Of a DNA stretch of 64,000 nucleotides, positions 1 to 64,000 are shown piece by piece. This DNA is from Rheinheimera riviphila. Its GTDB lineage: Bacteria; Pseudomonadota; Gammaproteobacteria; Enterobacterales; Alteromonadaceae. The stretch covers positions 62,001 through 126,000 of the forward strand of contig NZ_SACS01000008.1 in the NCBI RefSeq assembly GCF_004005945.1. Reading direction: 5' to 3'. Every line of letters starts with the position of its first letter. The stretch's first letter is position 1. The position numbers and the translations under genes were made by a program. Below the pieces are notes generated by a model. That model was not told where the DNA came from. It did not search any database and saw nothing but the letters and a program-made list of their open reading frames with translations.

Positions 1-1532
1 TCGCCATTTTGATCCTGGTTTTGCGCGTCACTGCCTTGTTGATCGCTGTTTTGCGGATCGTCTTTATTGTCACCATTTTTTTGATCAGATGATTGGCTGT
101 CGTTGTCTTTCGATTGCTGCTCGCCGTCTTGCTGCTGACCATCCTGAGCTTGTTGTTTTTCTTGCTCTTGCTGTTGATTCAATAATTTTTCAGCCAGTTC
201 AGTGTTTTGCGCCAAGCCGGCTATATCGGGCTGTTTGCTTGCCGCTTGCTGGTATGCATCCAGCGCTTCCTGATATTTTTGTTGTTGGATCAAGCTATTA
301 CCAAGGTTGTATAAACCATTCGCTGAAGGGTCTTGCCGGTAGAATTGCTCGGCGGCGGCATAATCACCGGCGCGATAAGCGGCGTTACCTTGCCAGATTG
401 ACTGGTCGAACTTTTCGATGGCCTGTTGGTAGTCCTGTTGCTGATAAGCTTGTTGTGCCTGTTGCTGACGGCTTTTAAATAAGTCCTGCCATTCGAAGGC
501 CTGCGTTGGCGGCGGTAACAGCAATAAAACCGGGATCAGCATAATGGTCGAACGTTTGCCCAGCCACAGTGCCAGTGGCAATAACAACCAGCACAGATAA
601 ACCCCGGCGTCTTGCCATTCGTCACCGGTCAGCTTGCTGTCAGTACTGGTTTGATCGGCCATTTCCAGCGGTGTTAACGCCAGCAAACTTTGCACATCGG
701 CGAGATCAAAACTGTTTTGGACAAATACACCGCCGGTGAGCGAAGCCAGTTCTTTTAACTGGGTAAAGGGCACTTTGGGGATCACAATACTGCCTTGTTG
801 ATCTTTCAGTAGTTCGCCCGAGCTTAATTTAATCGGTGCACCGTCAGCGGTGCCAACTGCAAGTACCGAAATGCGATGCGGGAAATTGTCCAGCATCGGT
901 CGTAACTGCATAAAGTGCGTGGTAGAAAATCCGTCAGTCATTAAAATAATGTCACCTTTTGGGTAACCGGCCTGGTTCAGCAACTGCGCCGCGAGCGTCA
1001 GCGCGCTTTGTACATCCGAGCCTTGCACCGGCATAATTTCCGGCTTTAAATCCGGTAGTAACAGTTTGATATTGTTGTGATCCGGCGTCAGCGGTGAAAT
1101 AACATAAGCATCACCGGCAAAGGTCAGCAAAGCCAGTTCGCCTTCGCCCAGCTGCGTGGCAAAATCCAGTGCTTTAAAGCGAGCTTGCGTCACCCGATCT
1201 GGCTTCACGTCGGTCGCCAGCATCGACAATGACATATCCAGCACCAGTACCGTGGCGCGTTGCAGCTGAAACGCCGGCTGCGGCAACTTGGTGATACTGG
1301 GGCCTGCAGCGGCAATCGCCAGCAATAGCAGCGCCAGCCAGGCGATGATAAATGGTTTACGCTGACTGCGCTGCTGCTCGGTGGCAATCAAGGTTGGTTG
1401 TAGATGCGGCGCCAACAGCTGTTGCCATGGACTTTGTTCGCGCCGAAAACGCCACGCCAACAGGCAAAGTAAAGTTACCAGCGGTAGCAACAGCAACCAC
1501 AGTGGTCTTAACCAATGAAAATCACTCAGCAT
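1..1532 (-). CDS. VWA and TPR membrane protein, BatB/BatC-like fusion (3' end cut by window edge)
   Basis: The start is ATG at 1532, behind a GGAGG site, and overlaps the previous stop by one base. The visible 510 residues begin with a membrane segment (about 9-28) and a second one (about 62-78). A von Willebrand A domain follows, with a MIDAS-type D-M-S-L-S motif and an ILMTDG strand. Another pair of hydrophobic stretches precedes TPR-like repeats rich in QQQ, Y and A (GDYAAAEQFYRQ, NLGNSLIQQQKYQEALDAY). The tail is low-complexity Gln/Asp/Ser/Asn and runs off the left edge without a stop. BatB plus BatC joined in one chain is a known arrangement in aerotolerance-type operons. The likely role is an inner-membrane, periplasm-facing scaffold served by the MoxR ATPase of the same operon. 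The substrate is unknown, and the Bat label rests on architecture only. Confidence 0.85.
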   Translation of the reverse strand, partial: MLSDFHWLRPLWLLLLPLVTLLCLLAWRFRREQSPWQQLLAPHLQPTLIATEQQRSQRKPFIIAWLALLLLAIAAAGPSITKLPQPAFQLQRATVLVLDMSLSMLATDVKPDRVTQARFKALDFATQLGEGELALLTFAGDAYVISPLTPDHNNIKLLLPDLKPEIMPVQGSDVQSALTLAAQLLNQAGYPKGDIILMTDGFSTTHFMQLRPMLDNFPHRISVLAVGTADGAPIKLSSGELLKDQQGSIVIPKVPFTQLKELASLTGGVFVQNSFDLADVQSLLALTPLEMADQTSTDSKLTGDEWQDAGVYLCWLLLPLALWLGKRSTIMLIPVLLLLPPPTQAFEWQDLFKSRQQQAQQAYQQQDYQQAIEKFDQSIWQGNAAYRAGDYAAAEQFYRQDPSANGLYNLGNSLIQQQKYQEALDAYQQAASKQPDIAGLAQNTELAEKLLNQQQEQEKQQAQDGQQQDGEQQSKDNDSQSSDQKNGDNKDDPQNSDQQGSDAQNQDQNG

Positions 1533-2527
1533 CAGGATGTCCTCCCGCGACGCCACAACGACCATGGCATTTGCACCAGCCACAACAGAGTTATCAACAG
1601 CAGGGCGCCCGCTAATGGCCAGTGCAACAAACTTTGTTGTGGCCGGTACGTCAGTTGGTCCCGTTCAATCGGTTCTAACTGATCCAGCAACTGATAAATT
1701 TGTGCCAGTTCTTTTAAATCGCGGGCACGGAAATAACGACCGCCGGTTTCGGAAGCTAGTTCAGTCAGCAGTTTTTCGTCCAGATCATCTGATGGGTTGA
1801 TAATTTGCGGTCCAAAAATACCTTGTTGCACCATTTGCTCAGCGCCGACACCCACAGTATAGATTTTTACTCCAGCCGCTTTGGCCAGTTTTAAAGCTTC
1901 ACGTGGCTGAATGTTGCCAGCGGTATTGGCGCCATCACTGAGTAAAATCAGCACTTTATTCGAGCTTTGATAGGTGTTGAACCGCTTGACCGATAAGCCA
2001 ATAGCCTCGCCGATCGCGGTGCGCTGACCCACCAGCCCCAGCACGGCTTCGTCCAGCATTTGTTGCACCGTTTTACGATCAAACGTCAGCGGTGTTTGCT
2101 GATAAGCCGCATCAGCAAATAACACTAAACCAAGCCGGTCGCCCTGCCGTTTTTCGATAAACTGGTTCAGTACATATTTGACCGCGTCCAGCCGGTTAAA
2201 AGCCTGACCGTCAATCACCATGTCACTGATATTCATCGAGCCGGATAAATCGACTGCCAGCATCATATCGCGGCCTTGTTGTGGCATGCTAACCGGCTCG
2301 CCTAACCATTTTGGTTGTGCTGCTGCGACGACCAATAAGGTCCAAATCAGCCACATCAACCATTGTTTTGGTTTTTGCTGACGCGCGATGCCAAAACTAT
2401 GCTGCTGCGCCATTTTCGCCAGTGGCGGTAACAGCAAACCAGCGGCAGCTATATTTTGTTGCCGGCTTTTGACCAGCCAGGGCAGTGGCAGCAGTAACAA
2501 CAACCAGGGCCAGCTCAGTTCAAGCAT
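1532..2527 (-). CDS. VWA domain membrane protein, BatA-like
   Basis: A 331-residue protein. I chose ATG at 2527 (MLELSWPW...), seven bases after a GGAG site, over an upstream in-frame start, because this N-terminus is the membrane anchor typical of the family. A membrane segment lies at about 6-19 and another at 55-70. The VWA domain has an intact MIDAS motif D-L-S-G-S at 93-97, an ILLSDGANTAG strand, and a C-terminal membrane helix close to the end. It overlaps the DUF4381 gene upstream by 8 bp and the BatB/BatC gene downstream by 1 bp, so the three are translationally coupled. Family knowledge: BatA-type proteins are inner-membrane partners of MoxR AAA+ ATPases. The exact process in this organism is not visible. 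Confidence 0.88.
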   Translation of the reverse strand: MLELSWPWLLLLLPLPWLVKSRQQNIAAAGLLLPPLAKMAQQHSFGIARQQKPKQWLMWLIWTLLVVAAAQPKWLGEPVSMPQQGRDMMLAVDLSGSMNISDMVIDGQAFNRLDAVKYVLNQFIEKRQGDRLGLVLFADAAYQQTPLTFDRKTVQQMLDEAVLGLVGQRTAIGEAIGLSVKRFNTYQSSNKVLILLSDGANTAGNIQPREALKLAKAAGVKIYTVGVGAEQMVQQGIFGPQIINPSDDLDEKLLTELASETGGRYFRARDLKELAQIYQLLDQLEPIERDQLTYRPQQSLLHWPLAGALLLITLLWLVQMPWSLWRRGRTS

Positions 2528-3050
2528 CGGGTGCTCCGGTATTGGTGAATTTGACTTTTTGTAGCCACACCGCAGCAAAAGCGGCATAACGGCGAATGTC
2601 ATCGACAGCCGGTGTGCTTTGATAATGCAGCGCCAGTAAATCGGGCAGGGGTTCTACCGGCTTAGCGCTGGAGGGCAGACTCGACATTAAATACTGCTGC
2701 CAGGCCGCACCACTCAATGCCAGTGCCGGATGCGCAGGGAGCCGGGTCAATAGCAGTCGCTTTAACAATGTGGTGATCATTTCAGCTGCATTTGGTGCGG
2801 TTAAATCCAGTTTTTCAAGTTCAGCCAGCGCAAATTTGATTGGTTTTTGCTGCTGTTGATACCGCCACCAGCGATAACCGGCGTACCCCAGTAATACGAC
2901 TAAAATAACGAGCAATAACGACCAGCCGGGAGCCAAATACCAGTCATTGGCCAGTAACGGCTCCTGAATATCGGCCAGTCCAGGCATCGTTGCAGTTTCA
3001 GGTATTGGCGCCTCTGGCGGCGCCACGTTAGCGGCGTTCGAATTCGCCAT
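2520..3050 (-). CDS. DUF4381 family membrane protein
   Basis: A 176-residue protein starting at ATG 3050 behind a GGGAGG site six bases upstream; an earlier in-frame start would sit deeper in the DUF58 gene. It has a short Ala/Pro-rich N-terminus, one membrane helix (about 45-62, WSLLLVILVVLLGYAGY) followed by a basic WWRYQQQQK stretch, then a helical cytoplasmic domain. This is the usual architecture of the small DUF4381 protein that sits between DUF58 and BatA genes in MoxR operons. It overlaps the DUF58 gene by 23 bp and the BatA gene by 8 bp. The biochemical function is unknown; an accessory or adaptor role to the VWA complex is inference. Confidence 0.82.
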   Translation of the reverse strand: MANSNAANVAPPEAPIPETATMPGLADIQEPLLANDWYLAPGWSLLLVILVVLLGYAGYRWWRYQQQQKPIKFALAELEKLDLTAPNAAEMITTLLKRLLLTRLPAHPALALSGAAWQQYLMSSLPSSAKPVEPLPDLLALHYQSTPAVDDIRRYAAFAAVWLQKVKFTNTGAPDA

Positions 3051-4032
3051 GTGGCCTCCCGCTGAATTGATCAAGTAACGGTTCGCTGGCGCTGAATTGC
3101 CAATGACGACAGCCGAGCTGGGTCCAGTGTTGATGCAGTTGTTGATGAAAGGCTTGTTGTTGTGCCTGATAATCGTGTTTTAAATTGCCGCCAGCAAGGT
3201 CCAGTGTCACTTCGTGCGCGCCGTCCGACACTTTGGCGATACCCGATGCATGGGCTGGTAACTGCTGCTCCAGCGGATCGCTGATTTGGCAGATCCGGAT
3301 TTCATTGTGTAAGCGCAGCGCCTGCAAATGCCGCAGGCAAGTCGCATCTAGTTGTTGGAAATCTGAAATGATAAATAGCAGACTACCGGGGCGGGCTAAC
3401 CGGCGTAACTGACCAAGTGCGGTTGCTAAGTCGATGGACTTACTTTCAGGCAACCTTGCAGTCGGTTGTTGCATTTGCTGTTGCACCCAATGCAAAGATT
3501 GCTGTTGCAACTCAATCAGTTGGTGCAAATAACGCAGCACGGCGACGCTGCGTCCGGCTGGTTTGAGTTCACGGATTTGTTGTTGGTGAAACAACAAACC
3601 ACCGAGTTTATCGCCACTTTTTTTGACGTGCCAGGCAATCAATGCCGCTAAATGAGCCGCCTGCACCGACTTTAATAATAAGGTCGAGCCAAACTGCATC
3701 GAATGATTGAGATCGGTCAGGATAAACACCGGCCGCTCTTTTTCCTCACGAAATAATTTAGTGTGTACTTTGCCGGTACGGGCGGTGACGCGCCAGTCGA
3801 TGGTGCGCACATCATCACCGGTCTGGTAATGCCGGACTTCATCAAACTCCATGCCACGACCTTTGCTTTTGGCAAGGTAACTTCCGGCCAGTTTACTTTG
3901 AATGGTCTGGGCAGGTGTTAAATCAAATAGCTGCGTATGCCGCTGATAACGTAGCAGTTGTTTAAGTTCGACATTGCTGCCATCACAGTGTAACTGTGCC
4001 AGCCATTGCCGGATTTGCGCTTGCTGTTCCAT
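3028..4032 (-). CDS. DUF58 domain protein (VWA-like), MoxR operon
   Basis: A 334-residue soluble protein. The DUF58 signature is clear at about 62-90: GMEFDEVRHYQTGDDVRTIDWR, followed by ARTGKVHTKLFREEKERPVFILTDL. The DLNHSM segment stands where a VWA metal-binding loop would be (D-x-N-x-S, so slightly degenerate). The protein is the expected partner of the MoxR ATPase whose gene ends 20 bp upstream. It starts at ATG 4032. In related operons DUF58 proteins link the ATPase to the membrane VWA proteins; that role here is inferred from gene order alone. Confidence 0.87.
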   Translation of the reverse strand: MEQQAQIRQWLAQLHCDGSNVELKQLLRYQRHTQLFDLTPAQTIQSKLAGSYLAKSKGRGMEFDEVRHYQTGDDVRTIDWRVTARTGKVHTKLFREEKERPVFILTDLNHSMQFGSTLLLKSVQAAHLAALIAWHVKKSGDKLGGLLFHQQQIRELKPAGRSVAVLRYLHQLIELQQQSLHWVQQQMQQPTARLPESKSIDLATALGQLRRLARPGSLLFIISDFQQLDATCLRHLQALRLHNEIRICQISDPLEQQLPAHASGIAKVSDGAHEVTLDLAGGNLKHDYQAQQQAFHQQLHQHWTQLGCRHWQFSASEPLLDQFSGRPHGEFERR

Positions 4033-4052
4033 GTTCGCTCGATTCAGATTGT

Positions 4053-5003
4053 TCAGGCAACCGGGACCAGGCGCAGAATTTCATCGAGCACTGCATCGGT
4101 ACTGATCCCTTCCGCTTCGGCTTCATAGGTCAGCAATAAACGGTGGCGCACGACATTGTGGAACACGCCCTGTACATCGTCGGGTGTGACAAAATCGCGA
4201 CCAGCGAGCCAGGCTTTGGCGCGGGCACAACGTTCCAGCGCAATGGTCGCACGCGGGCTGGCGCCATAAGCAATCCAGCGGGCCAGTTGTGGACTGTAAT
4301 TGGCGGCTTTACGGGTTGCCATAATCAGCTGTACCACATATTGTTCCAGACTTGGCGCAAAATGCAGTTGTAAAATCGCTTTGCGAGCGGCAAAAATATC
4401 AGCCTGCGTCATCCGCTCTGGCTGCTCAGCCGCCTGTTCCAGCGCTTCGCCACGCGTTAGCTTTAAAATGGCCAGTTCAGTGGCAGCGTCCGGATAATCA
4501 ACTTTCAGATGCAATAAAAACCGATCCAGCTGCGCTTCCGGCAAGGGGTACGTACCTTCTTGCTCCAGCGGGTTTTGCGTTGCCATCACCAGAAATAACT
4601 CCGGTAACTTGTAACTTTGCCGGCCCACGGTAATTTGTTTTTCCGCCATCGCTTCTAACAGCGCCGACTGCACTTTGGCCGGGGCGCGGTTAATTTCGTC
4701 AGCTAAGATAATGTGGTGAAATAACGGGCCGCTTTGAAATTCAAACTTGCCGGTTTCCGGACGGTAAATGTCGGTACCGGTTAAATCGGCCGGTAATAAA
4801 TCCGGCGTAAACTGGATGCGGTGGAAACTACCTTCCACGCCATGCGCTAAGGCATTGACTGCCCTGGTTTTGGCCAGACCTGGCGGACCTTCCACCAATA
4901 AATGACCGTTGGCCAATAACGCCAGTAAAATGCCTTCAGTCAGGGCGGGCTGACCCAAAACCTGCGAATCTAAATATGTTTTTAACCGGTTAAAAGCGTT
5001 CAC
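4053..5003 (-). CDS. MoxR family AAA+ ATPase
   Basis: A 316-residue AAA+ ATPase with Walker A GPPGLAKT at 39-46, Walker B ILADE at 99-103 followed by INRAPAKVQSALLEAMAE, sensor 1 ATQNPLEQEGTYPLPEAQLDRF and a C-terminal lid with GASPRA. These are textbook MoxR features. The start is GTG at 5003; I see no ATG that fits better. It is the first gene of the five-gene minus-strand operon (MoxR, DUF58, DUF4381, BatA, BatB/C). MoxR ATPases act as chaperone-like remodelers for VWA proteins, often in envelope stress or metal cofactor insertion. A second, unrelated MoxR-VWA pair sits at 40469-42494. Confidence 0.93.
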   Translation of the reverse strand: MNAFNRLKTYLDSQVLGQPALTEGILLALLANGHLLVEGPPGLAKTRAVNALAHGVEGSFHRIQFTPDLLPADLTGTDIYRPETGKFEFQSGPLFHHIILADEINRAPAKVQSALLEAMAEKQITVGRQSYKLPELFLVMATQNPLEQEGTYPLPEAQLDRFLLHLKVDYPDAATELAILKLTRGEALEQAAEQPERMTQADIFAARKAILQLHFAPSLEQYVVQLIMATRKAANYSPQLARWIAYGASPRATIALERCARAKAWLAGRDFVTPDDVQGVFHNVVRHRLLLTYEAEAEGISTDAVLDEILRLVPVA

Positions 5004-5094
5004 AGCAGCACTCTTCTAAAGTTATTCGTTTGAAATTATTGGCTATTTATCAAGCGTTTCGACGCAAAAACAACTAGGCTATGACCTGAGTCCA

Positions 5095-5308
5095 TATATA
5101 CCCAAGCAACCTGAAGTTGCGTTTCCAGAGCTGCGTTGCGAAAGCGAATGTCGCACTATACCGCAGCTTCCTTCGGACGGGGCTAAAAGCCCTTGATGCC
5201 GCGTTAGCGCTTGTCGCTTTGGAACAACCAAAGCTTCCAATCGCTGCCTTGCCTCAAGTTCTTTTATCTCCCGCTGAAACTCGCATCTTCAAGTCGTTTG
5301 GGTATATA
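5095..5308. repeat. Intergenic inverted-repeat element, copy A (ATACCC family)
   Basis: A 214-bp element in the 439-bp gap between the MoxR operon and fadI. It is bounded by 27-bp inverted ends that match at about 22 positions: TATATACCCAA at 5095-5105 and its complement TTGGGTATATA at 5298-5308, each followed inward by an imperfect CTTGAAGATGCG-type block. The interior contains a small GGGCTAAAAGCCC hairpin and no convincing gene. Shorter relatives occur at 13151, 23829, 35204 and 40304. It encodes no transposase, so it is non-autonomous if mobile at all. Confidence 0.72.
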
Positions 5309-5322
5309 AGGTTCAGACTTCA

Positions 5323-5340
5323 TTAAAACAAGTGTTTTAA
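5323..5340. promoter_or_regulatory. Palindromic operator candidate upstream of fadI (PsrA-like?)
   Basis: A perfect 8-bp inverted repeat with a 2-bp centre, TTAAAACA-AG-TGTTTTAA, lies 103 bp before the fadI start codon. An AAAC-N4-GTTT core is the shape of operators bound by the TetR-family fatty-acid regulator PsrA in several gammaproteobacteria. The spacing to the FadR-type site at 5371 would allow two regulators on one promoter. The assignment to PsrA is tentative because no psrA gene lies in this window. Confidence 0.4.
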
Positions 5341-5370
5341 TTTCTCAGATCTCTCGTTACAATCAAAAAA

Positions 5371-5391
5371 AATACAGGTCTGACCTGTATT
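5371..5391. promoter_or_regulatory. FadR-type operator in the fadIJ promoter
   Basis: A 21-bp near-perfect palindrome (10-bp arms AATACAGGTC / GACCTGTATT around one central T). Its core GGTCTGACC fits the GGTCnGACC core of enterobacterial FadR sites exactly. It lies 7 bp downstream of a plausible -10 (TACAAT, 5358-5363), so a bound regulator would cover the transcription start. A FadR gene is present at 25341. Repression relieved by long-chain acyl-CoA is the expected logic. Confidence 0.75.
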
Positions 5392-5442
5392 GCACTTTAC
5401 CAAAATTGGACCTGGACAAGCGTCCACATAAAGAGGATCACC

Positions 5443-6753
5443 ATGAGCAGCCAGATTAAATTAACCACCCGTCAAGGGGACCGGATTGCGATAGTCCGCG
5501 GTTTACGCACGCCATTTGCCAAACAAGCGACCGAATTTCACGGTGTGTCAGCGCTGGAACTCGGCAAACTGGTGGTCAATGAACTGTTGATCCGAAGCGA
5601 GCTCGATGCCAAATTAATTGATCAGGTGGTTTACGGTCAAGTTGTACTGATGCCGGAAGCGCCGAATATTGCACGGGAAATTGTATTAGGCACTGGTATG
5701 AACGTCCATACCGATGGTTTTAGTGTGACCCGCGCTTGTGCCACTAGTTTTCAATCGGTGGTCAGCGTCACCGAAGCGATGATGGCCGGTGTCAGTAAAG
5801 TCGCCATCGCCGGTGGTTCAGATTCCAGCTCGGTATTACCAGTTGGCGTCAGCAAAGCGCTGGCTCGGGCGCTGGTTGATTTAACCAAAGCCAAAACCTT
5901 TGGTCAGAAGCTGGCGATTTTCCGCCGTTTAGGGCTGAAAGATTTACTGCCGGTACCGCCAGCCGTTGCCGAATACACCACCGGGTTATCGATGGGCGAC
6001 ACTGCCGAGCAAATGGCGAAATCGCATGGCATCAGCCGCGCCGATCAAGATGCCTTAGCACATCGTTCGCACACCCTCGCTGCCCACGCCTGGGCGCAGG
6101 GCTGGTTAAAAGATGAAGTGATGGCCGCCCATGTTGAGCCATACAATAAATTCCTGGAGATGGATAACAATATCCGCAAAGACTCCAAGCTAGACTCTTA
6201 TAGTAAATTAAAGCCAGTGTTCGACCGTCAGTACGGTACTGTCACTGCAGCGACTAGTACACCATTAACCGATGGTGCTTCAGCCGTGCTGATGATGCCG
6301 GAAAGTCACGCTAAAGCGCTGGGTTACAAGCCGTTGGGTTATGTCAGAAGTTACGCTTTTGCCGCCATCGATGTATGGGAAGATATGCTGATGGGCCCGT
6401 CTTATGCGACGCCTATTGCGCTTGAGCGCGCAGGTCTGACCCTGAACGATTTAACCCTGATTGAAATGCACGAAGCTTTTGCCGCGCAGGCGCTCGCCAA
6501 TGTGAAAATGTTTGGCAGCAAAAAATTTGCCGAAGAAAAACTCGGTCGCTCGCACGCCATCGGCGACATTGATATGGATAAATTTAACGTCAATGGTGGC
6601 TCGCTGGCTTATGGCCACCCATTTGCGGCGACCGGTACCCGGTTGATTACTCAGACCTTAAATGAATTAAACCGCCGTGGTGGTGGTATTGGTTTAACCA
6701 CCGCTTGTGCTGCGGGTGGCCTTGGTGCTGCAATGATTGTGGAGACTGAATAA
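5443..6753 (+). CDS. fadI: Acetyl-CoA acyltransferase FadI (3-ketoacyl-CoA thiolase, beta subunit)
   Basis: A 436-residue thiolase, the expected length for FadI. It cleaves 3-ketoacyl-CoA with CoA to acetyl-CoA and a shortened acyl-CoA, the last step of beta-oxidation. Catalytic residues are visible: nucleophile Cys99 in TRACATSF, His343 in EMHEAFAAQ, His392 in YGHPFAATG and Cys422 in TACAAGG. ATG 5443 follows an AGAGGA site. Its stop shares one base with the fadJ start (TAATG), the typical coupling for the two subunits of one complex. The promoter carries a FadR-type palindrome at 5371-5391 and a second palindrome at 5323-5340. FadI rather than FadA is supported by the length and by fadJ following directly. 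Confidence 0.95.
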
Positions 6754-8918
6754 TGACCGACGCAACGATGACTGCAGTGACTCAACCTGATGCTGTAGCA
6801 AAAACTTTTACCCTGGCGCTGCGTGACGATGGCGTTGGTGTGATCACCATGGACGTGGCCGGCGAAAGCATGAATGTGCTCAAAGCTGCTTTTGCGGATG
6901 AAATCAAAGCTTTACTTGATGAAATTCGCAGCAATAAAAGCATTAAAGGTTTGGTGATTATTTCCGGTAAAGCGGACTCCTTTATTGCTGGCGCTGATAT
7001 CAGCATGCTGGATAGTTGTAAAAGTGCTGCCGAAGCCACTGCGATTGCAGCGATGGGCCAAACCATGTTTGGGCAGCTGGAAGCTTTATCGATGCCACTG
7101 ATCGCGGCCATTCATGGCCCTTGCCTTGGTGGCGGTTTGGAACTGGCGATGGCTTGTCATGGTCGCGTCGCCACTGATGATGGCAAAACCGTGCTTGGCT
7201 TACCGGAAGTGCAGCTAGGTTTGTTGCCAGGTAGCGGCGGTACACAGCGCCTGCCACATTTAGTTGGCTTACAAAAAGCGCTGGATATGATGTTAACCGG
7301 CAAGCAATTGCGCGCAGTGCAGGCGAAAAAAGCTGGCCTGGTCGACGTGGTGGTGCCAAAAAGCATTCTGTTAGAAGCTGCGGTGAAAATGGCGCTGGCC
7401 GGTAAACCACAACGTAAAACGGTTAAATTGCCGTTAGTTGGTCAACTGCTGGAATTTACGTCGATTGGTCGTGGCATTTTATTTTCGCAAGCACAAAAGC
7501 AAACCTTCAGCAAAACCGGGGGGCATTATCCGGCACCGCTGAAAATCATTGAAGCGATCAGAGCGGGTGTCGACAGCGGCATGGCGCGTGGTCTACAGGT
7601 AGAAGCCACTGCCTTTGGTGAGCTTTGTATGACGTCGGTGTCAAAATCACTGCGTGGTTTGTTCTTTGCGACAACGCAGATGAAAAAAGAGTCTGGTGCC
7701 GGTGATGTCAAAGCAAACAAAGTTAAAAAAGCGGCAGTGCTCGGTGGTGGTCTGATGGGCGGCGGCATCGCCAACGTCACCGTTGGGAAAGCTGGCATTC
7801 CAGTTCGGATTAAAGATATCAATCAACAAGGTATTGGTAACGCGCTGAAATATAGCTATAGCCTGTTGCAGAAAAAGTTTAAACGCCGTTACATCACCCG
7901 CACTGAAATGCAAAAGCAGATGGCGTTACTCACCGGCACCACCGATTACAGCGGTTTTCACGATGTTGATATAGTGGTCGAAGCGGTCTTTGAAGATTTA
8001 GCGTTGAAGCAACAAATGGTACGCGACATTGAAGCCAATGGTCATGAAGGGACGATTTTCGCCTCCAACACCAGTTCATTGCCAATAGCGCAAATTGCTG
8101 CACAAGCCGCGCGCCCGGAAAATGTGATTGGTCTGCATTATTTCTCGCCGGTGGATAAAATGCCGTTGGTCGAAGTCATAGCGCACGCTAAAACTTCACC
8201 ACAAACCATCGCAACCACCGTCGCTTTTGCCCGTAAACAAGGTAAAACGCCAATCGTGGTGAAAGATGGTGCTGGTTTTTATGTAAACCGTATTTTAGCT
8301 TTATATATGAATGAAGCTGCGAACCTTTTGCTAGAATGCGAGCCGGTTGAAAAGCTGGATAAAGCACTCACTAAATTTGGCTTACCAGTAGGGCCAATTA
8401 CCTTATTGGATGAAGTGGGTATTGATGTTGGCGCAAAAATTTCGCCAATTCTGGAGCGTGAACTTGGGGATCGTTTTAAAGCGCCTGCTGCTTTTGACAA
8501 ACTGATCGCAGATGGCCGTAAAGGTAAAAAAGTCGAAAAAGGTTTTTATCTGTATGGCGCCAATGCTAAAAAGGGTAAAAAAGAAGTCGATTCGACCGTT
8601 TACAGCTTGTTAGGCGTGCAACCGGCAGGCCGGTTAAGCCTGGAGCAAATCAGTAATCGGTGTTTAGTGCAGATGCTGAACGAAGCGGTGCGTTGCCTCG
8701 AAGAAGGGATTATCGCATCGGCGCGCGATGGTGACATTGGCGCTATTTTTGGCATCGGTTTTCCGCCGTTTATTGGTGGCCCGTTCCGCTATATTGATGC
8801 GATGGGAGCATCGAGCTTAGTCGCTGATTTACGTCGTTATGAAGCGCAGCACGGCAGTCGTTTTGCACCAAGTGCGTTATTGCTGCAGATGGCAGAAGCA
8901 GGTAACAGCTTCTATTAA
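6753..8918 (+). CDS. fadJ: Multifunctional fatty-acid oxidation complex alpha subunit FadJ
   Basis: A 721-residue two-domain enzyme. Residues 1 to about 200 are an enoyl-CoA hydratase/isomerase with the oxyanion loop GPCLGGGLE and catalytic Glu130 and Glu152. From about 325 comes a 3-hydroxyacyl-CoA dehydrogenase with the NAD-binding motif [13 protein letters not shown] and the catalytic [15 protein letters not shown] block, then two C-terminal helical domains ([13 protein letters not shown]). It hydrates enoyl-CoA and oxidises the product to 3-ketoacyl-CoA for FadI. Start ATG 6753 overlaps the fadI stop by one base. A Rho-independent terminator follows at 8961-8988, so fadIJ looks like a two-gene operon. 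Confidence 0.95.
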
Positions 8919-8960
8919 CTACCTAAGTGCTACAGCAGCAACTGCTGGATCCCTGAACAA

Positions 8961-8988
8961 GAGCTGCTATAATGCGGCTCTTTTTTTT
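8961..8988 (+). terminator. Rho-independent terminator after fadJ, overlapping an extended -10
   Basis: The 7-bp stem GAGCTGC / GCGGCTC (one G-U pair) has loop TATAAT and is followed by eight T. The loop together with the preceding TGC forms a TGnTATAAT extended -10 (8965-8973), so the same bases may both end fadJ transcription and start transcription of the small gene at 9010. Confidence 0.7.
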
Positions 8989-9009
8989 GCAGCAAACAAG
9001 GGCCATCTG

Positions 9010-9204
9010 ATGTTGTTGTTATTATTGTCACCGCTCTGTAGTTGCTGGTTTTACGTGATGGCCAAACGCGCCGGATTAAAATCAATGCCCTGGGTATTGG
9101 CTGGTGCCGTGGTTGGGCCGCTGGCATTACCGTTATTTCAAAACCACAAGCGACTGGCGCTGCGTAAAGCACTAGGCCATGGCTTTGTGTGGTTTCGACC
9201 TTAA
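9010..9204 (+). CDS. Small membrane protein, unrecognised
   Basis: A 64-residue protein starting at ATG 9010, eight bases after AAGGG. The first helix is very hydrophobic ([16 protein letters not shown]) and is followed by [12 protein letters not shown] second hydrophobic stretch ([16 protein letters not shown]) then gives way to a basic, histidine-containing tail ([14 protein letters not shown]). It resembles small gammaproteobacterial proteins of the hairpin, two-helix type, but I cannot name the family. It lies alone between fadJ and the convergent hdfR, whose stop codon overlaps its own by a few bases. A promoter may lie in the fadJ terminator. The coding call rests on the good ribosome site and protein-like composition. 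Confidence 0.6.
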
Positions 9205-10010
9205 CCGGCGCTCAGCAGCATTGTGCTGCGTTGTAGCGTCGTTCGCCACAGTGTTGGCCAGCTGGCGTCAAGCTGACTATAAGCCCATACCGGAATTCGA
9301 ACTTCTGGCAATGCCAGTCGCTGTAGTTGTTTTTGGGCAACAGCATCACGCACCAGCCACAGCGGTAAATAAGCGCAGGCTTGATTTGCCAGCAGCCATT
9401 GCAGTAATACCGCAGGCTCGGCGCAGCTAAATTGCATTGCACTCTGCATAATGCGGGGCAGCTGCAATAGTCCCAATGAACCTTCCGGTTGCTGTTCGTG
9501 ATGAACGGTCGCCACCGCCACCAACTCCAGATAACCCAGACACAAGGCCTGCCACGGTTGTGGCTCGGGTAATTGTGACCCTAATATCACCATGCCATCT
9601 AGCGCCACCTGCGATTGCCTTGCCATAAATCCGGCGGGGATAAATTGCAGCTGGCATTGCTGCGCGCTACTGATCATCTGATTAAAATCTGCATCCTGAA
9701 ACAACACGCTTAGTTCAGAACTCAGGCAAAGCTGCAGTGGTTTGTCCGGATGATAATTTAAAGCGAGCTGCTGTTTTGCCGAGGCAATTGCGCTCAGCAC
9801 GGCCTGGGCATGCGGTAATAACATTTCACCGGCGGTGGTCAATTGGATGTTGTTTCGAAAGCGATTAAATAAGGTGACACCAAGGCTTTGTTCTAATTGA
9901 CGGATCCGAAAGCTAACGGCCGACTGAGTCAGGTACAGATTGTCAGCAGCTTTACCAAAGTGACGGGTTTTTTGGACTTCCAGAAAGGTTTTTAACAGCT
10001 CAGTATCCAA
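9201..10010 (-). CDS. hdfR: LysR-family regulator HdfR
   Basis: A 269-residue LysR regulator. The first 60 residues ([20 protein letters not shown], then [20 protein letters not shown]) match what I remember of E. coli HdfR almost residue for residue, and the gene faces maoP across a 129-bp gap as in enterobacteria. The N-terminal winged helix-turn-helix lies at about 1-60 and the periplasmic-binding-like effector domain follows. HdfR was described in E. coli as a repressor of flhDC and an activator of gltBD. The effector half here is much more diverged, so the regulon should not be assumed to be the same. Confidence 0.85.
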
Positions 10011-10031
10011 AGCGGATCCTTATTAATTTTC

Positions 10032-10063
10032 ATCGTAACCATAAAAAATATTTGTTTTACGAT
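10032..10063. promoter_or_regulatory. Inverted repeat in the hdfR-maoP gap (operator or maoS candidate region)
   Basis: The 7-bp arms ATCGTAA (10032-10038) and TTACGAT (10057-10063) are perfect complements 18 bp apart, in the 129-bp region between divergent hdfR and maoP. LysR regulators bind dyads of this kind in their own divergent promoters. In E. coli this same gap also holds the 17-bp maoS site used by MaoP. I cannot tell from sequence alone which, if either, applies. Confidence 0.4.
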
Positions 10064-10139
10064 CGGAATTTTGTTTACCATACTCCGCACAGTTTAATTG
10101 GGATAGCTTTAGATTCAACGAGATCAGGGGAAAAAAGTG

Positions 10140-10487
10140 ATGCAGCAAAGTTTTGTGGCTAAACGTCGCTTTTTTGATGACCGTAATTTCCCGAAAGGGT
10201 TTACGCGTTCAGGACGGTTTACGCTGGCAGAGGGCAATCTGCTGGAGAAACATGGTGCAGCGATGCTTGAGCTGGAAGAAGGTACCCGCCAGCCTACAAG
10301 TGCTGAAGAGCAACGATTTGTGTTGGTTTGCCGCGGTGAAGCGGAAGCCGAGTCCAGTTACGAGAAAGTCTGGACTAAGTATAAAAAGAATGTTCAGGAG
10401 AAGAAAAAGTTTCATACCGTTTTTGGTAAAAAGCGGATTGCCGATGGCAGCGATGACTTTTCTTTTGTTGAGACTGACAACGATTAA
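10140..10487 (+). CDS. maoP: Macrodomain Ori organisation protein MaoP (YifE family)
   Basis: A 115-residue protein. The conserved family layout is clear: RRFFDDRNFPKGFTRSGRFT at the N-terminus, then an LLEKHG block, a FVLVCRGE block, and VWTKY near the middle with KFHTVFG before an acidic tail. I recognise it as MaoP, formerly YifE. In E. coli it acts with the cis site maoS to keep the Ori region of the chromosome constrained as a macrodomain. ATG 10140 is preferred over GTG 10137 because it is better spaced from AGGGG and matches the family N-terminus. It sits divergently from hdfR, the conserved arrangement. A 51-codon membrane gene follows 42 bp later. Confidence 0.88.
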   Translation: MQQSFVAKRRFFDDRNFPKGFTRSGRFTLAEGNLLEKHGAAMLELEEGTRQPTSAEEQRFVLVCRGEAEAESSYEKVWTKYKKNVQEKKKFHTVFGKKRIADGSDDFSFVETDND

Positions 10488-10529
10488 GCGACAGGCTTAA
10501 GCCATTGGCTGACAAAGAAGGAGTTGAGG

Positions 10530-10685
10530 TTGGACGAGTTTTTCACAAGATTATTAAATCCCGGCGTGCTGGTATTTTTAATTCCGTTAGCAGGGATTGG
10601 GATCGGCGGCCTGAAAATGTGGCTGAATCACCAAGAGCGGATGGAAAAAATTCGGCAGGGTATTGACCCGGATCGCAATTCTTAA
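10530..10685 (+). CDS. 51-residue membrane micro-protein with TTG start
   Basis: An unlisted small gene: TTG at 10530 lies six bases after a perfect AAGGAG (10518-10523). The product has one membrane helix (GVLVFLIPLAGIGIGGLKMW) followed by an amphipathic, charged segment NHQERMEKIRQGIDPD. The pattern of one helix then a short HQERMEKIR-type stretch recurs in small proteins of unknown function that I cannot name. It sits 42 bp downstream of maoP and upstream of a terminator, so it is probably cotranscribed. Strong ribosome site and protein-like composition support it; the non-ATG start lowers certainty. Confidence 0.65.
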   Translation: MDEFFTRLLNPGVLVFLIPLAGIGIGGLKMWLNHQERMEKIRQGIDPDRNS

Positions 10686-10744
10686 TTGTCAGTCAACCAA
10701 TGACCAGCAACGGTTCTGCAGATAAACTGGAGGCCGGTTGAAAT

Positions 10745-10770
10745 AAAAAAGGAGCTTAGGCTCCTTTTTT
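10745..10770. terminator. Bidirectional Rho-independent terminator
   Basis: Stem GGAGC / GCTCC with loop TTAG is extended by six A and six T on either side, so it works in both directions. It lies between the maoP operon (plus) and the GGDEF-EAL gene (minus, ends 10827). Confidence 0.85.
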
Positions 10771-10826
10771 ATTGGTTTCGAAATGGTGGGGCGTGGTGGC
10801 GCTTATTATCTTTTTGGCAAGAATGA

Positions 10827-13076
10827 TTACAGTGCTGCCGGCACCGCCGCCAGTTTCGGCTTGTGCTGCTTCTGATCTTGCAAGAACTGCGTGAAATCAG
10901 CGGCTGACAGAGGTTTACTGTAGAAATAACCCTGAATAATTTCACAGCGCAGTTGCTTTAATTGCTGCAGTTGTTCGGCGTATTCAACACCTTCAGCGAC
11001 CACCGTCAGGCTTAAGTTGTGAGCAATAGTGACAATGGTATCGACCATATTGCGGCCACGGGCGGTATTCATATCGTCGATAAAGGCTTTATCTATCTTC
11101 AGCGTATTGAGCGGAAATTGCTTTAAGTACGCCAGCGAAGAATAGCCGGTACCGAAGTCATCCATGGCCAGGTGAATGCCGCGGGCGCGGAGTTTTTTCA
11201 TGGTATCAATCGCCATTTTCGGCGATTGCATCACGGTGCCTTCGGTGATTTCTAGTTCAAGATGGTACGAGGGCAGTTCGCTTTGCTGCAGCACATCGTC
11301 GATTTGTTCACACAAATACGGCAGCATAAACTGTTTGACCGATAAGTTCACCGCAACCCGGCCATGGAATAAACCCTGATCAATCCAGCGTTTCACATCC
11401 ATACAGGCTTTACGCAGCACCACTTCACCAATTTCAACAATCTGACCGGTTTCTTCCGACACCGGAATAAAGGACGCCGGGCTGATTAGACCGCGTTTGG
11501 GTGTGATAAACCGCACCAACGCTTCCATACCCACCAACTGACCACTGAGGATGTCCATTTTCGGCTGATAGTACACGGTAAAATAATCTTCCTTTAAACC
11601 ATGGCGGATCAGGTTTTCCAGCTGTAGTCGTTTTACCGCCAGTTTGTTCATTGAATCGTTAAAGAACAGATAACGGTTGGCACCATCACTTTTAGCATGA
11701 TACATCGCGGTATCGGCGTTACGCAGCAAGGCTTCCGGATCGGTGCCGTCTTCCGGGTACAACACAATGCCGATACTGCTGGTGATCGCCAGTTCATGCT
11801 GATTGATGAAAAAAGGTAAATTAATCTGTTTAATCAGCTCTTTCGCCATCGAGGTGATGGTATGAATATCGTTGGTATTTTCCAGTAAAATGGCAAATTC
11901 ATCCCCACCGAGCCGGTACAACCGCTCTTTTTGCCGGGTTAAAATTGTCAGCCGTTCTGCCAGTTTAATCAGCAAAGAGTCACCCAACTGATGACCGAGC
12001 GAGTCGTTGATTTTTTTGAAGTTATCTAAATCGAATACCAATAACGCATGTTTTACTTCACGTTCTACCAGCCGGCTCAATTCGGCTGAGAATAAAGCGC
12101 GGTTTGGCAGGCCGGTTAAAGTGTCAGAATTAGCCAAACGGCTGAGTTCGGCTTCTTTACGTTTACGTTCGGAAATATCGGAAAACACCGCCACATACTG
12201 GGTAATGTGCTGATGGTCGTCTTTAACCACGTCAAAGTTCAGCTCAGCCTGGTAAATTTCGCCGCCTATGCGCTGATCCTGAATTTCGCCTTGCCAGACA
12301 CCTTGCGCCTGCAACACCAGGCCAATTTCCTGTAAAAAGCGGTTAGGATACATCGCCAGATCAAACGGCTTTTTAATCACTTGTTCACGGCTTTTACCGG
12401 TGATGGTGGTAAAAGAATGGTTCACTTCAATGACCACAAAGTTGGTGTCGCAAATAACGACTGCGTCTGAAATGTTTTCCAGGCACCGGGCAAACAATTC
12501 GAGCCGTTCTTCAGTGTGTTTTAACAGTTGAATATTTTTCAAGGTACCGGTCATCCGGGTTGCTACACCGTCGGAATCGATACTAACGACTTTGCCGCGG
12601 TCAAGCACCCAAACCCAGCCGCCATCTGAAGCGCGTAAACGATACGCTGCTTCGAAATATGGTGATGTACCGGCTAGATGCTGATAAAGATGTTCTGTAA
12701 CCCGTTCTAAATCGTTGGGATGGATCTGGTCGCGGTTAGGCGGGAATTGATTGGTTTCAGGTTTCAGTTCAACCGGATGTTGCCAGGAGCTGGAACGATA
12801 CAAAGTGCCGGAGCCGATGTTCCAGTCCCACAATTCATCACCGCTGCCCCATAAACTCAACCGTAACCGCTCTTCACTTTGCTCAAGGCGGTTTTGGTAA
12901 CGACGCATTTTCAAAATAGATAGGTGGGCGAGTAACAATGCGCCGAATGAAAACAACAAGATACATGACAGCACATAGGGCATGGTTGTTTGCCAGTCAA
13001 GGGCAAAACAGGGCAAAGATACTAAACTCAGGCTAATGATGACTAGGTAAATGCCTGTTTTCTTTTTATTATTCAC
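10827..13076 (-). CDS. PAS-GGDEF-EAL membrane protein (c-di-GMP metabolism)
   Basis: A 749-residue protein from GTG 13076. A longer in-frame TTG start at 13142 is unlikely because a consensus-like promoter (13110-13136) lies inside that extension. The N-terminus NNKKKTGIYLVI is a signal-anchor helix, with a second helix at about 35-55. Two PAS domains follow (about 67-185 and 195-310). The GGDEF domain has an intact RLGGDEFAILLEN. The EAL domain has the hallmark GMEALVRF, MDDFGTGYSSL, KIDK and VAEGVE motifs, so phosphodiesterase activity is likely. Both catalytic signatures are intact, so the net effect on cyclic di-GMP cannot be read from sequence. Membrane anchoring and PAS domains imply an input signal. 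Confidence 0.9.
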   Translation of the reverse strand: MNNKKKTGIYLVIISLSLVSLPCFALDWQTTMPYVLSCILLFSFGALLLAHLSILKMRRYQNRLEQSEERLRLSLWGSGDELWDWNIGSGTLYRSSSWQHPVELKPETNQFPPNRDQIHPNDLERVTEHLYQHLAGTSPYFEAAYRLRASDGGWVWVLDRGKVVSIDSDGVATRMTGTLKNIQLLKHTEERLELFARCLENISDAVVICDTNFVVIEVNHSFTTITGKSREQVIKKPFDLAMYPNRFLQEIGLVLQAQGVWQGEIQDQRIGGEIYQAELNFDVVKDDHQHITQYVAVFSDISERKRKEAELSRLANSDTLTGLPNRALFSAELSRLVEREVKHALLVFDLDNFKKINDSLGHQLGDSLLIKLAERLTILTRQKERLYRLGGDEFAILLENTNDIHTITSMAKELIKQINLPFFINQHELAITSSIGIVLYPEDGTDPEALLRNADTAMYHAKSDGANRYLFFNDSMNKLAVKRLQLENLIRHGLKEDYFTVYYQPKMDILSGQLVGMEALVRFITPKRGLISPASFIPVSEETGQIVEIGEVVLRKACMDVKRWIDQGLFHGRVAVNLSVKQFMLPYLCEQIDDVLQQSELPSYHLELEITEGTVMQSPKMAIDTMKKLRARGIHLAMDDFGTGYSSLAYLKQFPLNTLKIDKAFIDDMNTARGRNMVDTIVTIAHNLSLTVVAEGVEYAEQLQQLKQLRCEIIQGYFYSKPLSAADFTQFLQDQKQHKPKLAAVPAAL

Positions 13077-13109
13077 ACATCTACACGTCAGGTTGGCTGT
13101 TGCAAACAA

Positions 13110-13136
13110 ATTATATAAATTTACTAACGCTGTCAA
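13110..13136 (-). promoter_or_regulatory. Sigma-70 promoter of the GGDEF-EAL gene
   Basis: On the minus strand, TTGACA (13136-13131) and TATAAT (13115-13110) are both perfect hexamers, separated by 15 bp, which is shorter than the optimal 17. Transcription would start near 13103, just upstream of the GTG codon at 13076, supporting that start. Confidence 0.6.
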
Positions 13137-13150
13137 AGCCAATCTGCTAC

Positions 13151-13222
13151 GCCCGTCATCTTTGAAGTCGCAGGGTTGTTGCCTGCGCTCGCCGGTCGAC
13201 CTGCGACATCAAAGGTTTAGCG
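13151..13222. repeat. Short inverted-repeat element, copy B (lacks the ATACCC ends)
   Basis: Arms of the type TTTGAAGTCGCAGG (left) and CCTGCGACATCAAA (right) flank a small centre. The left part, GCCCGTCATCTTTGAAG, resembles the inner part of copies C and D (CCCGTCATCCTTGA), but the outer ATACCC/GGGTAT ends are missing. It lies in the divergent-free gap between the pitrilysin stop and the GGDEF-EAL promoter. Confidence 0.55.
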
Positions 13223-13266
13223 CACAAGTAGACCCCGTTAAGGGTACGAATAAGCATATTGTTGCA

Positions 13267-16044
13267 TTAATGGTCATCATCTTGCTGCAACCTTAGTTGC
13301 CCGCTGAGTTCTTTCACCGACAGTTGTTGCATATGGCTATGTGCTGGCGCCGGGCCGGTGGCAAGAAAGATCGCGTCGTACTCCGGAGCCAGTAAGGTGT
13401 AACAGAACTCGATAAACTGCGCCAAAGTCAGTTGCTCTAGCTGCTGCTGAATTTGACTGGCCAACTGACATTCAGCATCGCCCTGACCAATCGCCAGCCA
13501 CACCCGTTTTGCTCTGCTGCTCAGGCTATTATCCCGTTCTTTAATTTGTCCTTGTAGACTGAGTTTTAATTCAGCAAATTCTTCAGCGGTTATTTCCGGT
13601 AATTCTTCGAGGAATTTACGGTAAAAAATCAAAGTGGCGTAGTACAAATCGGCCGGCGCAGTTTTGGGCGATTGGACGTAAAACGCAATGCCGGGTTTTA
13701 AATTCATCGGCACATAACCGGTGCCGACCAAATATCCCAGCTGCTGTTCGGTGCGAAGCGCATGAAAATATTCGGGGGATACCAAATGATTCATCAGCAT
13801 AAATAGCGCCATACTTTGCGGCGAACGTTGTTGCGCTGGCAGGTAAATCACCAGCGCGTTGTCGTCCTGACAGATTGGCAACTCCAACCACACCGGGCCT
13901 AACTGCGCGGTACTGTAACTTTGTTTGGGCAGCTTGCTGCAAATGGCTGGCGCCTGCTGCAGCCATTGCAGCAACTGGTGTTGCAGCGCCTGCACATTCA
14001 GTTCCGTCCAGTTGCCAAGCATCATCGCTTCCAGATGCAATTGGCCAAACATTTGGGCGCTGAAACGCTCAAAATCAGCAAAGCTGGTCGCAGCAAGAAT
14101 GACTGCTAACTGATCGGCTTCCGGGTTTAACGGTTGCAACAGCGCCGATAACTTACTGAATAACTGACTGATCGGTTTACTGCGGGCGTTATTTTGCCAA
14201 TGCTGAACCAGTTGCCGCTGCATTTCGAAAAAACGTTCTGGCTGAAATTGCTGACGTGGGAGTTGTTCCAGTAAATCTTTGACCAGTGCAATCTGATTGC
14301 CGGATAAGCCGCTGGTGTGCAGGGTCAGGCCATGTTGTTGCACATACAGGTTGTAATGCAATCCGGCGGTGGTTGCGGCATAAAATTGCTCGTTAACCTG
14401 ATCTAAAAACAGTTCCAGCCATAATTTGGTTAGCGCTAGCTGGGTCAAATCCTGCACCGTATTTGGCAGGGTCAGCTGGACAAAAATATGGCCTTTGGGC
14501 GATTGAAACTCGGCATCTGGTTTAAACCATAGCGTCATCGCTTCATTTTCAAAATAGCGGACTGGTTTTTCGAAGGTCGCTTCACTGCCCAGTAACTCAA
14601 GTTTCGCCACCAGATAAGGGTTGTAGCCAGGCAGGCGGTAATCGGCTGTCACGGGCGCTTGTGTTAAACGAGCCAGCAGTTCAGGCGTGACGGCGATTTG
14701 ACTATAAGGCGTGTGATACCAACGGGCCTGGCGGTCGACCGCAACGTCCGGCGCAATCAACATCAATCGCAGATTATCGGCGCTAAAATAGCTCAAAAGC
14801 TGGTGATATAGCTCCGGTGGCGGCAGTTCCATCCGGTAATCGCCAAACACATAATCTTCAATCGGATAATGCTGCAGATTGACAGCGAGGTCGCTGGCCA
14901 GCTGCAGCGGGGCTTTCATTTCCTGATAAATAAAACTCCATTCCACCAATTGCTGCCGTTCACTGAACAAGGTTTCTGGAAAAGGTTGTTGTTTGAGCAT
15001 CGCCAGATAACTGAAGCTTTCGAGCAGGATCTGTTCTTGCTGCAGCATCCCTTCCGGCATCAATTCAAACGACAAGGTGAAATCTTTGTAATTGCTGCCG
15101 TCAATACCACCGCCAGCACTCATCGCATTCACCCAGCCTTTGGCTTTCAGGCCACTTAATAATGAACCTGGACCTTCATCGCCGAGTAGATGCGCCAGAA
15201 AACTGACTAGTTTAAAGCGATACCAGGGCTGAATATCCGGCAAAGCGAAACTCAGCACAAAACGTTGGGTCGGTTTATGCGGTTGGATATTCAGTTGAAT
15301 GCCCAGATGCTCAGCCAGATACAACGGCTGACTGAGTGACGATTTCGCTGGCAAATGGCTTGGCAGCTTTGCAAAAAGCTCCGTTGCCCATTGTTGCTGT
15401 TCGTCAAGTGGCGCCGCGGACACCAGCACCAGCGTCATCCGGCTGGCACTATATTGTTGCTGATAAAAATCGCGCACCGCTTGTTGCGCGGTTTGACCAG
15501 GTCTGTCGTCGAGCGTGGACAAATTACCTACCGAAAACTTCGCAAAAGGGTGCAATGGATTAATGCTTTCTTTATGCGCCTGATAAATGCGTCGGCCATC
15601 GTCTTTGAGTTTCATTGAAAATTCGGCTTCGATGGCTTGACGTTCTTTGTCGACTGCTTCGTCGCTAAATAGTGGTGCGCCCAGCATATCGGCGAACCGA
15701 TGCAGGCCTTGCGGGAAGTGACGGTGTTCGATATCAAAATAAAAGCAGCTGTGTTCGGTGCCGGTCCAGGCATTGTGACTACCGCCGTGACCGGCGATAA
15801 ATTGTTGATAACTGCCGGCGTCCGGGAATTCGCGGGAGCCTAAAAACACTAAATGTTCGAGGAAGTGCGCCAGACCTTCGCGATCGGACGGGTCGTCAAA
15901 ATGGCCGACATTCACCGCCATCGCCGCTGCACTTTTTTCGGCGTCCGGTTGTTCGACCAATAACACCCGTAAACCGTTATCGAGAGTCAGCGGAAGATAG
16001 CAGCGATGGTCGTTAGGGCTTTGCACTACATGGCTTTTTTTCAA
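13267..16044 (-). CDS. M16 zinc metallopeptidase, pitrilysin/insulinase family
   Basis: A 925-residue protein, full length for the M16A subfamily. The inverted zinc motif HFLEH lies at 60-64 and the distal ligand Glu141 in RQAIEAEF is spaced exactly as in pitrilysin. The first domain also has LVFLGS and HNAWTGTEHSCFYFDI. The second half shows the family's inactive domains with the LRTEQQLGYLV block near 735-745. No signal peptide is visible, so this copy is probably cytoplasmic, unlike periplasmic E. coli pitrilysin. It would degrade short peptides enclosed between its two halves. It faces sixA (start 16217) divergently. The name ptrA is not assigned because of the missing signal peptide. Confidence 0.9.
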   Translation of the reverse strand: MKKSHVVQSPNDHRCYLPLTLDNGLRVLLVEQPDAEKSAAAMAVNVGHFDDPSDREGLAHFLEHLVFLGSREFPDAGSYQQFIAGHGGSHNAWTGTEHSCFYFDIEHRHFPQGLHRFADMLGAPLFSDEAVDKERQAIEAEFSMKLKDDGRRIYQAHKESINPLHPFAKFSVGNLSTLDDRPGQTAQQAVRDFYQQQYSASRMTLVLVSAAPLDEQQQWATELFAKLPSHLPAKSSLSQPLYLAEHLGIQLNIQPHKPTQRFVLSFALPDIQPWYRFKLVSFLAHLLGDEGPGSLLSGLKAKGWVNAMSAGGGIDGSNYKDFTLSFELMPEGMLQQEQILLESFSYLAMLKQQPFPETLFSERQQLVEWSFIYQEMKAPLQLASDLAVNLQHYPIEDYVFGDYRMELPPPELYHQLLSYFSADNLRLMLIAPDVAVDRQARWYHTPYSQIAVTPELLARLTQAPVTADYRLPGYNPYLVAKLELLGSEATFEKPVRYFENEAMTLWFKPDAEFQSPKGHIFVQLTLPNTVQDLTQLALTKLWLELFLDQVNEQFYAATTAGLHYNLYVQQHGLTLHTSGLSGNQIALVKDLLEQLPRQQFQPERFFEMQRQLVQHWQNNARSKPISQLFSKLSALLQPLNPEADQLAVILAATSFADFERFSAQMFGQLHLEAMMLGNWTELNVQALQHQLLQWLQQAPAICSKLPKQSYSTAQLGPVWLELPICQDDNALVIYLPAQQRSPQSMALFMLMNHLVSPEYFHALRTEQQLGYLVGTGYVPMNLKPGIAFYVQSPKTAPADLYYATLIFYRKFLEELPEITAEEFAELKLSLQGQIKERDNSLSSRAKRVWLAIGQGDAECQLASQIQQQLEQLTLAQFIEFCYTLLAPEYDAIFLATGPAPAHSHMQQLSVKELSGQLRLQQDDDH

Positions 16045-16216
16045 TTCAGGCCTCGTGTTATGGCAAATCTGGACGAGTAAAACCGCTTCTCATCATATCG
16101 AATAGGAATATAAAGCTGAAATTTTATGCTTTATTAACAGTTACTGTGACAGCAATCTTTCATTATCATAGCGCACTCTTTTCGCGTTGGGCGCGAAGTT
16201 GTCAACGGTGTACACA

Positions 16217-16708
16217 ATGGTCAATCTGGTTATCATGCGGCACGGCGAAGCCGAGCCACTCAGCAGTCAGGATAGTCAACGGCAATTAACCGCCAAAGGC
16301 AGAGCCGAAGTCAGTCAGATGGCCCAGTGGCTGTCACAACATTATCAAAGCCTGGATTGGGTTGTCTGCAGTCCATTTGTCCGTACCCGGCAAACCGCCG
16401 AACTGATGTTGACACATCAAAACAACAACACGCAATTTGAAATTCTGCCGGAACTGGTACCGGAGGGCGATTGCCATCAAGTGCAACTCTACATTCACGC
16501 CAGACTGGAACAGAACCCAGACGCTCGGTTTTTGCTGGTTTCGCATATGCCGCTGGTCAGTTTTCTGGTCGAAACTTTTACTAAAAACGGCTGCACACCG
16601 GTATTTGAAACATCTGGTTTAGTGTGTATCGACTATCGGCCACCGGCTGCCGGCAAACTGCTGGAACGGATGGCTCCTTCTGACTTAAAACTGATTACTG
16701 CCAGTTAA
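16217..16708 (+). CDS. sixA: Phosphohistidine phosphatase SixA
   Basis: A 163-residue histidine phosphatase. The RHG motif (LVIMRHGEAE, catalytic His9) stands at the extreme N-terminus, as in SixA. The second histidine is in LVSHMPLVSFL. I chose ATG 16217 over a TTG at 16187 because it puts the motif at the usual distance; neither has a strong ribosome site. SixA dephosphorylates histidine phosphotransfer domains such as ArcB or PTSNtr components. Its place between fadIJ and smrB-prmB-aroC matches the order in enterobacteria. Confidence 0.9.
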   Translation: MVNLVIMRHGEAEPLSSQDSQRQLTAKGRAEVSQMAQWLSQHYQSLDWVVCSPFVRTRQTAELMLTHQNNNTQFEILPELVPEGDCHQVQLYIHARLEQNPDARFLLVSHMPLVSFLVETFTKNGCTPVFETSGLVCIDYRPPAAGKLLERMAPSDLKLITAS

Positions 16709-16754
16709 GACTATGGGTTCACTGCTGAGCTGCTTCCAGGTATCGGGCTGGCTG

Positions 16755-17300
16755 TTAACGCATGTCCGGCGTTTTATCCGGTGTTTTTAACAGCACTAGT
16801 AAAGCACCATCGCGGCCCCAATGAGTTGGCGCGGTGTGAAAAGCCCGCACATTTGGGTGTTGAATAAGCCAATTTGGTACTTTGCGCGCCAGAATGCCAG
16901 TGCCTTTGCCATGCACAATACAGGCGCAGTTAAAATGTTGTTGTTGACAGTAGGCCAGTAAACCGGCGAGTTCGGTTTTGGCCTCTAATTGAGTGAGACC
17001 ATGTAAATCCAATACCACAGCGGGCTGAAACTCACCGCGTTTTAAGTTTTTCGCCAGATGAGGGTCTTCGCCCGGCTGCACATAACGGATGATGCTGCCG
17101 TCTGCCTGATAACCTTCAAATTCATCAGAGAAATAGAATAAATGGCGTGTTTCGGGCTCTGCAGACGTCTTTACGGATGTTTTTTTGTTGCGGGGCAGGC
17201 GGGCAGGCGGTATCTTGTCCTGCGCCAAAGGGCGCGCTCCGGTGATTGCGTCCCGGAACTGCTGGATTTCTTCTTCGTTAGGTAACTTAGGCTTGCTCAT
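16755..17300 (-). CDS. smrB: Ribosome rescue endonuclease SmrB
   Basis: A 181-residue protein with a C-terminal Smr domain: LDLHGLTQLEAK, then CIVHGKGTGIL, and HWGRDGALLVLL at the end. The N-terminus (MSKPKLPNEEE) is acidic and helical, as in SmrB. I chose ATG 17300, since the longer in-frame start at 17348 would run into prmB. SmrB cleaves mRNA 5' of stalled, collided ribosomes to start tmRNA rescue. It is divergent from prmB with a 36-bp gap, the usual arrangement. Confidence 0.9.
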   Translation of the reverse strand: MSKPKLPNEEEIQQFRDAITGARPLAQDKIPPARLPRNKKTSVKTSAEPETRHLFYFSDEFEGYQADGSIIRYVQPGEDPHLAKNLKRGEFQPAVVLDLHGLTQLEAKTELAGLLAYCQQQHFNCACIVHGKGTGILARKVPNWLIQHPNVRAFHTAPTHWGRDGALLVLLKTPDKTPDMR

Positions 17301-17336
17301 AGCGCGCAAGTCTACCCAAAGAGCTAAGTTAAATAA

Positions 17337-18287
17337 ATGACTGAACACGAACCTTTTGCCCTGAGCGCCGAATTAATCGACGAAGCTGTGGCTGATCTGC
17401 ATTCTATTCACGATTGGTTGCGGTTTGCGGTCAGCCAGTTTAATGCTGCCGATCTGTATTTTGGTCACGGCACCGATAACCCATGGGATGACGCCGGGGT
17501 GCTGATGGCTTTTACGCTGCATTTAACCCATTTGGCTGAACCTTCGTTATTGCAGGCGCGGCTGACCGGTAGCGAAAAACGCCGCTTTGCAGCTTTAGTG
17601 CAGCAACGGATCAGTTTACGGGTACCTTCTGCTTATTTAACCCAGCAGGCCTATTTTACCGGACTACCATTTTATGTCGATGAACGGGTGCTGGTACCAC
17701 GTTCACCGATTGGCGAATTGATTACCCAGCAGTTTGCAACCTGGTTTCCAGTCAACCCACCACAACGCATTCTTGATTTATGCACCGGCTCTGGCTGTAT
17801 CGCCATCGCCTGCGCTCATTATCTGCCGGACGCTGAAGTTGATGCGGTGGATATCAGCGAAGATGCGCTGCAGGTGGCTGATTTAAATATCAGTCAGCAC
17901 GGCCTTGAACATCGGGTATTCCCAATCCAGTCTGATTGTTTTAGTGCCTTACCGGGTCAGCAGTACGATTTGATCGTCACCAATCCGCCGTATGTTGATG
18001 CCGATGATATGGCCGATTTACCGCAGGAATATCACCACGAGCCGGAACTTGGGCTGGCTTCTGGCGTCGATGGCCTGGAACTGACGCGACAAATTCTGCG
18101 CGAAGCGGCTTCACATCTGACGGATGAAGGCGTGTTGATTTGTGAAGTGGGCAATTCGATGGTGGCGCTAGCCGAACAAATGCCAGAGGTGCCGTTTCAC
18201 TGGATTGAATTTAGCAAAGGGGGCATTGGTGTATTTGCACTGACCAAAGCGCAGCTTGTCGCCCATCAGCAATCTTTCGGGGAGTAA
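17337..18287 (+). CDS. prmB: Ribosomal protein uL3 glutamine N5-methyltransferase PrmB
   Basis: A 316-residue class I methyltransferase. The AdoMet loop [11 protein letters not shown] lies at 147-157 and the catalytic NPPY at 216-219 follows TN; DISEDAL supplies the second AdoMet contact. The N-terminal helical domain is typical of PrmB/PrmC. It methylates a glutamine in ribosomal protein uL3. aroC follows after only 3 bp, a conserved pairing that separates PrmB from its paralogue PrmC (usually next to prfA). Confidence 0.94.
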
Positions 18288-18290
18288 GCC

Positions 18291-19397
18291 ATGGCTGGTA
18301 ACAGTATTGGTGATTTGTTTCGATTAACGACTTTTGGTGAAAGCCACGGCCCGGCGATTGGCGGTATTGTTGATGGTTGTCCACCAGGGTTAGTGCTTGA
18401 TTTAGAAGCTATTCAGCATGATTTAGACCGACGTAAACCAGGTACATCCCGTTATACCACGCAGCGGCGGGAAGATGACGTGGTGAAAATTTTATCCGGC
18501 GTGTTTGAAGGCGTGACCACGGGGTGCTCCATCGGTTTGTTGATTGAAAATACCGATCAACGCTCGCAGGATTATTCAGCAATAAAAGACGTATTTCGTC
18601 CCGGCCATGCGGATTACACCTATTGGCACAAACACGGTATTCGGGATTATCGTGGTGGTGGCCGCTCATCGGCGCGCGAAACTGCTGTGCGGGTTGCTGC
18701 TGGTGCTATTGCTAAACAGTATTTAAAACAACGCTTTGGCGTGGAAGTGCGGGCTTATCTGGCGCAATTGGGACCAGTCACTGCCGAAAAGCTGGACTGG
18801 GATCAGGTCGAGAAAAACGATTTTTTCTGCCCGGATGTCGATAAGCTCGAAGCACTCGACGCCTTTATGCGCGACTTGAAAAAAGCCGGTGATTCAGTCG
18901 GCGCCCGCATTAATGTGGTAGCCAGCAATGTGCCGGTCGGCTGGGGTGAGCCGGTGTTTGACCGACTCGACGCCGATATTGCCCATGCCATGATGAGCAT
19001 CAATGCGGTCAAAGCGGTCGAAATTGGCGATGGTTTTGCGGTGGTGGAGCAACAAGGTTCAACCCATCGGGATGCACTGACGCCAACCGGTTTTACCGCC
19101 AATCATGCCGGTGGTATTTTAGGCGGCATTTCTTCTGGTCAGGATATCCGGGTCAGTATTGCGCTCAAACCAACGTCCAGCATCAGTATTCCCGGTGCCA
19201 GCATCAACACCAGCGGTGAGCCGGTGGAAATGATCACCAAAGGCCGTCACGATCCTTGTGTGGGTATTCGCGCGGTGCCCATTGCCGAAGCGATGTTGGC
19301 GATTGTGCTGATGGACCACTTTTTACGGCATCAGGCGCAGAATCATCAGGTGAGCGTTACCACACCTGATATAGCCAGAATTGGTCGCGGCGGCTAA
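18291..19397 (+). CDS. aroC: Chorismate synthase AroC
   Basis: A 368-residue protein with the family signatures [19 protein letters not shown] near the start, GRSSARETA and the FMN-binding DHFLRHQAQ region near the end. It makes chorismate from EPSP using reduced FMN, the last step of the shikimate pathway. ATG 18291 lies after a GGAG site that is inside the prmB stop region. The neighbouring aminodeoxychorismate synthase gene (pabB at 47783) would use its product. Confidence 0.96.
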
Positions 19398-19418
19398 CTT
19401 CTCAGCACCGGAGTTTTT

Positions 19419-20576
19419 GTGAAATTATCTTCAGCATCCACCCTGAGTCTGGCGTATTTTGCTTATTTCGCCGTACTCGGGGTGTTTGTGCCCTATATCG
19501 GCTTGTTCCTCGATGGCCGTGGCCTGAATTCGCATGATATTGGCGTGTTACTGGCCATTGTCACCGGCATGCGGATTGTCGGCCCTAGCTTGTGGGCGGC
19601 GCTGGCGGTACGTCGGCGCGACCCAATTGGCGTGATGCGCTTTGGTGCGGTGCTTGCGACACTCGGCTGGCTCTGTAGTTTTTATCAGGGCGGTTATTGG
19701 CCATTGGTTGCCGGCCTTGCACTTTATAGTCTATGCTGGACCGCCATTTTACCGCAGCTGGAAAGCGCGGCCTTTCATTATCTGGATAACGACACCTCAC
19801 GCTACAGTAAAGTGCGAACGGCCGGATCGGTTGGATACATAGTGCTGGTGATGCTTGGTGGCTGGTGGTTTCAGCACACCGGACCACAAATGTTGCCGCA
19901 CAGCGCCTTATTGTTTTTAATGTTGATGCTCGCCACCTTATGGCTGTTGCCGAAATATCGGCTTGAACCGCAGACAGATGCACAGCCGCTGCGCTTTCGC
20001 ACTTTGTGGACCCATAGTTCCTTCGTGAAGTTTATGCTCGGTGCATTTTTTATGCAGATGAGCTTCGCGCCTTTTTATGGCTTTTTTACCCTCTATACCC
20101 GCGATTTAGGTTATAGCGGCAGTGACGCAGGTTTACTGATCGCGTTGGCGGTGGCAGCTGAAATTGTTGCATTCTTTTATGCCGGACGAATTTTAAAAGG
20201 CCGTAGTTATCAGAAGTTGTTGGGGCTTTGTTATGGTTTAACGGCAGTGCGCTGGCTGATGGTCGCTTTTGTTGCTGATTCCGGCTGGTTGCTGGCGGCC
20301 AGTATGTTGTTGCACGCTTTTAGTTTTGCTATTGCTCACAGCTGCGCGATGCAATTTATTCAACAGTTTTTCCCACAGCATCAACGCAGTCGCGGTCAGG
20401 CGCTGTATGCCGGATTGATTTATGGTGGCGGTGGTGCGGTTGGCGCTTATGTCGCAGGCGTGGCCTGGCAAGACGGCGCAGGTTCGACCTTTACTTTTGT
20501 ACTGGGTGCCGGTTGTGCTTTGTTATCGATGGTGTTGGCACTTAGTTTACCAAAGAAAATTCAACCGGCCGGTTAA
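19419..20576 (+). CDS. MFS transporter, HcaT-like family
   Basis: A 385-residue integral membrane protein with about 12 helices, beginning at GTG 19419 five bases after GGAG. The sequence ALYSLCWTAILPQLESAAFHYL and the central DTSRYSKVRTAGSVGYI loop fit the MFS_1-like group that contains HcaT (3-phenylpropionate permease) of E. coli. The gene is 21 bp downstream of aroC, and an MFS gene at this place is common in related genera. The substrate is not predictable. Confidence 0.82.
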   Translation: MKLSSASTLSLAYFAYFAVLGVFVPYIGLFLDGRGLNSHDIGVLLAIVTGMRIVGPSLWAALAVRRRDPIGVMRFGAVLATLGWLCSFYQGGYWPLVAGLALYSLCWTAILPQLESAAFHYLDNDTSRYSKVRTAGSVGYIVLVMLGGWWFQHTGPQMLPHSALLFLMLMLATLWLLPKYRLEPQTDAQPLRFRTLWTHSSFVKFMLGAFFMQMSFAPFYGFFTLYTRDLGYSGSDAGLLIALAVAAEIVAFFYAGRILKGRSYQKLLGLCYGLTAVRWLMVAFVADSGWLLAASMLLHAFSFAIAHSCAMQFIQQFFPQHQRSRGQALYAGLIYGGGGAVGAYVAGVAWQDGAGSTFTFVLGAGCALLSMVLALSLPKKIQPAG

Positions 20577-20617
20577 CAGGTGGCAGCTACGCACTGCCAC
20601 AGATATTTCCCACTTGA

Positions 20618-22051
20618 TCAGGCTCTCAGTAAGAATTTCATCACTTTATTTAAAAGCTTCGCTCTATGTTGCGGGTAGGCTAATTGCGTGCTGTTCAGCC
20701 GGCCTTTTTGATGCACCGCTTTGGCATGGCTAAAAGTTAAAAAACCTTCGCGGCCATGATAATGTCCCATGCCGGAAGGTCCGATGCCACCAAAGGGCAA
20801 ATCTTCCTGACCAACGTGCAATAAAGTTTCGTTCAGACAAACGCCACCGGCATGGGTGTGTTGCAGCACCTGTTGCTGTAGTTGACTATCATGGCTGAAC
20901 AGATAAAGCGCCAATGGCCGCGGACGCTGGCGCACAAATTCCAGTGCTTCGTTAAAATTGTCATAAGGCAGAATAGGTAGCACCGGGCCGAAAATCTCTT
21001 GTTGCCACAGGTCGCAATCTTGCGGCGCATCGAGCACTAGCTGCAGCGGCAATACCCGATCACTGCTTTGCAGATGTTGTTGCCAGTCGTTGCCATCACA
21101 GCTGATAACGGTGGCACCTTTGTCGCTAGCTTGGGTTAAATAACCACAAAGCCTGGAAAAATGCCGTTGATTGATCACGCTGGTGTATTGACTGCTCGAA
21201 TTGCTGCTTGATCGATTTGCGCCTGAATGCGCTGGATAAAATTGCTGAAACTGCAACTTTAAGGCGTCAACAGTAGCTGCTAACTGCGCCCGTGGCACCA
21301 GCAGGTAATCCGGAGCAACGCAAGTCTGGCCGGCATTGGCGGTTTTACCAAACATAATCCGATCCGCGATGCTGTTAACATCGATATCAGGACCAATCAG
21401 CAATGGTGATTTACCACCCAATTCCAAGGTCACCGGCGTTAAGTTATCGCAGGCGGCACGCATCACATGCTTCCCAACCGCGGTAGATCCGGTGTACAGC
21501 AGATGATCAAAAGGCAACTGGCTAAAAGAGGCTGCAATGTCGGCATCACCTTCAATCACCACAGCGCTGTCCGGTAACGCCTGTTCAATAATGCTTTTGA
21601 GTACTTGATTCGTGTGCGGCGTAAATTCGGACAGTTTGACCATCACTTTATTGCCAGCACTAATGGCGGTTACCAAGGGGCCAAGACTTAAAAAAATCGG
21701 ATAGTTCCAGGGGACAATCACCCCAACTACGCCAAGCGGTTGATAACAAACATAGTTCTTTGCCGGTAAAAACAACCAACTGACATGCCGGCCGGCCGGT
21801 TTTAACCAGCTGCCTAATTTTTTCAGACTGTAATCAATACTACTGATGCTCGGCATAATTTCCAGCAAGCGGGTTTCGCTGTCATCACGTTGGCCAAAAT
21901 CGGCCCTGGCGGCCGCCATTAAAGCTGGTTGCTGCTGTAGCAATTGCTGCCGCAGCGCCCGAAGTTGCGCTTTACGGGTTGCAAGTTCCGGGAAAGGTTG
22001 GGCGTTAAATGCCTGACGTAGCGCAGTAAAAGTTTCCAGCAAAGACGACAT
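20618..22051 (-). CDS. Aldehyde dehydrogenase, coniferyl-aldehyde dehydrogenase (CalB) type
   Basis: A 477-residue NAD(P)-dependent aldehyde dehydrogenase. I chose ATG 22051 (MSSLLETF) over an upstream start, because this matches the compact N-terminus of the class 3-like family. Motifs: VVGVIVPWNYPIFL, TLELGGKSPLLIG (general base Glu), AGQTCVAPDYLLVP with catalytic Cys244, and a C-terminal hydrophobic, basic end (HRAKLLNKVMKFLLRA). The name calB is common, but fatty or aromatic aldehydes are equally possible substrates. A FadR-type operator lies 5 bp upstream of the start codon (22056-22066), hinting at a fatty-aldehyde role. The promoter is probably 22083-22111. Confidence 0.85.
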   Translation of the reverse strand: MSSLLETFTALRQAFNAQPFPELATRKAQLRALRQQLLQQQPALMAAARADFGQRDDSETRLLEIMPSISSIDYSLKKLGSWLKPAGRHVSWLFLPAKNYVCYQPLGVVGVIVPWNYPIFLSLGPLVTAISAGNKVMVKLSEFTPHTNQVLKSIIEQALPDSAVVIEGDADIAASFSQLPFDHLLYTGSTAVGKHVMRAACDNLTPVTLELGGKSPLLIGPDIDVNSIADRIMFGKTANAGQTCVAPDYLLVPRAQLAATVDALKLQFQQFYPAHSGANRSSSNSSSQYTSVINQRHFSRLCGYLTQASDKGATVISCDGNDWQQHLQSSDRVLPLQLVLDAPQDCDLWQQEIFGPVLPILPYDNFNEALEFVRQRPRPLALYLFSHDSQLQQQVLQHTHAGGVCLNETLLHVGQEDLPFGGIGPSGMGHYHGREGFLTFSHAKAVHQKGRLNSTQLAYPQHRAKLLNKVMKFLLRA

Positions 22052-22055
22052 TGTA

Positions 22056-22066
22056 TGGTCCGACCA
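22056..22066. promoter_or_regulatory. FadR-like operator overlapping the aldehyde dehydrogenase ribosome site
   Basis: TGGTCCGACCA is an 11-bp palindrome with the FadR core GGTCnGACC, the same core I recall in the E. coli fadL operator. It ends 5 bp before the start codon and about 17 bp downstream of the -10. Binding there could block elongation or initiation. Confidence 0.55.
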
Positions 22067-22082
22067 ATCAATAGATTTTTCT

Positions 22083-22111
22083 AATCTAAAGCAGCCTTGC
22101 TTTTGTTGCAA
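22083..22111 (-). promoter_or_regulatory. Candidate sigma-70 promoter for the aldehyde dehydrogenase
   Basis: On the minus strand TTGCAA (22111-22106) and TAGATT (22088-22083) are separated by 17 bp. Each is close to consensus. The site places transcription start just before the FadR-like palindrome. Confidence 0.45.
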
Positions 22112-22305
22112 TGTTCGCAGAAAAATTGGATGTGAAAAATAGCGCAATAAAATCAAGCCAGGGCGCAGATAGTGCGGTGTGGCGCTGGGAAAACTGCCGT
22201 GCAATGGTTACAATGCCGCCCGATATTTTCTGACGCGGCTTGATGTGGTCTTCACCCAGCGAGCCGATGGTAAAACCAGCAACAAATTTTTCGGGATGTC
22301 CTGGT

Positions 22306-23454
22306 ATGTCTGAAATTTCCGCCGAAGCCAAGCCACAGCCGTTCAGATTGGGTCTGATTATCAACCCATGGGCGGGCATTGGCGGCAGTGTTGCATTAAA
22401 AGGCAGTGACGGCGTCGCGGCAGAAGCCTTAGCGCTTGGCGCTGTGCCATTGGCGCAACAGCGTGCCAGAGCTGCACTTTGCGAATTATTACCTTTCCAA
22501 TCGAAGGTTCATATTCTGACTGTCGCTGGTTTAATGGGCGAAGATTTAGCCCGTGAGCTTGGTTTCGCCGTGACTGTGGTCTATCAAAGCGCCAGCGAAC
22601 CATCCACTGCTATCGATACCGAAGCTGCGGCGACCTGTTTAGCTGAAGCTGGCATCGATTTATTGCTGTTTGCTGGCGGCGATGGCACTGCCCGCAATAT
22701 CTGCGCTGTGGTCGATGCGCACACCACAGTACTTGGTATTCCGGCGGGCTGTAAAATTCACTCCGGTGTTTATGCCATTACCCCGGCCGCTGCGGGCAAA
22801 GTGGTGGCGCAAATGATCAAAGGCGAACTGGTCACGGTGCAGGACGCCCAGGTGATGGACATCGATGAAGCTGCTTTTCGGCAGGGCTCGGTGCGCGCCA
22901 AACGCTTTGGCGAAATGCAAATCCCAACCGAACTTCGTTATGTGCAAAGTGTAAAATCGTCCGGCAAAGAATCAGAAGAACTGGTGCTGGATGATTTAGC
23001 TGCTTTTGTCGCCGCGCAAATGGAACCTGATGTGCGGTATGTGATGGGCTCCGGTAGCACCATTGCAGCAGTGATGGCCGAACTTGGTCTGCCAAATACG
23101 TTGCTTGGGGTCGATGTGGTCGAAAATGGCGAGCTGATAGCGTCAGATGTCACCGCCAAGCAATTACAAACCTTAGTAAAACCAGACGCAACAAAACTAC
23201 TGATTACCTTAATCGGTGGCCAGGGCCATATTTTCGGTCGTGGCAATCAGCAGTTATCGCCTGCGGTGATCCGCTTGATCGGCCGCGACAATATTCAACT
23301 GGTCGCGACCAAAACCAAATTACAACAATTAAACGGCCGGCCGCTGATCAGCGACAGCGGTGATGCTGCGCTGGATGGCGAACTGCAGGGCATGATGAAA
23401 GTGCTTTGTGGTTACAACGACTACGTGATGTATCGTCTTGGATACGAGGATTAA
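22306..23454 (+). CDS. ATP-NAD kinase-like protein (PF01513 family), YfcL-linked
   Basis: A 382-residue protein. I chose ATG 22306 (MSEISAEAKP) for its position just before the conserved LGLIINPWAGIGG block. The kinase-like core shows LLFAGGDGTARNI, the GGDG loop of NAD kinases and diacylglycerol kinases, and VLGIPAGCKIHSGV. The C-terminal half carries IGGQGHIFGRGNQQLSP, a feature of the 'ATP-NAD kinase' subgroup found next to acetoin operons (AcoX-like). True NAD kinases are shorter and have other substrate loops, so the substrate is uncertain. It is followed 2 bp later by yfcL and is probably cotranscribed. Confidence 0.75.
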   Translation: MSEISAEAKPQPFRLGLIINPWAGIGGSVALKGSDGVAAEALALGAVPLAQQRARAALCELLPFQSKVHILTVAGLMGEDLARELGFAVTVVYQSASEPSTAIDTEAAATCLAEAGIDLLLFAGGDGTARNICAVVDAHTTVLGIPAGCKIHSGVYAITPAAAGKVVAQMIKGELVTVQDAQVMDIDEAAFRQGSVRAKRFGEMQIPTELRYVQSVKSSGKESEELVLDDLAAFVAAQMEPDVRYVMGSGSTIAAVMAELGLPNTLLGVDVVENGELIASDVTAKQLQTLVKPDATKLLITLIGGQGHIFGRGNQQLSPAVIRLIGRDNIQLVATKTKLQQLNGRPLISDSGDAALDGELQGMMKVLCGYNDYVMYRLGYED

Positions 23455-23456
23455 CC

Positions 23457-23738
23457 ATGCAACAGACTGAAAATTATATTAACGCCATGGCTGACTATTT
23501 TGATCAGAGTGTCGCCACTTCCAGCGACGATCAATTATTCGCCGCTGGTTATTTACGCGGTCATATCGACCTGGCGGTGGGTACTTTACAGTTACAAGAG
23601 CAAGCTTTTAGCGTCGATACGCTGCAGCAGCAAGTCGCGCAGAGTCTGCAGCAGGCGATTAGTGCTGGTGAGCTGAATGACGCCGACCAGGCATTGGTCG
23701 TTGATATTTGGCAGCATCTGCAACAGTTGCCGTGCTGA
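23457..23738 (+). CDS. yfcL: YfcL family protein
   Basis: A 93-residue acidic protein. The block SSDDQLFAAGYLRGHIDLAVG and the end GELNDADQALVVDIWQHL correspond almost position by position to E. coli YfcL, which lies close to aroC there too. ATG 23457 follows the kinase-like gene with a 2-bp gap. The function is unknown; the small acidic helical fold gives no catalytic clue. Confidence 0.88.
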   Translation: MQQTENYINAMADYFDQSVATSSDDQLFAAGYLRGHIDLAVGTLQLQEQAFSVDTLQQQVAQSLQQAISAGELNDADQALVVDIWQHLQQLPC

Positions 23739-23828
23739 AACCCTTGCTATGGCAAGACAAACTCAGCTATTTCGGCTAGCATGCATTTTTATGTTATTTG
23801 GTCATTAATTTTACGGGACTTTTGTTCG

Positions 23829-23858
23829 ATACCCACCATCTTGTAAGGATGACGGGTA
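23829..23858. repeat. Mini copy of the ATACCC repeat (30 bp)
   Basis: ATACCCACCATC and GATGACGGGTA form a short hairpin with the same ATACCC...GGGTA ends as copies A, C and D but no interior. It lies 55 bp upstream of fklB. Confidence 0.5.
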
Positions 23859-23912
23859 AAAAAGGTCTGATTTTAAACTGCGTCTGATAGCGCATCACAG
23901 AAGTGATTATTT

Positions 23913-24530
23913 ATGTCGACATTTACCACGCTCGAACAACACGCCAGTTATGGCATTGGTCTGCAAATGGGTCAGCAACTTGCTGATAACCCATTTGATG
24001 GTTTAGATATCGCTGCGGTAGCTGCTGGTTTAGCCGCTGCTTTTTATGGTGATGAGCCAGAAGTGTCTGAAGACCAAATCCGCGCTGCTTTTGAAGTGAT
24101 TGGTGCGCGGATGCAGGAAGCTCAGGCTTCTCAGGCAAAATTAGCTGCTGGCGAAGGTGAAGCTTTCCTGGCTGAAAATGCCAACAAAGCGGGCGTAGTT
24201 GTGACCGCTTCAGGTCTGCAATATGAAGTATTGGTGCAGGGTGACGGCGAAAAGCCAAAACGTGCTTCGACGGTGCGTACCCATTATCACGGTACTTTGA
24301 TTGACGGTACTGTGTTTGACAGTTCGTACAATCGTGGTCAGCCAGCTGAGTTCCCGGTGGGTGGCGTGATTGCCGGCTGGACTGAAGCGTTACAGCTGAT
24401 GCCAGTTGGTTCGAAATATCGTTTATATATCCCACATCAGCTGGCCTACGGCGAGCGTGGCGCCGGCGCTTCAATTGCACCATTCAGCGCACTGGTGTTT
24501 GATGTTGAACTGCTGGCCATTGTTAGCTAA
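23913..24530 (+). CDS. fklB: FKBP-type peptidyl-prolyl isomerase FklB
   Basis: A 205-residue protein, matching FklB (206 in E. coli) in length and layout. An N-terminal dimerisation domain begins TTLEQHASYGIGLQMGQQLA, then a long helix with AQASQAKLAAGEGEAFL leads into the FKBP domain. The latter has VRTHYHGTLIDGTVFDSSY, the active-site FPVGGVIAGWTEALQLMPVG and YGERGAGASIAPFSALVF. No signal peptide is present, so it acts in the cytoplasm or leaks to the periplasm as reported for E. coli. It catalyses cis-trans proline isomerisation and acts as a folding chaperone. Confidence 0.9.
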   Translation: MSTFTTLEQHASYGIGLQMGQQLADNPFDGLDIAAVAAGLAAAFYGDEPEVSEDQIRAAFEVIGARMQEAQASQAKLAAGEGEAFLAENANKAGVVVTASGLQYEVLVQGDGEKPKRASTVRTHYHGTLIDGTVFDSSYNRGQPAEFPVGGVIAGWTEALQLMPVGSKYRLYIPHQLAYGERGAGASIAPFSALVFDVELLAIVS

Positions 24531-24544
24531 GTTCGGTATGCCAG

Positions 24545-24580
24545 ACATAAAAAAAGCGCCGATTGGCGCTTTTTTTATGT
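24545..24580. terminator. Bidirectional terminator between fklB and dsbB
   Basis: A perfect 16-bp inverted repeat, ACATAAAAAAAGCGCC / GGCGCTTTTTTTATGT around GATT, with A and T runs on both sides, serves the two convergent genes. Confidence 0.92.
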
Positions 24581-24620
24581 CGATATTTTTTATATCGCTA
24601 TTTTTTACATCGATAGGGGT

Positions 24621-25154
24621 CTAATCGTAAGGGTTATATTTGTGTTTTTTCAACTGACTGGCCATCACCACTAACACAGCTAACAAATACACCGCAAAAA
24701 TAATCCGCATCCAGAATGGCATCGAATAACCGAGAAATTGCCAAGCAACGTCACCACAAACGCCGGTTGGGTTAAAAATAAACGGGATCCAGCTATCGAG
24801 AGGCAACCAGCTCGGAAATTCGGCAAAAACGGCACAAGTTGAAAAACCACCGTTTTTAACCAGTTCTTCCACCAGCACCTGATCATGGGCAATTTTTAAA
24901 CCCCAACCTGCAGCGACGGCCCAACCGATATAAGCGCTCCAGCGCAATAAGGCTGATTCACGTCCCCACAATCCCACCAAACCAGCGAATAAAATACCGA
25001 TGATGGCAAAACGCTGATAAACACATTTGGTACAAGGACCCAGTGACATGCCATATTGGAAATACAGCGCCACCAACAATAATGTCAGTGCACTGAATGA
25101 TAAAAGTACCCAAGGCCAGCGTTGTTTTGGCCAACGAGCCACTGCTGCAAACAT
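24621..25154 (-). CDS. dsbB: Disulfide bond formation protein DsbB
   Basis: A 177-residue protein with four membrane helices and two periplasmic cysteine pairs. The first is Cys41-Cys44 in GPCTKCVYQR, which reduces quinone; the second is Cys107 (STCAVF) and Cys133 (GVCGD), which reoxidises DsbA. This spacing is typical. It is divergent from fadR with a 186-bp gap, a neighbourhood seen widely in the gammaproteobacteria. DsbB passes electrons from DsbA to the respiratory quinone pool. Confidence 0.95.
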   Translation of the reverse strand: MFAAVARWPKQRWPWVLLSFSALTLLLVALYFQYGMSLGPCTKCVYQRFAIIGILFAGLVGLWGRESALLRWSAYIGWAVAAGWGLKIAHDQVLVEELVKNGGFSTCAVFAEFPSWLPLDSWIPFIFNPTGVCGDVAWQFLGYSMPFWMRIIFAVYLLAVLVVMASQLKKHKYNPYD

Positions 25155-25266
25155 CTGATTTCCCTTGTTGGATCACTTAGAAATTTCCCAAGCGACAATC
25201 TAAGCGAAAATGCGAGCTAAAACAACCTTTGCGATCAATAGCAAAGCGCAATTTTTGCGCCATGGC

Positions 25267-25316
25267 TTGTTAACTCAATCTGCTCTGGTACAATCAGTGC
25301 CAATCATGGTGAGACC
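25267..25316 (+). promoter_or_regulatory. fadR promoter with a possible autoregulatory FadR site
   Basis: TTGTTA (25267-25272), 16-bp spacer, TACAAT (25289-25294). Just downstream, GGTGAGACC (25308-25316) differs by one base from the FadR core GGTCnGACC. It sits between the promoter and the fadR start at 25341, so weak autoregulation is possible. Confidence 0.45.
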
Positions 25317-25340
25317 TACAACTAAAACGGACAAATCCGG

Positions 25341-26057
25341 ATGACCAACCTCATAAAAGCACAAAGCCCAGCGGGTTTTGCCGAAGAATACATTGTTGAA
25401 TCCATTTGGAACGGTAAATTTGCACCAGGTTCTATTTTACCGGCAGAACGTGAACTCTCTGAGTTAATCGGCGTGACCCGTACCACCCTGCGCGAAGTGT
25501 TACAGCGGCTGGCCCGTGATGGTTGGCTGACGATTCAGCACGGCAAACCGACAAAAGTGAATAATTTCTGGGAAACTTCTGGTCTGAATATTCTGGAAAC
25601 CCTGGCACGATTGGATCAAGACCGGATGCCGGAGCTCGTTGACGAATTACTGTCTGCCCGCACCAATATCAGCGCTATTTATATCCGCGGCGCGATTAAA
25701 ACCCACCGTGAAGAAGTGATTGCGGTATTTGCTGGCGCTGAATCGCTGGAAGATACCCCAGAAGCTTTTGCCGACTTTGACTATAACCTCAATCATGAAC
25801 TGGCCTTACATTCTTCAAACCGGATTTACGTGCTGATCCTGAATGGCTTTCGTGGTTTGTATCGCCGCATCGCCCGGTTTTACTTCTCACATCCGGAATC
25901 ACGTGAATTGGCGCGTCGCTACTATCATCAGCTAAAACTATACGCTGAAGCCGGTAAACACGATGAAGTGGTGTTTGCGGTGCGTAAATACGGTAAAGAA
26001 AGTGGTAAAGTCTGGTCGGCTTTGCGGCCGGACATTCCAAAAGATTTAGTGGAATAA
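25341..26057 (+). CDS. fadR: Fatty-acid metabolism regulator FadR
   Basis: A 238-residue GntR-family protein, the same length as E. coli FadR (239). The N-terminal winged helix (about 1-72) has [20 protein letters not shown] and [23 protein letters not shown], the FadR recognition region and wing. The C-terminal all-helical domain binds long-chain acyl-CoA. It represses fatty-acid degradation and activates unsaturated fatty acid synthesis in E. coli. Two near-perfect FadR sites in this window (fadI and the aldehyde dehydrogenase) are likely targets. Confidence 0.94.
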
Positions 26058-26066
26058 CCAACTTTT

Positions 26067-26094
26067 AAAAACTCCGCCATGCGGAGTTTTTTTT
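26067..26094 (+). terminator. Rho-independent terminator after fadR
   Basis: Stem AAAACTCCGC / GCGGAGTTTT with loop CAT and a run of eight T in total. Confidence 0.9.
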
Positions 26095-26216
26095 AAGCCT
26101 AGTCAAATGGCTGCTGTCTTGAAATCTTCTTTGCCACAGCAGCCCGAACGGCCTCTTTAACACGACAATGTAACGCGATAATCCTTCCCTGAGTTTAAAA
26201 TCAGGCGTAAATTCAC

Positions 26217-26245
26217 TTGTGACACAAAGCGGCTCTGCTTATGAT
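26217..26245 (+). promoter_or_regulatory. Sigma-70 promoter for the sulfur fusion gene
   Basis: TTGTGA (26217-26222), a 17-bp spacer and TATGAT (26240-26245). Transcription would start near 26252, leaving a leader of about 36 nt before GTG 26288. The rest of 26095-26287 shows no gene. Confidence 0.5.
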
Positions 26246-26287
26246 GTGCAGATATAAGCTATAGCATTCGGTTATAAGGGGCATTCA

Positions 26288-28549
26288 GTGTCTGGATCTA
26301 CGACCACCATCGCAGGGCTGCGCCAGCAAGAAGTTTATCTCGACAATAACGCCACCACGCCAGTGTTGCCTTGTGCAGCAGCAGCGGTACTGCATCATAT
26401 GCAAACTGTGTTTGGCAATCCCAGCAGTAGTCATAGCACCGGTATTAAAGCCAAAGTGGAACTGGAAACGACCCGGGCTTTGGCGCGGCAGGTGATTGGT
26501 GCCAGCAGTGGCCAGATTGTGTTTACCTCAGGTGCCACCGAAGGGATCCAGAGTTCGATTGTGTCAGCATTGCTCGATGCGCGTAGTCGCGGTTTAACTG
26601 GCCCTCAGGTGTGGTTATTGTATGGTGCAACGGAGCATAAAGCAGTGCCGGAAAGCCTGAAACACTGGAATCAGGTGCTGCAGCTCGGCGCGACGGTTAA
26701 AGCCATTCCGGTTGATCAACGTGGGTTATTGGATCTGGAGTTTATCCAAAGTCATGTTGCCAATGCGGCGATGATCTGCACCATGGCAGCCAATAACGAA
26801 ACCGGCGTCAAACAAGATTTAGCGGCGCTAGAGCAGGTGATCCGCAGCGTCAATCCGACGGTGAGCTGGATGGTCGATTGTGTGCAGGCCTTGGGTAAAA
26901 TGTCGCTTGATATTGCCAACACCAGCATCAATTACGCACCGTTTAGCGGGCATAAACTTTATGCGCCCAAAGGCATTGGCTTTTTGTATGTGCGCCATGG
27001 TGCGCCTTATCAGCCGCTGATTGCCGGTGGAGGTCAAGAAAGTGGGCTGCGTTCAGGCACGGAAAACTTACCGGGCATTGCTGCGTTACACGCTATTTTT
27101 ACCGAACTGCGTAAAACGACCGGTTCACTGTTTCAGCCCGAAACAGTTTTGTGGCAACACCGCGCGGCACTGCTGGATGCCTTGCGTCAGGTATTTCCGG
27201 CGATGGTGCTAAATAGTCAAGAGCCGGATATTGTTCCAACCACCATTAATTTTTCAGTGCCGGGTTTTTACAGTAAAGACATTATGGATTTGTTTGATGC
27301 GGCTAGTATCCGCATCAGTTCCGGCTCTGCCTGTAGTTCAAAAATTCCAACCAGTTTTGTGCTGGATGCGATGGGACTGCCGGCATGGCGCAGTCAAGGT
27401 GCGATCCGCCTGTCGTTTGGTCCGGCGATGACGCCGCAGGAATGTCAGCAAGCCTGTGCCGCCATTGGCCGGTTAACGGCAATCGTACAGCAATGTTGTC
27501 TGGTGCTGTCGGATGCACAGCCGCTGGCGGATTTAGCCATGAGTGGTCTGACGCAGTTAAAGCACGAAAATTTATGTAGTTATCTGCTGGTTTGTGCCGA
27601 CAGTCATCAAGCGGTGATTATCGATCCGGTGGCGCCGCTGGCCAATCGGCTGGCGAATATGGTGCAAGGGCAGGGTCTGCAACTGGTTGCAGTACTGGAC
27701 AGCCATTTACATCAGGATCGCAGTTCTGCCCGCGACGATTTAGCGGCGTTATTACCGCTGTCTGAACCGCAGCAAGTGGATGAACTTGGCTGGCCAATCG
27801 GCCGCGAACACATGAGTTGTGGCCAGTATCAATTGACGTCTCTGGCAACGCCGGGCCATAGCCACGACAGCCGCAGTTATCTGCTGCAGCAACACCAACA
27901 GACAGTCGCTGCTTTTGTCGGTGATTTATTGCTACCGGGCGGGATTGGTCGGCTGGATTTAGCTGGCTCGGAACCTTTGGCTTTTGCCAGCAGTGTCCGC
28001 ACGTTGTTGACGAAGGTTGGCGTGGATACGCTGTTATTGTCGAGCCATGATTATGCCCAGCGTTTTTTCACCACCTGGCGTCTGGCACAAGCAGAGCAAC
28101 CGCTGTTAACTGAAGTTATTCAGGCGCAGCGATGGTCCGCCGCCTGGACTGCCACGTTGCAGGCGCAAAGCGAGCAGCTTTGTGCAGCCAACAGTTACCA
28201 ATGTGGTGTGGTTGAAGTCAGCTGGTCTGATGCCAAAGCTGTGGTTGATGCGCCGCAAGTACAACAATTTTTGGCAGAATTTCCACAGACGGTAGTGGTT
28301 GATGTGCGCGAGCCTTATGAGCAAAGCGCTGGTCAGCTGGAACATTATCTGCCCGCAGGTGTGAATATTCAGCACTGGCCACTATCCAGGCTCTGTGATG
28401 CCTTGATTAGTTCAGCGTTAACGCCGGATCAACGGTTGTTATTGGTTTGTCGCTCTGGTAATCGCAGCCTGGTCGCGGCAAAAGTGCTGAACCGCGCCGG
28501 TTTTGCCGAAGTGTACAATCTCAAAGGTGGCGTGGCGATGTTAAGTTAA
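26288..28549 (+). CDS. Three-domain fusion: cysteine desulfurase, ETHE1-like persulfide dioxygenase, rhodanese
   Basis: A 753-residue single chain from GTG 26288, preceded by AAGGGG. Residues 1 to about 400 are a class V aminotransferase of the NifS/IscS type: the PLP lysine is Lys223 in FSGHKLYAPKG, stacking His117 is in ATEHKAV, and the persulfide-forming Cys349 is in SGSACSS. From about 410 to 625 comes a metallo-beta-lactamase fold close to ETHE1: HLHQDR (473-478), TPGH with His524, VGD with Asp546, GIGRLDL and SSHDY. His473, His524 and Asp546 match the iron ligands of ETHE1. The last residue of the usual HxHxDH is Arg478, which is not an iron ligand there. From about 640 a rhodanese follows with VVVDVREPYEQSAG and active Cys721 in CRSGNRS. 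The chain could mobilise sulfur from cysteine, pass the persulfide and oxidise it to sulfite. The domain order is inference into function. Confidence 0.9.
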   Translation: MSGSTTTIAGLRQQEVYLDNNATTPVLPCAAAAVLHHMQTVFGNPSSSHSTGIKAKVELETTRALARQVIGASSGQIVFTSGATEGIQSSIVSALLDARSRGLTGPQVWLLYGATEHKAVPESLKHWNQVLQLGATVKAIPVDQRGLLDLEFIQSHVANAAMICTMAANNETGVKQDLAALEQVIRSVNPTVSWMVDCVQALGKMSLDIANTSINYAPFSGHKLYAPKGIGFLYVRHGAPYQPLIAGGGQESGLRSGTENLPGIAALHAIFTELRKTTGSLFQPETVLWQHRAALLDALRQVFPAMVLNSQEPDIVPTTINFSVPGFYSKDIMDLFDAASIRISSGSACSSKIPTSFVLDAMGLPAWRSQGAIRLSFGPAMTPQECQQACAAIGRLTAIVQQCCLVLSDAQPLADLAMSGLTQLKHENLCSYLLVCADSHQAVIIDPVAPLANRLANMVQGQGLQLVAVLDSHLHQDRSSARDDLAALLPLSEPQQVDELGWPIGREHMSCGQYQLTSLATPGHSHDSRSYLLQQHQQTVAAFVGDLLLPGGIGRLDLAGSEPLAFASSVRTLLTKVGVDTLLLSSHDYAQRFFTTWRLAQAEQPLLTEVIQAQRWSAAWTATLQAQSEQLCAANSYQCGVVEVSWSDAKAVVDAPQVQQFLAEFPQTVVVDVREPYEQSAGQLEHYLPAGVNIQHWPLSRLCDALISSALTPDQRLLLVCRSGNRSLVAAKVLNRAGFAEVYNLKGGVAMLS

Positions 28550-28582
28550 GCGATCGCAAGTTCGCCTGTTACCTGATAAAAA

Positions 28583-28602
28583 AACCGCGCTGGTGCGCGG
28601 TT
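28583..28602. terminator. Terminator between the fusion gene and the chrR-like gene
   Basis: Stem AACCGCGC / GCGCGGTT, loop TGGT. The flanking A run (28578-28584) gives a T tract on the minus strand; on the plus strand the tract TTCTTGCTTTT is interrupted. Confidence 0.75.
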
Positions 28603-28651
28603 CTTGCTTTTAATTTTACCCGTTCAGCTTTGCCAGTGCAGCATGAGCCGT

Positions 28652-29335
28652 TTAGTAAAAGAACCGCTGCAACGGGTTCAATAACCGGGTCAGGCCTTGT
28701 TTAAATTCCAGCGGCGCGGTCAACACCGACAAACACAAACAGGGTTCATTGCTGATATTTTTCGGGGTATGGGTATGATCAGGCGTGTTGATAATCAAAT
28801 CGCCAGCTGCATATTTACCCATTTCGTCAACCATTTCGCCCGCCAGCACCAAGGTGATTTCCAAACCTTTGTGCGTGTGCAGCGGCACTTCGGTATTGGA
28901 TTCAATCAGTAACAACGACAGATGGTTATCATCGCCCGACGGCAATTTTGCGGTCGCGATGCCACCAAGCTGTAGCCACTTTTTCCGTTTTGCGGCCAGT
29001 CGCTGCAAGCTGCGCGGAATTTCAATCCGGTGTTGCCCTTGTTCGATATGGGTGGCGAACGTTTCGGGCGCTGTTGTTGCTGCTGTAACTTGGCTAGCGT
29101 CCGGGCTCAAAATTTGTTGTAGCATCTGTTGCCACTCTGCACCATCAGCATTAACCGCTTTTTGTTGTGCCAACTGACAACCGATATCGGCCTCGATGTC
29201 ATGTCGCAACTGCTGGCAATGCGGGCAAAAATCCAGATGTGCCGCGACCACCAGCGATAATTCGGCAGCCAGCGTGCCTTCGGTATATTGTTCCAGCAAA
29301 CTCAGGCTGGGATGGAATTTAACTGCGTGGGCCAT
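28652..29335 (-). CDS. ChrR-type anti-sigma factor (ZAS domain plus cupin)
   Basis: A 227-residue protein. The N-terminal zinc anti-sigma module carries His8, His33, Cys37 and Cys40 (HLDFCPHC), the same four-ligand pattern as ChrR. The C-terminal half is a cupin with VPLHTHKGLEITLVLAGE and a second metal-type region DHTHTPKN. In Rhodobacter, ChrR binds sigma E and releases it on singlet oxygen. Its start lies inside the end of the sigma gene (17-bp overlap), so the two are translationally coupled. Regulation by singlet oxygen or related oxidants is expected from the family, not shown here. Confidence 0.85.
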   Translation of the reverse strand: MAHAVKFHPSLSLLEQYTEGTLAAELSLVVAAHLDFCPHCQQLRHDIEADIGCQLAQQKAVNADGAEWQQMLQQILSPDASQVTAATTAPETFATHIEQGQHRIEIPRSLQRLAAKRKKWLQLGGIATAKLPSGDDNHLSLLLIESNTEVPLHTHKGLEITLVLAGEMVDEMGKYAAGDLIINTPDHTHTPKNISNEPCLCLSVLTAPLEFKQGLTRLLNPLQRFFY

Positions 29336-29915
29336 CGATTGCCTCTCTTAATCTGTCTAACGCCAACCGGATCCGTGATTTGACCGTGCCCAGCGGGATA
29401 CTTAATTGCTCGGAAACTTCCTGATGAGACAGCTCATCAAGATAAACTTTCTCCATCACCAACCGTTGTGCCGGTGGTAAAGCATGGAAATGAGGCGCAA
29501 TTTTTTCGGCGATCAGGTACAGGTCCCATTGTTGGCTATGGCTGCCTTCTTGTTCCGGATAGTCGCCGTCACTCCATAAATCGTCGGCGCTGATATCATC
29601 TTTGCGGCTTTGCTTTTTGCGCAACATATCAAAACGCACATTACGCGCTATGGTAAAAATCCAGGTCGAAGCACAACCGCGGCTGGCGTCGAACAGGGCG
29701 GCTTTTTGCCACACGTTCAGCATGGTGTCCTGCACCATTTCCATCGCTTGCTGCTCGTTGCCGAACATCTTGATGCCAAAAGCGCGCAAGCGTGGGGCAA
29801 AGTATTTAAACAACTCGGCATACAGTTGTTTATCGCGATGAATTGCGATCACATTTAACGCTTCTTCCCATTGGCCCAGAACGACAGTGGGGGTGGGGTC
29901 TTGCTGAACTATCAT
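29319..29915 (-). CDS. ECF sigma factor, RpoE/ChrR-type (ECF11-like)
   Basis: A 198-residue group IV sigma factor. I chose ATG 29915 (MIVQQDPT), seven bases after AAGG, rather than an in-frame upstream start. Region 2 has FGNEQQAMEMVQDTMLNVWQ and STWIFTIARNVRFDMLRK; region 4 has LSHQEVSEQLSIPLGTVKSR. It is cotranscribed with its ChrR-like anti-sigma and diverges from an azoreductase gene. The group label is from memory of sigma-anti-sigma pairing. Confidence 0.87.
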   Translation of the reverse strand: MIVQQDPTPTVVLGQWEEALNVIAIHRDKQLYAELFKYFAPRLRAFGIKMFGNEQQAMEMVQDTMLNVWQKAALFDASRGCASTWIFTIARNVRFDMLRKKQSRKDDISADDLWSDGDYPEQEGSHSQQWDLYLIAEKIAPHFHALPPAQRLVMEKVYLDELSHQEVSEQLSIPLGTVKSRIRLALDRLREAIDGPRS

Positions 29916-29968
29916 CGAGCTACCTTGAAGGGGAAATTCAACAGCATGATGACTGGTTAAGCCACATC

Positions 29969-30065
29969 GATCCAACATTATATCTTACCCTTAGCCACAC
30001 TTAACGGTGGCAAGCTGGTGCGCATTCCAATGTCAGGTTATACGCCGCATGAATGATGTTGGATC
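29969..30065. promoter_or_regulatory. Inverted pair of ATGTTGGATC boxes in the sigma/azoR divergent region
   Basis: GATCCAACAT at 29969-29978 and ATGTTGGATC at 30056-30065 are perfect complements 77 bp apart, one near each divergent gene. Each could be a promoter element or operator for its own gene. The region has no other strong sigma-70 signal that I can defend. Confidence 0.4.
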
Positions 30066-30173
30066 TGAATTTGGTTGATTGAAATAAATAGAACGATAAC
30101 TATGATTTTATGCGATATATATTCGTATTAGTAGGAGTTATAGTGGCCGGACTTCATCAAAGGAACAGCCACC

Positions 30174-30779
30174 ATGAAAAATATTCTGATCGTCAACAGC
30201 TCAATCAGCGGCGAACAAGGCCAATCGAATCAATTGATTGAAAACTTTTTACAGGCATTAACAACCGAAGCTACGGTGACGCGGCTGGATTTAAATCAGC
30301 AGCAGTTACCGCACCTGGCAATGTCTGAAATTGGTGCCTGGATGACGCCAGCCAGTGACCGTACTCCGGAGCAAGCTGAAGTTGCAGCTTTGTCAGATAC
30401 CAGTATCGCCCAGGTGCAAGCGGCTGATGTGATACTTGTTGGCGTACCGATGTACAACTTTGGTGTACCAAGTCAGCTCAAAGCCTGGTTTGACCGCATC
30501 GCCCGCGCTGGCATTACTTTCAAATACACTGAAACCGGCCCGGTTGGTTTGCTGGAAGATAAACCAGTGGTGTTTTTCGCCACCCGCGGCGGTATTTACA
30601 AAGACTTACCTCACGATAGCCAAACGCCATTTTTAAAAGCATTTTTTAACTTTATCGGCCTGAAAAACCTGCATTTTGTGTATGCCGAAGGTCTAAACAT
30701 GGGGGCTGAATCGGCACAAGCGGCACTCACTGCTGCCAAAGCGCAAATTGGTGATTTAACCTCGCAACTGGCGGCCTGA
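30174..30779 (+). CDS. azoR: FMN-dependent NADH-azoreductase AzoR
   Basis: A 201-residue flavodoxin-fold quinone reductase. The FMN phosphate loop NSSISGEQGQSNQLIENF lies at 8-25, the second flavin contact PMYNFGVPSQLKAWFDRI is near 98-115, and FFATRGG near 140 is the third. This is the AzoR family, which reduces quinones and azo dyes by two electrons using NADH and protects against thiol and quinone stress. ATG 30174 lies behind an AAAGGAAC site. It is divergent from the ECF sigma gene, which may control it. Confidence 0.9.
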   Translation: MKNILIVNSSISGEQGQSNQLIENFLQALTTEATVTRLDLNQQQLPHLAMSEIGAWMTPASDRTPEQAEVAALSDTSIAQVQAADVILVGVPMYNFGVPSQLKAWFDRIARAGITFKYTETGPVGLLEDKPVVFFATRGGIYKDLPHDSQTPFLKAFFNFIGLKNLHFVYAEGLNMGAESAQAALTAAKAQIGDLTSQLAA

Positions 30780-30827
30780 TCCAACATTTCACCTGTATCA
30801 GCTAGCTGGCTGACACCGAGTTCCTGC

Positions 30828-30888
30828 AAACCGCTGACTGTACCTGGCAGATCCCCATTTCTGTCCGGCTATCGTCAGCGGTTTTTTT
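30828..30888 (+). terminator. Long-loop hairpin and T run after azoR
   Basis: A perfect 11-bp stem AAACCGCTGAC / GTCAGCGGTTT with a loop of about 35 nt, followed directly by T. It is a plausible terminator for azoR, though the loop is unusually long. The remaining intergenic bases to 31071 show no gene. Confidence 0.55.
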
Positions 30889-31071
30889 GTTTGCCGCTTT
30901 AGCTCGTTCGCAGTGTCTGGCAAACACCAATTCGTGTTGCGATCAAACTTCAGATTGCCCGCAGCGCTCTTTATCCTGTGAACTCAACCAACAGCCGCAG
31001 ATGGTTGAATTTCCGGACGGACCTTTGTATAAGTGATGCACCCTAGTCCAGTTCACATAGAAAAAATCCAG

Positions 31072-33540
31072 ATGACACAATTTTCAAAACCTTTGCTAGC
31101 CGTGACGCTCAGCGCAATTTTGTTGGCGGGTGTCAGTTTTGCAACCCAGGCAAAAGAGCCACAAAGTTATCAACTGACCCCGGTGCAGATCCAAGCCGCC
31201 ACCAATGGCACCAAGCCAATGACGATGGAACAAGCGATGGCGCACCCGGATTGGTTGGGTCGTCAGCCAGAAGCCGCTTATTGGTCGGCGGATAGCCAAA
31301 GTATTTTTTATTCGCGCAAACAACAAAATTCAGAACTGCGTGATTGGTTCGCCCGGCCTTTAGTTGCGACAGACAACGGCCAGCAAGTGGCGTTGCATGA
31401 GCTGGATAATATCGGCGCTGAAGATCAACGTTTTTCCAATGATGGAAAATTTGTCGCCTGGACTTTTGAAGGTCAGGTATTTGTCAAAGAAGTCGTCTCC
31501 GGCAAAATCAGTCAGTTAACCCGTAACCGCGAGCAACAATCGGATGTGATGTTTTTAACCGATGGCCGTTTGAGCTGGCGTCAGGGCTGGGATTTTTACG
31601 GCCTGAATTTACAAAGTGGTGCCTTATCTTTGTTGGTCAGTCTGAAAACGGAAGCACAACCAAAAGCGCCGTCCGTACCGGACAGTTATCTGGCGAAAGA
31701 ACAACACAAGTTAATTCAATTCATTGCGCTGGAGCACAAAAACGCCACCGACGCGTTCAACCAGCAACAACAACTTCAGCAGCAAAGTGATGTGTTAGCG
31801 CCAGCCCCGGTGTACTTGGGCAAAGATGTATCCATTGACAGTGCCAGCTTGTCGCCCAAAGGCGATAAAGTGCTGTTGGCGCTGGGTGGCAAACATGAGC
31901 GCAACAGCAAAGACATCATGCCAAATTATATTACCGCGACCGGTGATATTGCGGCACAGCCGGTGCGTGCCCGCGTGCATGACCAAAAACCACAGCCGCA
32001 TAAACTGCTGCTGGTTGATGTTGCAAACAACCAGCAATTTCCGCTCAGCTACGACACTTTACCAGGCTTTGACGAAGATGTACTGGCTTCGGTGAAAGCT
32101 GAAAACGCCAAGCGGCAGGGCAAATCGTACAGTTCGAAAAAAGCAGCGCGTGATATTTCGTTACTGAATGACTGGAGCTGGGATCAATCGGCAATTCGTT
32201 GGAACGAAAGTGGTTCGCAAGTGGCGGTGATGCTCAAAGCCTGGGACAACAAAGACCGGTGGCTGGCAACCGTTGATTTTAAAAGCAACAAGTTGGTTAG
32301 TCAGCACCGTTTACATGACGACGCCTGGATCAACTACGATTTCAACAATTTCGGCTGGTATAACCAAGGTGCTAACCTGTACTTTTTATCCGAGGAAAGT
32401 GGTTATTCACACCTCTACGTAAAAGCATTAAACGGCAAAGCGAAAAAGCTCACCAGCGGCACTTTTGAAGTCAGTCAGCCGAAGTTAAACCGCGCTGGTA
32501 CAGCAATTTACTATCGCGCCAACCCAACCCATCCAGGCATTTACAACGTCTACAAGCTGGATTTAGCGGCAGAAAAAGCGCAGCAATTAACCGCTTTAAC
32601 CGGCAATCTGAGTTTTGATTTGTCACCGGATGAAAGCCAGTTGTTGGTGCGTTATTCAACCTCGGTGATGCCGGAAGAGTTGTATGTGATGGCAAACCAG
32701 AGTGGTAGTGCGTTAAAACGTCTGACCTACACCGTATCTGAGCAACTGACCGCGATGGCGTTACAAGCACCAAAAGTGATTGCAGTGCCTTCAAGCCATG
32801 GCGAGCAGCCGGTGTTTGCAAAACTTTACCTGCCAAAAGATTACCAACAAGGTGAAAAACGCCGGGCGGTGATCTTTAACCACGGCGCTGGTTATCTGCA
32901 AAACAGTGATTTAGGTTGGTCGAACTATTTCCGCGAGTTCTTTTTCCATCAAATCCTGACCCAACAAGGTTATGTGGTATTGGATATGGATTACCGGGCA
33001 TCAAAAGGGTATGGCCGTGACTGGCGCACTGCGATTTACCGCCAGATGGGCACGCCTGAAACTCAGGATTTAATGGACGGCGTGAACTGGCTGGTTGCCA
33101 ATGCCAATGTTGATGTGGCGCGTGTTGGTACTTATGGTGGTTCTTACGGTGGCTTTATGACCTTTATGGCGATGTTCACCCAACCAGATCTGTTTAAAGC
33201 CGGCTCTGCGCTACGTCCGGTCGGCGACTGGGCTTATTACAATCAGCCATACACGTCGAACATTCTGAATACGCCGGATGTGGACCCTATTGCTTATGAG
33301 CGTAGTTCACCGATTTATTTCACCGCAGGATTAAAAAACCAGCTGCTGATCAACGCGCCGATGGTGGATGACAACGTATTTTTCCAGGATACGGTCCGAG
33401 TGGTTCAGCGGCTGATTGAACAGGAAAAAAATACTTTTGAGACGGCGATTTTCCCGGTTGAACCCCACGGTTTCCGTCAACCAAGCAGCTGGTTGGATGA
33501 ATATCGAAGGATTTATAAGTTGTTTGAACGCGAGCTGTAA
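31072..33540 (+). CDS. Secreted S9 prolyl oligopeptidase-family peptidase
   Basis: An 822-residue protein when read from ATG 31072, which begins with a clean signal peptide (MTQFSKPLLAVTLSAILLAG, then VSFATQA-KE). Starts 36-39 bp upstream are also in frame but add residues before the signal. A beta-propeller of WD-like repeats fills the first two thirds. The C-terminal alpha/beta hydrolase has Ser691 in GGSYGGF, Asp766 in VDDNV and His799 in EPHGF, the S9 catalytic triad in order. It probably cleaves peptides in the periplasm. The subfamily (DPP-like or acylaminoacyl peptidase-like) is not clear. A terminator follows at 33573. Confidence 0.88.
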   Translation: MTQFSKPLLAVTLSAILLAGVSFATQAKEPQSYQLTPVQIQAATNGTKPMTMEQAMAHPDWLGRQPEAAYWSADSQSIFYSRKQQNSELRDWFARPLVATDNGQQVALHELDNIGAEDQRFSNDGKFVAWTFEGQVFVKEVVSGKISQLTRNREQQSDVMFLTDGRLSWRQGWDFYGLNLQSGALSLLVSLKTEAQPKAPSVPDSYLAKEQHKLIQFIALEHKNATDAFNQQQQLQQQSDVLAPAPVYLGKDVSIDSASLSPKGDKVLLALGGKHERNSKDIMPNYITATGDIAAQPVRARVHDQKPQPHKLLLVDVANNQQFPLSYDTLPGFDEDVLASVKAENAKRQGKSYSSKKAARDISLLNDWSWDQSAIRWNESGSQVAVMLKAWDNKDRWLATVDFKSNKLVSQHRLHDDAWINYDFNNFGWYNQGANLYFLSEESGYSHLYVKALNGKAKKLTSGTFEVSQPKLNRAGTAIYYRANPTHPGIYNVYKLDLAAEKAQQLTALTGNLSFDLSPDESQLLVRYSTSVMPEELYVMANQSGSALKRLTYTVSEQLTAMALQAPKVIAVPSSHGEQPVFAKLYLPKDYQQGEKRRAVIFNHGAGYLQNSDLGWSNYFREFFFHQILTQQGYVVLDMDYRASKGYGRDWRTAIYRQMGTPETQDLMDGVNWLVANANVDVARVGTYGGSYGGFMTFMAMFTQPDLFKAGSALRPVGDWAYYNQPYTSNILNTPDVDPIAYERSSPIYFTAGLKNQLLINAPMVDDNVFFQDTVRVVQRLIEQEKNTFETAIFPVEPHGFRQPSSWLDEYRRIYKLFEREL

Positions 33541-33572
33541 CGAGCCGCGTGAGCACAAAGCTGATGTTTATG

Positions 33573-33608
33573 AATGCCAGTCATCATTGTGACTGGCATT
33601 TTTTTTGT
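33573..33608. terminator. Terminator between the S9 peptidase and the minus-strand pseudouridine synthase
   Basis: Perfect 11-bp stem AATGCCAGTCA / TGACTGGCATT, loop TCATTG, then a T run in the plus direction. Confidence 0.9.
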
Positions 33609-33668
33609 ATTCAAAATCAATAATATTGCTTTGCCGCTTGAACCTAGCGGTTGCAGTTGAATTTACGG

Positions 33669-34391
33669 TCAGGAAAGTGGCGTCAGCAACTGCAGATAGT
33701 CAGCGCCCGGGCAATCTGACAAAGCAAAAGCGTTCACATCAGGTGGCGCAATAAAACGTAAACGCTCGCCGGAATAAGGCTGATTTAACTCCAGCACCAT
33801 CGCGTGTAACAACAACCTTGGCGCCGCCGCCAGCGCTTCGCGATGTGCATACAACGCATCGCCGAGGATCGGATGGCCAATACTTTGTAAATGCACCCGC
33901 AACTGATGGGCCCGGCCTGTTACCGGGAACAGCGCCACCAGCGCATGTTCATCAGCATCCGTCAGACATTGATAACGGGTTAGGGCGGATTTTCCTTGCT
34001 CAAAACAGACTTTATTGCGCGGTGGTGCCGTTAAATCTGCCATCAACGGTACATTGATTTCTGCCGCGGCTGGGTTCGGCTGTTGCCAGACTCTGGCCAA
34101 ATAAGTTTTTTTGACGATGCGTTCAGCAAACTGCTGTTTTAACGCGGCTTCGGCTTTACGCCGCAGCGCAAACACCACCAACCCTGAGGTCGATAAATCC
34201 AGCCGATGGACCAATAATGCTGTGGAAAACTGCGTTTGCACCCGGCTCAGCAAACAGTCGGCCAGGTGCTCGCCTTTACCCGGATTGGTTAATAAGCCAC
34301 TTGGTTTGTTAACCACCAGCAGATCTTTGTCCTGAAACAGAATTTCAAGGTCGGAAGCCGGTGGTTGATAGCAAAAATCATCGTTGATCAT
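33669..34391 (-). CDS. RluA-family pseudouridine synthase
   Basis: A 240-residue protein. I chose ATG 34391 (MINDDFCYQPP); the in-frame start at 34481 adds 30 residues of unlikely sequence. The family motifs are VVNKPSGLLTNPG and the catalytic HRLD at VHRLDLSTSGL, where the aspartate attacks uridine. VTGRAHQLRVHLQSIGHPILGDALYA completes the core. There is no S4 domain, so it is RluA or TruC-like in architecture. The RNA target is not assigned. A paralogue of the same size lies divergently at 34531. Confidence 0.82.
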   Translation of the reverse strand: MINDDFCYQPPASDLEILFQDKDLLVVNKPSGLLTNPGKGEHLADCLLSRVQTQFSTALLVHRLDLSTSGLVVFALRRKAEAALKQQFAERIVKKTYLARVWQQPNPAAAEINVPLMADLTAPPRNKVCFEQGKSALTRYQCLTDADEHALVALFPVTGRAHQLRVHLQSIGHPILGDALYAHREALAAAPRLLLHAMVLELNQPYSGERLRFIAPPDVNAFALSDCPGADYLQLLTPLS

Positions 34392-34530
34392 AAGGTACTT
34401 GTGTTGAATTGCTGAATGAAAACCACAGTTGCTCTTTTGCACTACCGCGTGACGATAGGCGCAGGCCAAACGCTCTGGCATAATAGCCTTTTCTTCAGCT
34501 GTTTAGCGCAGCATCTGACTGGCGATACGT

Positions 34531-35220
34531 GTGACTGATTCGATTGAAGCGTTAAAAATACTGACCCCAACCACACAAGCCTGGCAGCTGATTTACCAGG
34601 ATGACCAGTTATTGGTGGTGAATAAACCTGCGATGTTACTGACAGTGCCGGGTCGCCATCCGGCTAATTTTGACTGTCTCGTCAGCCGGGTGCAACAACA
34701 ATTCCCGACCGCACAGGTCGTCCACCGGCTGGACTACGATACTTCGGGGCTGGTGATTTTACCGCTGACCAAAGCGGCACTGTCGAATATCAGTAAACAA
34801 TTTCAGGCGCGCACCGTGCAAAAACAATATCAGGCGTTGGTACAGGGCGAAGTGGTTCCAGCCAGCGGCAGTATCGATTTGCCAATTGCGGCAGATCCGG
34901 CGCGTCGTCCGTTATACAAAATCTGCCAGGTATCCGGAAAACCGTCATTGACCCATTATCAGCTGCTTGGTTATGAACAAGAGCGCGATGTCAGCCGCCT
35001 GCAATTAAGCCCGGTGACGGGGCGCTCGCATCAGTTGCGGGTGCATCTGTTAAGTCTGGGGCACCCGATTATTGGCGATACTTTATACGGGGATGCGAAG
35101 AATCAGGCGCTAAGCCCAAGGCTCTGTTTGCATGCGGCCAGTATTGAATTTTGCCACCCGGTCAGTGGTAAGCTGCTGCAGTTTAGCGTTGCAGCACCGT
35201 TTTATACCCGTCATCCTTGA
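34531..35220 (+). CDS. RluA-like pseudouridine synthase (C-terminus formed by repeat C)
   Basis: A 229-residue protein starting at GTG 34531. It shares VVNKPAMLLTVPGRHP, the catalytic VHRLDYDTSGLVIL and VTGRSHQLRVHLLSLGHPII with E. coli RluA, which modifies 23S rRNA U746 and some tRNAs. Similarity to the divergent paralogue at 33669 suggests an old duplication. The last codons (YTRHP and stop) lie in the left end of an ATACCC repeat (35204-35344), so this C-terminus was probably set by the repeat. The tRNA/rRNA target is inference from overall likeness. Confidence 0.8.
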   Translation: MTDSIEALKILTPTTQAWQLIYQDDQLLVVNKPAMLLTVPGRHPANFDCLVSRVQQQFPTAQVVHRLDYDTSGLVILPLTKAALSNISKQFQARTVQKQYQALVQGEVVPASGSIDLPIAADPARRPLYKICQVSGKPSLTHYQLLGYEQERDVSRLQLSPVTGRSHQLRVHLLSLGHPIIGDTLYGDAKNQALSPRLCLHAASIEFCHPVSGKLLQFSVAAPFYTRHP

Positions 35221-35344
35221 AGATGCGGGAGTGTTGCCTTCGCTCGCTCGCCCCAGTCACATAGGACAACTATGCTCCTGGGTCGGGCTGGCGCTCCAGT
35301 CTCGCTCCTCGTCGCCTACCCGAATCTTCAATGATTTTGGGTAT
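35204..35344. repeat. Inverted-repeat element, copy C (ATACCC family)
   Basis: A 141-bp element with ATACCC at the left end and GGGTAT at the right. The inner arms TTGAAGAT and ATCTTCAA match apart from a few positions. The centre contains CCCCAGTCACATAGGAC and TATGCTCCTGGG, an imperfect hairpin also present in copy D. The stop codon of the gene before it is inside the element. Confidence 0.7.
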
Positions 35345-35374
35345 GGCAGAAGTAAGAGAGATTGAGGGCGAAAA

Positions 35375-35983
35375 TCAGCCCGCAGGCGCTTGTTCACCCG
35401 CTTCGGCAAAACGACGGACAAATAACGAAGTGGCATATAGCAACAAACCAATCACCGCCCCATACATATGCGCATCGGTGGCAACTTCGGCGTCAATGAG
35501 CGTGACGACGTCCTGACTGGCACCTTGCCATTGTTCCCAAATGACTTTGCCAAAAACTGCAGTTAAAATCAGCCAGCCACTGCTCCATTGGCGTTGAATA
35601 TCAATACAACAGCCACAAACCAGCAGTGCATGTAACCAGCCAGATAAGCCAACATACAAACTGATTTGTGGGCTCCAGAACAACAATGCTAAACCTATCA
35701 GTACCGAACCCAGCAGTAAATTTACTGCCAGTTGCAACGGCCGGTAATAGCTACCGTGTAGCAACAAAATTAATAACAACCCTCCCAGATTCATCACTAA
35801 ATGCCAGTTGTTGGTATGCATAAAATGGCCGGTGACAATGCGCCACCATTGCCCCTGATAAATCGCACTGCGGTCAAATTCTAACCAGGGAGTTAATTCC
35901 AGTCGCAATAAGTGCAGGACAATGAAAATAACTGCTAAAGATAAGCCGGCAACGGGTAATTTGGATAGACGGTCATGCATCAA
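35375..35983 (-). CDS. rrtA: Rhombosortase (GlyGly-CTERM processing rhomboid protease)
   Basis: A 202-residue membrane protein with about six helices. The rhomboid core is visible: HLVMN at 61-65, catalytic Ser114 in YVGLSGWLH, and His172 in TDAHMYGAVIG. Small size, GLSGWLH and HMYGAVIG are characteristic of rhombosortase, which processes proteins with a C-terminal GlyGly-CTERM tail before type II secretion. No GlyGly-CTERM substrate gene lies in this window, so it acts in trans. It is a lone gene reading away from ggt. Confidence 0.83.
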   Translation of the reverse strand: MMHDRLSKLPVAGLSLAVIFIVLHLLRLELTPWLEFDRSAIYQGQWWRIVTGHFMHTNNWHLVMNLGGLLLILLLHGSYYRPLQLAVNLLLGSVLIGLALLFWSPQISLYVGLSGWLHALLVCGCCIDIQRQWSSGWLILTAVFGKVIWEQWQGASQDVVTLIDAEVATDAHMYGAVIGLLLYATSLFVRRFAEAGEQAPAG

Positions 35984-36134
35984 GATTTAGATCTCTTTCG
36001 GTAATCGTTTGCAAAAGGAATAACAACAAAATGTTTCCGGAACAGGCTTATCTTAACTTATTTTTAGCTGGCATTGATCTGTTTGCGACAGATAAGTTAA
36101 GGTTGTCCCTTCTTGCGAAAAGATTGGAACACCC

Positions 36135-37886
36135 ATGAAGTTTTTAGTGCCGTTGATGAACCTGAGTTGTTGTTTTGCTTTGGTTTTTTCTTCATCAGTT
36201 TTATCAGCACCTGCCAATAATAAAGCAACCGATCCAGAAGCCGCGACTGGGGTTTCGCAAAAAGTCCGGGTGGACAGTGCCAATGCGATGGTGGTCAGCG
36301 CTAATCCACTGGCAACGAAGGCCGGGCAACAGATCCTTGCTGCAGGTGGCAGCGCCACCGATGCGGCCATCGCCGTGCAGCTAATGTTGGGATTGGTCGA
36401 GCCACAAAGCTCCGGCATTGGCGGTGGATTGTTTATGCTGCACTTTGATCAGGCGCAGAAAAAGCTGCAGACGATTGACGGTCGCGAAACTGCGCCGGCT
36501 GCCGCTCATCCGGACTGGTTTAAAGTTGATGGCAAAACGCTGGATTGGCGTACGGCTTATGTCGGTGGTAAGTCGGTCGGCAGTCCCGGGGTTATTCGGG
36601 CGCTGTTCGATGCGCATCAGCGCTGGGGCAAATTACCCTGGGCGCAATTGTTTGCGCCAGCTATTCAAACGGCGGAGCAGGGTTTTGTCGTATCACCACG
36701 TCTGGCAAAATTGCTTTATCTGTATCAGGACGGCGGTTTATCCCGGTTCGCCGCGTCCAAAGATTATTTTTACCCACAAGGCAAACCCTTGCCAGCTGGT
36801 CATCTGCTTAAAAATCCGGCTTATGCGGCGCTGCTGAAAAAAATCGCCAGTCAGGGGCCAGCGGCATTTTATCTTGGAGACAATGCCAAAGCTTTGATTG
36901 CAACCGTGAATCTGGCGGCGGTGAATCCGGGGCAACTGAGTGCTGCCGACTTGGCCGGCTATCAGGCCATTGAACGGACACCGATTTGTCAGAGTTACCG
37001 TAAGTTGAATGTTTGTGGCATGGCGCCGCCTAGTTCTGGTAGTCTCGCGGTGCTGCAAATTCTCGGTATGCTGGAGCAATATGATATTGCCGCGATGCCA
37101 GTGAATTCGGCAACGGCGCTGCATTTGTTTGCACAAGCGAGCCGTTTGGCGTTTGCCGATCGCGAACGCTTTGTCGCCGATCCTGCCTTTGCCACCGTGC
37201 CAGTGGAAGGGTTATTGTCGCGGGATTATTTACGAAAACGGGCAGCGCTCATCGGAACCCAGGATGCCCAACATGTGTTATCAGGTGAGCCTGAAGGTGC
37301 AACTGCACTTAGTAGCTCACAAGCAGTTGAGTTCGAAAACACCAGCCATTTTTCCATCGTCGATGCGAAAGGCAACGCCGTTAGTGTCACCACCAGTATT
37401 GAAAATGCCTTCGGATCTGGTTTATGGGTCAACGGTTATTTACTGAATAATCAACTGACGGATTTTTCGCTGGAAGCCAGTGTCGATAATTTATGGGTGG
37501 CAAACCGGGTCGAAGCGAACAAAAGGCCACGCTCGTCAATGGCGCCAATGATGGTGTTTAATCAACAAGGTGAGCTGGTGATGTTGGCCGGATCGCCTGG
37601 TGGCAGTCGGATCATCAATTATGTTGCACAAGCCTTGGTCGCGATGATTGACTGGCAATTGGATCCGCAGCAAGCGGCAGATTTACCAAAAGTAACCCAT
37701 CGCAACGATTTTCTGGCGCTGGAGCAGGGCACCGACCTGGAAGCCTTATTGCCAAAAATGCAGGACTTGGGTTATCAGACCAAAATAGTCGAACTGAACA
37801 GTGGGTTGCATCTGATCAAAAAATCGGCCACCGGCTGGCAGGGCGGCGCCGATCCGCGCCGTGAAGGTCAGGCGCTTGGCCTTTAA
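36135..37886 (+). CDS. ggt: Gamma-glutamyltransferase (periplasmic, self-processing)
   Basis: A 583-residue precursor with a signal peptide ending near VLSA-PA. The self-cleavage nucleophile is Thr403 (ENTSHFSIVD), followed by GNAVSVTTSIENAFGSG. The large subunit has GIGGGLFMLHFD and GRETAPAAAHPD. The small subunit ends with the PLSSMAPMMV and GSPGGSRIIN blocks (here RSSMAPMMVF). It breaks glutathione or transfers its gamma-glutamyl group in the periplasm, recovering cysteinylglycine. It is the first gene of a probable two-gene unit; a crotonase follows after 29 bp. Confidence 0.92.
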   Translation: MKFLVPLMNLSCCFALVFSSSVLSAPANNKATDPEAATGVSQKVRVDSANAMVVSANPLATKAGQQILAAGGSATDAAIAVQLMLGLVEPQSSGIGGGLFMLHFDQAQKKLQTIDGRETAPAAAHPDWFKVDGKTLDWRTAYVGGKSVGSPGVIRALFDAHQRWGKLPWAQLFAPAIQTAEQGFVVSPRLAKLLYLYQDGGLSRFAASKDYFYPQGKPLPAGHLLKNPAYAALLKKIASQGPAAFYLGDNAKALIATVNLAAVNPGQLSAADLAGYQAIERTPICQSYRKLNVCGMAPPSSGSLAVLQILGMLEQYDIAAMPVNSATALHLFAQASRLAFADRERFVADPAFATVPVEGLLSRDYLRKRAALIGTQDAQHVLSGEPEGATALSSSQAVEFENTSHFSIVDAKGNAVSVTTSIENAFGSGLWVNGYLLNNQLTDFSLEASVDNLWVANRVEANKRPRSSMAPMMVFNQQGELVMLAGSPGGSRIINYVAQALVAMIDWQLDPQQAADLPKVTHRNDFLALEQGTDLEALLPKMQDLGYQTKIVELNSGLHLIKKSATGWQGGADPRREGQALGL

Positions 37887-37915
37887 CGACGAATTAGCTT
37901 GAAGGAACTCTGAAC

Positions 37916-38662
37916 TTGACCATTCAAATTGAACAACAGGCGCAGGTATTAACACTGACGCTGGCTCGACCTGACAAAAAAAATGCGTTGTCGAGCGCAA
38001 TGTATCTGCAACTAACCCAAGCGCTGCGCGACGCAGAATCGGATCCCACTATTCATGTGATTGTGCTGCGCGGGCAAGCCGACTGCTTTTGTGCCGGTAA
38101 CGATTTAGCTGATTTTGTGGCGGCCGGTGCACTCAATGCCGAACACCCAACGGTGATGTTTTTACATCAGCTTAGCCAGTGCCCTAAACCGGTGATTGCC
38201 GCGGTAGCCGGATTAGCCATTGGGATTGGCACCACTGCTTTATTACATTGTGATTTGGTATACGCCGCGCCTGACTGTCGCTTTCAGCTGCCGTTTACCG
38301 CGTTAGGTTTATGTCCGGAAGCAGCGTCCAGTTTGTTATTACCGAAACTGTTGGGTTATCAGAAGGCAGCGCAATATCTGTTATTGGGCGAAGCTTTTGG
38401 TAGCTTTGATGCTGAGCGCTTTGGCCTGGTGAATCAGGTGATTGAGAACGATCAGTTATTTGCACTAGCGGCAGAGAAAGCGGCAAAGCTTGCCGCGTTA
38501 CCATCTGAAGCGGTGATGCAGTCGAAAAAATTACTTCGTCAGCCACAACAGCAATTGGTACAACAGGTACTCCATCATGAATTGGCGGTGTTTGAACATT
38601 TACTGCAGACCGATGATTGTCAGCAGGCGTTGCAGCGCTTTTTCCAACGTCCGAAAAGTTAA
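37916..38662 (+). CDS. Enoyl-CoA hydratase/isomerase family protein
   Basis: A 248-residue crotonase-fold protein from TTG 37916 with AAGGA nine bases upstream. It has RPDKKNALSSAMYLQL, the oxyanion loop FCAGNDLADF and AAVAGLAIGIGTTALLHCDL. The residue that is Glu in hydratases is replaced in AIGIGTTALL (no GGG-x-E), so classical hydration is doubtful; isomerase or another crotonase activity is possible. It lies 29 bp after ggt, perhaps by chance, since the functions do not obviously connect. Confidence 0.78.
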   Translation: MTIQIEQQAQVLTLTLARPDKKNALSSAMYLQLTQALRDAESDPTIHVIVLRGQADCFCAGNDLADFVAAGALNAEHPTVMFLHQLSQCPKPVIAAVAGLAIGIGTTALLHCDLVYAAPDCRFQLPFTALGLCPEAASSLLLPKLLGYQKAAQYLLLGEAFGSFDAERFGLVNQVIENDQLFALAAEKAAKLAALPSEAVMQSKKLLRQPQQQLVQQVLHHELAVFEHLLQTDDCQQALQRFFQRPKS

Positions 38663-38669
38663 TTGCAGT

Positions 38670-39116
38670 TTAGGTACCAGCGCGGGCAAATGGATCGGGT
38701 TTAATTTCTGAAATCAGCCATTTGCCTTTTTCCGCCACCATTTTTACCATCCGCATATCGACTCTTTTGCCACCGTCATAGGTACCGGTAAAAATCAGCA
38801 TCACATCCGCTTTATCGGTGTAAAACTCCCGCACACTTTTATTGGTGTCTTCGATAGTGATAGTCACTTCATCAAATTTTATATTCAGCAAAGTGCGGCT
38901 GGCGGCTTTGGCGGAAGAAAAGCTTTGCAGCACCCGGCCTAACGATGGCACTGCGTAGGTTTGTGCCGCTTTTAAATCATTGTTCACCAGCAAGGCTTCG
39001 AAAAATTTCACCGCGATTTGTTCCGGCACTTCGGCACTGTCAGTGGTACTGGAGGGTGCTGAGTCGTTGCAGGCACTGAGCAGGAATAAACTAAAAAAAA
39101 GGAACAAAGCGCGCAT
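38670..39116 (-). CDS. Lipoprotein with NTF2/SnoaL-like domain, function unknown
   Basis: A 148-residue protein with a lipoprotein signal (MRALFLFFSLFLLSAC, lipobox LSAC, Cys16). The mature part is a small domain with FFEALLVNNDLKAAQTYAVP and the final strands EKGKWLISEIKP, like DUF4878/SnoaL-type proteins. It would sit in the inner or outer membrane facing the periplasm. I cannot give a specific role. It is convergent with the crotonase, with 7 bp between their stops. Confidence 0.72.
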   Translation of the reverse strand: MRALFLFFSLFLLSACNDSAPSSTTDSAEVPEQIAVKFFEALLVNNDLKAAQTYAVPSLGRVLQSFSSAKAASRTLLNIKFDEVTITIEDTNKSVREFYTDKADVMLIFTGTYDGGKRVDMRMVKMVAEKGKWLISEIKPDPFARAGT

Positions 39117-39182
39117 GGGGAAGCCTCAGCTCAAGCAGGGATTTTGCTGAAGTTTGCTGCTTTTTTAGCTAGCTGTAAAGCA

Positions 39183-39208
39183 AAAGGCCACCGAAGTGGC
39201 CTTTCGTT
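39183..39208 (-). terminator. Terminator after cysK
   Basis: Stem AAAGGCCAC / GTGGCCTTT with loop CGAA; on the minus strand it is followed by TTTTG. It separates cysK from the lipoprotein gene. Confidence 0.85.
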
Positions 39209-39235
39209 CAAACAAACGTTCAAGCGAAGAGATGG

Positions 39236-40204
39236 TTATACCGTCAGTTCCTGTTCGGTAAAAACATCGGCAAACAAAGCGCTGGATAAATAACGCTCTG
39301 CAGCTGACGGCAGGATCACCACAATATTTTTGCCGGCAAATTCCGGTAATTCCGCCAGTCGTGCTGCGGCAACGACCGCGGCACCCGAAGAAATACCACC
39401 CAGAATGCCTTCTTCTTTCATTAAGCGGTGCGCCATCGCAATGGCTTCATCGTTGGTGACGGTTTCTACCCGATCAATCAGTTCTAAATCGAGGTTGCCT
39501 GGAATAAAGCCAGCGCCAATGCCCTGAATTTTATGCGGACCTGGTTTTAATTCAGCTCCGGCCAGCTTTTGGCTGATCACCGGCGAATCGGCAGGCTCCA
39601 CCGCAACGCTAATCAGCGGGTGTTTTTTCTCAAGCTTGATATAACGGCTTACACCGGTGATAGTACCGCCGGTACCAACGCCCGCGACAAACACGTCTAC
39701 CTGACCATCGGTGTCATTCCAGATCTCAGGGCCGGTGGTATCAAAGTGGATTTGTGGATTGGCCGGGTTTTCGAATTGTTGTAATAGCAGATACTTATCC
39801 GGATCCGATGCCTGAATTTCTTTGGCTTTTTCAATCGCGCCTTTCATGCCTTTGGCGCCTTCGGTCAGCACCAAATTCGCACCTAGCGCTTTGAGTAATT
39901 TGCGACGCTCCAGGCTCATGGTGGCAGGCATGGTTAACGTCAGTGGGTAACCACGGCTAGCCGCTACAAATGCCAATGCAATACCGGTGTTGCCAGACGT
40001 TGGTTCAATTAACTCTTTGCCAGGGCCAAGCAGACCTTTTTTCTCGGCATCCCAAATCAACGCAGCGCCTAACCGGCATTTCACACTAAAACTCGGGTTA
40101 CGCGCTTCAATTTTTGCGTAAACGTTGCCTGTGGTGACACGTTTCAGTTTGACCAGCGGGGTGTTACCGATTGACAATGAGTTGTCTTCATAAATTTTAG
40201 CCAT
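39236..40204 (-). CDS. cysK: Cysteine synthase A (O-acetylserine sulfhydrylase)
   Basis: A 322-residue PLP enzyme, the usual CysK length. I chose ATG 40204 ([10 protein letters not shown]), matching E. coli MSKIFEDNSL. PLP lysine is Lys42 in [11 protein letters not shown], the substrate loop is [10 protein letters not shown], the phosphate cup is [10 protein letters not shown] and the final block is GISSGAA. It makes cysteine from O-acetylserine and sulfide in the cytoplasm. It stands alone with its own terminator. Confidence 0.95.
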
Positions 40205-40303
40205 GCTAAGCTCCAGCATATTTAAGTGTGGCTTTAGCATAACCGCTACACCCGAAAACGAAAGAAGCGTTTTGGTATAAGTTATGCCGTCTTTTAGTTA
40301 TAA

Positions 40304-40429
40304 ATACCCGTCATCCTTGACGATGCAGGGTTGTTGGCCGCCTTCACTCACCCCAGTCACATAGGACTACTATGCTCCTGGGGATTCGCTCAGTTGCCGC
40401 CTACCTGCATCGCCAATGATTTTGGGTAT
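40304..40429. repeat. Inverted-repeat element, copy D (ATACCC family)
   Basis: A 126-bp element with ATACCCGTCATCCTTGA at the left and TTGGGTAT at the right. Inner arms GATGCAGG / CCTGCATC are complementary. The CACCCCAGTCACATAGGAC block is shared with copy C. It lies 40 bp upstream of the second MoxR start, and artificially extends that reading frame upstream. Confidence 0.72.
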
Positions 40430-40468
40430 AGAAATTGTTATAAGCATAGGTTTTATAAAGGAAGTCTA

Positions 40469-41314
40469 ATGAGTTTTCAAAGTAATGATCAATATATTGT
40501 CAGCGCAGAACTGGCGCTGGCGGTGAATGCTGCTATAGCACTGGAAAAACCGTTGTTGATTAAAGGCGAACCGGGCACCGGTAAAACTCAGCTGGCGTTG
40601 CAACTGGCCAGAAGCCTGCAATGTGATTTGATTCAATGGCATATCAAATCGACCACCAAAGCGCAGCAAGGTTTGTACGAATATGATGCCGTGTCGCGGC
40701 TGCGCGATAGTCAGCTTGGCGATAGTAAAGTGCAGGATATTGCAAACTACATCAAACCCGGCAAGTTATGGCAGGCATTTACTGCCAGCAACAGGCCCAT
40801 TTTGCTGATTGATGAAATCGATAAAGCCGATATCGAATTTCCCAATGATCTACTGCATGAACTGGATCAAATGGCCTTTGACGTGTACGAGACCGGCCAG
40901 ACCATCAAAGCCAAACAACGACCTATTGTGATCATCACTTCGAACAACGAAAAAGAGCTGCCGGATGCCTTTTTGCGACGCTGTTTTTTCCACTACATCC
41001 GCTTTCCGGATAAAGAAGCCTTGGCACAAATTGTTGATGTGCATTTGCCAGACTTGCGTCGTGACTTACTGAGTGAAGCGTTGGAGTTGTTTTTTGGCCT
41101 CCGCGAGATGTCGCAGCTGAAGAAAAAACCTTCGACTTCTGAACTGATCGACTGGCTGAAGCTGTTGCTGGCAGAGCAAATTCCGGCGGCCACTTTGGCG
41201 CAAAGTAAACAACAGGGCGGTTTGATGCCGCTGTACGGTGCATTGTTGAAAAACGAGCAAGACGTCGCGCTGGTAGAAAAGTTGTTGTTTATGGCCAAAC
41301 GCGCAGGACGATAA
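40469..41314 (+). CDS. MoxR-type AAA+ ATPase (second module)
   Basis: A 281-residue ATPase starting at ATG 40469 with AAAGGAAG just before it. The Walker A block is KGEPGTGKTQLA, Walker B is ILLIDEIDKADIEF, and ITSNNEKELPDAFLRRCFFHYI is the sensor. It differs from the MoxR protein at 4053 in length and in its GEPGTGKT loop, and belongs to the branch paired with CoxE-type VWA proteins. It is 4 bp upstream of such a gene, so the two are an obvious operon. The substrate is unknown. Confidence 0.88.
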   Translation: MSFQSNDQYIVSAELALAVNAAIALEKPLLIKGEPGTGKTQLALQLARSLQCDLIQWHIKSTTKAQQGLYEYDAVSRLRDSQLGDSKVQDIANYIKPGKLWQAFTASNRPILLIDEIDKADIEFPNDLLHELDQMAFDVYETGQTIKAKQRPIVIITSNNEKELPDAFLRRCFFHYIRFPDKEALAQIVDVHLPDLRRDLLSEALELFFGLREMSQLKKKPSTSELIDWLKLLLAEQIPAATLAQSKQQGGLMPLYGALLKNEQDVALVEKLLFMAKRAGR

Positions 41315-41318
41315 GCCA

Positions 41319-42494
41319 ATGCTGATTGATTTTTTCCTGACGGTGCGCCGTTATGGCGTGCCGGTCAGCATCACCGAATGGCTGGATTTACTAAAAGCGC
41401 TGCAGCAACAACTGGTGTTTGCCGATGCTGAACAGTTTTATCAGTTGGCGCGGTTGTGCCTGGTCAAAGACGAAGTGCATTTTGATAAGTTCGACCGCGC
41501 CTGCGCCGAATATTTCGACGGCGTAACGCAAATTGATTTAGCCAGCGCAATTCCGGAGGAATGGCTGGTACCAGGTATGCTGAAGCAGCTGTCGGACGAA
41601 GACAAAGCAGCGTTGCAAAGTCTGGGTGGGTTGGAGAAACTGCTGGAAGCCTTTAAAGAACGGTTAAAAGAGCAGCAAGAACGCCATGCTGGTGGCAATA
41701 AATGGATCGGCACCGGCGGCAGTTCACCTTTTGGTGCTTATGGTTTTCATCCGGAAGGGATTCGGGTAGGCCAACAAGGTAGTGGCCAGCGTAAGGCGGT
41801 GAAAGTCTGGGATCAACGGCAATTCAAGGACCTGGATAGTAAAGCTGAACTGAATAATCGCAGTATCAAGTTGGCGCTTCGACAGTTACGCCGTTTCGCC
41901 CGCACCGGCGCGCAGCAGGAACTTGATTTAGCCGGCACCATTGCCGCCACTTCAAAACAAGCCGGTTGGCTCGATTTAAAGTTTCAAAACGAACGCCACA
42001 ATGCAGTTAAAGTGCTGATGTTGTTTGATATCGGCGGTTCGATGGATGACCATGTCGAACAGGTACAACAATTATTCAGCGCGGCGCACGGCGAGTTTAA
42101 GCAGCTGGAATTTTTCTATTTTCACAACTGCGTCTACGAGCATGTCTGGAAAAGCGCAAAACGCCGGCCGCAGGATATGTTGGCAGTCGATACGCTTATT
42201 CACACCTATGGCGCTGATTACAAACTTATTTTTGTCGGTGATGCCACGATGGGTCCTTATGAAATCAGCTATCCCGGCGGTAGTGTCGAGCATTTTAATG
42301 CGCTGGCAGGCGAAGTCTGGTTGCAAAAACTACTGGGGCATTTTGGCAAGGCCGTCTGGTTAAACCCACAACCGTTGGCCTGGTGGGGGCATTATCAGTC
42401 GATTGAATTGATCAAGCAGCTAATGACAGAGCGGATGTATGATTTATCGCTGGATGGATTGTCACAGGCGATCCGCGCACTGCAGCGCAAATAA
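41319..42494 (+). CDS. CoxE-like VWA domain protein
   Basis: A 391-residue soluble protein. The N-terminal half is helical (SITEWLDLLKALQQQLVF, DEVHFDKFDRACAEYFDG). The VWA domain begins near 225 with MIDAS D-I-G-G-S-M (VLMLFDIGGSMDDHVEQ). It has the LNNRSIKLALRQLRRFARTG block typical of CoxE/VWA proteins that partner MoxR. With the ATPase upstream it forms a two-gene chaperone module. CoxE-type pairs are tied to metalloenzyme maturation in other bacteria; that use here is not shown. Confidence 0.86.
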   Translation: MLIDFFLTVRRYGVPVSITEWLDLLKALQQQLVFADAEQFYQLARLCLVKDEVHFDKFDRACAEYFDGVTQIDLASAIPEEWLVPGMLKQLSDEDKAALQSLGGLEKLLEAFKERLKEQQERHAGGNKWIGTGGSSPFGAYGFHPEGIRVGQQGSGQRKAVKVWDQRQFKDLDSKAELNNRSIKLALRQLRRFARTGAQQELDLAGTIAATSKQAGWLDLKFQNERHNAVKVLMLFDIGGSMDDHVEQVQQLFSAAHGEFKQLEFFYFHNCVYEHVWKSAKRRPQDMLAVDTLIHTYGADYKLIFVGDATMGPYEISYPGGSVEHFNALAGEVWLQKLLGHFGKAVWLNPQPLAWWGHYQSIELIKQLMTERMYDLSLDGLSQAIRALQRK

Positions 42495-42648
42495 CGCCAG
42501 CGTCGGTATCTGCAGATTAATATGCATAAGTAATTGGTTATAAAGTGAAAATCACCGTTAACATCCGCAGTGAAACTGTTTACAACAGGTTGGAAACGTC
42601 AGTAAGATAACTGCAGAGTTTTCCGTGCCGTAGCCAAGGACTTTCACC

Positions 42649-43671
42649 ATGCTTCCGATTGAAATAACGACACCGCAAGCTGAACCAACCGGCGTGGCAC
42701 TAACCGCCAAAGAAACCCGCGCCATTATTACGCCTTACGCTTTTCATGTAGATCCCGAATTACTGGGCGTGCCGTTGGCGAGTCCAATACGGCGCGGTGT
42801 CGCCATGGCCATTGATGGCCTGATTGTGCTCGGTCTGGCCAAAGCCAGTTTGCTGGTGATGGTGCCGGTGTTAGCCTACCTGGTGTGGTTACGCCTTAAG
42901 GCGCAAAAGTATGTTCAGGTGTTGTTATTGCTGTTGGCCGGGTTTGTCGCCGTCGGATCGGCCGAATATGCGCCGGAGATATTGTTTGAAGCGCCGGAGA
43001 CGACCAGCTCTTCTAAAGAACTAGACGTTGAAACTTCTGTGCAAATTGGCTTGGCAGCGGTGGCAATGGCCAAAGAAAGTTGCCACGACGGTTGTGTCGC
43101 TAAAGAGCTCAAATCGGTGCGGCGGATGATGCAAAAACAACAGATTGACCGCGCCATGGCGACCGATGTGATGACTGGGCTACTGGAGGGCAGTCAGCTG
43201 AGCGAAGAACGCCAGGCTCAGATGCTTGACGAAGTGCTGAAACATTACCCGATGTCTGAGGCACAGGTTGCGGCAGTCGATGGTGTAAAGCAACAATTAC
43301 CGAACACCGAAGCCTGGTACGTGCCTGATCCAGAAACCAAAAGTATTATGGAGTGGGTGAACGGCGTGTTGCAGGATTTAGGCATTGGTTTTGGCTGGGC
43401 GGTGTTTTATTTTACCGCTTTTGTCGGTTGGACCAATGGCCAGACGATTGGCAAAAAGCTCTGTCAGATCCAAATTGTCCGACTGGATGGTGTGCCGTTG
43501 GATTTGTGGCAGGCCTTTAGTCGGCAGGGGGGGTATGGTGCTGGTTTTGCCACTGGTTTACTCGGGTTTTTGCAGATTTTCTGGGACCCAAACCGCCAGG
43601 CCATCCAGGATAAAGGCTCAGGTACCGTGGTGATCCGTTTAAATAAACCAAAACAGCCTTTGCATCATTGA
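42649..43671 (+). CDS. RDD family membrane protein with long internal domain
   Basis: A 340-residue protein starting at ATG 42649, with AAGGAC upstream. The RDD features are split: SPIRRGVAMAIDGLIVLGLAK near the N-terminus and WTNGQTIGKKLCQIQIVRLDG near the end. Between them lies a roughly 170-residue insertion with a helical, acidic character and two cysteines (CHDGC). The first helices are very hydrophobic (SLLVMVPVLAYLVWL). RDD proteins are membrane-bound, some transport-related; the insertion is not recognisable. It is 155 bp after the VWA gene, so cotranscription is uncertain. Confidence 0.78.
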   Translation: MLPIEITTPQAEPTGVALTAKETRAIITPYAFHVDPELLGVPLASPIRRGVAMAIDGLIVLGLAKASLLVMVPVLAYLVWLRLKAQKYVQVLLLLLAGFVAVGSAEYAPEILFEAPETTSSSKELDVETSVQIGLAAVAMAKESCHDGCVAKELKSVRRMMQKQQIDRAMATDVMTGLLEGSQLSEERQAQMLDEVLKHYPMSEAQVAAVDGVKQQLPNTEAWYVPDPETKSIMEWVNGVLQDLGIGFGWAVFYFTAFVGWTNGQTIGKKLCQIQIVRLDGVPLDLWQAFSRQGGYGAGFATGLLGFLQIFWDPNRQAIQDKGSGTVVIRLNKPKQPLHH

Positions 43672-43761
43672 GCCGCAGTTCGGTTATACTGGTACGACAT
43701 CCCAAACAAGCGACCTGTCAAAGAGTCGTGTCAAAGACGAAGATAGCGCGGTGGAGTTATT

Positions 43762-44883
43762 ATGAAAGATGTTGTGATCAGTGGCTCCGGGGTATTCACC
43801 CCAGCTTCAATCGTCACCAATGAAGAATTGGTGGCCAGTTATAATCAGTATGTTGATTTATTTAATGCCGAAAACGCAGCGGCCATCGCCGAAGGTGAAG
43901 TTGTAGCGATGGAATATTCCAGCTGCGAATTTATCGAAAAAGCTTCAGGCATCAAATCACGTCATGTGCTGTACAAAGAAGGCATTCTGGATCCAAATGT
44001 GATGCAGCCGGTTTTTGCCAAACGTGGTGAAGATGAAATTCCGGAAATGGTCGAAATGGCCATCGTTGCTGCCAAAGAAGCCATGGCACAAGCAGGCAAA
44101 ACCGCTGCCGATATCGATTTAATTATTTGTGCCGCCTCTAATATTCAACGCGCTTATCCGGCGTTATCCATTGAATTACAACAACAATTAGGTGCAGCAG
44201 GTTACGCTTTTGATATGAATGTGGCTTGTTCATCAGCCACTTTTGCCATCAGCAATGCGGTGAATGCAATTCGCGGTGGGATGGCCAAAGTGGTGTTGGT
44301 GGTGAATCCGGAATTTGCCTCACCCCAGGTGAATTACACCAGTCGCGACAGTCATTTTATTTTTGGTGATGTGTGTACTGCCACCATTATTGAAACGACG
44401 GACACCTGTACTGCCGACAACAGCTGGAAAATTCTCGGCATGAGTTTAAAAACCGAATTTTCCAACAATATTCGTTGTGACGTCAGCTACACCGACCATT
44501 GTCATCCGGAAGTTGACCCTTTAACGCCATTTTTTAAACAACAAGGACGGAAAGTTTTCAAAGAATTATTGCCGATCGTCGCGGATGTTATTCTGACCGA
44601 AATGGCACGGTTAGATGTAGCGCCAGATGATTTAAAACGTTTATGGCTGCATCAGGCCAATATCAATATGAATGTTTTTGCGGCGCGCAAAATTCTCGGC
44701 CGCGAACCTGAAGCGGGCGAAGCGCCGTTGGTATTGGACACTTATGCCAATACCGCTTCTGCCGGTTCCATCATTGCTTTTCACCAGAATAAACAAGGCT
44801 TAACCGCTGGGGATAAAGCCGTGTTGTGTTCATTTGGTGCTGGGTATTCGGTGGGTTGTTTGGTGCTGGAACGTTACCGCTAA
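43762..44883 (+). CDS. 3-oxoacyl-ACP synthase III (KAS III-like)
   Basis: A 373-residue thiolase-fold enzyme. The catalytic triad is present: Cys156 in NVACSSATF, His297 in WLHQANINM, and Asn330 in YANTASAGS. It is longer than FabH (about 317), because of insertions around residues 30-60 and 80-95. It belongs to the FabH-like group that forms beta-ketoacyl products in secondary or special lipid pathways. Whether it starts normal fatty acid synthesis is unclear, since FabH is usually encoded in the plsX-fabD cluster, which is not here. It stands alone and is followed by an inverted-repeat element. Confidence 0.82.
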   Translation: MKDVVISGSGVFTPASIVTNEELVASYNQYVDLFNAENAAAIAEGEVVAMEYSSCEFIEKASGIKSRHVLYKEGILDPNVMQPVFAKRGEDEIPEMVEMAIVAAKEAMAQAGKTAADIDLIICAASNIQRAYPALSIELQQQLGAAGYAFDMNVACSSATFAISNAVNAIRGGMAKVVLVVNPEFASPQVNYTSRDSHFIFGDVCTATIIETTDTCTADNSWKILGMSLKTEFSNNIRCDVSYTDHCHPEVDPLTPFFKQQGRKVFKELLPIVADVILTEMARLDVAPDDLKRLWLHQANINMNVFAARKILGREPEAGEAPLVLDTYANTASAGSIIAFHQNKQGLTAGDKAVLCSFGAGYSVGCLVLERYR

Positions 44884-44909
44884 CTGCAAACAATCCTGAT
44901 ATCGAAAAA

Positions 44910-45163
44910 AGTCCTGCGCTAGAGCGTGTTGACCATTGGTGGATAGTTTTGCAGCAGTTTGGCTGGCTTTTATGCAAGGCATCGCCCGCGATGTGTAGTG
45001 GGTCTACATGAGCGGGCGATAACGCCGCAGAAAGGTCAGCCAAGCGCTGCCCGAAGGGTTCAAACGGGAGCCGCGTACTTCGCGGTGCCTGTGGTGGACA
45101 GGCGGTTCTCGGTTGAACAAAAGTTATACACCAAAGGTCTACACGCTCTAGACCCGCAGGACT
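44910..45163. repeat. 254-bp MITE-like element with about 30-bp terminal inverted repeats
   Basis: The left end AGTCCTGCG (44910-44918) plus CTAGAGCGTGTTGACC (44919-44934) matches the right end, read as complement: AGTCCTGCG (45163-45155) and CTAGAGCGTGTAGACC (45151-45136), separated by a 3-bp indel; both then continue to TTGGT. No open reading frame fits a transposase. The interior includes CATCGCCCGCGATG and GAGCGGGCGATAACG hairpin-like segments. The right end lies inside the last codons of the CBM48-like gene (stop 45148-45150). Confidence 0.72.
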
Positions 45164-45450
45164 GAGTTTTGATCATAAGATACCGGCGATGGTACAAAAC
45201 CATCAGCTTCTGCATCGTTTTGCCACTGCGCACCGTCAATTAAATAACGGAACTCAAATTGCTGATCGGTGGGTAAAGTGAGGGTGGTGCTGAAATCGCC
45301 ATTTTTCTGCTTTTTCATCACAGCCGCCTCCCAGTTGTTAAATTCGCCAAGTACTGCAACGGATCCTGCTGCCTGAGCTTGCTCTGCGGGCACGATGAAG
45401 GTCACTTTGCATGCTGGTTTGGTTTTCAGATATTGTTTACTGATCGACAT
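45148..45450 (-). CDS. Stand-alone isoamylase early-set (CBM48-like) domain protein
   Basis: A 100-residue protein starting at ATG 45450, six bases after AAGGAG. It has the carbohydrate-binding beta-sandwich pattern VAVLGEFNNWEAAVMKK...GDFSTTLTL and YLIDGAQWQNDAEADGFVPSP, as in AMP-kinase beta or isoamylase N-domains. It has no enzyme domain. The last six residues (NSVLRV in part) and the stop lie in the right inverted repeat of the 254-bp element. The role (glycogen or alpha-glucan binding) is inference. Confidence 0.8.
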   Translation of the reverse strand: MSISKQYLKTKPACKVTFIVPAEQAQAAGSVAVLGEFNNWEAAVMKKQKNGDFSTTLTLPTDQQFEFRYLIDGAQWQNDAEADGFVPSPVSYDQNSVLRV

Positions 45451-45618
45451 GTCCTGCTCCTTGTGGTGGTACTTCTAAAGCCCTAAATTCCAATCCTGCT
45501 GATGGAACTATTTCAAGCTAGCACAAAACTGCGCTCAAAAAAAAGACAATTTTGCGACCAAAAGGTTGCAATCGTATGCTGAAAGTGACGATGTAAGGCG
45601 ACAGGTTGAAAGACAAAC

Positions 45619-45677
45619 AAAAAAGGAGGCGGAGCTAATTATTAACTTAGGTCATAATTAGCTCCGCCCCCTTTTTT
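45619..45677 (-). terminator. Strong terminator after sdaA
   Basis: A stem of about 24 bp (GGCGGAGCTAATTAT / ATAATTAGCTCCGCC, extended by A/T runs, one mismatch) with loop TAACTTAGGTC. It has T runs on both sides, and the minus-direction run follows sdaA. Confidence 0.88.
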
Positions 45678-45692
45678 ATGCTGTCCGAATAA

Positions 45693-47075
45693 TCAGCACT
45701 CGATAATATTCACCGCAAGGCCGCCACGTGACGTTTCTTTGTATTTGCTTTGCATATCGCGACCCGTGTCCCACATGGTTTTGATCACTTTATCCAATGA
45801 CACTTTATGCTCGCCGCTGCCGCGTACCGCTAAACGTGAAGCGTTGATGGCTTTGACCGCGCCCATGGCGTTACGCTCGATACAAGGCACTTGTACCAAG
45901 CCACCGACTGGGTCGCAGGTCAAACCCAGATTGTGTTCCATACCAATTTCGGCCGCGTTTTCAACGTTTTCGACCGAGCCACCGATAATTTCAGTTAAAG
46001 CGCCAGCGGCCATCGAACAAGCCACGCCAACTTCACCCTGACAGCCGACTTCAGCACCAGAAATGGAGGCATTTTTCTTATATAAAATACCAATGGCGGC
46101 TGCAGTCAGCAGATAGCGGCAATAGATATCCGGCGTTACCGGCTGCACGAATTTATCGTAATACATCAGTACCGCTGGAATAATTCCGGCGGCGCCATTG
46201 GTGGGTGCAGTTACCACGCGGCCACCCGCGGCGTTTTCTTCGTTGACAGCCAGTGCAAATAAATTAACCCAATCCATCGCTTGCAGTGGATCTGAAGTTT
46301 TTTCAGCACAAAGCCTGCGGTGTAGCGCTGGAGCTCGGCGTTTTACTTTTAAGCCACCTGGCAAAATGCCTTCGGTGCGGATACCACGTTGCACACAGTC
46401 GAACATGGTTTGCCAGATGGCGCCAAGTTCCGCTTGGATTTGCGTTTCTGAGCGCAATACTTTTTCGTTTTCCATCATCAAACCGGCGATGGACAGGCCA
46501 TGTTCTTTACACAGCGCCAGCAGCTCGGCACCGCTTTCAAATGGGAATGGTGGTGGATTGTTGGCAGCAAATTGACTGGCCGCTTCTTTTTCCTGCGAAA
46601 AATCTTCGGCGCGGACAATAAAACCGCCACCAATCGAGAAGTAAATTTCGCTGTGAATAATTTCTTTGTTGCCGTTCAGCGCAATCAGCTCCATGCCGTT
46701 GCTGTGCTCTTTCAGCGTTTTACGGCGGTGAAAGATAATTGCGCCTTCGCGCGGAAAATTGACCAGTTGTTTGCCATCAAGGTTAATTTGTTGGCTTTCA
46801 TCAACTTGCTTCAGGATGCCAGGAATTTGATCGGGATCGCAGTGCTCAGGTAGGTTACCGGCCAGACCTAAAATAACCGCTTTACCGGTACCGTGGCCGA
46901 CACCAGTCTGACCTAACGAGCCAAATAACTCGACTTTGACGCTATGCACTTGTGACATCAATCCGGCTTCTGCCAGATTTTCGGTGAATTTTTTTGCGGC
47001 GCGCATCGGGCCTACGGTGTGAGAACTGGACGGGCCTATGCCGATGCTGAACATATCAAATGCGCTGATAATCAT
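45693..47075 (-). CDS. sdaA: L-serine ammonia-lyase SdaA
   Basis: A 460-residue single-chain serine deaminase that makes pyruvate and ammonia and contains a [4Fe-4S] cluster. It begins [23 protein letters not shown], the family N-terminus. Cluster-binding cysteines include the pair in [12 protein letters not shown] near the C-terminus and Cys near [16 protein letters not shown]. It follows nudL and pabB with the same order as in E. coli (pabB-nudL-sdaA), with 160 bp between. Confidence 0.93.
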
Positions 47076-47235
47076 GAATTTAGACTACTGTGATTAAAAA
47101 TGTGGCCCCATTGTAGCGGAACCAGCTCAGTTCTGTAAGTCGGGTTGTAACTGGTCAGTGTAGATTCTATCTCTATTATTATCGGATAAGTGTCCGCTGT
47201 ACGATGCAAAAGACAATCTTAAACCGACACTAACC

Positions 47236-47793
47236 TCAAGGCGCCTGAATTTGTTCGGCCAGTTGGTGCAAAATCGCTGCGGTGGCGCCCCAGATCAATT
47301 GGTCCTGAAAAGGTAAAAAATGCAGTTGCTGCTGGCGATAGGGCTGACTGAACCAACGTTGTTTGCGGTATTCGTTACTGAGGGCATAACTAAGCGGCAG
47401 ACTAAAAGCTGCCGCCACTTCGGTTGTTTGCAGTCGCAAGGTTGGAGGTTCCCCCAGCAGCCCGAGCCATGGCGAAACGACAAAGCCAGTGGACGTCGAC
47501 ATCGCTGGAAGTGATCCTAAAATCTTAATGGTCGCCGCTGAAACACCCACTTCTTCTTCGGTTTCCCGCAGGGCGGCGTCAACAGCCGTTTCACCCGTTT
47601 CAATTCGACCTCCCGGAAAACTGATTTGCCCCGGATGATGGCGCAAATGCATGGCTCGGCGGGTCAGCAACAACTGTAACTGCTGTTGCTCAGGCCACAA
47701 TAACAGCATCACTGCGGCATTGGCTGGCGGTAATAAAGCTGCCGCTGGTTGCCGTTGCAGTAAAAATCGTGGTAACCACTGCTCAAGCGTCAT
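47236..47793 (-). CDS. nudL: CoA pyrophosphatase NudL (Nudix)
   Basis: A 185-residue Nudix hydrolase. I chose ATG 47793 (MTLEQWLPRF), which overlaps pabB by 11 bp; longer starts would sit deep in pabB. The Nudix box is intact: GGRIETGETAVDAALRETEEEVGV. The upstream HLRHHPGQISFPGG and the LGSLPAMSTSTGFVVSP block mark the CoA pyrophosphatase subgroup. The pabB-nudL-sdaA order is conserved in enterobacteria. Confidence 0.86.
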   Translation of the reverse strand: MTLEQWLPRFLLQRQPAAALLPPANAAVMLLLWPEQQQLQLLLTRRAMHLRHHPGQISFPGGRIETGETAVDAALRETEEEVGVSAATIKILGSLPAMSTSTGFVVSPWLGLLGEPPTLRLQTTEVAAAFSLPLSYALSNEYRKQRWFSQPYRQQQLHFLPFQDQLIWGATAAILHQLAEQIQAP

Positions 47794-49216
47794 CAGCTTT
47801 ACCAATCTTTGCGAGGACCGGCAAAATCCGGGCGACTTTATCAAAAGTTTCCTGATACTCACTGGCCGCATTGGAATCAGCGACAATTCCGCCACCGGCC
47901 CAACAATGAATCTGCTGGTCGGAACAAACCAAGGTACGGATGGCGATATTGGTGTCCATATGACCATGTTGGCTAATATAACCAATAGCACCGCAATATA
48001 CTGAACGGCGACAAGGTTCTAATTCTTCAATAATTTGCATGGCACGGATTTTGGGCGCTCCGGTAATAGAGCCACCTGGAAAAGCCGCTCTTAATAAATC
48101 TGCCGCCTGATAGTGATCGGCAAGTTCTCCGACGATGGTCGACACCAGATGATGCACCGCCGGAAAGGATTCAATACTAAAAAGTGCCGGCACTTTGACA
48201 CTGCCGGTTTTGCAGACTTTGCCTAAATCGTTACGCAGTAAATCAACAATCATTACATTTTCAGCGCGATCTTTTGGCGATAGCCGCAAAGCCTCTGCAC
48301 TTTGTTGATCAAGCACCGGATCTGCAAAACGCGGTTTGGTGCCTTTAATCGGTTTGGTTTCGACCAGCCGTTGTTTTAGTTCTAAAAAGCGCTCAGGTGA
48401 AATCGACAACACCACACCTTGTTTTAACCGTAAAAACGCAGAAAAGGGCGCGGCGTTGGTTTCACGCAGTGCCAGATAGGCCTGCCATTCATCACCCTGA
48501 TAAGTCGCGGAAAAGCGTTGCGCCAGATTGATTTGATAACAATCACCACTTTGCAGGTACTGCTGAATTTGTGCGAATCTAGCAAAGTACTCAGTTTGCG
48601 TGAGATTAGCCCGCCATGCTGAACGCAGTGCAAAGTGGTGGGCCGGCTGTTCGTTTTGCAGTATTTGAGCTACATCAGCGAGCGGAAATTTCAAACTAAG
48701 GCGCTGTAAAAACCATTGTTGTTGCACCAGCCAGCCATTTTCAGCATCACCTCGGCAATCGACATACCAAAGCTGTTTCAGTTGTTTATCCAGCACCAAA
48801 GCCCAGGCATAAATTCCAAACGCCAGATCAGGTAAATTAATGTCGTTGATGGCTAAATCCGGCATCGGCTCGATGGTCCGTCCTGCGTCATAACCTATAT
48901 ACCCCAGCGCGCCGCCACAAAAAGGCAAAGTACAGCCATCGGCCGGAACTTCCGGCAAAAGTGCCGCCTGCAAGGTTTTTAGCTGCAGAAAAGGGTCTTG
49001 TTCGGCTTGGTGCAGCTGGCCATCAAGCTGCCAGACACAATGCCGGCCAAAAGCTTCCAGCGTGGCCAGCGGTTGACATACCAAAATGTCGTAACGGCTA
49101 TTGACGTGATCCGGCGCAGCAGAATCGAGCAACATGGCATAAGGTAAATCGGCCACCAGCGCGAAATAATCCAGCAGGTTTTCAGGCGATTCGGGTAATA
49201 AATAAGCGAAAGACAT
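47783..49216 (-). CDS. pabB: Aminodeoxychorismate synthase component I PabB
   Basis: A 477-residue chorismate-utilising enzyme. Its signatures are FSAFLRLKQGVVLSISPERFLEL, the catalytic region PIKGTKPR (lysine for covalent addition), SPKDRAENVMIVDLLRNDLG and FPGGSITGAPKIRAMQII. PIKGT rather than PIAGT identifies it as PabB, not anthranilate synthase TrpE. It makes 4-amino-4-deoxychorismate with PabA for folate synthesis. nudL starts inside its end. Confidence 0.93.
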   Translation of the reverse strand: MSFAYLLPESPENLLDYFALVADLPYAMLLDSAAPDHVNSRYDILVCQPLATLEAFGRHCVWQLDGQLHQAEQDPFLQLKTLQAALLPEVPADGCTLPFCGGALGYIGYDAGRTIEPMPDLAINDINLPDLAFGIYAWALVLDKQLKQLWYVDCRGDAENGWLVQQQWFLQRLSLKFPLADVAQILQNEQPAHHFALRSAWRANLTQTEYFARFAQIQQYLQSGDCYQINLAQRFSATYQGDEWQAYLALRETNAAPFSAFLRLKQGVVLSISPERFLELKQRLVETKPIKGTKPRFADPVLDQQSAEALRLSPKDRAENVMIVDLLRNDLGKVCKTGSVKVPALFSIESFPAVHHLVSTIVGELADHYQAADLLRAAFPGGSITGAPKIRAMQIIEELEPCRRSVYCGAIGYISQHGHMDTNIAIRTLVCSDQQIHCWAGGGIVADSNAASEYQETFDKVARILPVLAKIGKADDA

Positions 49217-49325
49217 ACAACAAAATCCCGGGTACAGGGCAGCCAGTTACAAAACTTGCCGGAGGCGACTAGCCGCTGGAATTGATGCGGGGTATGATAC
49301 CAGCCCTGCTTAAAAAGAACAGCGT

Positions 49326-49353
49326 GGCGCCGGTTTGGCAAGAAACCGGTGCC
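49326..49353. other. Stem-loop in the pabB-fum divergent leader
   Basis: GGCGCCGGTTT and AAACCGGTGCC pair over 11 bp (one G-U) with loop GGCAAG. No T run follows. It lies in the roughly 210-bp region between the divergent pabB and fumarase starts, so it might shape one leader. Confidence 0.4.
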
Positions 49354-49426
49354 CGAAATACTAATGGTGGCACGTGGCCCGAGAATGGCGCGATGTGCCC
49401 CCAAACAGCACGCATAAGGGCAAAAC

Positions 49427-50950
49427 ATGACCGTGATCCGCCAGCAAGACTTTATCGACAGCATCGAAGATGCACTGCAATACATCTCTTTTTATCACCC
49501 ATTGGATTTTATCCAGGCGCTGGAAAAGGCGTATCACAAAGAGCAAAACCAGGCCGCCAAAGACGCGATCGCCCAAATTCTGATTAACTCGCGGATGTCC
49601 GCTGAAGGCCACCGGCCCATCTGTCAGGACACTGGGATCGTCACTTGTTTTGTCAATATCGGCATGGACGTCAAGTGGGATAAAACCGACCTGACAGTAC
49701 AGCAGATGGTCGACGAAGGCACCCGTCGTGCTTATATGAATCCAATCAATCCGCTACGCGCATCCATTGTTGCTGATCCGGCAGGTTCCCGTAAAAACAC
49801 CAAAGACAACACCCCAGCGGTGGTACACATTAATTTAGTCGCTGGTCATCATGTGGAAGTGGCGATTGCCGCCAAAGGCGGTGGCAGCGAAAACAAAACC
49901 AAAATGGTGATGTTAAACCCATCAGACTCAGTGGTCGAGTGGGTGCTGGAAACCTTACCAAAAATGGGTGCGGGCTGGTGTCCACCAGGCATGCTCGGTA
50001 TTGGCATCGGCGGCACTGCCGAAAAAGCGGCGGTACTGGCCAAAGAAGCCTTAATGGAGCCGGTTGATATTCAGGATCTGATTGATAAAGGCGCTGAAAC
50101 TGGCGAAGAAAAGCTGCGGTTAGAACTGTATGAAAAAGTAAACAAGCTCGGCATTGGTGCCCAAGGTTTAGGCGGGTTAACCACAGTGGTGGATGTAAAA
50201 ATCAAATCAGCGCCAACCCATGCCGCTTCTAAACCTGTGGTGATGATCCCAAACTGCGCCGCTACCCGCCATGTCCATTTTCATTTAGATGGTTCAGGCC
50301 CGGCGCATTTACCGGTACCAAAACTGGAAGACTGGCCGGAAGTGACCTGGGAGCTGGGGGCCAATGTGCGCCGGGTGAACTTAAATACCGTGACCCCTGC
50401 TGATGTATTGGACTGGCAAGCCGGTGAAACGGTGTTGTTGTCCGGCAAAATGCTGACCGGCCGTGATGCAGCGCATAAACGCATTGCCGACATGCTGGCT
50501 GCTGGACAAGGTTTACCTGAAGGCGTTGATTTTAAGAATAAATTTATCTATTACGTCGGCCCGGTTGATGCGGTCGGTGACGAAGTGGTGGGGCCCGCGG
50601 GTCCAACAACTGCCACGCGGATGGACAAATTTACCGAAATGATGCTGGGCGAAACTGGCTTACTCGGCATGATCGGTAAATCGGAACGTGGTGACGCGAC
50701 GGTGGAAAGTATTCGTCAGCACAAAGCGGTGTATCTGATGGCCGTTGGCGGCGCCGCTTATCTGGTGTCGAAAGCGATTAAACAAGCCCGAGTGGTGGCT
50801 TTTGCCGACTTAGGTATGGAAGCGATTTACGAATTTGATGTGGTCGACATGCCAGTAACGGTCGCCGTTGACAGTCAGGGGAATAACGTGCATAAACAAG
50901 GGCCTGCGATCTGGAAAGTGAAGATCGGCGAACTTGAAGCGCAACAATAA
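49427..50950 (+). CDS. fumA: Fumarate hydratase, class I ([4Fe-4S])
   Basis: A 507-residue class I fumarase. Three cysteine contexts match the cluster ligands: Cys66 in ICQDTG, Cys185 in GWCPPGM and Cys277 in PNCAATRHV. The ending with VGPAGPTTATRMDKF fits the beta domain. It interconverts fumarate and malate in the TCA cycle, cytoplasmic, oxidation-sensitive. ATG 49427 is preceded by AAGGGC. The symbol could equally be fumB. Confidence 0.92.
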   Translation: MTVIRQQDFIDSIEDALQYISFYHPLDFIQALEKAYHKEQNQAAKDAIAQILINSRMSAEGHRPICQDTGIVTCFVNIGMDVKWDKTDLTVQQMVDEGTRRAYMNPINPLRASIVADPAGSRKNTKDNTPAVVHINLVAGHHVEVAIAAKGGGSENKTKMVMLNPSDSVVEWVLETLPKMGAGWCPPGMLGIGIGGTAEKAAVLAKEALMEPVDIQDLIDKGAETGEEKLRLELYEKVNKLGIGAQGLGGLTTVVDVKIKSAPTHAASKPVVMIPNCAATRHVHFHLDGSGPAHLPVPKLEDWPEVTWELGANVRRVNLNTVTPADVLDWQAGETVLLSGKMLTGRDAAHKRIADMLAAGQGLPEGVDFKNKFIYYVGPVDAVGDEVVGPAGPTTATRMDKFTEMMLGETGLLGMIGKSERGDATVESIRQHKAVYLMAVGGAAYLVSKAIKQARVVAFADLGMEAIYEFDVVDMPVTVAVDSQGNNVHKQGPAIWKVKIGELEAQQ

Positions 50951-51033
50951 CCGCACTTTAAAACAGCATACAATAACAATAAAGACGTGCCGGTTGCGAA
51001 TGCGCCGGCCCGATATCCCGGGAGACCATTCGT

Positions 51034-53076
51034 ATGAAAGCATGGGCACAATTAGCGCCGGTTGTGATGGCAGGGCTGGCAGTTTGCGCAACTGCAGCTC
51101 AAGCCAAGACCGCTTTAACCATCGAACACATGAACAAACTGAATAAAATTTATGACGTGGTGTTGTCCAGTGACGGCCGCTATCTGGTGTATGGCCAGAA
51201 AAATGGTGGTTTAAATCCGGCGGACAGCACGGCCGATCTGTATCTGATGGATTTGCAGGACGGCAATAAAGTTAAGCGTTTGACTGATAGCGATAGCAAA
51301 GAACATTCGGTGAAATTCAGCAGCGACGACAGCAGTCTGTATTTTATTGCCGATCGCAGTGGTTCGTCTCAGGTTTGGCAATTACCGTTAACTGGCGGTG
51401 AAGCACGGCAAGTCACGGCGCTGCCGCTGGATGTGCAGGGTTACCTGGTCTCAGGCGACGGTAAAAAACTGGTACTGGCCTTGGATGTGGTGCCAGGTTG
51501 TGCTGATATTGCCTGTACTGTCGATGCCAATAAAAAAAATGCTGATAAAAAAGACACCGCCATGGTCTATGACCAGTTGATGGCAAGGCACTGGGACACC
51601 TGGGAAGACGGTTTAAAATCGCACTTTTTTGTCGCAGATGTCACAGCTTCTAAAATCACCACTGCCAAAGATTTAATGCCAGAGTGGAATACCGATGTGG
51701 CAGGCGTTGCCGAAGCATCGTTTACCCCAGACGGTCAAAATCTGGTATTCAGCGCCAAAATTCCGGCCAAAGATCAGGCCTGGCATACCAATTTTGATAT
51801 TTTTCAGGTATCGCTTAAAGGCGGTGAAAAAATCAATCTGACCAAAGACAATCCGGCCTGGGATGCCAAACCATCATTCTCGAAAGACGGCCGTTATATG
51901 GCTTATCTGGCGATGAAAAAACCACAATTCGAGGCCGATCGGTTTGCCTTGATCCTGCTGGATTTAGCCACCGGTGAGCGCAAAGAACTGGCTCCGGAGT
52001 GGGATCGTTCGGTCAATGAATACGTGTTTGGCCCGGATAACCGCACTTTGTATGCCACCGCGCAGGACTTGGGTCAGGTCAGCGTGTTTTCAATCAATAG
52101 TGCCTTTGGTGAAGTGTCAAAACTGTATTCAGATGGCAGCGCCGGTAGCCTCAATGTTGCTGGTGGCAAAGTAGTGTTTACCAATCATCGTCTGAATCAG
52201 CCAACTGAGATTTACCAGCTTAAAGGTGAATCGGGCATGGCCGATCAGCTGACGCAGGTGAACGCTGAAAACTTAAAAGACATTCAGTTTGCCGAATTTG
52301 AACAGTTCAGTTTCCCGGGTGCCAATGAAGACACTGTTTATGGCTACTGGATGAAACCATGGAATTTCCAGGAAGGCAAAAAGTATCCGATGGCCTTTAT
52401 TGTGCACGGCGGCCCACAAGGCAGTTTTGGCAATATGTTTAATGCCCGCTGGAATGCGCAGCTGTGGGCGGCGCAGGGTTATGGCGTGGTGATGATCGAT
52501 TTCCACGGCTCGACGGGTTATGGTCAGGCCTTTACCGATGCCATCAGTCGTGACTGGGGTGGTAAACCGCTGGAGGATCTGAAAAAAGGCTTTGCCTATA
52601 TCATCGAAAACCAGAAATGGCTTGATGGCGGTAACGCCTGTGCATTAGGCGCTTCGTACGGTGGTTATATGATGAACTGGATCGCCGGCAACTGGCCAAC
52701 CGGATTTAAATGTTTAGTCAATCACGCTGGTTTGTTTGATATGCCATCGTTTTACGGTAGCACGGAAGAGCTGTGGTTCCCGGAATACGATATGGGCGGC
52801 CCGGTCTGGAACAAAGAAGCGGATTACCACAAGTTCAATCCGTCCGCTTTAGTTGACAACTGGCAGACGCCAATGCTGGTGATCCATGGCTTAAAAGACT
52901 ACCGCGTGCCGTATGCGCAGGGCTTAGCTGCATTCACAACGTTGCAGCGCAAGGGCATTGAATCGAAGCTGGTGGTATTTCCTGATGAAAATCATTGGAT
53001 TTTAAAGCCTGCCAATGCCGAACGTTGGTACAACGAAGTGTTTAGCTGGATGAAACAACAGACCAGCAAGCAGTAA
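51034..53076 (+). CDS. Secreted S9 prolyl oligopeptidase-family peptidase
   Basis: A 680-residue protein with signal peptide (MKAWAQLAPVVMAGLAVCAT, then AAQA-K). A WD-like propeller runs to about 400 (the LTDSDSKEHSVKFSSDDSSLYFIADRSG segment shows the repeat style). The C-terminal hydrolase has Ser541 in GASYGGYM, Asp622 in LKDYRVP and His654 in ENHWILKP. It is shorter than the S9 protein at 31072 and belongs to another branch (S9C-like). It probably digests peptides in the periplasm. A terminator follows. Confidence 0.9.
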   Translation: MKAWAQLAPVVMAGLAVCATAAQAKTALTIEHMNKLNKIYDVVLSSDGRYLVYGQKNGGLNPADSTADLYLMDLQDGNKVKRLTDSDSKEHSVKFSSDDSSLYFIADRSGSSQVWQLPLTGGEARQVTALPLDVQGYLVSGDGKKLVLALDVVPGCADIACTVDANKKNADKKDTAMVYDQLMARHWDTWEDGLKSHFFVADVTASKITTAKDLMPEWNTDVAGVAEASFTPDGQNLVFSAKIPAKDQAWHTNFDIFQVSLKGGEKINLTKDNPAWDAKPSFSKDGRYMAYLAMKKPQFEADRFALILLDLATGERKELAPEWDRSVNEYVFGPDNRTLYATAQDLGQVSVFSINSAFGEVSKLYSDGSAGSLNVAGGKVVFTNHRLNQPTEIYQLKGESGMADQLTQVNAENLKDIQFAEFEQFSFPGANEDTVYGYWMKPWNFQEGKKYPMAFIVHGGPQGSFGNMFNARWNAQLWAAQGYGVVMIDFHGSTGYGQAFTDAISRDWGGKPLEDLKKGFAYIIENQKWLDGGNACALGASYGGYMMNWIAGNWPTGFKCLVNHAGLFDMPSFYGSTEELWFPEYDMGGPVWNKEADYHKFNPSALVDNWQTPMLVIHGLKDYRVPYAQGLAAFTTLQRKGIESKLVVFPDENHWILKPANAERWYNEVFSWMKQQTSKQ

Positions 53077-53090
53077 ATCTGCATTCATAA

Positions 53091-53120
53091 AATACCGCAG
53101 CACGTCTGCGGTATTTTTTT
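53091..53120 (+). terminator. Terminator after the second S9 peptidase
   Basis: Stem AATACCGCAG / CTGCGGTATT, loop CACGT, then a T run. Confidence 0.9.
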
Positions 53121-53298
53121 GTGGAAATTTTGTCACAAATGAACCTCCGAGAAACCAAGTTGTCCCTTTTGTTGCAAAATTGTCAGTCTGGATTATCTTT
53201 AGAGCTCAAATACCTAAAACCACTAAATACCTAAAATAACAAATATCGTAATCCCAACGCTTTACCCTAACGTTACCCCGACACAAGGATCAGATGTC

Positions 53299-55251
53299 AT
53301 GCGTTTCACTCAGAAAATCAAATTAATCAGCTTACTCACCGCGTTAATTCCTTTGGTCATCGCGACGTTATGCGTCACCTTGCTGGCACGTGCTGAGTTG
53401 TTTGCCCAGGCTGAAGCCAAGCTCGTGGCGGTACGGGAAATTAAACAACGTCAAATCAATGCGTTATTTAGTGATTTTGCCGCAGGGCTTGGCGCTGTGC
53501 ATGCGGTGGTCGACAGCCAGTTTGACCCAGCTCAGCCACAAGCACTGCACGAAGCACTATTACCGATTTCACAACAGCTTGGTTTTTACGACATTTTTAT
53601 TATTAACCCGGCGGGCACTGTGTTGTATTCAGTGGCAAAAGAGGCTGATTTCCAAAGCAATTTAATCAATGGTCCTTATGCCAGCTCTGGTCTTGCGAAG
53701 TTATTCCAGCGGGTCAAAGGCAAAGGGCAACAGGTGCTGATTGAAGATTTTGCACCTTATGCGCCTTCCAATGGCCAGGCGGCGGCCTTTATGGCGCGGG
53801 AGCTTAGCAGTAACGGCGAAAGCTGGGTGGTGGCGGTGCAGTTGTCGATTGACCGCATTAATTCGGTGATGCAAGTGCGCGAAGGCATGGGGAAAAGTGG
53901 CGAAACTTATTTAGTTGGGCCGGATCAACGGATGCGCTCGGACTCCTTTCTTGATCCTCAGAAGCGCACGGTACTGGCTTCGTTTGCCGGCAGCGTCCAG
54001 CAAAATGGCGTGGTGACAGCGTCAAGCGAAGCGGCGTTACAAGGCGAGGCCGGATTGTTGTATATCGATGATTACAATGGCAATCCAGTAGTTTCTGCAT
54101 ACTCGGCACTGGATATTTTCGGCTTGCACTGGGCATTGCTGGCGGAGATTGATGTCGCAGAAGTAGCAGCCCCGGCAACACGGATGTTGTGGATTGGCTT
54201 GGGTATCATCATCGCCGCTATTGTGTTGGCGCTGTTAGCCGCCAGGGTCGTTAGTTTTTATGTATTGTCGCCGCTGGGTGGGGAACCGGCGGATATGGTC
54301 GATATGACCAGCCGCATTGCCGATGGTGATTTAACCATGTCGTTATCCGGAGCCTCTCAAACCAGTTTAATGGGCTGGCTTAGCAAGATGCAGCAGCAAT
54401 TACGACGGTTGATTGGCCAGTTGGTGGGCGTTGGTCAGGCGCTGGAAATGGCGGCAGCACAAAATTCCTCTGCGCTCACTCAAGCTGATGGCAGTTTACA
54501 AATTCAGGCGCGCGAAACGGAAATGTTGGCCACGGCGATTGAGGAAATGAGTTATGCCGCGGCCGAAATTGGTAGCAACACGGTGCTGGCGTCGGACGAG
54601 GTGAGCGCCAGTCAAGCCGCTGCTGCCAAACTTACTCAGACCATTGGGCATGTCAGCGCCAGCCTTGAGCAAACGCTGGCGGCTTTTGCACAGATGCGCC
54701 AGCAAGTTGGCCGTTTGGACGAGGACAGCCAGCAAATTGCCTCGGTAGTGGCTGTGATCACTTCGATTGCCGATCAAACGAATTTGTTAGCGCTTAATGC
54801 GGCGATTGAAGCGGCCAGAGCGGGCGAACAGGGTCGTGGTTTTGCGGTGGTGGCGGATGAAGTGCGGCAGCTGGCCGGTAAAGTGCAGCTGGCAACCCGT
54901 GATATTGCATCGGTGATCCAGGGCCTGCTGCAGTTATCAAATAGCCTGAACAGCAGTAGCGCTGGTTGTGAAGCCATTGCCAACGATACCAAAACCGAAG
55001 CACAGTCGATGCAACAACAAGTGGATGATATTGATGGCCGGTTGCAGCAGTTAAAACAATTGATGGCACAAACTGCCACCGCGGCGGAGGAGCAGACCAG
55101 TGTCAGTGCGACTTTAGCTAAAGGAATTTCCAGCTTGAGTGCGGCGGCGGAAGAAAATAGTACTGCGATTAGTGAAGTCGCTTCCAGCACCCGTGGGCTG
55201 TTGGGGCTGGCGACTGAACTAGGTACTGCGGTAGGGCAGTTTAAAGTCTAA
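53299..55251 (+). CDS. Methyl-accepting chemotaxis protein with Cache sensor
   Basis: A 650-residue chemoreceptor. A helix at about 12-30 and another at about 296-318 ([18 protein letters not shown]) bracket a periplasmic sensor domain of the Cache/PAS type with [17 protein letters not shown] and [24 protein letters not shown] linker follows. The signalling hairpin is intact: [20 protein letters not shown] and [14 protein letters not shown], with Glu/Gln-rich methylation helices. Ligand unknown; the double Cache architecture often binds amino or organic acids. ATG 53299 follows AAGGAT. Confidence 0.9.
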
Positions 55252-55270
55252 ATCTAAGCTTGGCGGTTTA

Positions 55271-55319
55271 GTTGGGTACGATTGCGTATTGTTGATCGTA
55301 CTTGTTAATCGTACCCAAC
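55271..55319. repeat. 12-bp perfect inverted repeat downstream of the chemoreceptor
   Basis: GTTGGGTACGAT and ATCGTACCCAAC are perfect complements with 25 bp between. A third GATCGTAC half lies in the loop. No T run follows, so it is not a classical terminator; it could be a slow-folding stop, an operator or an element remnant. The rest of 55252-55366 has no gene. Confidence 0.6.
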
Positions 55320-55366
55320 GAACCTCAGAGCTTAACGTTCGTTACTGTTGATTATTCATAAAACGA

Positions 55367-56224
55367 TTATTCAACAAGCGGATTGTTCAGTAAATAACCA
55401 GCATGAAACCGCAAGTGTTGTTCGATAAAACTAGCGATAAAATAGTAGCTATGGTCGTAGCCTGGGTGAATTTCCAGTTGCAACGGCGTGCCGCTGGCTT
55501 CGGCAGCCTGACGCAGTTGTTCCGGAAACAGCTGAGTTGCCATAAACTGATCAGCCTCACCCTGTGATACCAACATCGGCAACTGACTGCCCAGTTTGGT
55601 CATTAGCAGGCTAGCGTCATAAACGTCCCAGTTGCACTGATCTTCACCGAGATAAGCGCTAAAGGCCTTTTTGCCCCAGTCGCATTGCACTGGGTTGGCA
55701 ATCGGCGCAAAAGCTGACACGGCACAAAATAGTTCTGGCTCACGCAGGGCAATCACTAAAGCACCATGACCGCCCATTGAATGACCGCTGATCGACTTTT
55801 GTGCGGTCAAAGGTAAGTTCGCTTGGCATAACTTTGGCAATTCCTGCGTGATGTAATCGTACATTTGATAGTGTTGTTGCCACGGTGCTTGCGTTGCGTT
55901 GACATAAAAACCAGCGCCAAGACCGAGATCATAAGCGCCATCGGCAGCATCTGGCACACCTTCGCCGCGTGGGCTGGTGTCAGGAATAATTAACGCAATG
56001 CCAAGTTCAGCGGCAATGCGTTGGGCGCCTGATTTCGCCGAGAAATTTTCATCGGTACAGGTGAGACCTGACAGCCAATACAGCGCCGGCACCTGATGGA
56101 ATTCGGCTTGTGGCGGTAAGTATACTGAAAACTGCATATCGCATTGCAGGGTCTTGGAACGGTGGGAAAATCGTTTTTGCCAGCCCTCAAACAAGCGCTG
56201 GGCAGTCAGTTGCTGCAATGCCAT
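55367..56224 (-). CDS. fghA: S-formylglutathione hydrolase
   Basis: A 285-residue esterase. I chose ATG 56224 (MALQQLTAQ). The nucleophile elbow GHSMGGHGALV (Ser), PDTSPRGEGVPDAADGAYD and the C-terminal GYDHSYYFIASFIEQHL (His) match FghA. It hydrolyses S-formylglutathione to formate and glutathione, the second step of formaldehyde detoxification. frmA lies 88 bp upstream in the same direction, so the pair is a pathway unit. Confidence 0.93.
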   Translation of the reverse strand: MALQQLTAQRLFEGWQKRFSHRSKTLQCDMQFSVYLPPQAEFHQVPALYWLSGLTCTDENFSAKSGAQRIAAELGIALIIPDTSPRGEGVPDAADGAYDLGLGAGFYVNATQAPWQQHYQMYDYITQELPKLCQANLPLTAQKSISGHSMGGHGALVIALREPELFCAVSAFAPIANPVQCDWGKKAFSAYLGEDQCNWDVYDASLLMTKLGSQLPMLVSQGEADQFMATQLFPEQLRQAAEASGTPLQLEIHPGYDHSYYFIASFIEQHLRFHAGYLLNNPLVE

Positions 56225-56257
56225 AAATACCTCTGCGGAAGATCTCAGAAAAGATAA

Positions 56258-56281
56258 CACCGGCTGTTTAAACAACCGGTG
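56258..56281. promoter_or_regulatory. 24-bp near-perfect palindrome in the frmA-fghA gap
   Basis: CACCGG, TGTTTAAACA and CCGGTG form one almost uninterrupted palindrome with one mismatch pair and no loop. Its position between the two formaldehyde genes suggests a regulator site or a strong RNA hairpin that sets fghA expression. The family of the binder cannot be guessed. Confidence 0.5.
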
Positions 56282-56312
56282 CAGGTGCGATTAGCACTAC
56301 CGATCCCGATAT

Positions 56313-57476
<1,164 letters not shown>

Positions 57477-57567
57477 TCAAAAGGAAATACATCAAAGAAA
57501 CATCGGCTTGCAACGCTTTTAGAGCTGTAGTACGCGCCAGTTCAAGCTGGCGGCTGTGATCTGTACA

Positions 57568-57834
57568 TTATCGATAGAGCCGCAATCGGATAAACAGCTG
57601 CTCCACTTCGGTCCGCGCCCAGGGTGTTTTACGTAAAAACTTCAAACTGGATTTCACACTGGGGTTTTCAGTAAAGCATTTAATTTTAATCTGTGCCGCC
57701 AACGCCGGATAACCGCCGTAATGACTCAGCAAAGAATTCAGAATTTTTTCCAACGTAAAGCCTTGCAACGGGTTTTTTGGCTGCTCGGCAGTCAGTGGTT
57801 GTGCTTGTTCTTGCGGTTGTTCAGTATTATTCAT
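57568..57834 (-). CDS. VF530 family small protein (DUF2132)
   Basis: An 88-residue protein. I chose ATG 57834 ([10 protein letters not shown]); its start overlaps the end of the previous gene by 8 bp. The conserved core [48 protein letters not shown] is the VF530 signature. The fold (helical, structure known for a Vibrio member) suggests nucleic acid binding, but the role is not established. It is probably cotranscribed with the secreted protein upstream. Confidence 0.83.
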
Positions 57835-59860
57835 TGACGGCCTCAACGACGTTGTCAGTTACCGGCACCGGCACTGCTGGTGATTGCCCGGCCGGTGGAA
57901 ACAGTGCGCGCCATTGGCCATGGAACGACTCGTCTTCGGTACCAATGGCCAGACTTGAATTAGGAAATAAATTGCTGGGCGCAGCCAGCGCTTCGACTTT
58001 CATGCCATCAATTTGCCAGAAAATCTTGCCGCCAGAGATCAAATTCAGCGGTGTTGGCGCTTGGGGATCCAATAATGCAACCTGATAAATAAAAGAGCTA
58101 AAAGGGCCACTATTACCGGCTTCACGCACGGCACTTGCCCATAACACATTGGATTCCAGATATAAATCGGCAATGTCCCGTTGTGCAGGCTGTGCGGGAT
58201 CCGGCTGCGGTGGCTGTACCTGCAGGCGCTCGGCCGACCACTGAATATCACCGGCGGCTAAATCAAAGTCGCCCCAGGTTAAGCTGCCGCGTTGGCCATT
58301 GCCACCGCGTTCGCCTAACACCAGCAAAAACCGATTCGGTGCTTTATTCACACATACCAGACCTTCAAAATTATCGCCAGCTTGCTGTTCGGTGTTGTCA
58401 CGTTGCACCGGCAAGGCAAAACTTGCTAAGACCGTGGCATAACCCTGATATAACTTCAGATGGAATAAACGACCAAATTCGCCGTGCCAGCTACCGCTTT
58501 CTGCCAGCAGAAATTCATTCTGACGACCCGGCAGGGCGCACATCGATTCCAAATCGTTGGATGGCTGATTTTGTGGCCAGCCGGTGACAAAAATTGATTT
58601 GTAAGAAGGTTTTCCGTCCGGACTAAACTGCAGTAAGCCAAGCCGGTCACCGCCTTGATCAATTTTTTTATCCTGCACCAGCAAATAACTATCATGGGTC
58701 ACCATCGCCATGGCGCTCACCCCTGGCAAGGTGGTTTTTACCGACGGGCGTGCCAGAGTATACCAGCGTGGATCCACCGACATCTCAAACAACAGCGGTG
58801 CCATTTTATTAAAATGCTCAGCGTTGACATCACATTGAATATTATCAGGATAATGCTGTTTCCACGGGTCATTCACCAGATACACTTTGCCCTGATGTAC
58901 CGCAACACCTTCCAGCGCCGTTTGCACCATTTTTTCATAGACCGGGCAGAGGCCGGAATTGTCAGTGGCCACAAAAAAACTCAGTGGCTGCACATAAGGC
59001 ATGGTTCTGTTGGTTAAATCGAAAATCCAGAGTTGATCGTCATTTCTGGCCACAGCAACCAAGTAACCGGGATGGCCCGGGATTGGGCTTGGTAGGAAAT
59101 CGATGCCATTAATCGGGTGGCCTTTAGTATCCAACGGCGGCATCGTCAGATTGGCATCAATCACTTTAACGAAGTTATCTTTGGCCCAAAAATCAGCGGT
59201 TAAGCGGGTTTTGAAGATAGCCGGAAAGGTCGCACTGTTTTTCTCAAGTGCCAGATACAGGTTTTGATGATCGTCAACCGCCAGACCTTCAATGCCATCG
59301 TTCGGTAAGTTGCCAACCTTCGATTCCAGCGGGAATTGCACCGGACGCACCGCAGTGATTTCCGCCCGGCTAAAATCGGCATTTAAGCTGATTTTTAATA
59401 ATAAAGTGGGGTAACTGGTCGAATTGGTCTGGGCATATTTTTTGGCACAGGACGGGCTTAATTGCGCACGACTGGCGTCTTCAGTCACGGTGATTAGCGT
59501 TAAATCATCAACCCGATCCCAGGTTAAAGCTTCTAAATCCGGAGAATTGACAATGTAATCGCCAAAACAGCTTTTTCTGACGTCGGCAGAAATGGTGATA
59601 TTGATAGGCAGTTGGTTAAAAGCTGCGGTTTGCGGGTTGATCCGAAATAGCTTCATCCGTAAACCAGGGTCAGCACTTTGATCGCCCAGGCTCAGCAATT
59701 CGCCGTGGCGCCAGGTTAAACCTGAGGTTTGTGGATCTTTCAGACTTTGTTGATTCAGATCCCGGACCCACTGACCGGTCAGGGCAATTTCGGCTTGCAG
59801 TTGCAATGGCATCAAAGGCAATGCCAGTAAAAATAACCAGAAACGACTTGTCGCTTTCAT
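57827..59860 (-). CDS. Secreted phytase-like beta-propeller protein (esterase-like activity of phytase family)
   Basis: A 677-residue protein. I chose ATG 59860 ([24 protein letters not shown]), a clear signal peptide; the longer in-frame start would add 50 residues of odd sequence. The mature protein has propeller-like repeats with [37 protein letters not shown] and [21 protein letters not shown]. This matches the PF13449-type family (remote phytase and SdiA-regulated-type proteins). No classical phytase metal motif is visible. The substrate is unknown, and enzyme activity is not established. Confidence 0.75.
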
Positions 59861-60083
59861 GAATGTCTCATCAGGGTCTGCATTAAGTGATGCAGGGTCA
59901 ACGGCAACGCTGCCGACAGAAGTCGCTAATCTACCAGAAAAACAAAATCCGGCATACCAAGGCCGTTGAAATCGCCAAAAGATACGACCAAATTTGTTGG
60001 CCTGATCCATGCGCTTTGCACTGTGCTGTGATAGGGATGCTGCTAAAAATTTAGCGAGTACTTAGTGACCAAAAGGCTAACAA

Positions 60084-60105
60084 AAAGCCCGCGGGTGCGG
60101 GCTTT
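60084..60105. terminator. Terminator between asnB and the phytase-like gene
   Basis: Perfect stem AAAGCCCGC / GCGGGCTTT with loop GGGT. On the minus strand it is followed by TTG after T, and on the plus strand by TTG; both arms carry A and T runs. Confidence 0.8.
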
Positions 60106-60160
60106 GTTGATTACTGGCCAGAGTTGGGAACAGTCGGCCAGCTTAGCTTTTTATGGCTGA

Positions 60161-61825
60161 TTAATACGCTTGTTCGTGTACGTCACGTACTGCGCGACCT
60201 GATGGGTCGGTCATCTGCGCCATTTTCGCATCCCAGAGCAAGGCTTCAGGCGTTGAACAAGCGACAGATTTTCCGCCAGGTACACAAGCAATAGCGCCAC
60301 TGTGCGGGAAATGTTCTTCGAAAATGACCCGGTACAGATAGGCTTCTTTACTATCCGGCGTGTTGACCGGGAAGCGGAACGCGGCAGTGGTTAGCTGTTG
60401 ATCGGTCACTTCTTTTTCGGCAAAAGCTTTTAAGCTGTCAATCCAGCTGTAGCCAACGCCGTCGGAGAACTGTTCTTTTTGCCGCCATAAAATTTCATTG
60501 GGCAGCAAACCATCAAAAGCCTGCCGCAAAATGTGTTTTTCCATTTTGCCGTTGCCACACATTTTGGCCTGCGGGTTTAAGCGCATCGCGACGTCCATAA
60601 AGTGTTTGTCGAGGAACGGCACCCGTGCTTCGATGCCCCAGGCCGACATCGCTTTGTTGGCGCGGTTACAGTCAAACATATGTAACCGGTCTAATTTACG
60701 TAAGGTTTCTTCATGGAATTCTTTGGCGTTTGGCGCTTTATGGAAATACAAATAACCGCCAAACAATTCGTCAGAGCCTTCGCCCGACAACACCATTTTA
60801 ATGCCCATGGCTTTGATTTTCCGCGCCATTAAGTACATTGGCGTCGAAGCACGAATGGTGGTGACGTCGTAAGTCTCGAGGAAATACACCACATCACGCA
60901 GCGCATCGATGCCTTCTTGCACCGTAAACAATACTTCGTGGTGTACGGTGCCAATGGTATCTGCCACTTTACGCGCAGCAATTAAATCCGGTGAACCGGC
61001 AAGGCCAACGGCGAAAGAGTGCAAACGTGGCCACCATGCTTCGGATTTACCATCATCTTCAATGCGGTTCCGTGCAAATTGCTGAGTAATCGCCGAAATT
61101 AATGACGAATCCAAACCGCCGGACAACAATACGCCATAAGGCACGTCTGACATTAAATGGCTTTTCACCGATTGCTCTAAGGCTTCACGCAGCTCAACTA
61201 AATCGGCCGGATTGTCTTTAACCGCATCAAAACTTTGCCAGTCGCGGGCATAGTATTTTTCAAGTTTGCCGATTTTACTGTCGAAATAATGGCCCGGCGG
61301 GAATTCCTGCATCTGTTTACAAACCGGGATTAACGCTTTGAGCTCAGACGCCACATACAGCTGACCATGTTCGTCATAACCGTAATACAGCGGAATAATG
61401 CCGATATGGTCACGGGCAATCAAATAGCGTTGTTGTTCAGCGTCGTACAGAATAAAAGCAAACATGCCCTGTAGCTGATCGATAAAACTGGCGCCATGTT
61501 CCAGGTACAACGGCAGAATGACTTCACAATCTGACTTGGTTTGGAACTGATAGTCGACGGTTAAATTCTTCTCTAAATTCTTGTGATTATAAATCTCACC
61601 ATTCACTGCCAGAATGTGATTTCGATTTGGATTAATCAGTGGTTGCGCGCCATTTTCAGTATCTACAATGGCCAGACGCTCGTGCACGAGGATGGCATTA
61701 TTGTCATTCCAGATCCCAGACCAGTCCGGACCACGATGACGTAACAACTTAGATAACTGTAGCGCCTGCTGGCGCAAGGCTTTAACATCAGTCTTGATGT
61801 CAAGCACCCCGAATATCGAACACAT
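60161..61825 (-). CDS. asnB: Asparagine synthase B (glutamine-hydrolysing)
   Basis: A 554-residue protein, E. coli AsnB length. Mature Cys2 (MCSIFGVLD) starts the glutaminase domain, with HRGPDWSGIW and AVNGEIYNH. The synthetase domain has the ATP loop LLSGGLDSSLI and later SGEGSDELFGGYLYFHKAP. It makes asparagine from aspartate, ATP and glutamine. ATG 61825 follows GGAG. A 16-bp palindrome at 61879-61894 lies upstream. Confidence 0.95.
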   Translation of the reverse strand: MCSIFGVLDIKTDVKALRQQALQLSKLLRHRGPDWSGIWNDNNAILVHERLAIVDTENGAQPLINPNRNHILAVNGEIYNHKNLEKNLTVDYQFQTKSDCEVILPLYLEHGASFIDQLQGMFAFILYDAEQQRYLIARDHIGIIPLYYGYDEHGQLYVASELKALIPVCKQMQEFPPGHYFDSKIGKLEKYYARDWQSFDAVKDNPADLVELREALEQSVKSHLMSDVPYGVLLSGGLDSSLISAITQQFARNRIEDDGKSEAWWPRLHSFAVGLAGSPDLIAARKVADTIGTVHHEVLFTVQEGIDALRDVVYFLETYDVTTIRASTPMYLMARKIKAMGIKMVLSGEGSDELFGGYLYFHKAPNAKEFHEETLRKLDRLHMFDCNRANKAMSAWGIEARVPFLDKHFMDVAMRLNPQAKMCGNGKMEKHILRQAFDGLLPNEILWRQKEQFSDGVGYSWIDSLKAFAEKEVTDQQLTTAAFRFPVNTPDSKEAYLYRVIFEEHFPHSGAIACVPGGKSVACSTPEALLWDAKMAQMTDPSGRAVRDVHEQAY

Positions 61826-61878
61826 GATAAAAACTCCGTTAGGTTTAATCCGAAAAAATTCAATTCATTTGGCAGTAT

Positions 61879-61894
61879 GTACGTTCAGACGTAC
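61879..61894. promoter_or_regulatory. 16-bp palindrome upstream of asnB
   Basis: GTACGT-TCAG-ACGTAC is a perfect inverted repeat in the divergent gap between asnB and the DUF3025 gene. It could be an operator; no factor can be named. Confidence 0.4.
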
Positions 61895-61989
61895 CCCGTT
61901 GAATGTGCCATTTACCGCCAAAATTGCAAGCTGTTTTTTAGGTTTTGCGCAAGTATGTCTTGCTGAATGCTTTCAACCGGAGCATCAAC

Positions 61990-62898
61990 ATGACTGACCA
62001 AAAACCGTCGCAAAATGCCGTCATGCCTTTGCCGCAACCGACAAAAACAGCCAGATTTGTAGCGCCCGAACAGTGGGATGACCAAATTTGGCTTGAGAAT
62101 CCGATATTTGCTGAACTAACGACGTTGTTTCCGTTGGCATCTTGTACTGATTTTCCAAACGTGATGGCACTGGACAACTGGCGACAGCAATTCCGACCAG
62201 AATTCAGACCGGAATTGCCGGTGCGATTTGTCGACAATGAACTGTTGGCAGCTGATGGCCGTTATTATGAAGCCTTTATTTATCACACCCGACAGGTGCC
62301 GACCCGCTATCCGAATTGGCATGATTTGTTTGGGGCTTTGATTTGGTGTTTATTTCCGCAGACAAAAAAACTGTTAAATCAGCTGCATATCCGCGAGATT
62401 GAGCTTCATGGCGCCAGTATTCGCACGGCACTTCGCAATAAACTGACGTTATTGGATGAATGTGGAGTGCTTATTTTGTATCGCCAGCAGCAAGCCAATG
62501 TCGTGGAAATGCTGCGGCAACATCAATGGCAACATGCTTTTGTCAGTCAGCGACATTGTTGGTTCGGGCAGGGGAACAATCCTGGCGTCACGGCGATGAT
62601 GTTTGGCCATGCCAATTATGAAATGGCCACCCGGCCTTTTATCGGACTCACCGGCAAAATGCTGGCGATGGTGGTTCCTGATGATTTTTTCAGCCAGTCG
62701 TTGCGTCAACGTATTGATTTCATAGATACTGCCTTAAGTGAACAAATTGCTAATCAAGGTATATTCGGTGATCCACTGCAGCTGACACCGCTGCCACTGT
62801 TGGGTGTGCCCGGTTGGTTTTTTGCAAATGAACAGCCGGATTTTTACCAGAATAGCGCTTATTTCCGGCCAAAGCGTATCACCAAAATTCAGGATTAA
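61990..62898 (+). CDS. DUF3025 family protein
   Basis: A 302-residue protein starting at ATG 61990, seven bases after CGGAG. The conserved block DGRYYEAFIYHTRQVPTRYPNWHDLFGALIW and the KTKKLLNQLHIREIELHG region identify the DUF3025 family. A second conserved area is AFVSQRHCWFGQG. It has no signal peptide or helices spanning a membrane. The function is unknown. The next gene (ABC ATPase) follows after 49 bp. Confidence 0.82.
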   Translation: MTDQKPSQNAVMPLPQPTKTARFVAPEQWDDQIWLENPIFAELTTLFPLASCTDFPNVMALDNWRQQFRPEFRPELPVRFVDNELLAADGRYYEAFIYHTRQVPTRYPNWHDLFGALIWCLFPQTKKLLNQLHIREIELHGASIRTALRNKLTLLDECGVLILYRQQQANVVEMLRQHQWQHAFVSQRHCWFGQGNNPGVTAMMFGHANYEMATRPFIGLTGKMLAMVVPDDFFSQSLRQRIDFIDTALSEQIANQGIFGDPLQLTPLPLLGVPGWFFANEQPDFYQNSAYFRPKRITKIQD

Positions 62899-62947
62899 CC
62901 GTATCCCAAACTTGCTGGGCAGCAAACCCCTGATTGACGGAGCAACC

Positions 62948-63733
62948 ATGATTCAAATTCAGCAACTGGCAAAATCCTTTGCCATTGGCAAACAAAATAA
63001 ATTGTCAGACAGCGAAAAAAACGATGTGCGTTTTGGTGGTGATCGGTTTCATTCGGTGCGCAATGTCAGTTTTGACTGCGCTGCGGGTGAAGTGCTTGGA
63101 CTATTAGGTCCGAACGGTGCTGGTAAAACCACGACGTTGCGCATGTTATCGACGGCCTTGCAGCCCGACAACGGGGCGGTCATGATTGATGGTCAGGACG
63201 TCATTAAAAACCCGCTGCAAGCACGTAAACGGATCGGTTTTTTATCCAGCAGCACTGGTTTATACGGCCGTTTAACCGCCCGCGAAAATATCGCTTATTT
63301 CGGCCGGCTGCATGGAATGGCAGAAACTGAATTAAATCAGCGGATTGAAGAGTTGTTGACCTTGTTGTCGATGCACGAATTTGCCAATCGTCGGGCTGAC
63401 AATATGTCGACCGGCATGAAACAAAAAACTGCTATCGCACGTGCTGTGGTGCATTCCCCCAAAGTGGTGATCCTGGATGAACCAACCACCGGGCTGGATA
63501 TTATGACGGTGCAGACGGTGCTGGATTTTATTCAGTCGCTAAAACAACAAGGTACACCAGTGATTTTTTCGACCCATCATTTGGACGAAGTTGCAACGCT
63601 GTGCGATCGGGTGGTGGTCATTAATCATGGGGTCAGTGCATTTAACGGAAGTTTAAATGAATTCAGAGAGTTAACTGGCAGTGGCGATTTGCGTCAGTCT
63701 TTTTTACAAGTGATCCAGCGGGAGGCAGTATAA
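62948..63733 (+). CDS. natA: ABC transporter ATPase, NatA-like
   Basis: A 261-residue ATPase starting at ATG 62948 with GGAG five bases upstream. Walker A is [17 protein letters not shown], signature [14 protein letters not shown], Walker [13 protein letters not shown] and the switch His is in FSTHHLDE. The pairing with a type-specific permease starting one base after the stop, whose sequence is NatB-like, supports the name. NatAB systems export sodium or other ions. Confidence 0.9.
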
Positions 63734-64000
63734 ATGTGGCAGGTATATCTGAAGGAACTGACCGAGCTGTTGCGCGACAAAAAAACACTGATGTTTGTGA
63801 TTCTATTGCCAATTCTGATTTTCCCGGTGCTATTTGGCATTATGGGATTGGTGATGGCCAATGTCAGCCGCCAGGCTGAAGCGGAAGAACATCGTTATGT
63901 GGTGATTCACGCTGACCGCGCCGCTGAGTTTACAGATTCGTTGTTTTATCATAAAAACTTTAAACAAGTGACCACCGAACTCACCAGTGTTGACGAATTA
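63734..64000 (+). CDS. natB: ABC-2 permease, NatB-like (3' end beyond window)
   Basis: The first 89 codons of a membrane protein starting at ATG 63734, directly after the natA stop. MWQVYLKELTELLRDKKTLM and the following long helix (about 22-45, FVILLPILIFPVLFGIMGLV) then a large external segment (QAEAEEHRYVVIHADRAAEF) is the NatB N-terminus style. It runs off the right edge with an open frame. Confidence 0.85.
   Translation, partial: MWQVYLKELTELLRDKKTLMFVILLPILIFPVLFGIMGLVMANVSRQAEAEEHRYVVIHADRAAEFTDSLFYHKNFKQVTTELTSVDEL

Follow-up and report, generated by a model that had tools for sequence, protein, structure and literature searches.

The window, by which we mean the whole 64-kb stretch of Rheinheimera riviphila DNA analysed here, carries on its forward strand a gene at 26288..28549 (stop included) that begins with GTG and encodes a single chain of 753 residues with three domains. 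The cysteine desulfurase domain comes first (26333..27448, +; residues 16-387); it is recognised by Pfam (Aminotran_5, E 1.3e-53) and, at scores below the cut-offs, by NCBIfam, and in a search of the AlphaFold model against the PDB it matches the NifS-like fold 1ecx at E 4.6e-30. An ETHE1-like metallo-beta-lactamase domain follows (27539..28132, +; about residues 418-615), placed by PDB sequence search, profile and fold, and the chain closes with a rhodanese domain (28277..28534, +; residues 664-749) that scores above its Pfam cut-off at E 1.1e-9. The middle domain is the weakest of the three by Pfam, where Lactamase_B covers only residues 515-574 (E 0.0096) with 16.3 bits, below the 22.7-bit cut-off. 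The first-pass annotation had proposed one 753-residue chain bearing desulfurase, ETHE1-like and rhodanese signatures, and indeed the reading frame is intact and every residue that it named is in place: K223 (codon 26954), C349 (27332), H473 (27704), H475, D477, R478 (27719), H524 (27857), D546 (27923) and, within CRSGNRS, C721 (28448). The frame is not a chance one, since all 22 Rheinheimera genomes examined match the fusion and dN/dS against the nearest relative, L006, is low; three of these matches are partial: G012 shows just 90 residues at the edge of a contig, G014 has the gene spread over two contigs, and in G016 the contig stops within it. The AlphaFold model has a mean pLDDT of 85.5 for the whole protein and 88.6 for the C-terminal half.

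A hairpin resembling an intrinsic terminator lies 3' of the stop codon (28583..28602, +), a weak call with 2 such hairpins found against 3.6 expected in shuffles. In Rheinheimera-like loci the flanks are conserved, with FadR and a DsbB-like gene upstream and a pair that we take to be an ECF sigma factor and a ChrR-like anti-sigma factor downstream (28652-29978, - strand); the name DsbB-like is likewise our presumption. A further hairpin with A/T flanks directly 3' of fadR (26067-26091) looks terminator-like by eye, is unlisted by the terminator scan, and would divide the fusion gene from fadR. Pseudoalteromonas and Thalassotalea-like loci instead show an AI-2E transporter, glucose-6-phosphate isomerase and malic enzyme, with one representative scanned per cluster. 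Among the loci compared no partner gene, sulfur genes included, is common to the clades, and we rejected the conserved neighbourhood as a functional clue because the neighbours are kept in Rheinheimera-like loci only.

The two outer domains form the constant part of the protein. K223, C349, C721 and R726 are invariant across 141 complete relatives (103 rows plus 40 more, minus 2 truncated), whereas the metal triad of the middle domain varies, so that desulfurase and rhodanese make up an invariant core. The PLP lysine in SGHK and the catalytic-loop cysteine are thus both present in the desulfurase domain of all 141, and the rhodanese loop CRSGNRS fits CxxGxR. The best NCBIfam models for the desulfurase domain are NifS, DndA and IscS; among the 25 models listed out of 28, none reaches its cut-off (NifS 264 bits against 531). 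Selenocysteine lyases share this fold class and occur among the fold matches, and one might therefore read the N-terminal domain as a selenocysteine lyase or a cysteine sulfinate desulfinase; given the identity of the best models and a catalytic-loop cysteine in 141 of 141 relatives, we regard that as extremely improbable. The genome's own IscS (L002) is 35% identical to the fusion's desulfurase domain and scores above the IscS cut-off, whereas the fusion falls below it. A second desulfurase-like match (L003) is also present, as is a free type II/Blh-like dioxygenase (L132), which gives 353 bits to NF040641, below the cut-off, from model position 135 onwards. Because of these three proteins in the same genome, the fusion is probably not the sole enzyme for either step.

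The nearest precedent for the core is CD-Rhd of Pseudorhodoferax sp. (WP_056898193.1), a proven bifunctional enzyme whose rhodanese cysteine accepts the desulfurase sulfur, according to the available text of PMC8931425. Like CD-Rhd, the fusion unites an N-terminal cysteine desulfurase and a C-terminal rhodanese, with both catalytic cysteines, in one chain; unlike CD-Rhd, it holds a third domain between them, the Pseudorhodoferax protein being a 54-kDa enzyme described as having two domains, with no occurrence of "lactamase" in the main text of that article (PMC8931425).

The first PDB sequence match of the C-terminal half is the dioxygenase-rhodanese fusion PRF of Burkholderia phytofirmans (BpPRF, 5ve3; E 7.6e-19), in an alignment that spans both domains. 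A profile built from 32 relatives ranks MxPDO (4ysb, 1.3e-34), Beggiatoa PDO (8zbd), the Arabidopsis ETHE1 protein (2gcu), 9rhq, human ETHE1 (4chl, 7.9e-30) and two PRF sequences as its seven top matches, all of which we take to be type I dioxygenases; lower down come CstB, the enzymes of type II and glyoxalase II (1e-17). Fold comparison of the AlphaFold model agrees, with PRF best, CstB and ETHE1 also found, and dioxygenases ahead of glyoxalase II. The earlier domain identities, the ETHE1-like iron triad and the nearness to PRF are supported, and C639 (28202..28204, +), the counterpart of the essential cysteine of type I persulfide dioxygenases in the BpPRF alignment, adds to their support. 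PRF (5ve3, 5ve4, 5ve5) shares the order dioxygenase then rhodanese and is the best match in sequence and fold, but it lacks a desulfurase, which in the fusion precedes the dioxygenase-rhodanese part in the same chain, carries CRAGGRS as its loop and keeps the third motif histidine. Superposed jointly on PRF, the two C-terminal domains of the model deviate by an rmsd of about 16 Å, so that either their placement differs from that in PRF or the model is unsure of it. CstB (3r2u) and Blh are likewise multidomain persulfide dioxygenase-sulfurtransferases, with a weaker match to the dioxygenase domain, and are not known to include a desulfurase.

In residue terms the R. riviphila protein has the 2-His-1-carboxylate triad H473/H524/D546 and also keeps R555 (codon 27950), D557, H587 (28046), Y589 and C639. 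With type I dioxygenases (ETHE1, MxPDO, AcPDO) it shares the triad and the counterparts of Arg163 and Tyr197 (R555 and Y589) and of the essential Cys247 (C639), as judged from the residues named in the available text of PMC6060420 and from the BpPRF alignment, where nsyqCG of the query falls on NLKCG. It departs from them in carrying R478 for the third motif histidine (S-H-L-H-Q-D-R where the type I motif is T-H-x-H-A-D-H), in apparently lacking the counterpart of AcPDO K212, the GSH-contacting lysine of type I, as seen by eye in the alignments, and in its place on the tree: with seven references, the middle domains of the fusions sit on their own branch (support 92/91) outside type I, with long branches. 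A tree that joins the fusions with the five type I references to the exclusion of the type II and GloB-like sequences is not rejected (p-AU 0.345). C639 is found in all 105 relatives with the triad and in 2 of the 36 without it, a co-occurrence that speaks for genuine dioxygenase chemistry in proteins whose site is intact; the link rests partly on deletion of the whole stretch, since position 639 is a gap in 33 of those 36.

One could also read the domain as a thioester or other hydrolase of the glyoxalase II kind, as GloB is its top NCBIfam model (E 4.3e-13) and 32 of 32 fusion members match both GloB and Blh at E 0.001. The GloB score of 49 bits is, however, far below the cut-off of 200.8, the dioxygenases beat glyoxalase II in both profile and fold searches, C639 is present, and the dinuclear HxHxDH motif ends in Arg478, so we consider a hydrolase very improbable. 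The same arginine had earlier been taken to fit a dioxygenase, as it leaves the iron ligands and removes a ligand of a dinuclear zinc site. The loss of the zinc ligand stands, yet the residue speaks against a dioxygenase, not for one: it occupies the position of AcPDO H62, and the H62A variant is inactive, as are D61A and H171A, while R139A keeps 0.4% activity (available text of PMC6060420).

These data bear directly on whether the R. riviphila protein is itself a full trifunctional enzyme that takes cysteine to sulfite (or thiosulfate) through three sites in series. The triad, R555, D557, H587, Y589 and C639 are all there, and dN/dS against L006 is 0.027 in the middle domain, with 0.032 in the desulfurase and 0.059 in the rhodanese. 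The third histidine is moreover not absolute, since the source that reports it as kept in type I and type II dioxygenases gives Phe or Tyr there in type III, with the two GSH-binding residues (counterparts R555 and Y589) conserved across all three types (PMC6060420, as far as its available text goes), and Arg478 could preserve an ion pair with Asp477 in place of the Asp-His pair. Against this stand the inactivity of AcPDO H62A and D61A, the free type II-like dioxygenase in the same genome and the rarity of the combination: of the 105 rows that bear the triad, just the R. riviphila protein and L006 combine R478 with D477 and R555, D477 with H478 occurs in 65 of the 105, and the congeners L007 and L008 have His at 478. 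We therefore consider dioxygenase activity of the R. riviphila protein doubtful given R478, and its being the complete three-step enzyme unlikely. The proposal that sulfur is channelled without release is not supported, as nothing shows channelling, the free dioxygenase is there and 36 of 141 relatives are without a metal site while retaining both other active sites. Elsewhere the site fares better: the triad with H475, D477, H478, R555, H587 and Y589 is complete in 64 of the 141 relatives, and we think that those with the complete residue set, such as the Shewanella proteins, are probably real dioxygenases. Residue 555, at the position of AcPDO R139, is Asn in 23 of 141, including L048 of Pseudoalteromonas.

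Whether the three-domain order is rare or widespread was a question left by the first-pass annotation, and it proves widespread, being present in many bacteria of marine and other aquatic habitats. In the family sample, a list compiled by hand, 126 of 295 genomes have the fusion gene; at a limit of E 1e-60, the order, phylum and class samples, with few candidates scored per genome, give 30 of 247, 5 of 299 and 1 of 369, the last being R. riviphila itself. The species-genome collection yields 293 confirmed stretches, the best 80 of which come from Rheinheimera, Alkalimonas, Arsukibacterium, Pseudoalteromonas, Thalassotalea, Thalassomonas, Shewanella, uncultured Colwellia and gammaproteobacterial MAGs. 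That annotation would have given up its idea had the order been both common and already characterised: common it is, but we found no description of it in the literature searched on such fusions, including the available text of PMC8931425, PMC6060420, PMC9774590, PMC12856154, PMC5823870, PMC11237513, PMC11408624, where a mention inside a paper or supplement is possible. Both two-domain fusions, CD-Rhd on the one hand and PRF/CstB on the other, are already known.

The triad varies among the relatives. It is present in 105 of 141 and absent from 36, of which 13 belong to g27, 14 to g29 and 7 to g11 (three genera with chains of about 580-720 residues), plus one each in G254 and G587; L037 and L044, cut at contig ends, are left out of the counts, and L046, on a short contig, also out of the tree. 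Mapped onto a midpoint-rooted tree of the desulfurase domain (140 rows), the triad pattern requires four changes, and strong branch support makes three of them unavoidable. A remnant of the middle domain survives in the g27/g29 clade, in G254 and in G587, all of which look like triad losses; the g11 proteins, about 600 residues long, have little of the middle domain that can be aligned and may have lost it or never had it. Since the position of the root is not fixed, one change may be a gain, and the pattern could reflect either losses throughout, four in number, or three losses plus a single gain. Selection has nonetheless been kept up: middle-domain dN/dS is 0.013-0.165 in the 21 of 25 pairs that yield a value (the other four are saturated), which indicates purifying selection in all 21, and is 0.013-0.049 in the three computable pairs without the metal site. 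Relaxed selection on the middle domain is thus not supported, and a metal-less middle domain still matters, presumably structurally. In one pair of Alkalimonas MAGs, L030 and L036, dS is 0.06 for the desulfurase domain against 1.31 for the middle domain and 1.58 for the rhodanese, a contrast that reflects either recombination within the fusion gene or a chimeric assembly.

This pattern bears on a reading in which the protein is a desulfurase-rhodanese transpersulfidase whose middle domain is purely structural in the R. riviphila lineage, sulfur passing to thiols, proteins or biosynthesis and not to sulfite. The 36 relatives without a metal site that retain K223, C349 and C721, the four triad changes on the tree and the low dN/dS of metal-less domains speak for it, as does a strong free-dioxygenase match (NF040641, E < 1e-60) in 34 of 35 family-sample genomes with a metal-less fusion, against 73 of 91 with a full-length-type one. 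The latter difference (Fisher p 0.023) is no proof, because kinship among the few clades is ignored, and it comes from hand-typed lists in which unlisted genomes were taken as lacking the gene and the 91 were classed by match type, not by individual triad. Joint retention of triad and C639 in 105 relatives, R. riviphila included, would be unexpected for a mere spacer, and we hold a purely structural role to be a real possibility, though not the one we would expect.

The upstream region offers a further view of the gene's role. A sigma-70-type promoter-like sequence, TTGTGA-17-TATGAT (26217..26245, +), matches at 9 of 12 positions, a weak signal alone since sites of that quality number 3 in the window against 2.2 expected; a similar layout is seen by eye upstream of the relatives' fusion genes. 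Directly 3' of its -10 hexamer lies a conserved 24-bp operator-like element, TATAAGCTATAGCATTCGGTTATA (26253..26276, +), followed by an RBS-like AGGGG (26277..26281, +; by eye) 6 nt before the GTG. The element stands out amid intergenic DNA that aligns poorly among relatives. A matrix built from 15 Rheinheimera/Alkalimonas sites, with a match defined as at most 1 of 60 shuffles scoring as well, detects it upstream of 47 of the 74 further fusion genes scored, a set sorted by hand into groups out of 139 (L114, lacking an anchor, is left out): 12 of 12 in Pseudoalteromonas, 8 of 8 in Thalassotalea-like genomes, 5 of 5 in Arsukibacterium and 13 of 22 in Shewanella, Colwellia and others, where the matrix misses the remaining 9. 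In metal-less lineages it is found in 0 of 10 regions of g27, 2 of 9 of g29, 6 of 7 of g11 and 1 of 1 of G254. A 25-letter consensus score, by contrast with the matrix that replaced it, separated poorly: 41 of 139 regions scored at least 13, as did 14 of 139 after shuffling.

Within the R. riviphila genome the 17-bp right part of the element resembles sites upstream of sulfur genes, with 0 of 1000 resamplings as good for cysT, 0 of 1000 for cysG-cysD and 6 of 1000 for cysJ; the full 24-bp matrix gives 1, 13 and 136 of 1000. For the upstream region of methionine gamma-lyase, the figures are 4 of 1000 with the 24-bp form and 239 of 1000 with the right part. All four regions were picked after a genome pattern search, a selection that biases the test, and the cysJ and cysG-cysD sites are not independent, as the search pattern was written after seeing both; the cysT and methionine gamma-lyase sites were recovered by that pattern with one mismatch each. 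Genome-wide, the pattern shows no excess (17 matches against 15 in a reversed control), and an earlier one gave 24 against 58 in the reversed control, with only the fusion's own site exact. For lack of such an excess, and because one coding-frame match (L212) scores equal to the cysT site, the likeness to the cysT, cysJ and cysG-cysD sites is no more than suggestive of sulfur-regulon control of the fusion gene.

Three other occurrences of the motif may be recorded. A weaker copy at 42519-42542 (score 7.2-7.5) precedes the ORF at 42649-43671 by 107 bp; a site just upstream of the methionine gamma-lyase gene (L211 1501-1524) hints at sulfur-regulon control of that gene as well; and a related motif with one mismatch (L219 1501-1517) sits between ahpF and a gene that we presume to be ahpC-like.

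As to the regulator, CysB is a candidate because PMC11329422 describes it as controlling cysJIH, cysK, cysP and other cys genes; half-sites of 19 bp are proposed there, and the consensus is termed very weak. According to the same text, CysB activates from sites 50-60 bp upstream and represses its own gene from sites spanning the transcription start (PMC11329422). Since the element would overlie the start region of the fusion gene, repression by this candidate regulator would be the likelier mode; what is observed is the conservation of the element.

From the domains, their residues and the conservation pattern described above, we infer the chemistry, the order of transfer and the metal as follows. 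The N-terminal PLP desulfurase would move the sulfur of L-cysteine onto Cys349, from which the rhodanese Cys721 would accept it and hand it to a small thiol or a protein, and these two steps would constitute the conserved core. The middle domain would be a divergent member of the type I (ETHE1-like) persulfide dioxygenases and, in proteins with a complete site, would use O2 to oxidise the persulfide so formed to sulfite; the R. riviphila protein retains the triad and the majority of the second-shell residues, and its dioxygenase activity is uncertain, with R478 in place of the second-shell histidine essential in AcPDO. We thus favour, at slightly better than even confidence, a persulfide enzyme with a desulfurase-rhodanese transfer core and an optional type I-like dioxygenase, probably under sulfur-regulon control. 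A stronger formulation would make the family a widespread trifunctional gammaproteobacterial enzyme that converts L-cysteine to alanine and sulfite (desulfurase to rhodanese to dioxygenase) under cysteine-regulon control, with a form reduced to desulfurase and rhodanese in several lineages that is nearly always accompanied by a free dioxygenase; we advance it tentatively, our confidence falling somewhat short of even.

Bacteria need to contain toxic cysteine and reactive persulfides, and the known routes rely on separate enzymes or two-domain fusions. The fusion described here occurs in well-studied Shewanella and Pseudoalteromonas, so that gene removals are practicable, and its natural series of complete, altered and missing iron sites allows one to test which step matters. 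If one polypeptide generates persulfide, carries it and, in many relatives, perhaps also oxidises it, it would show how such intermediates are contained.
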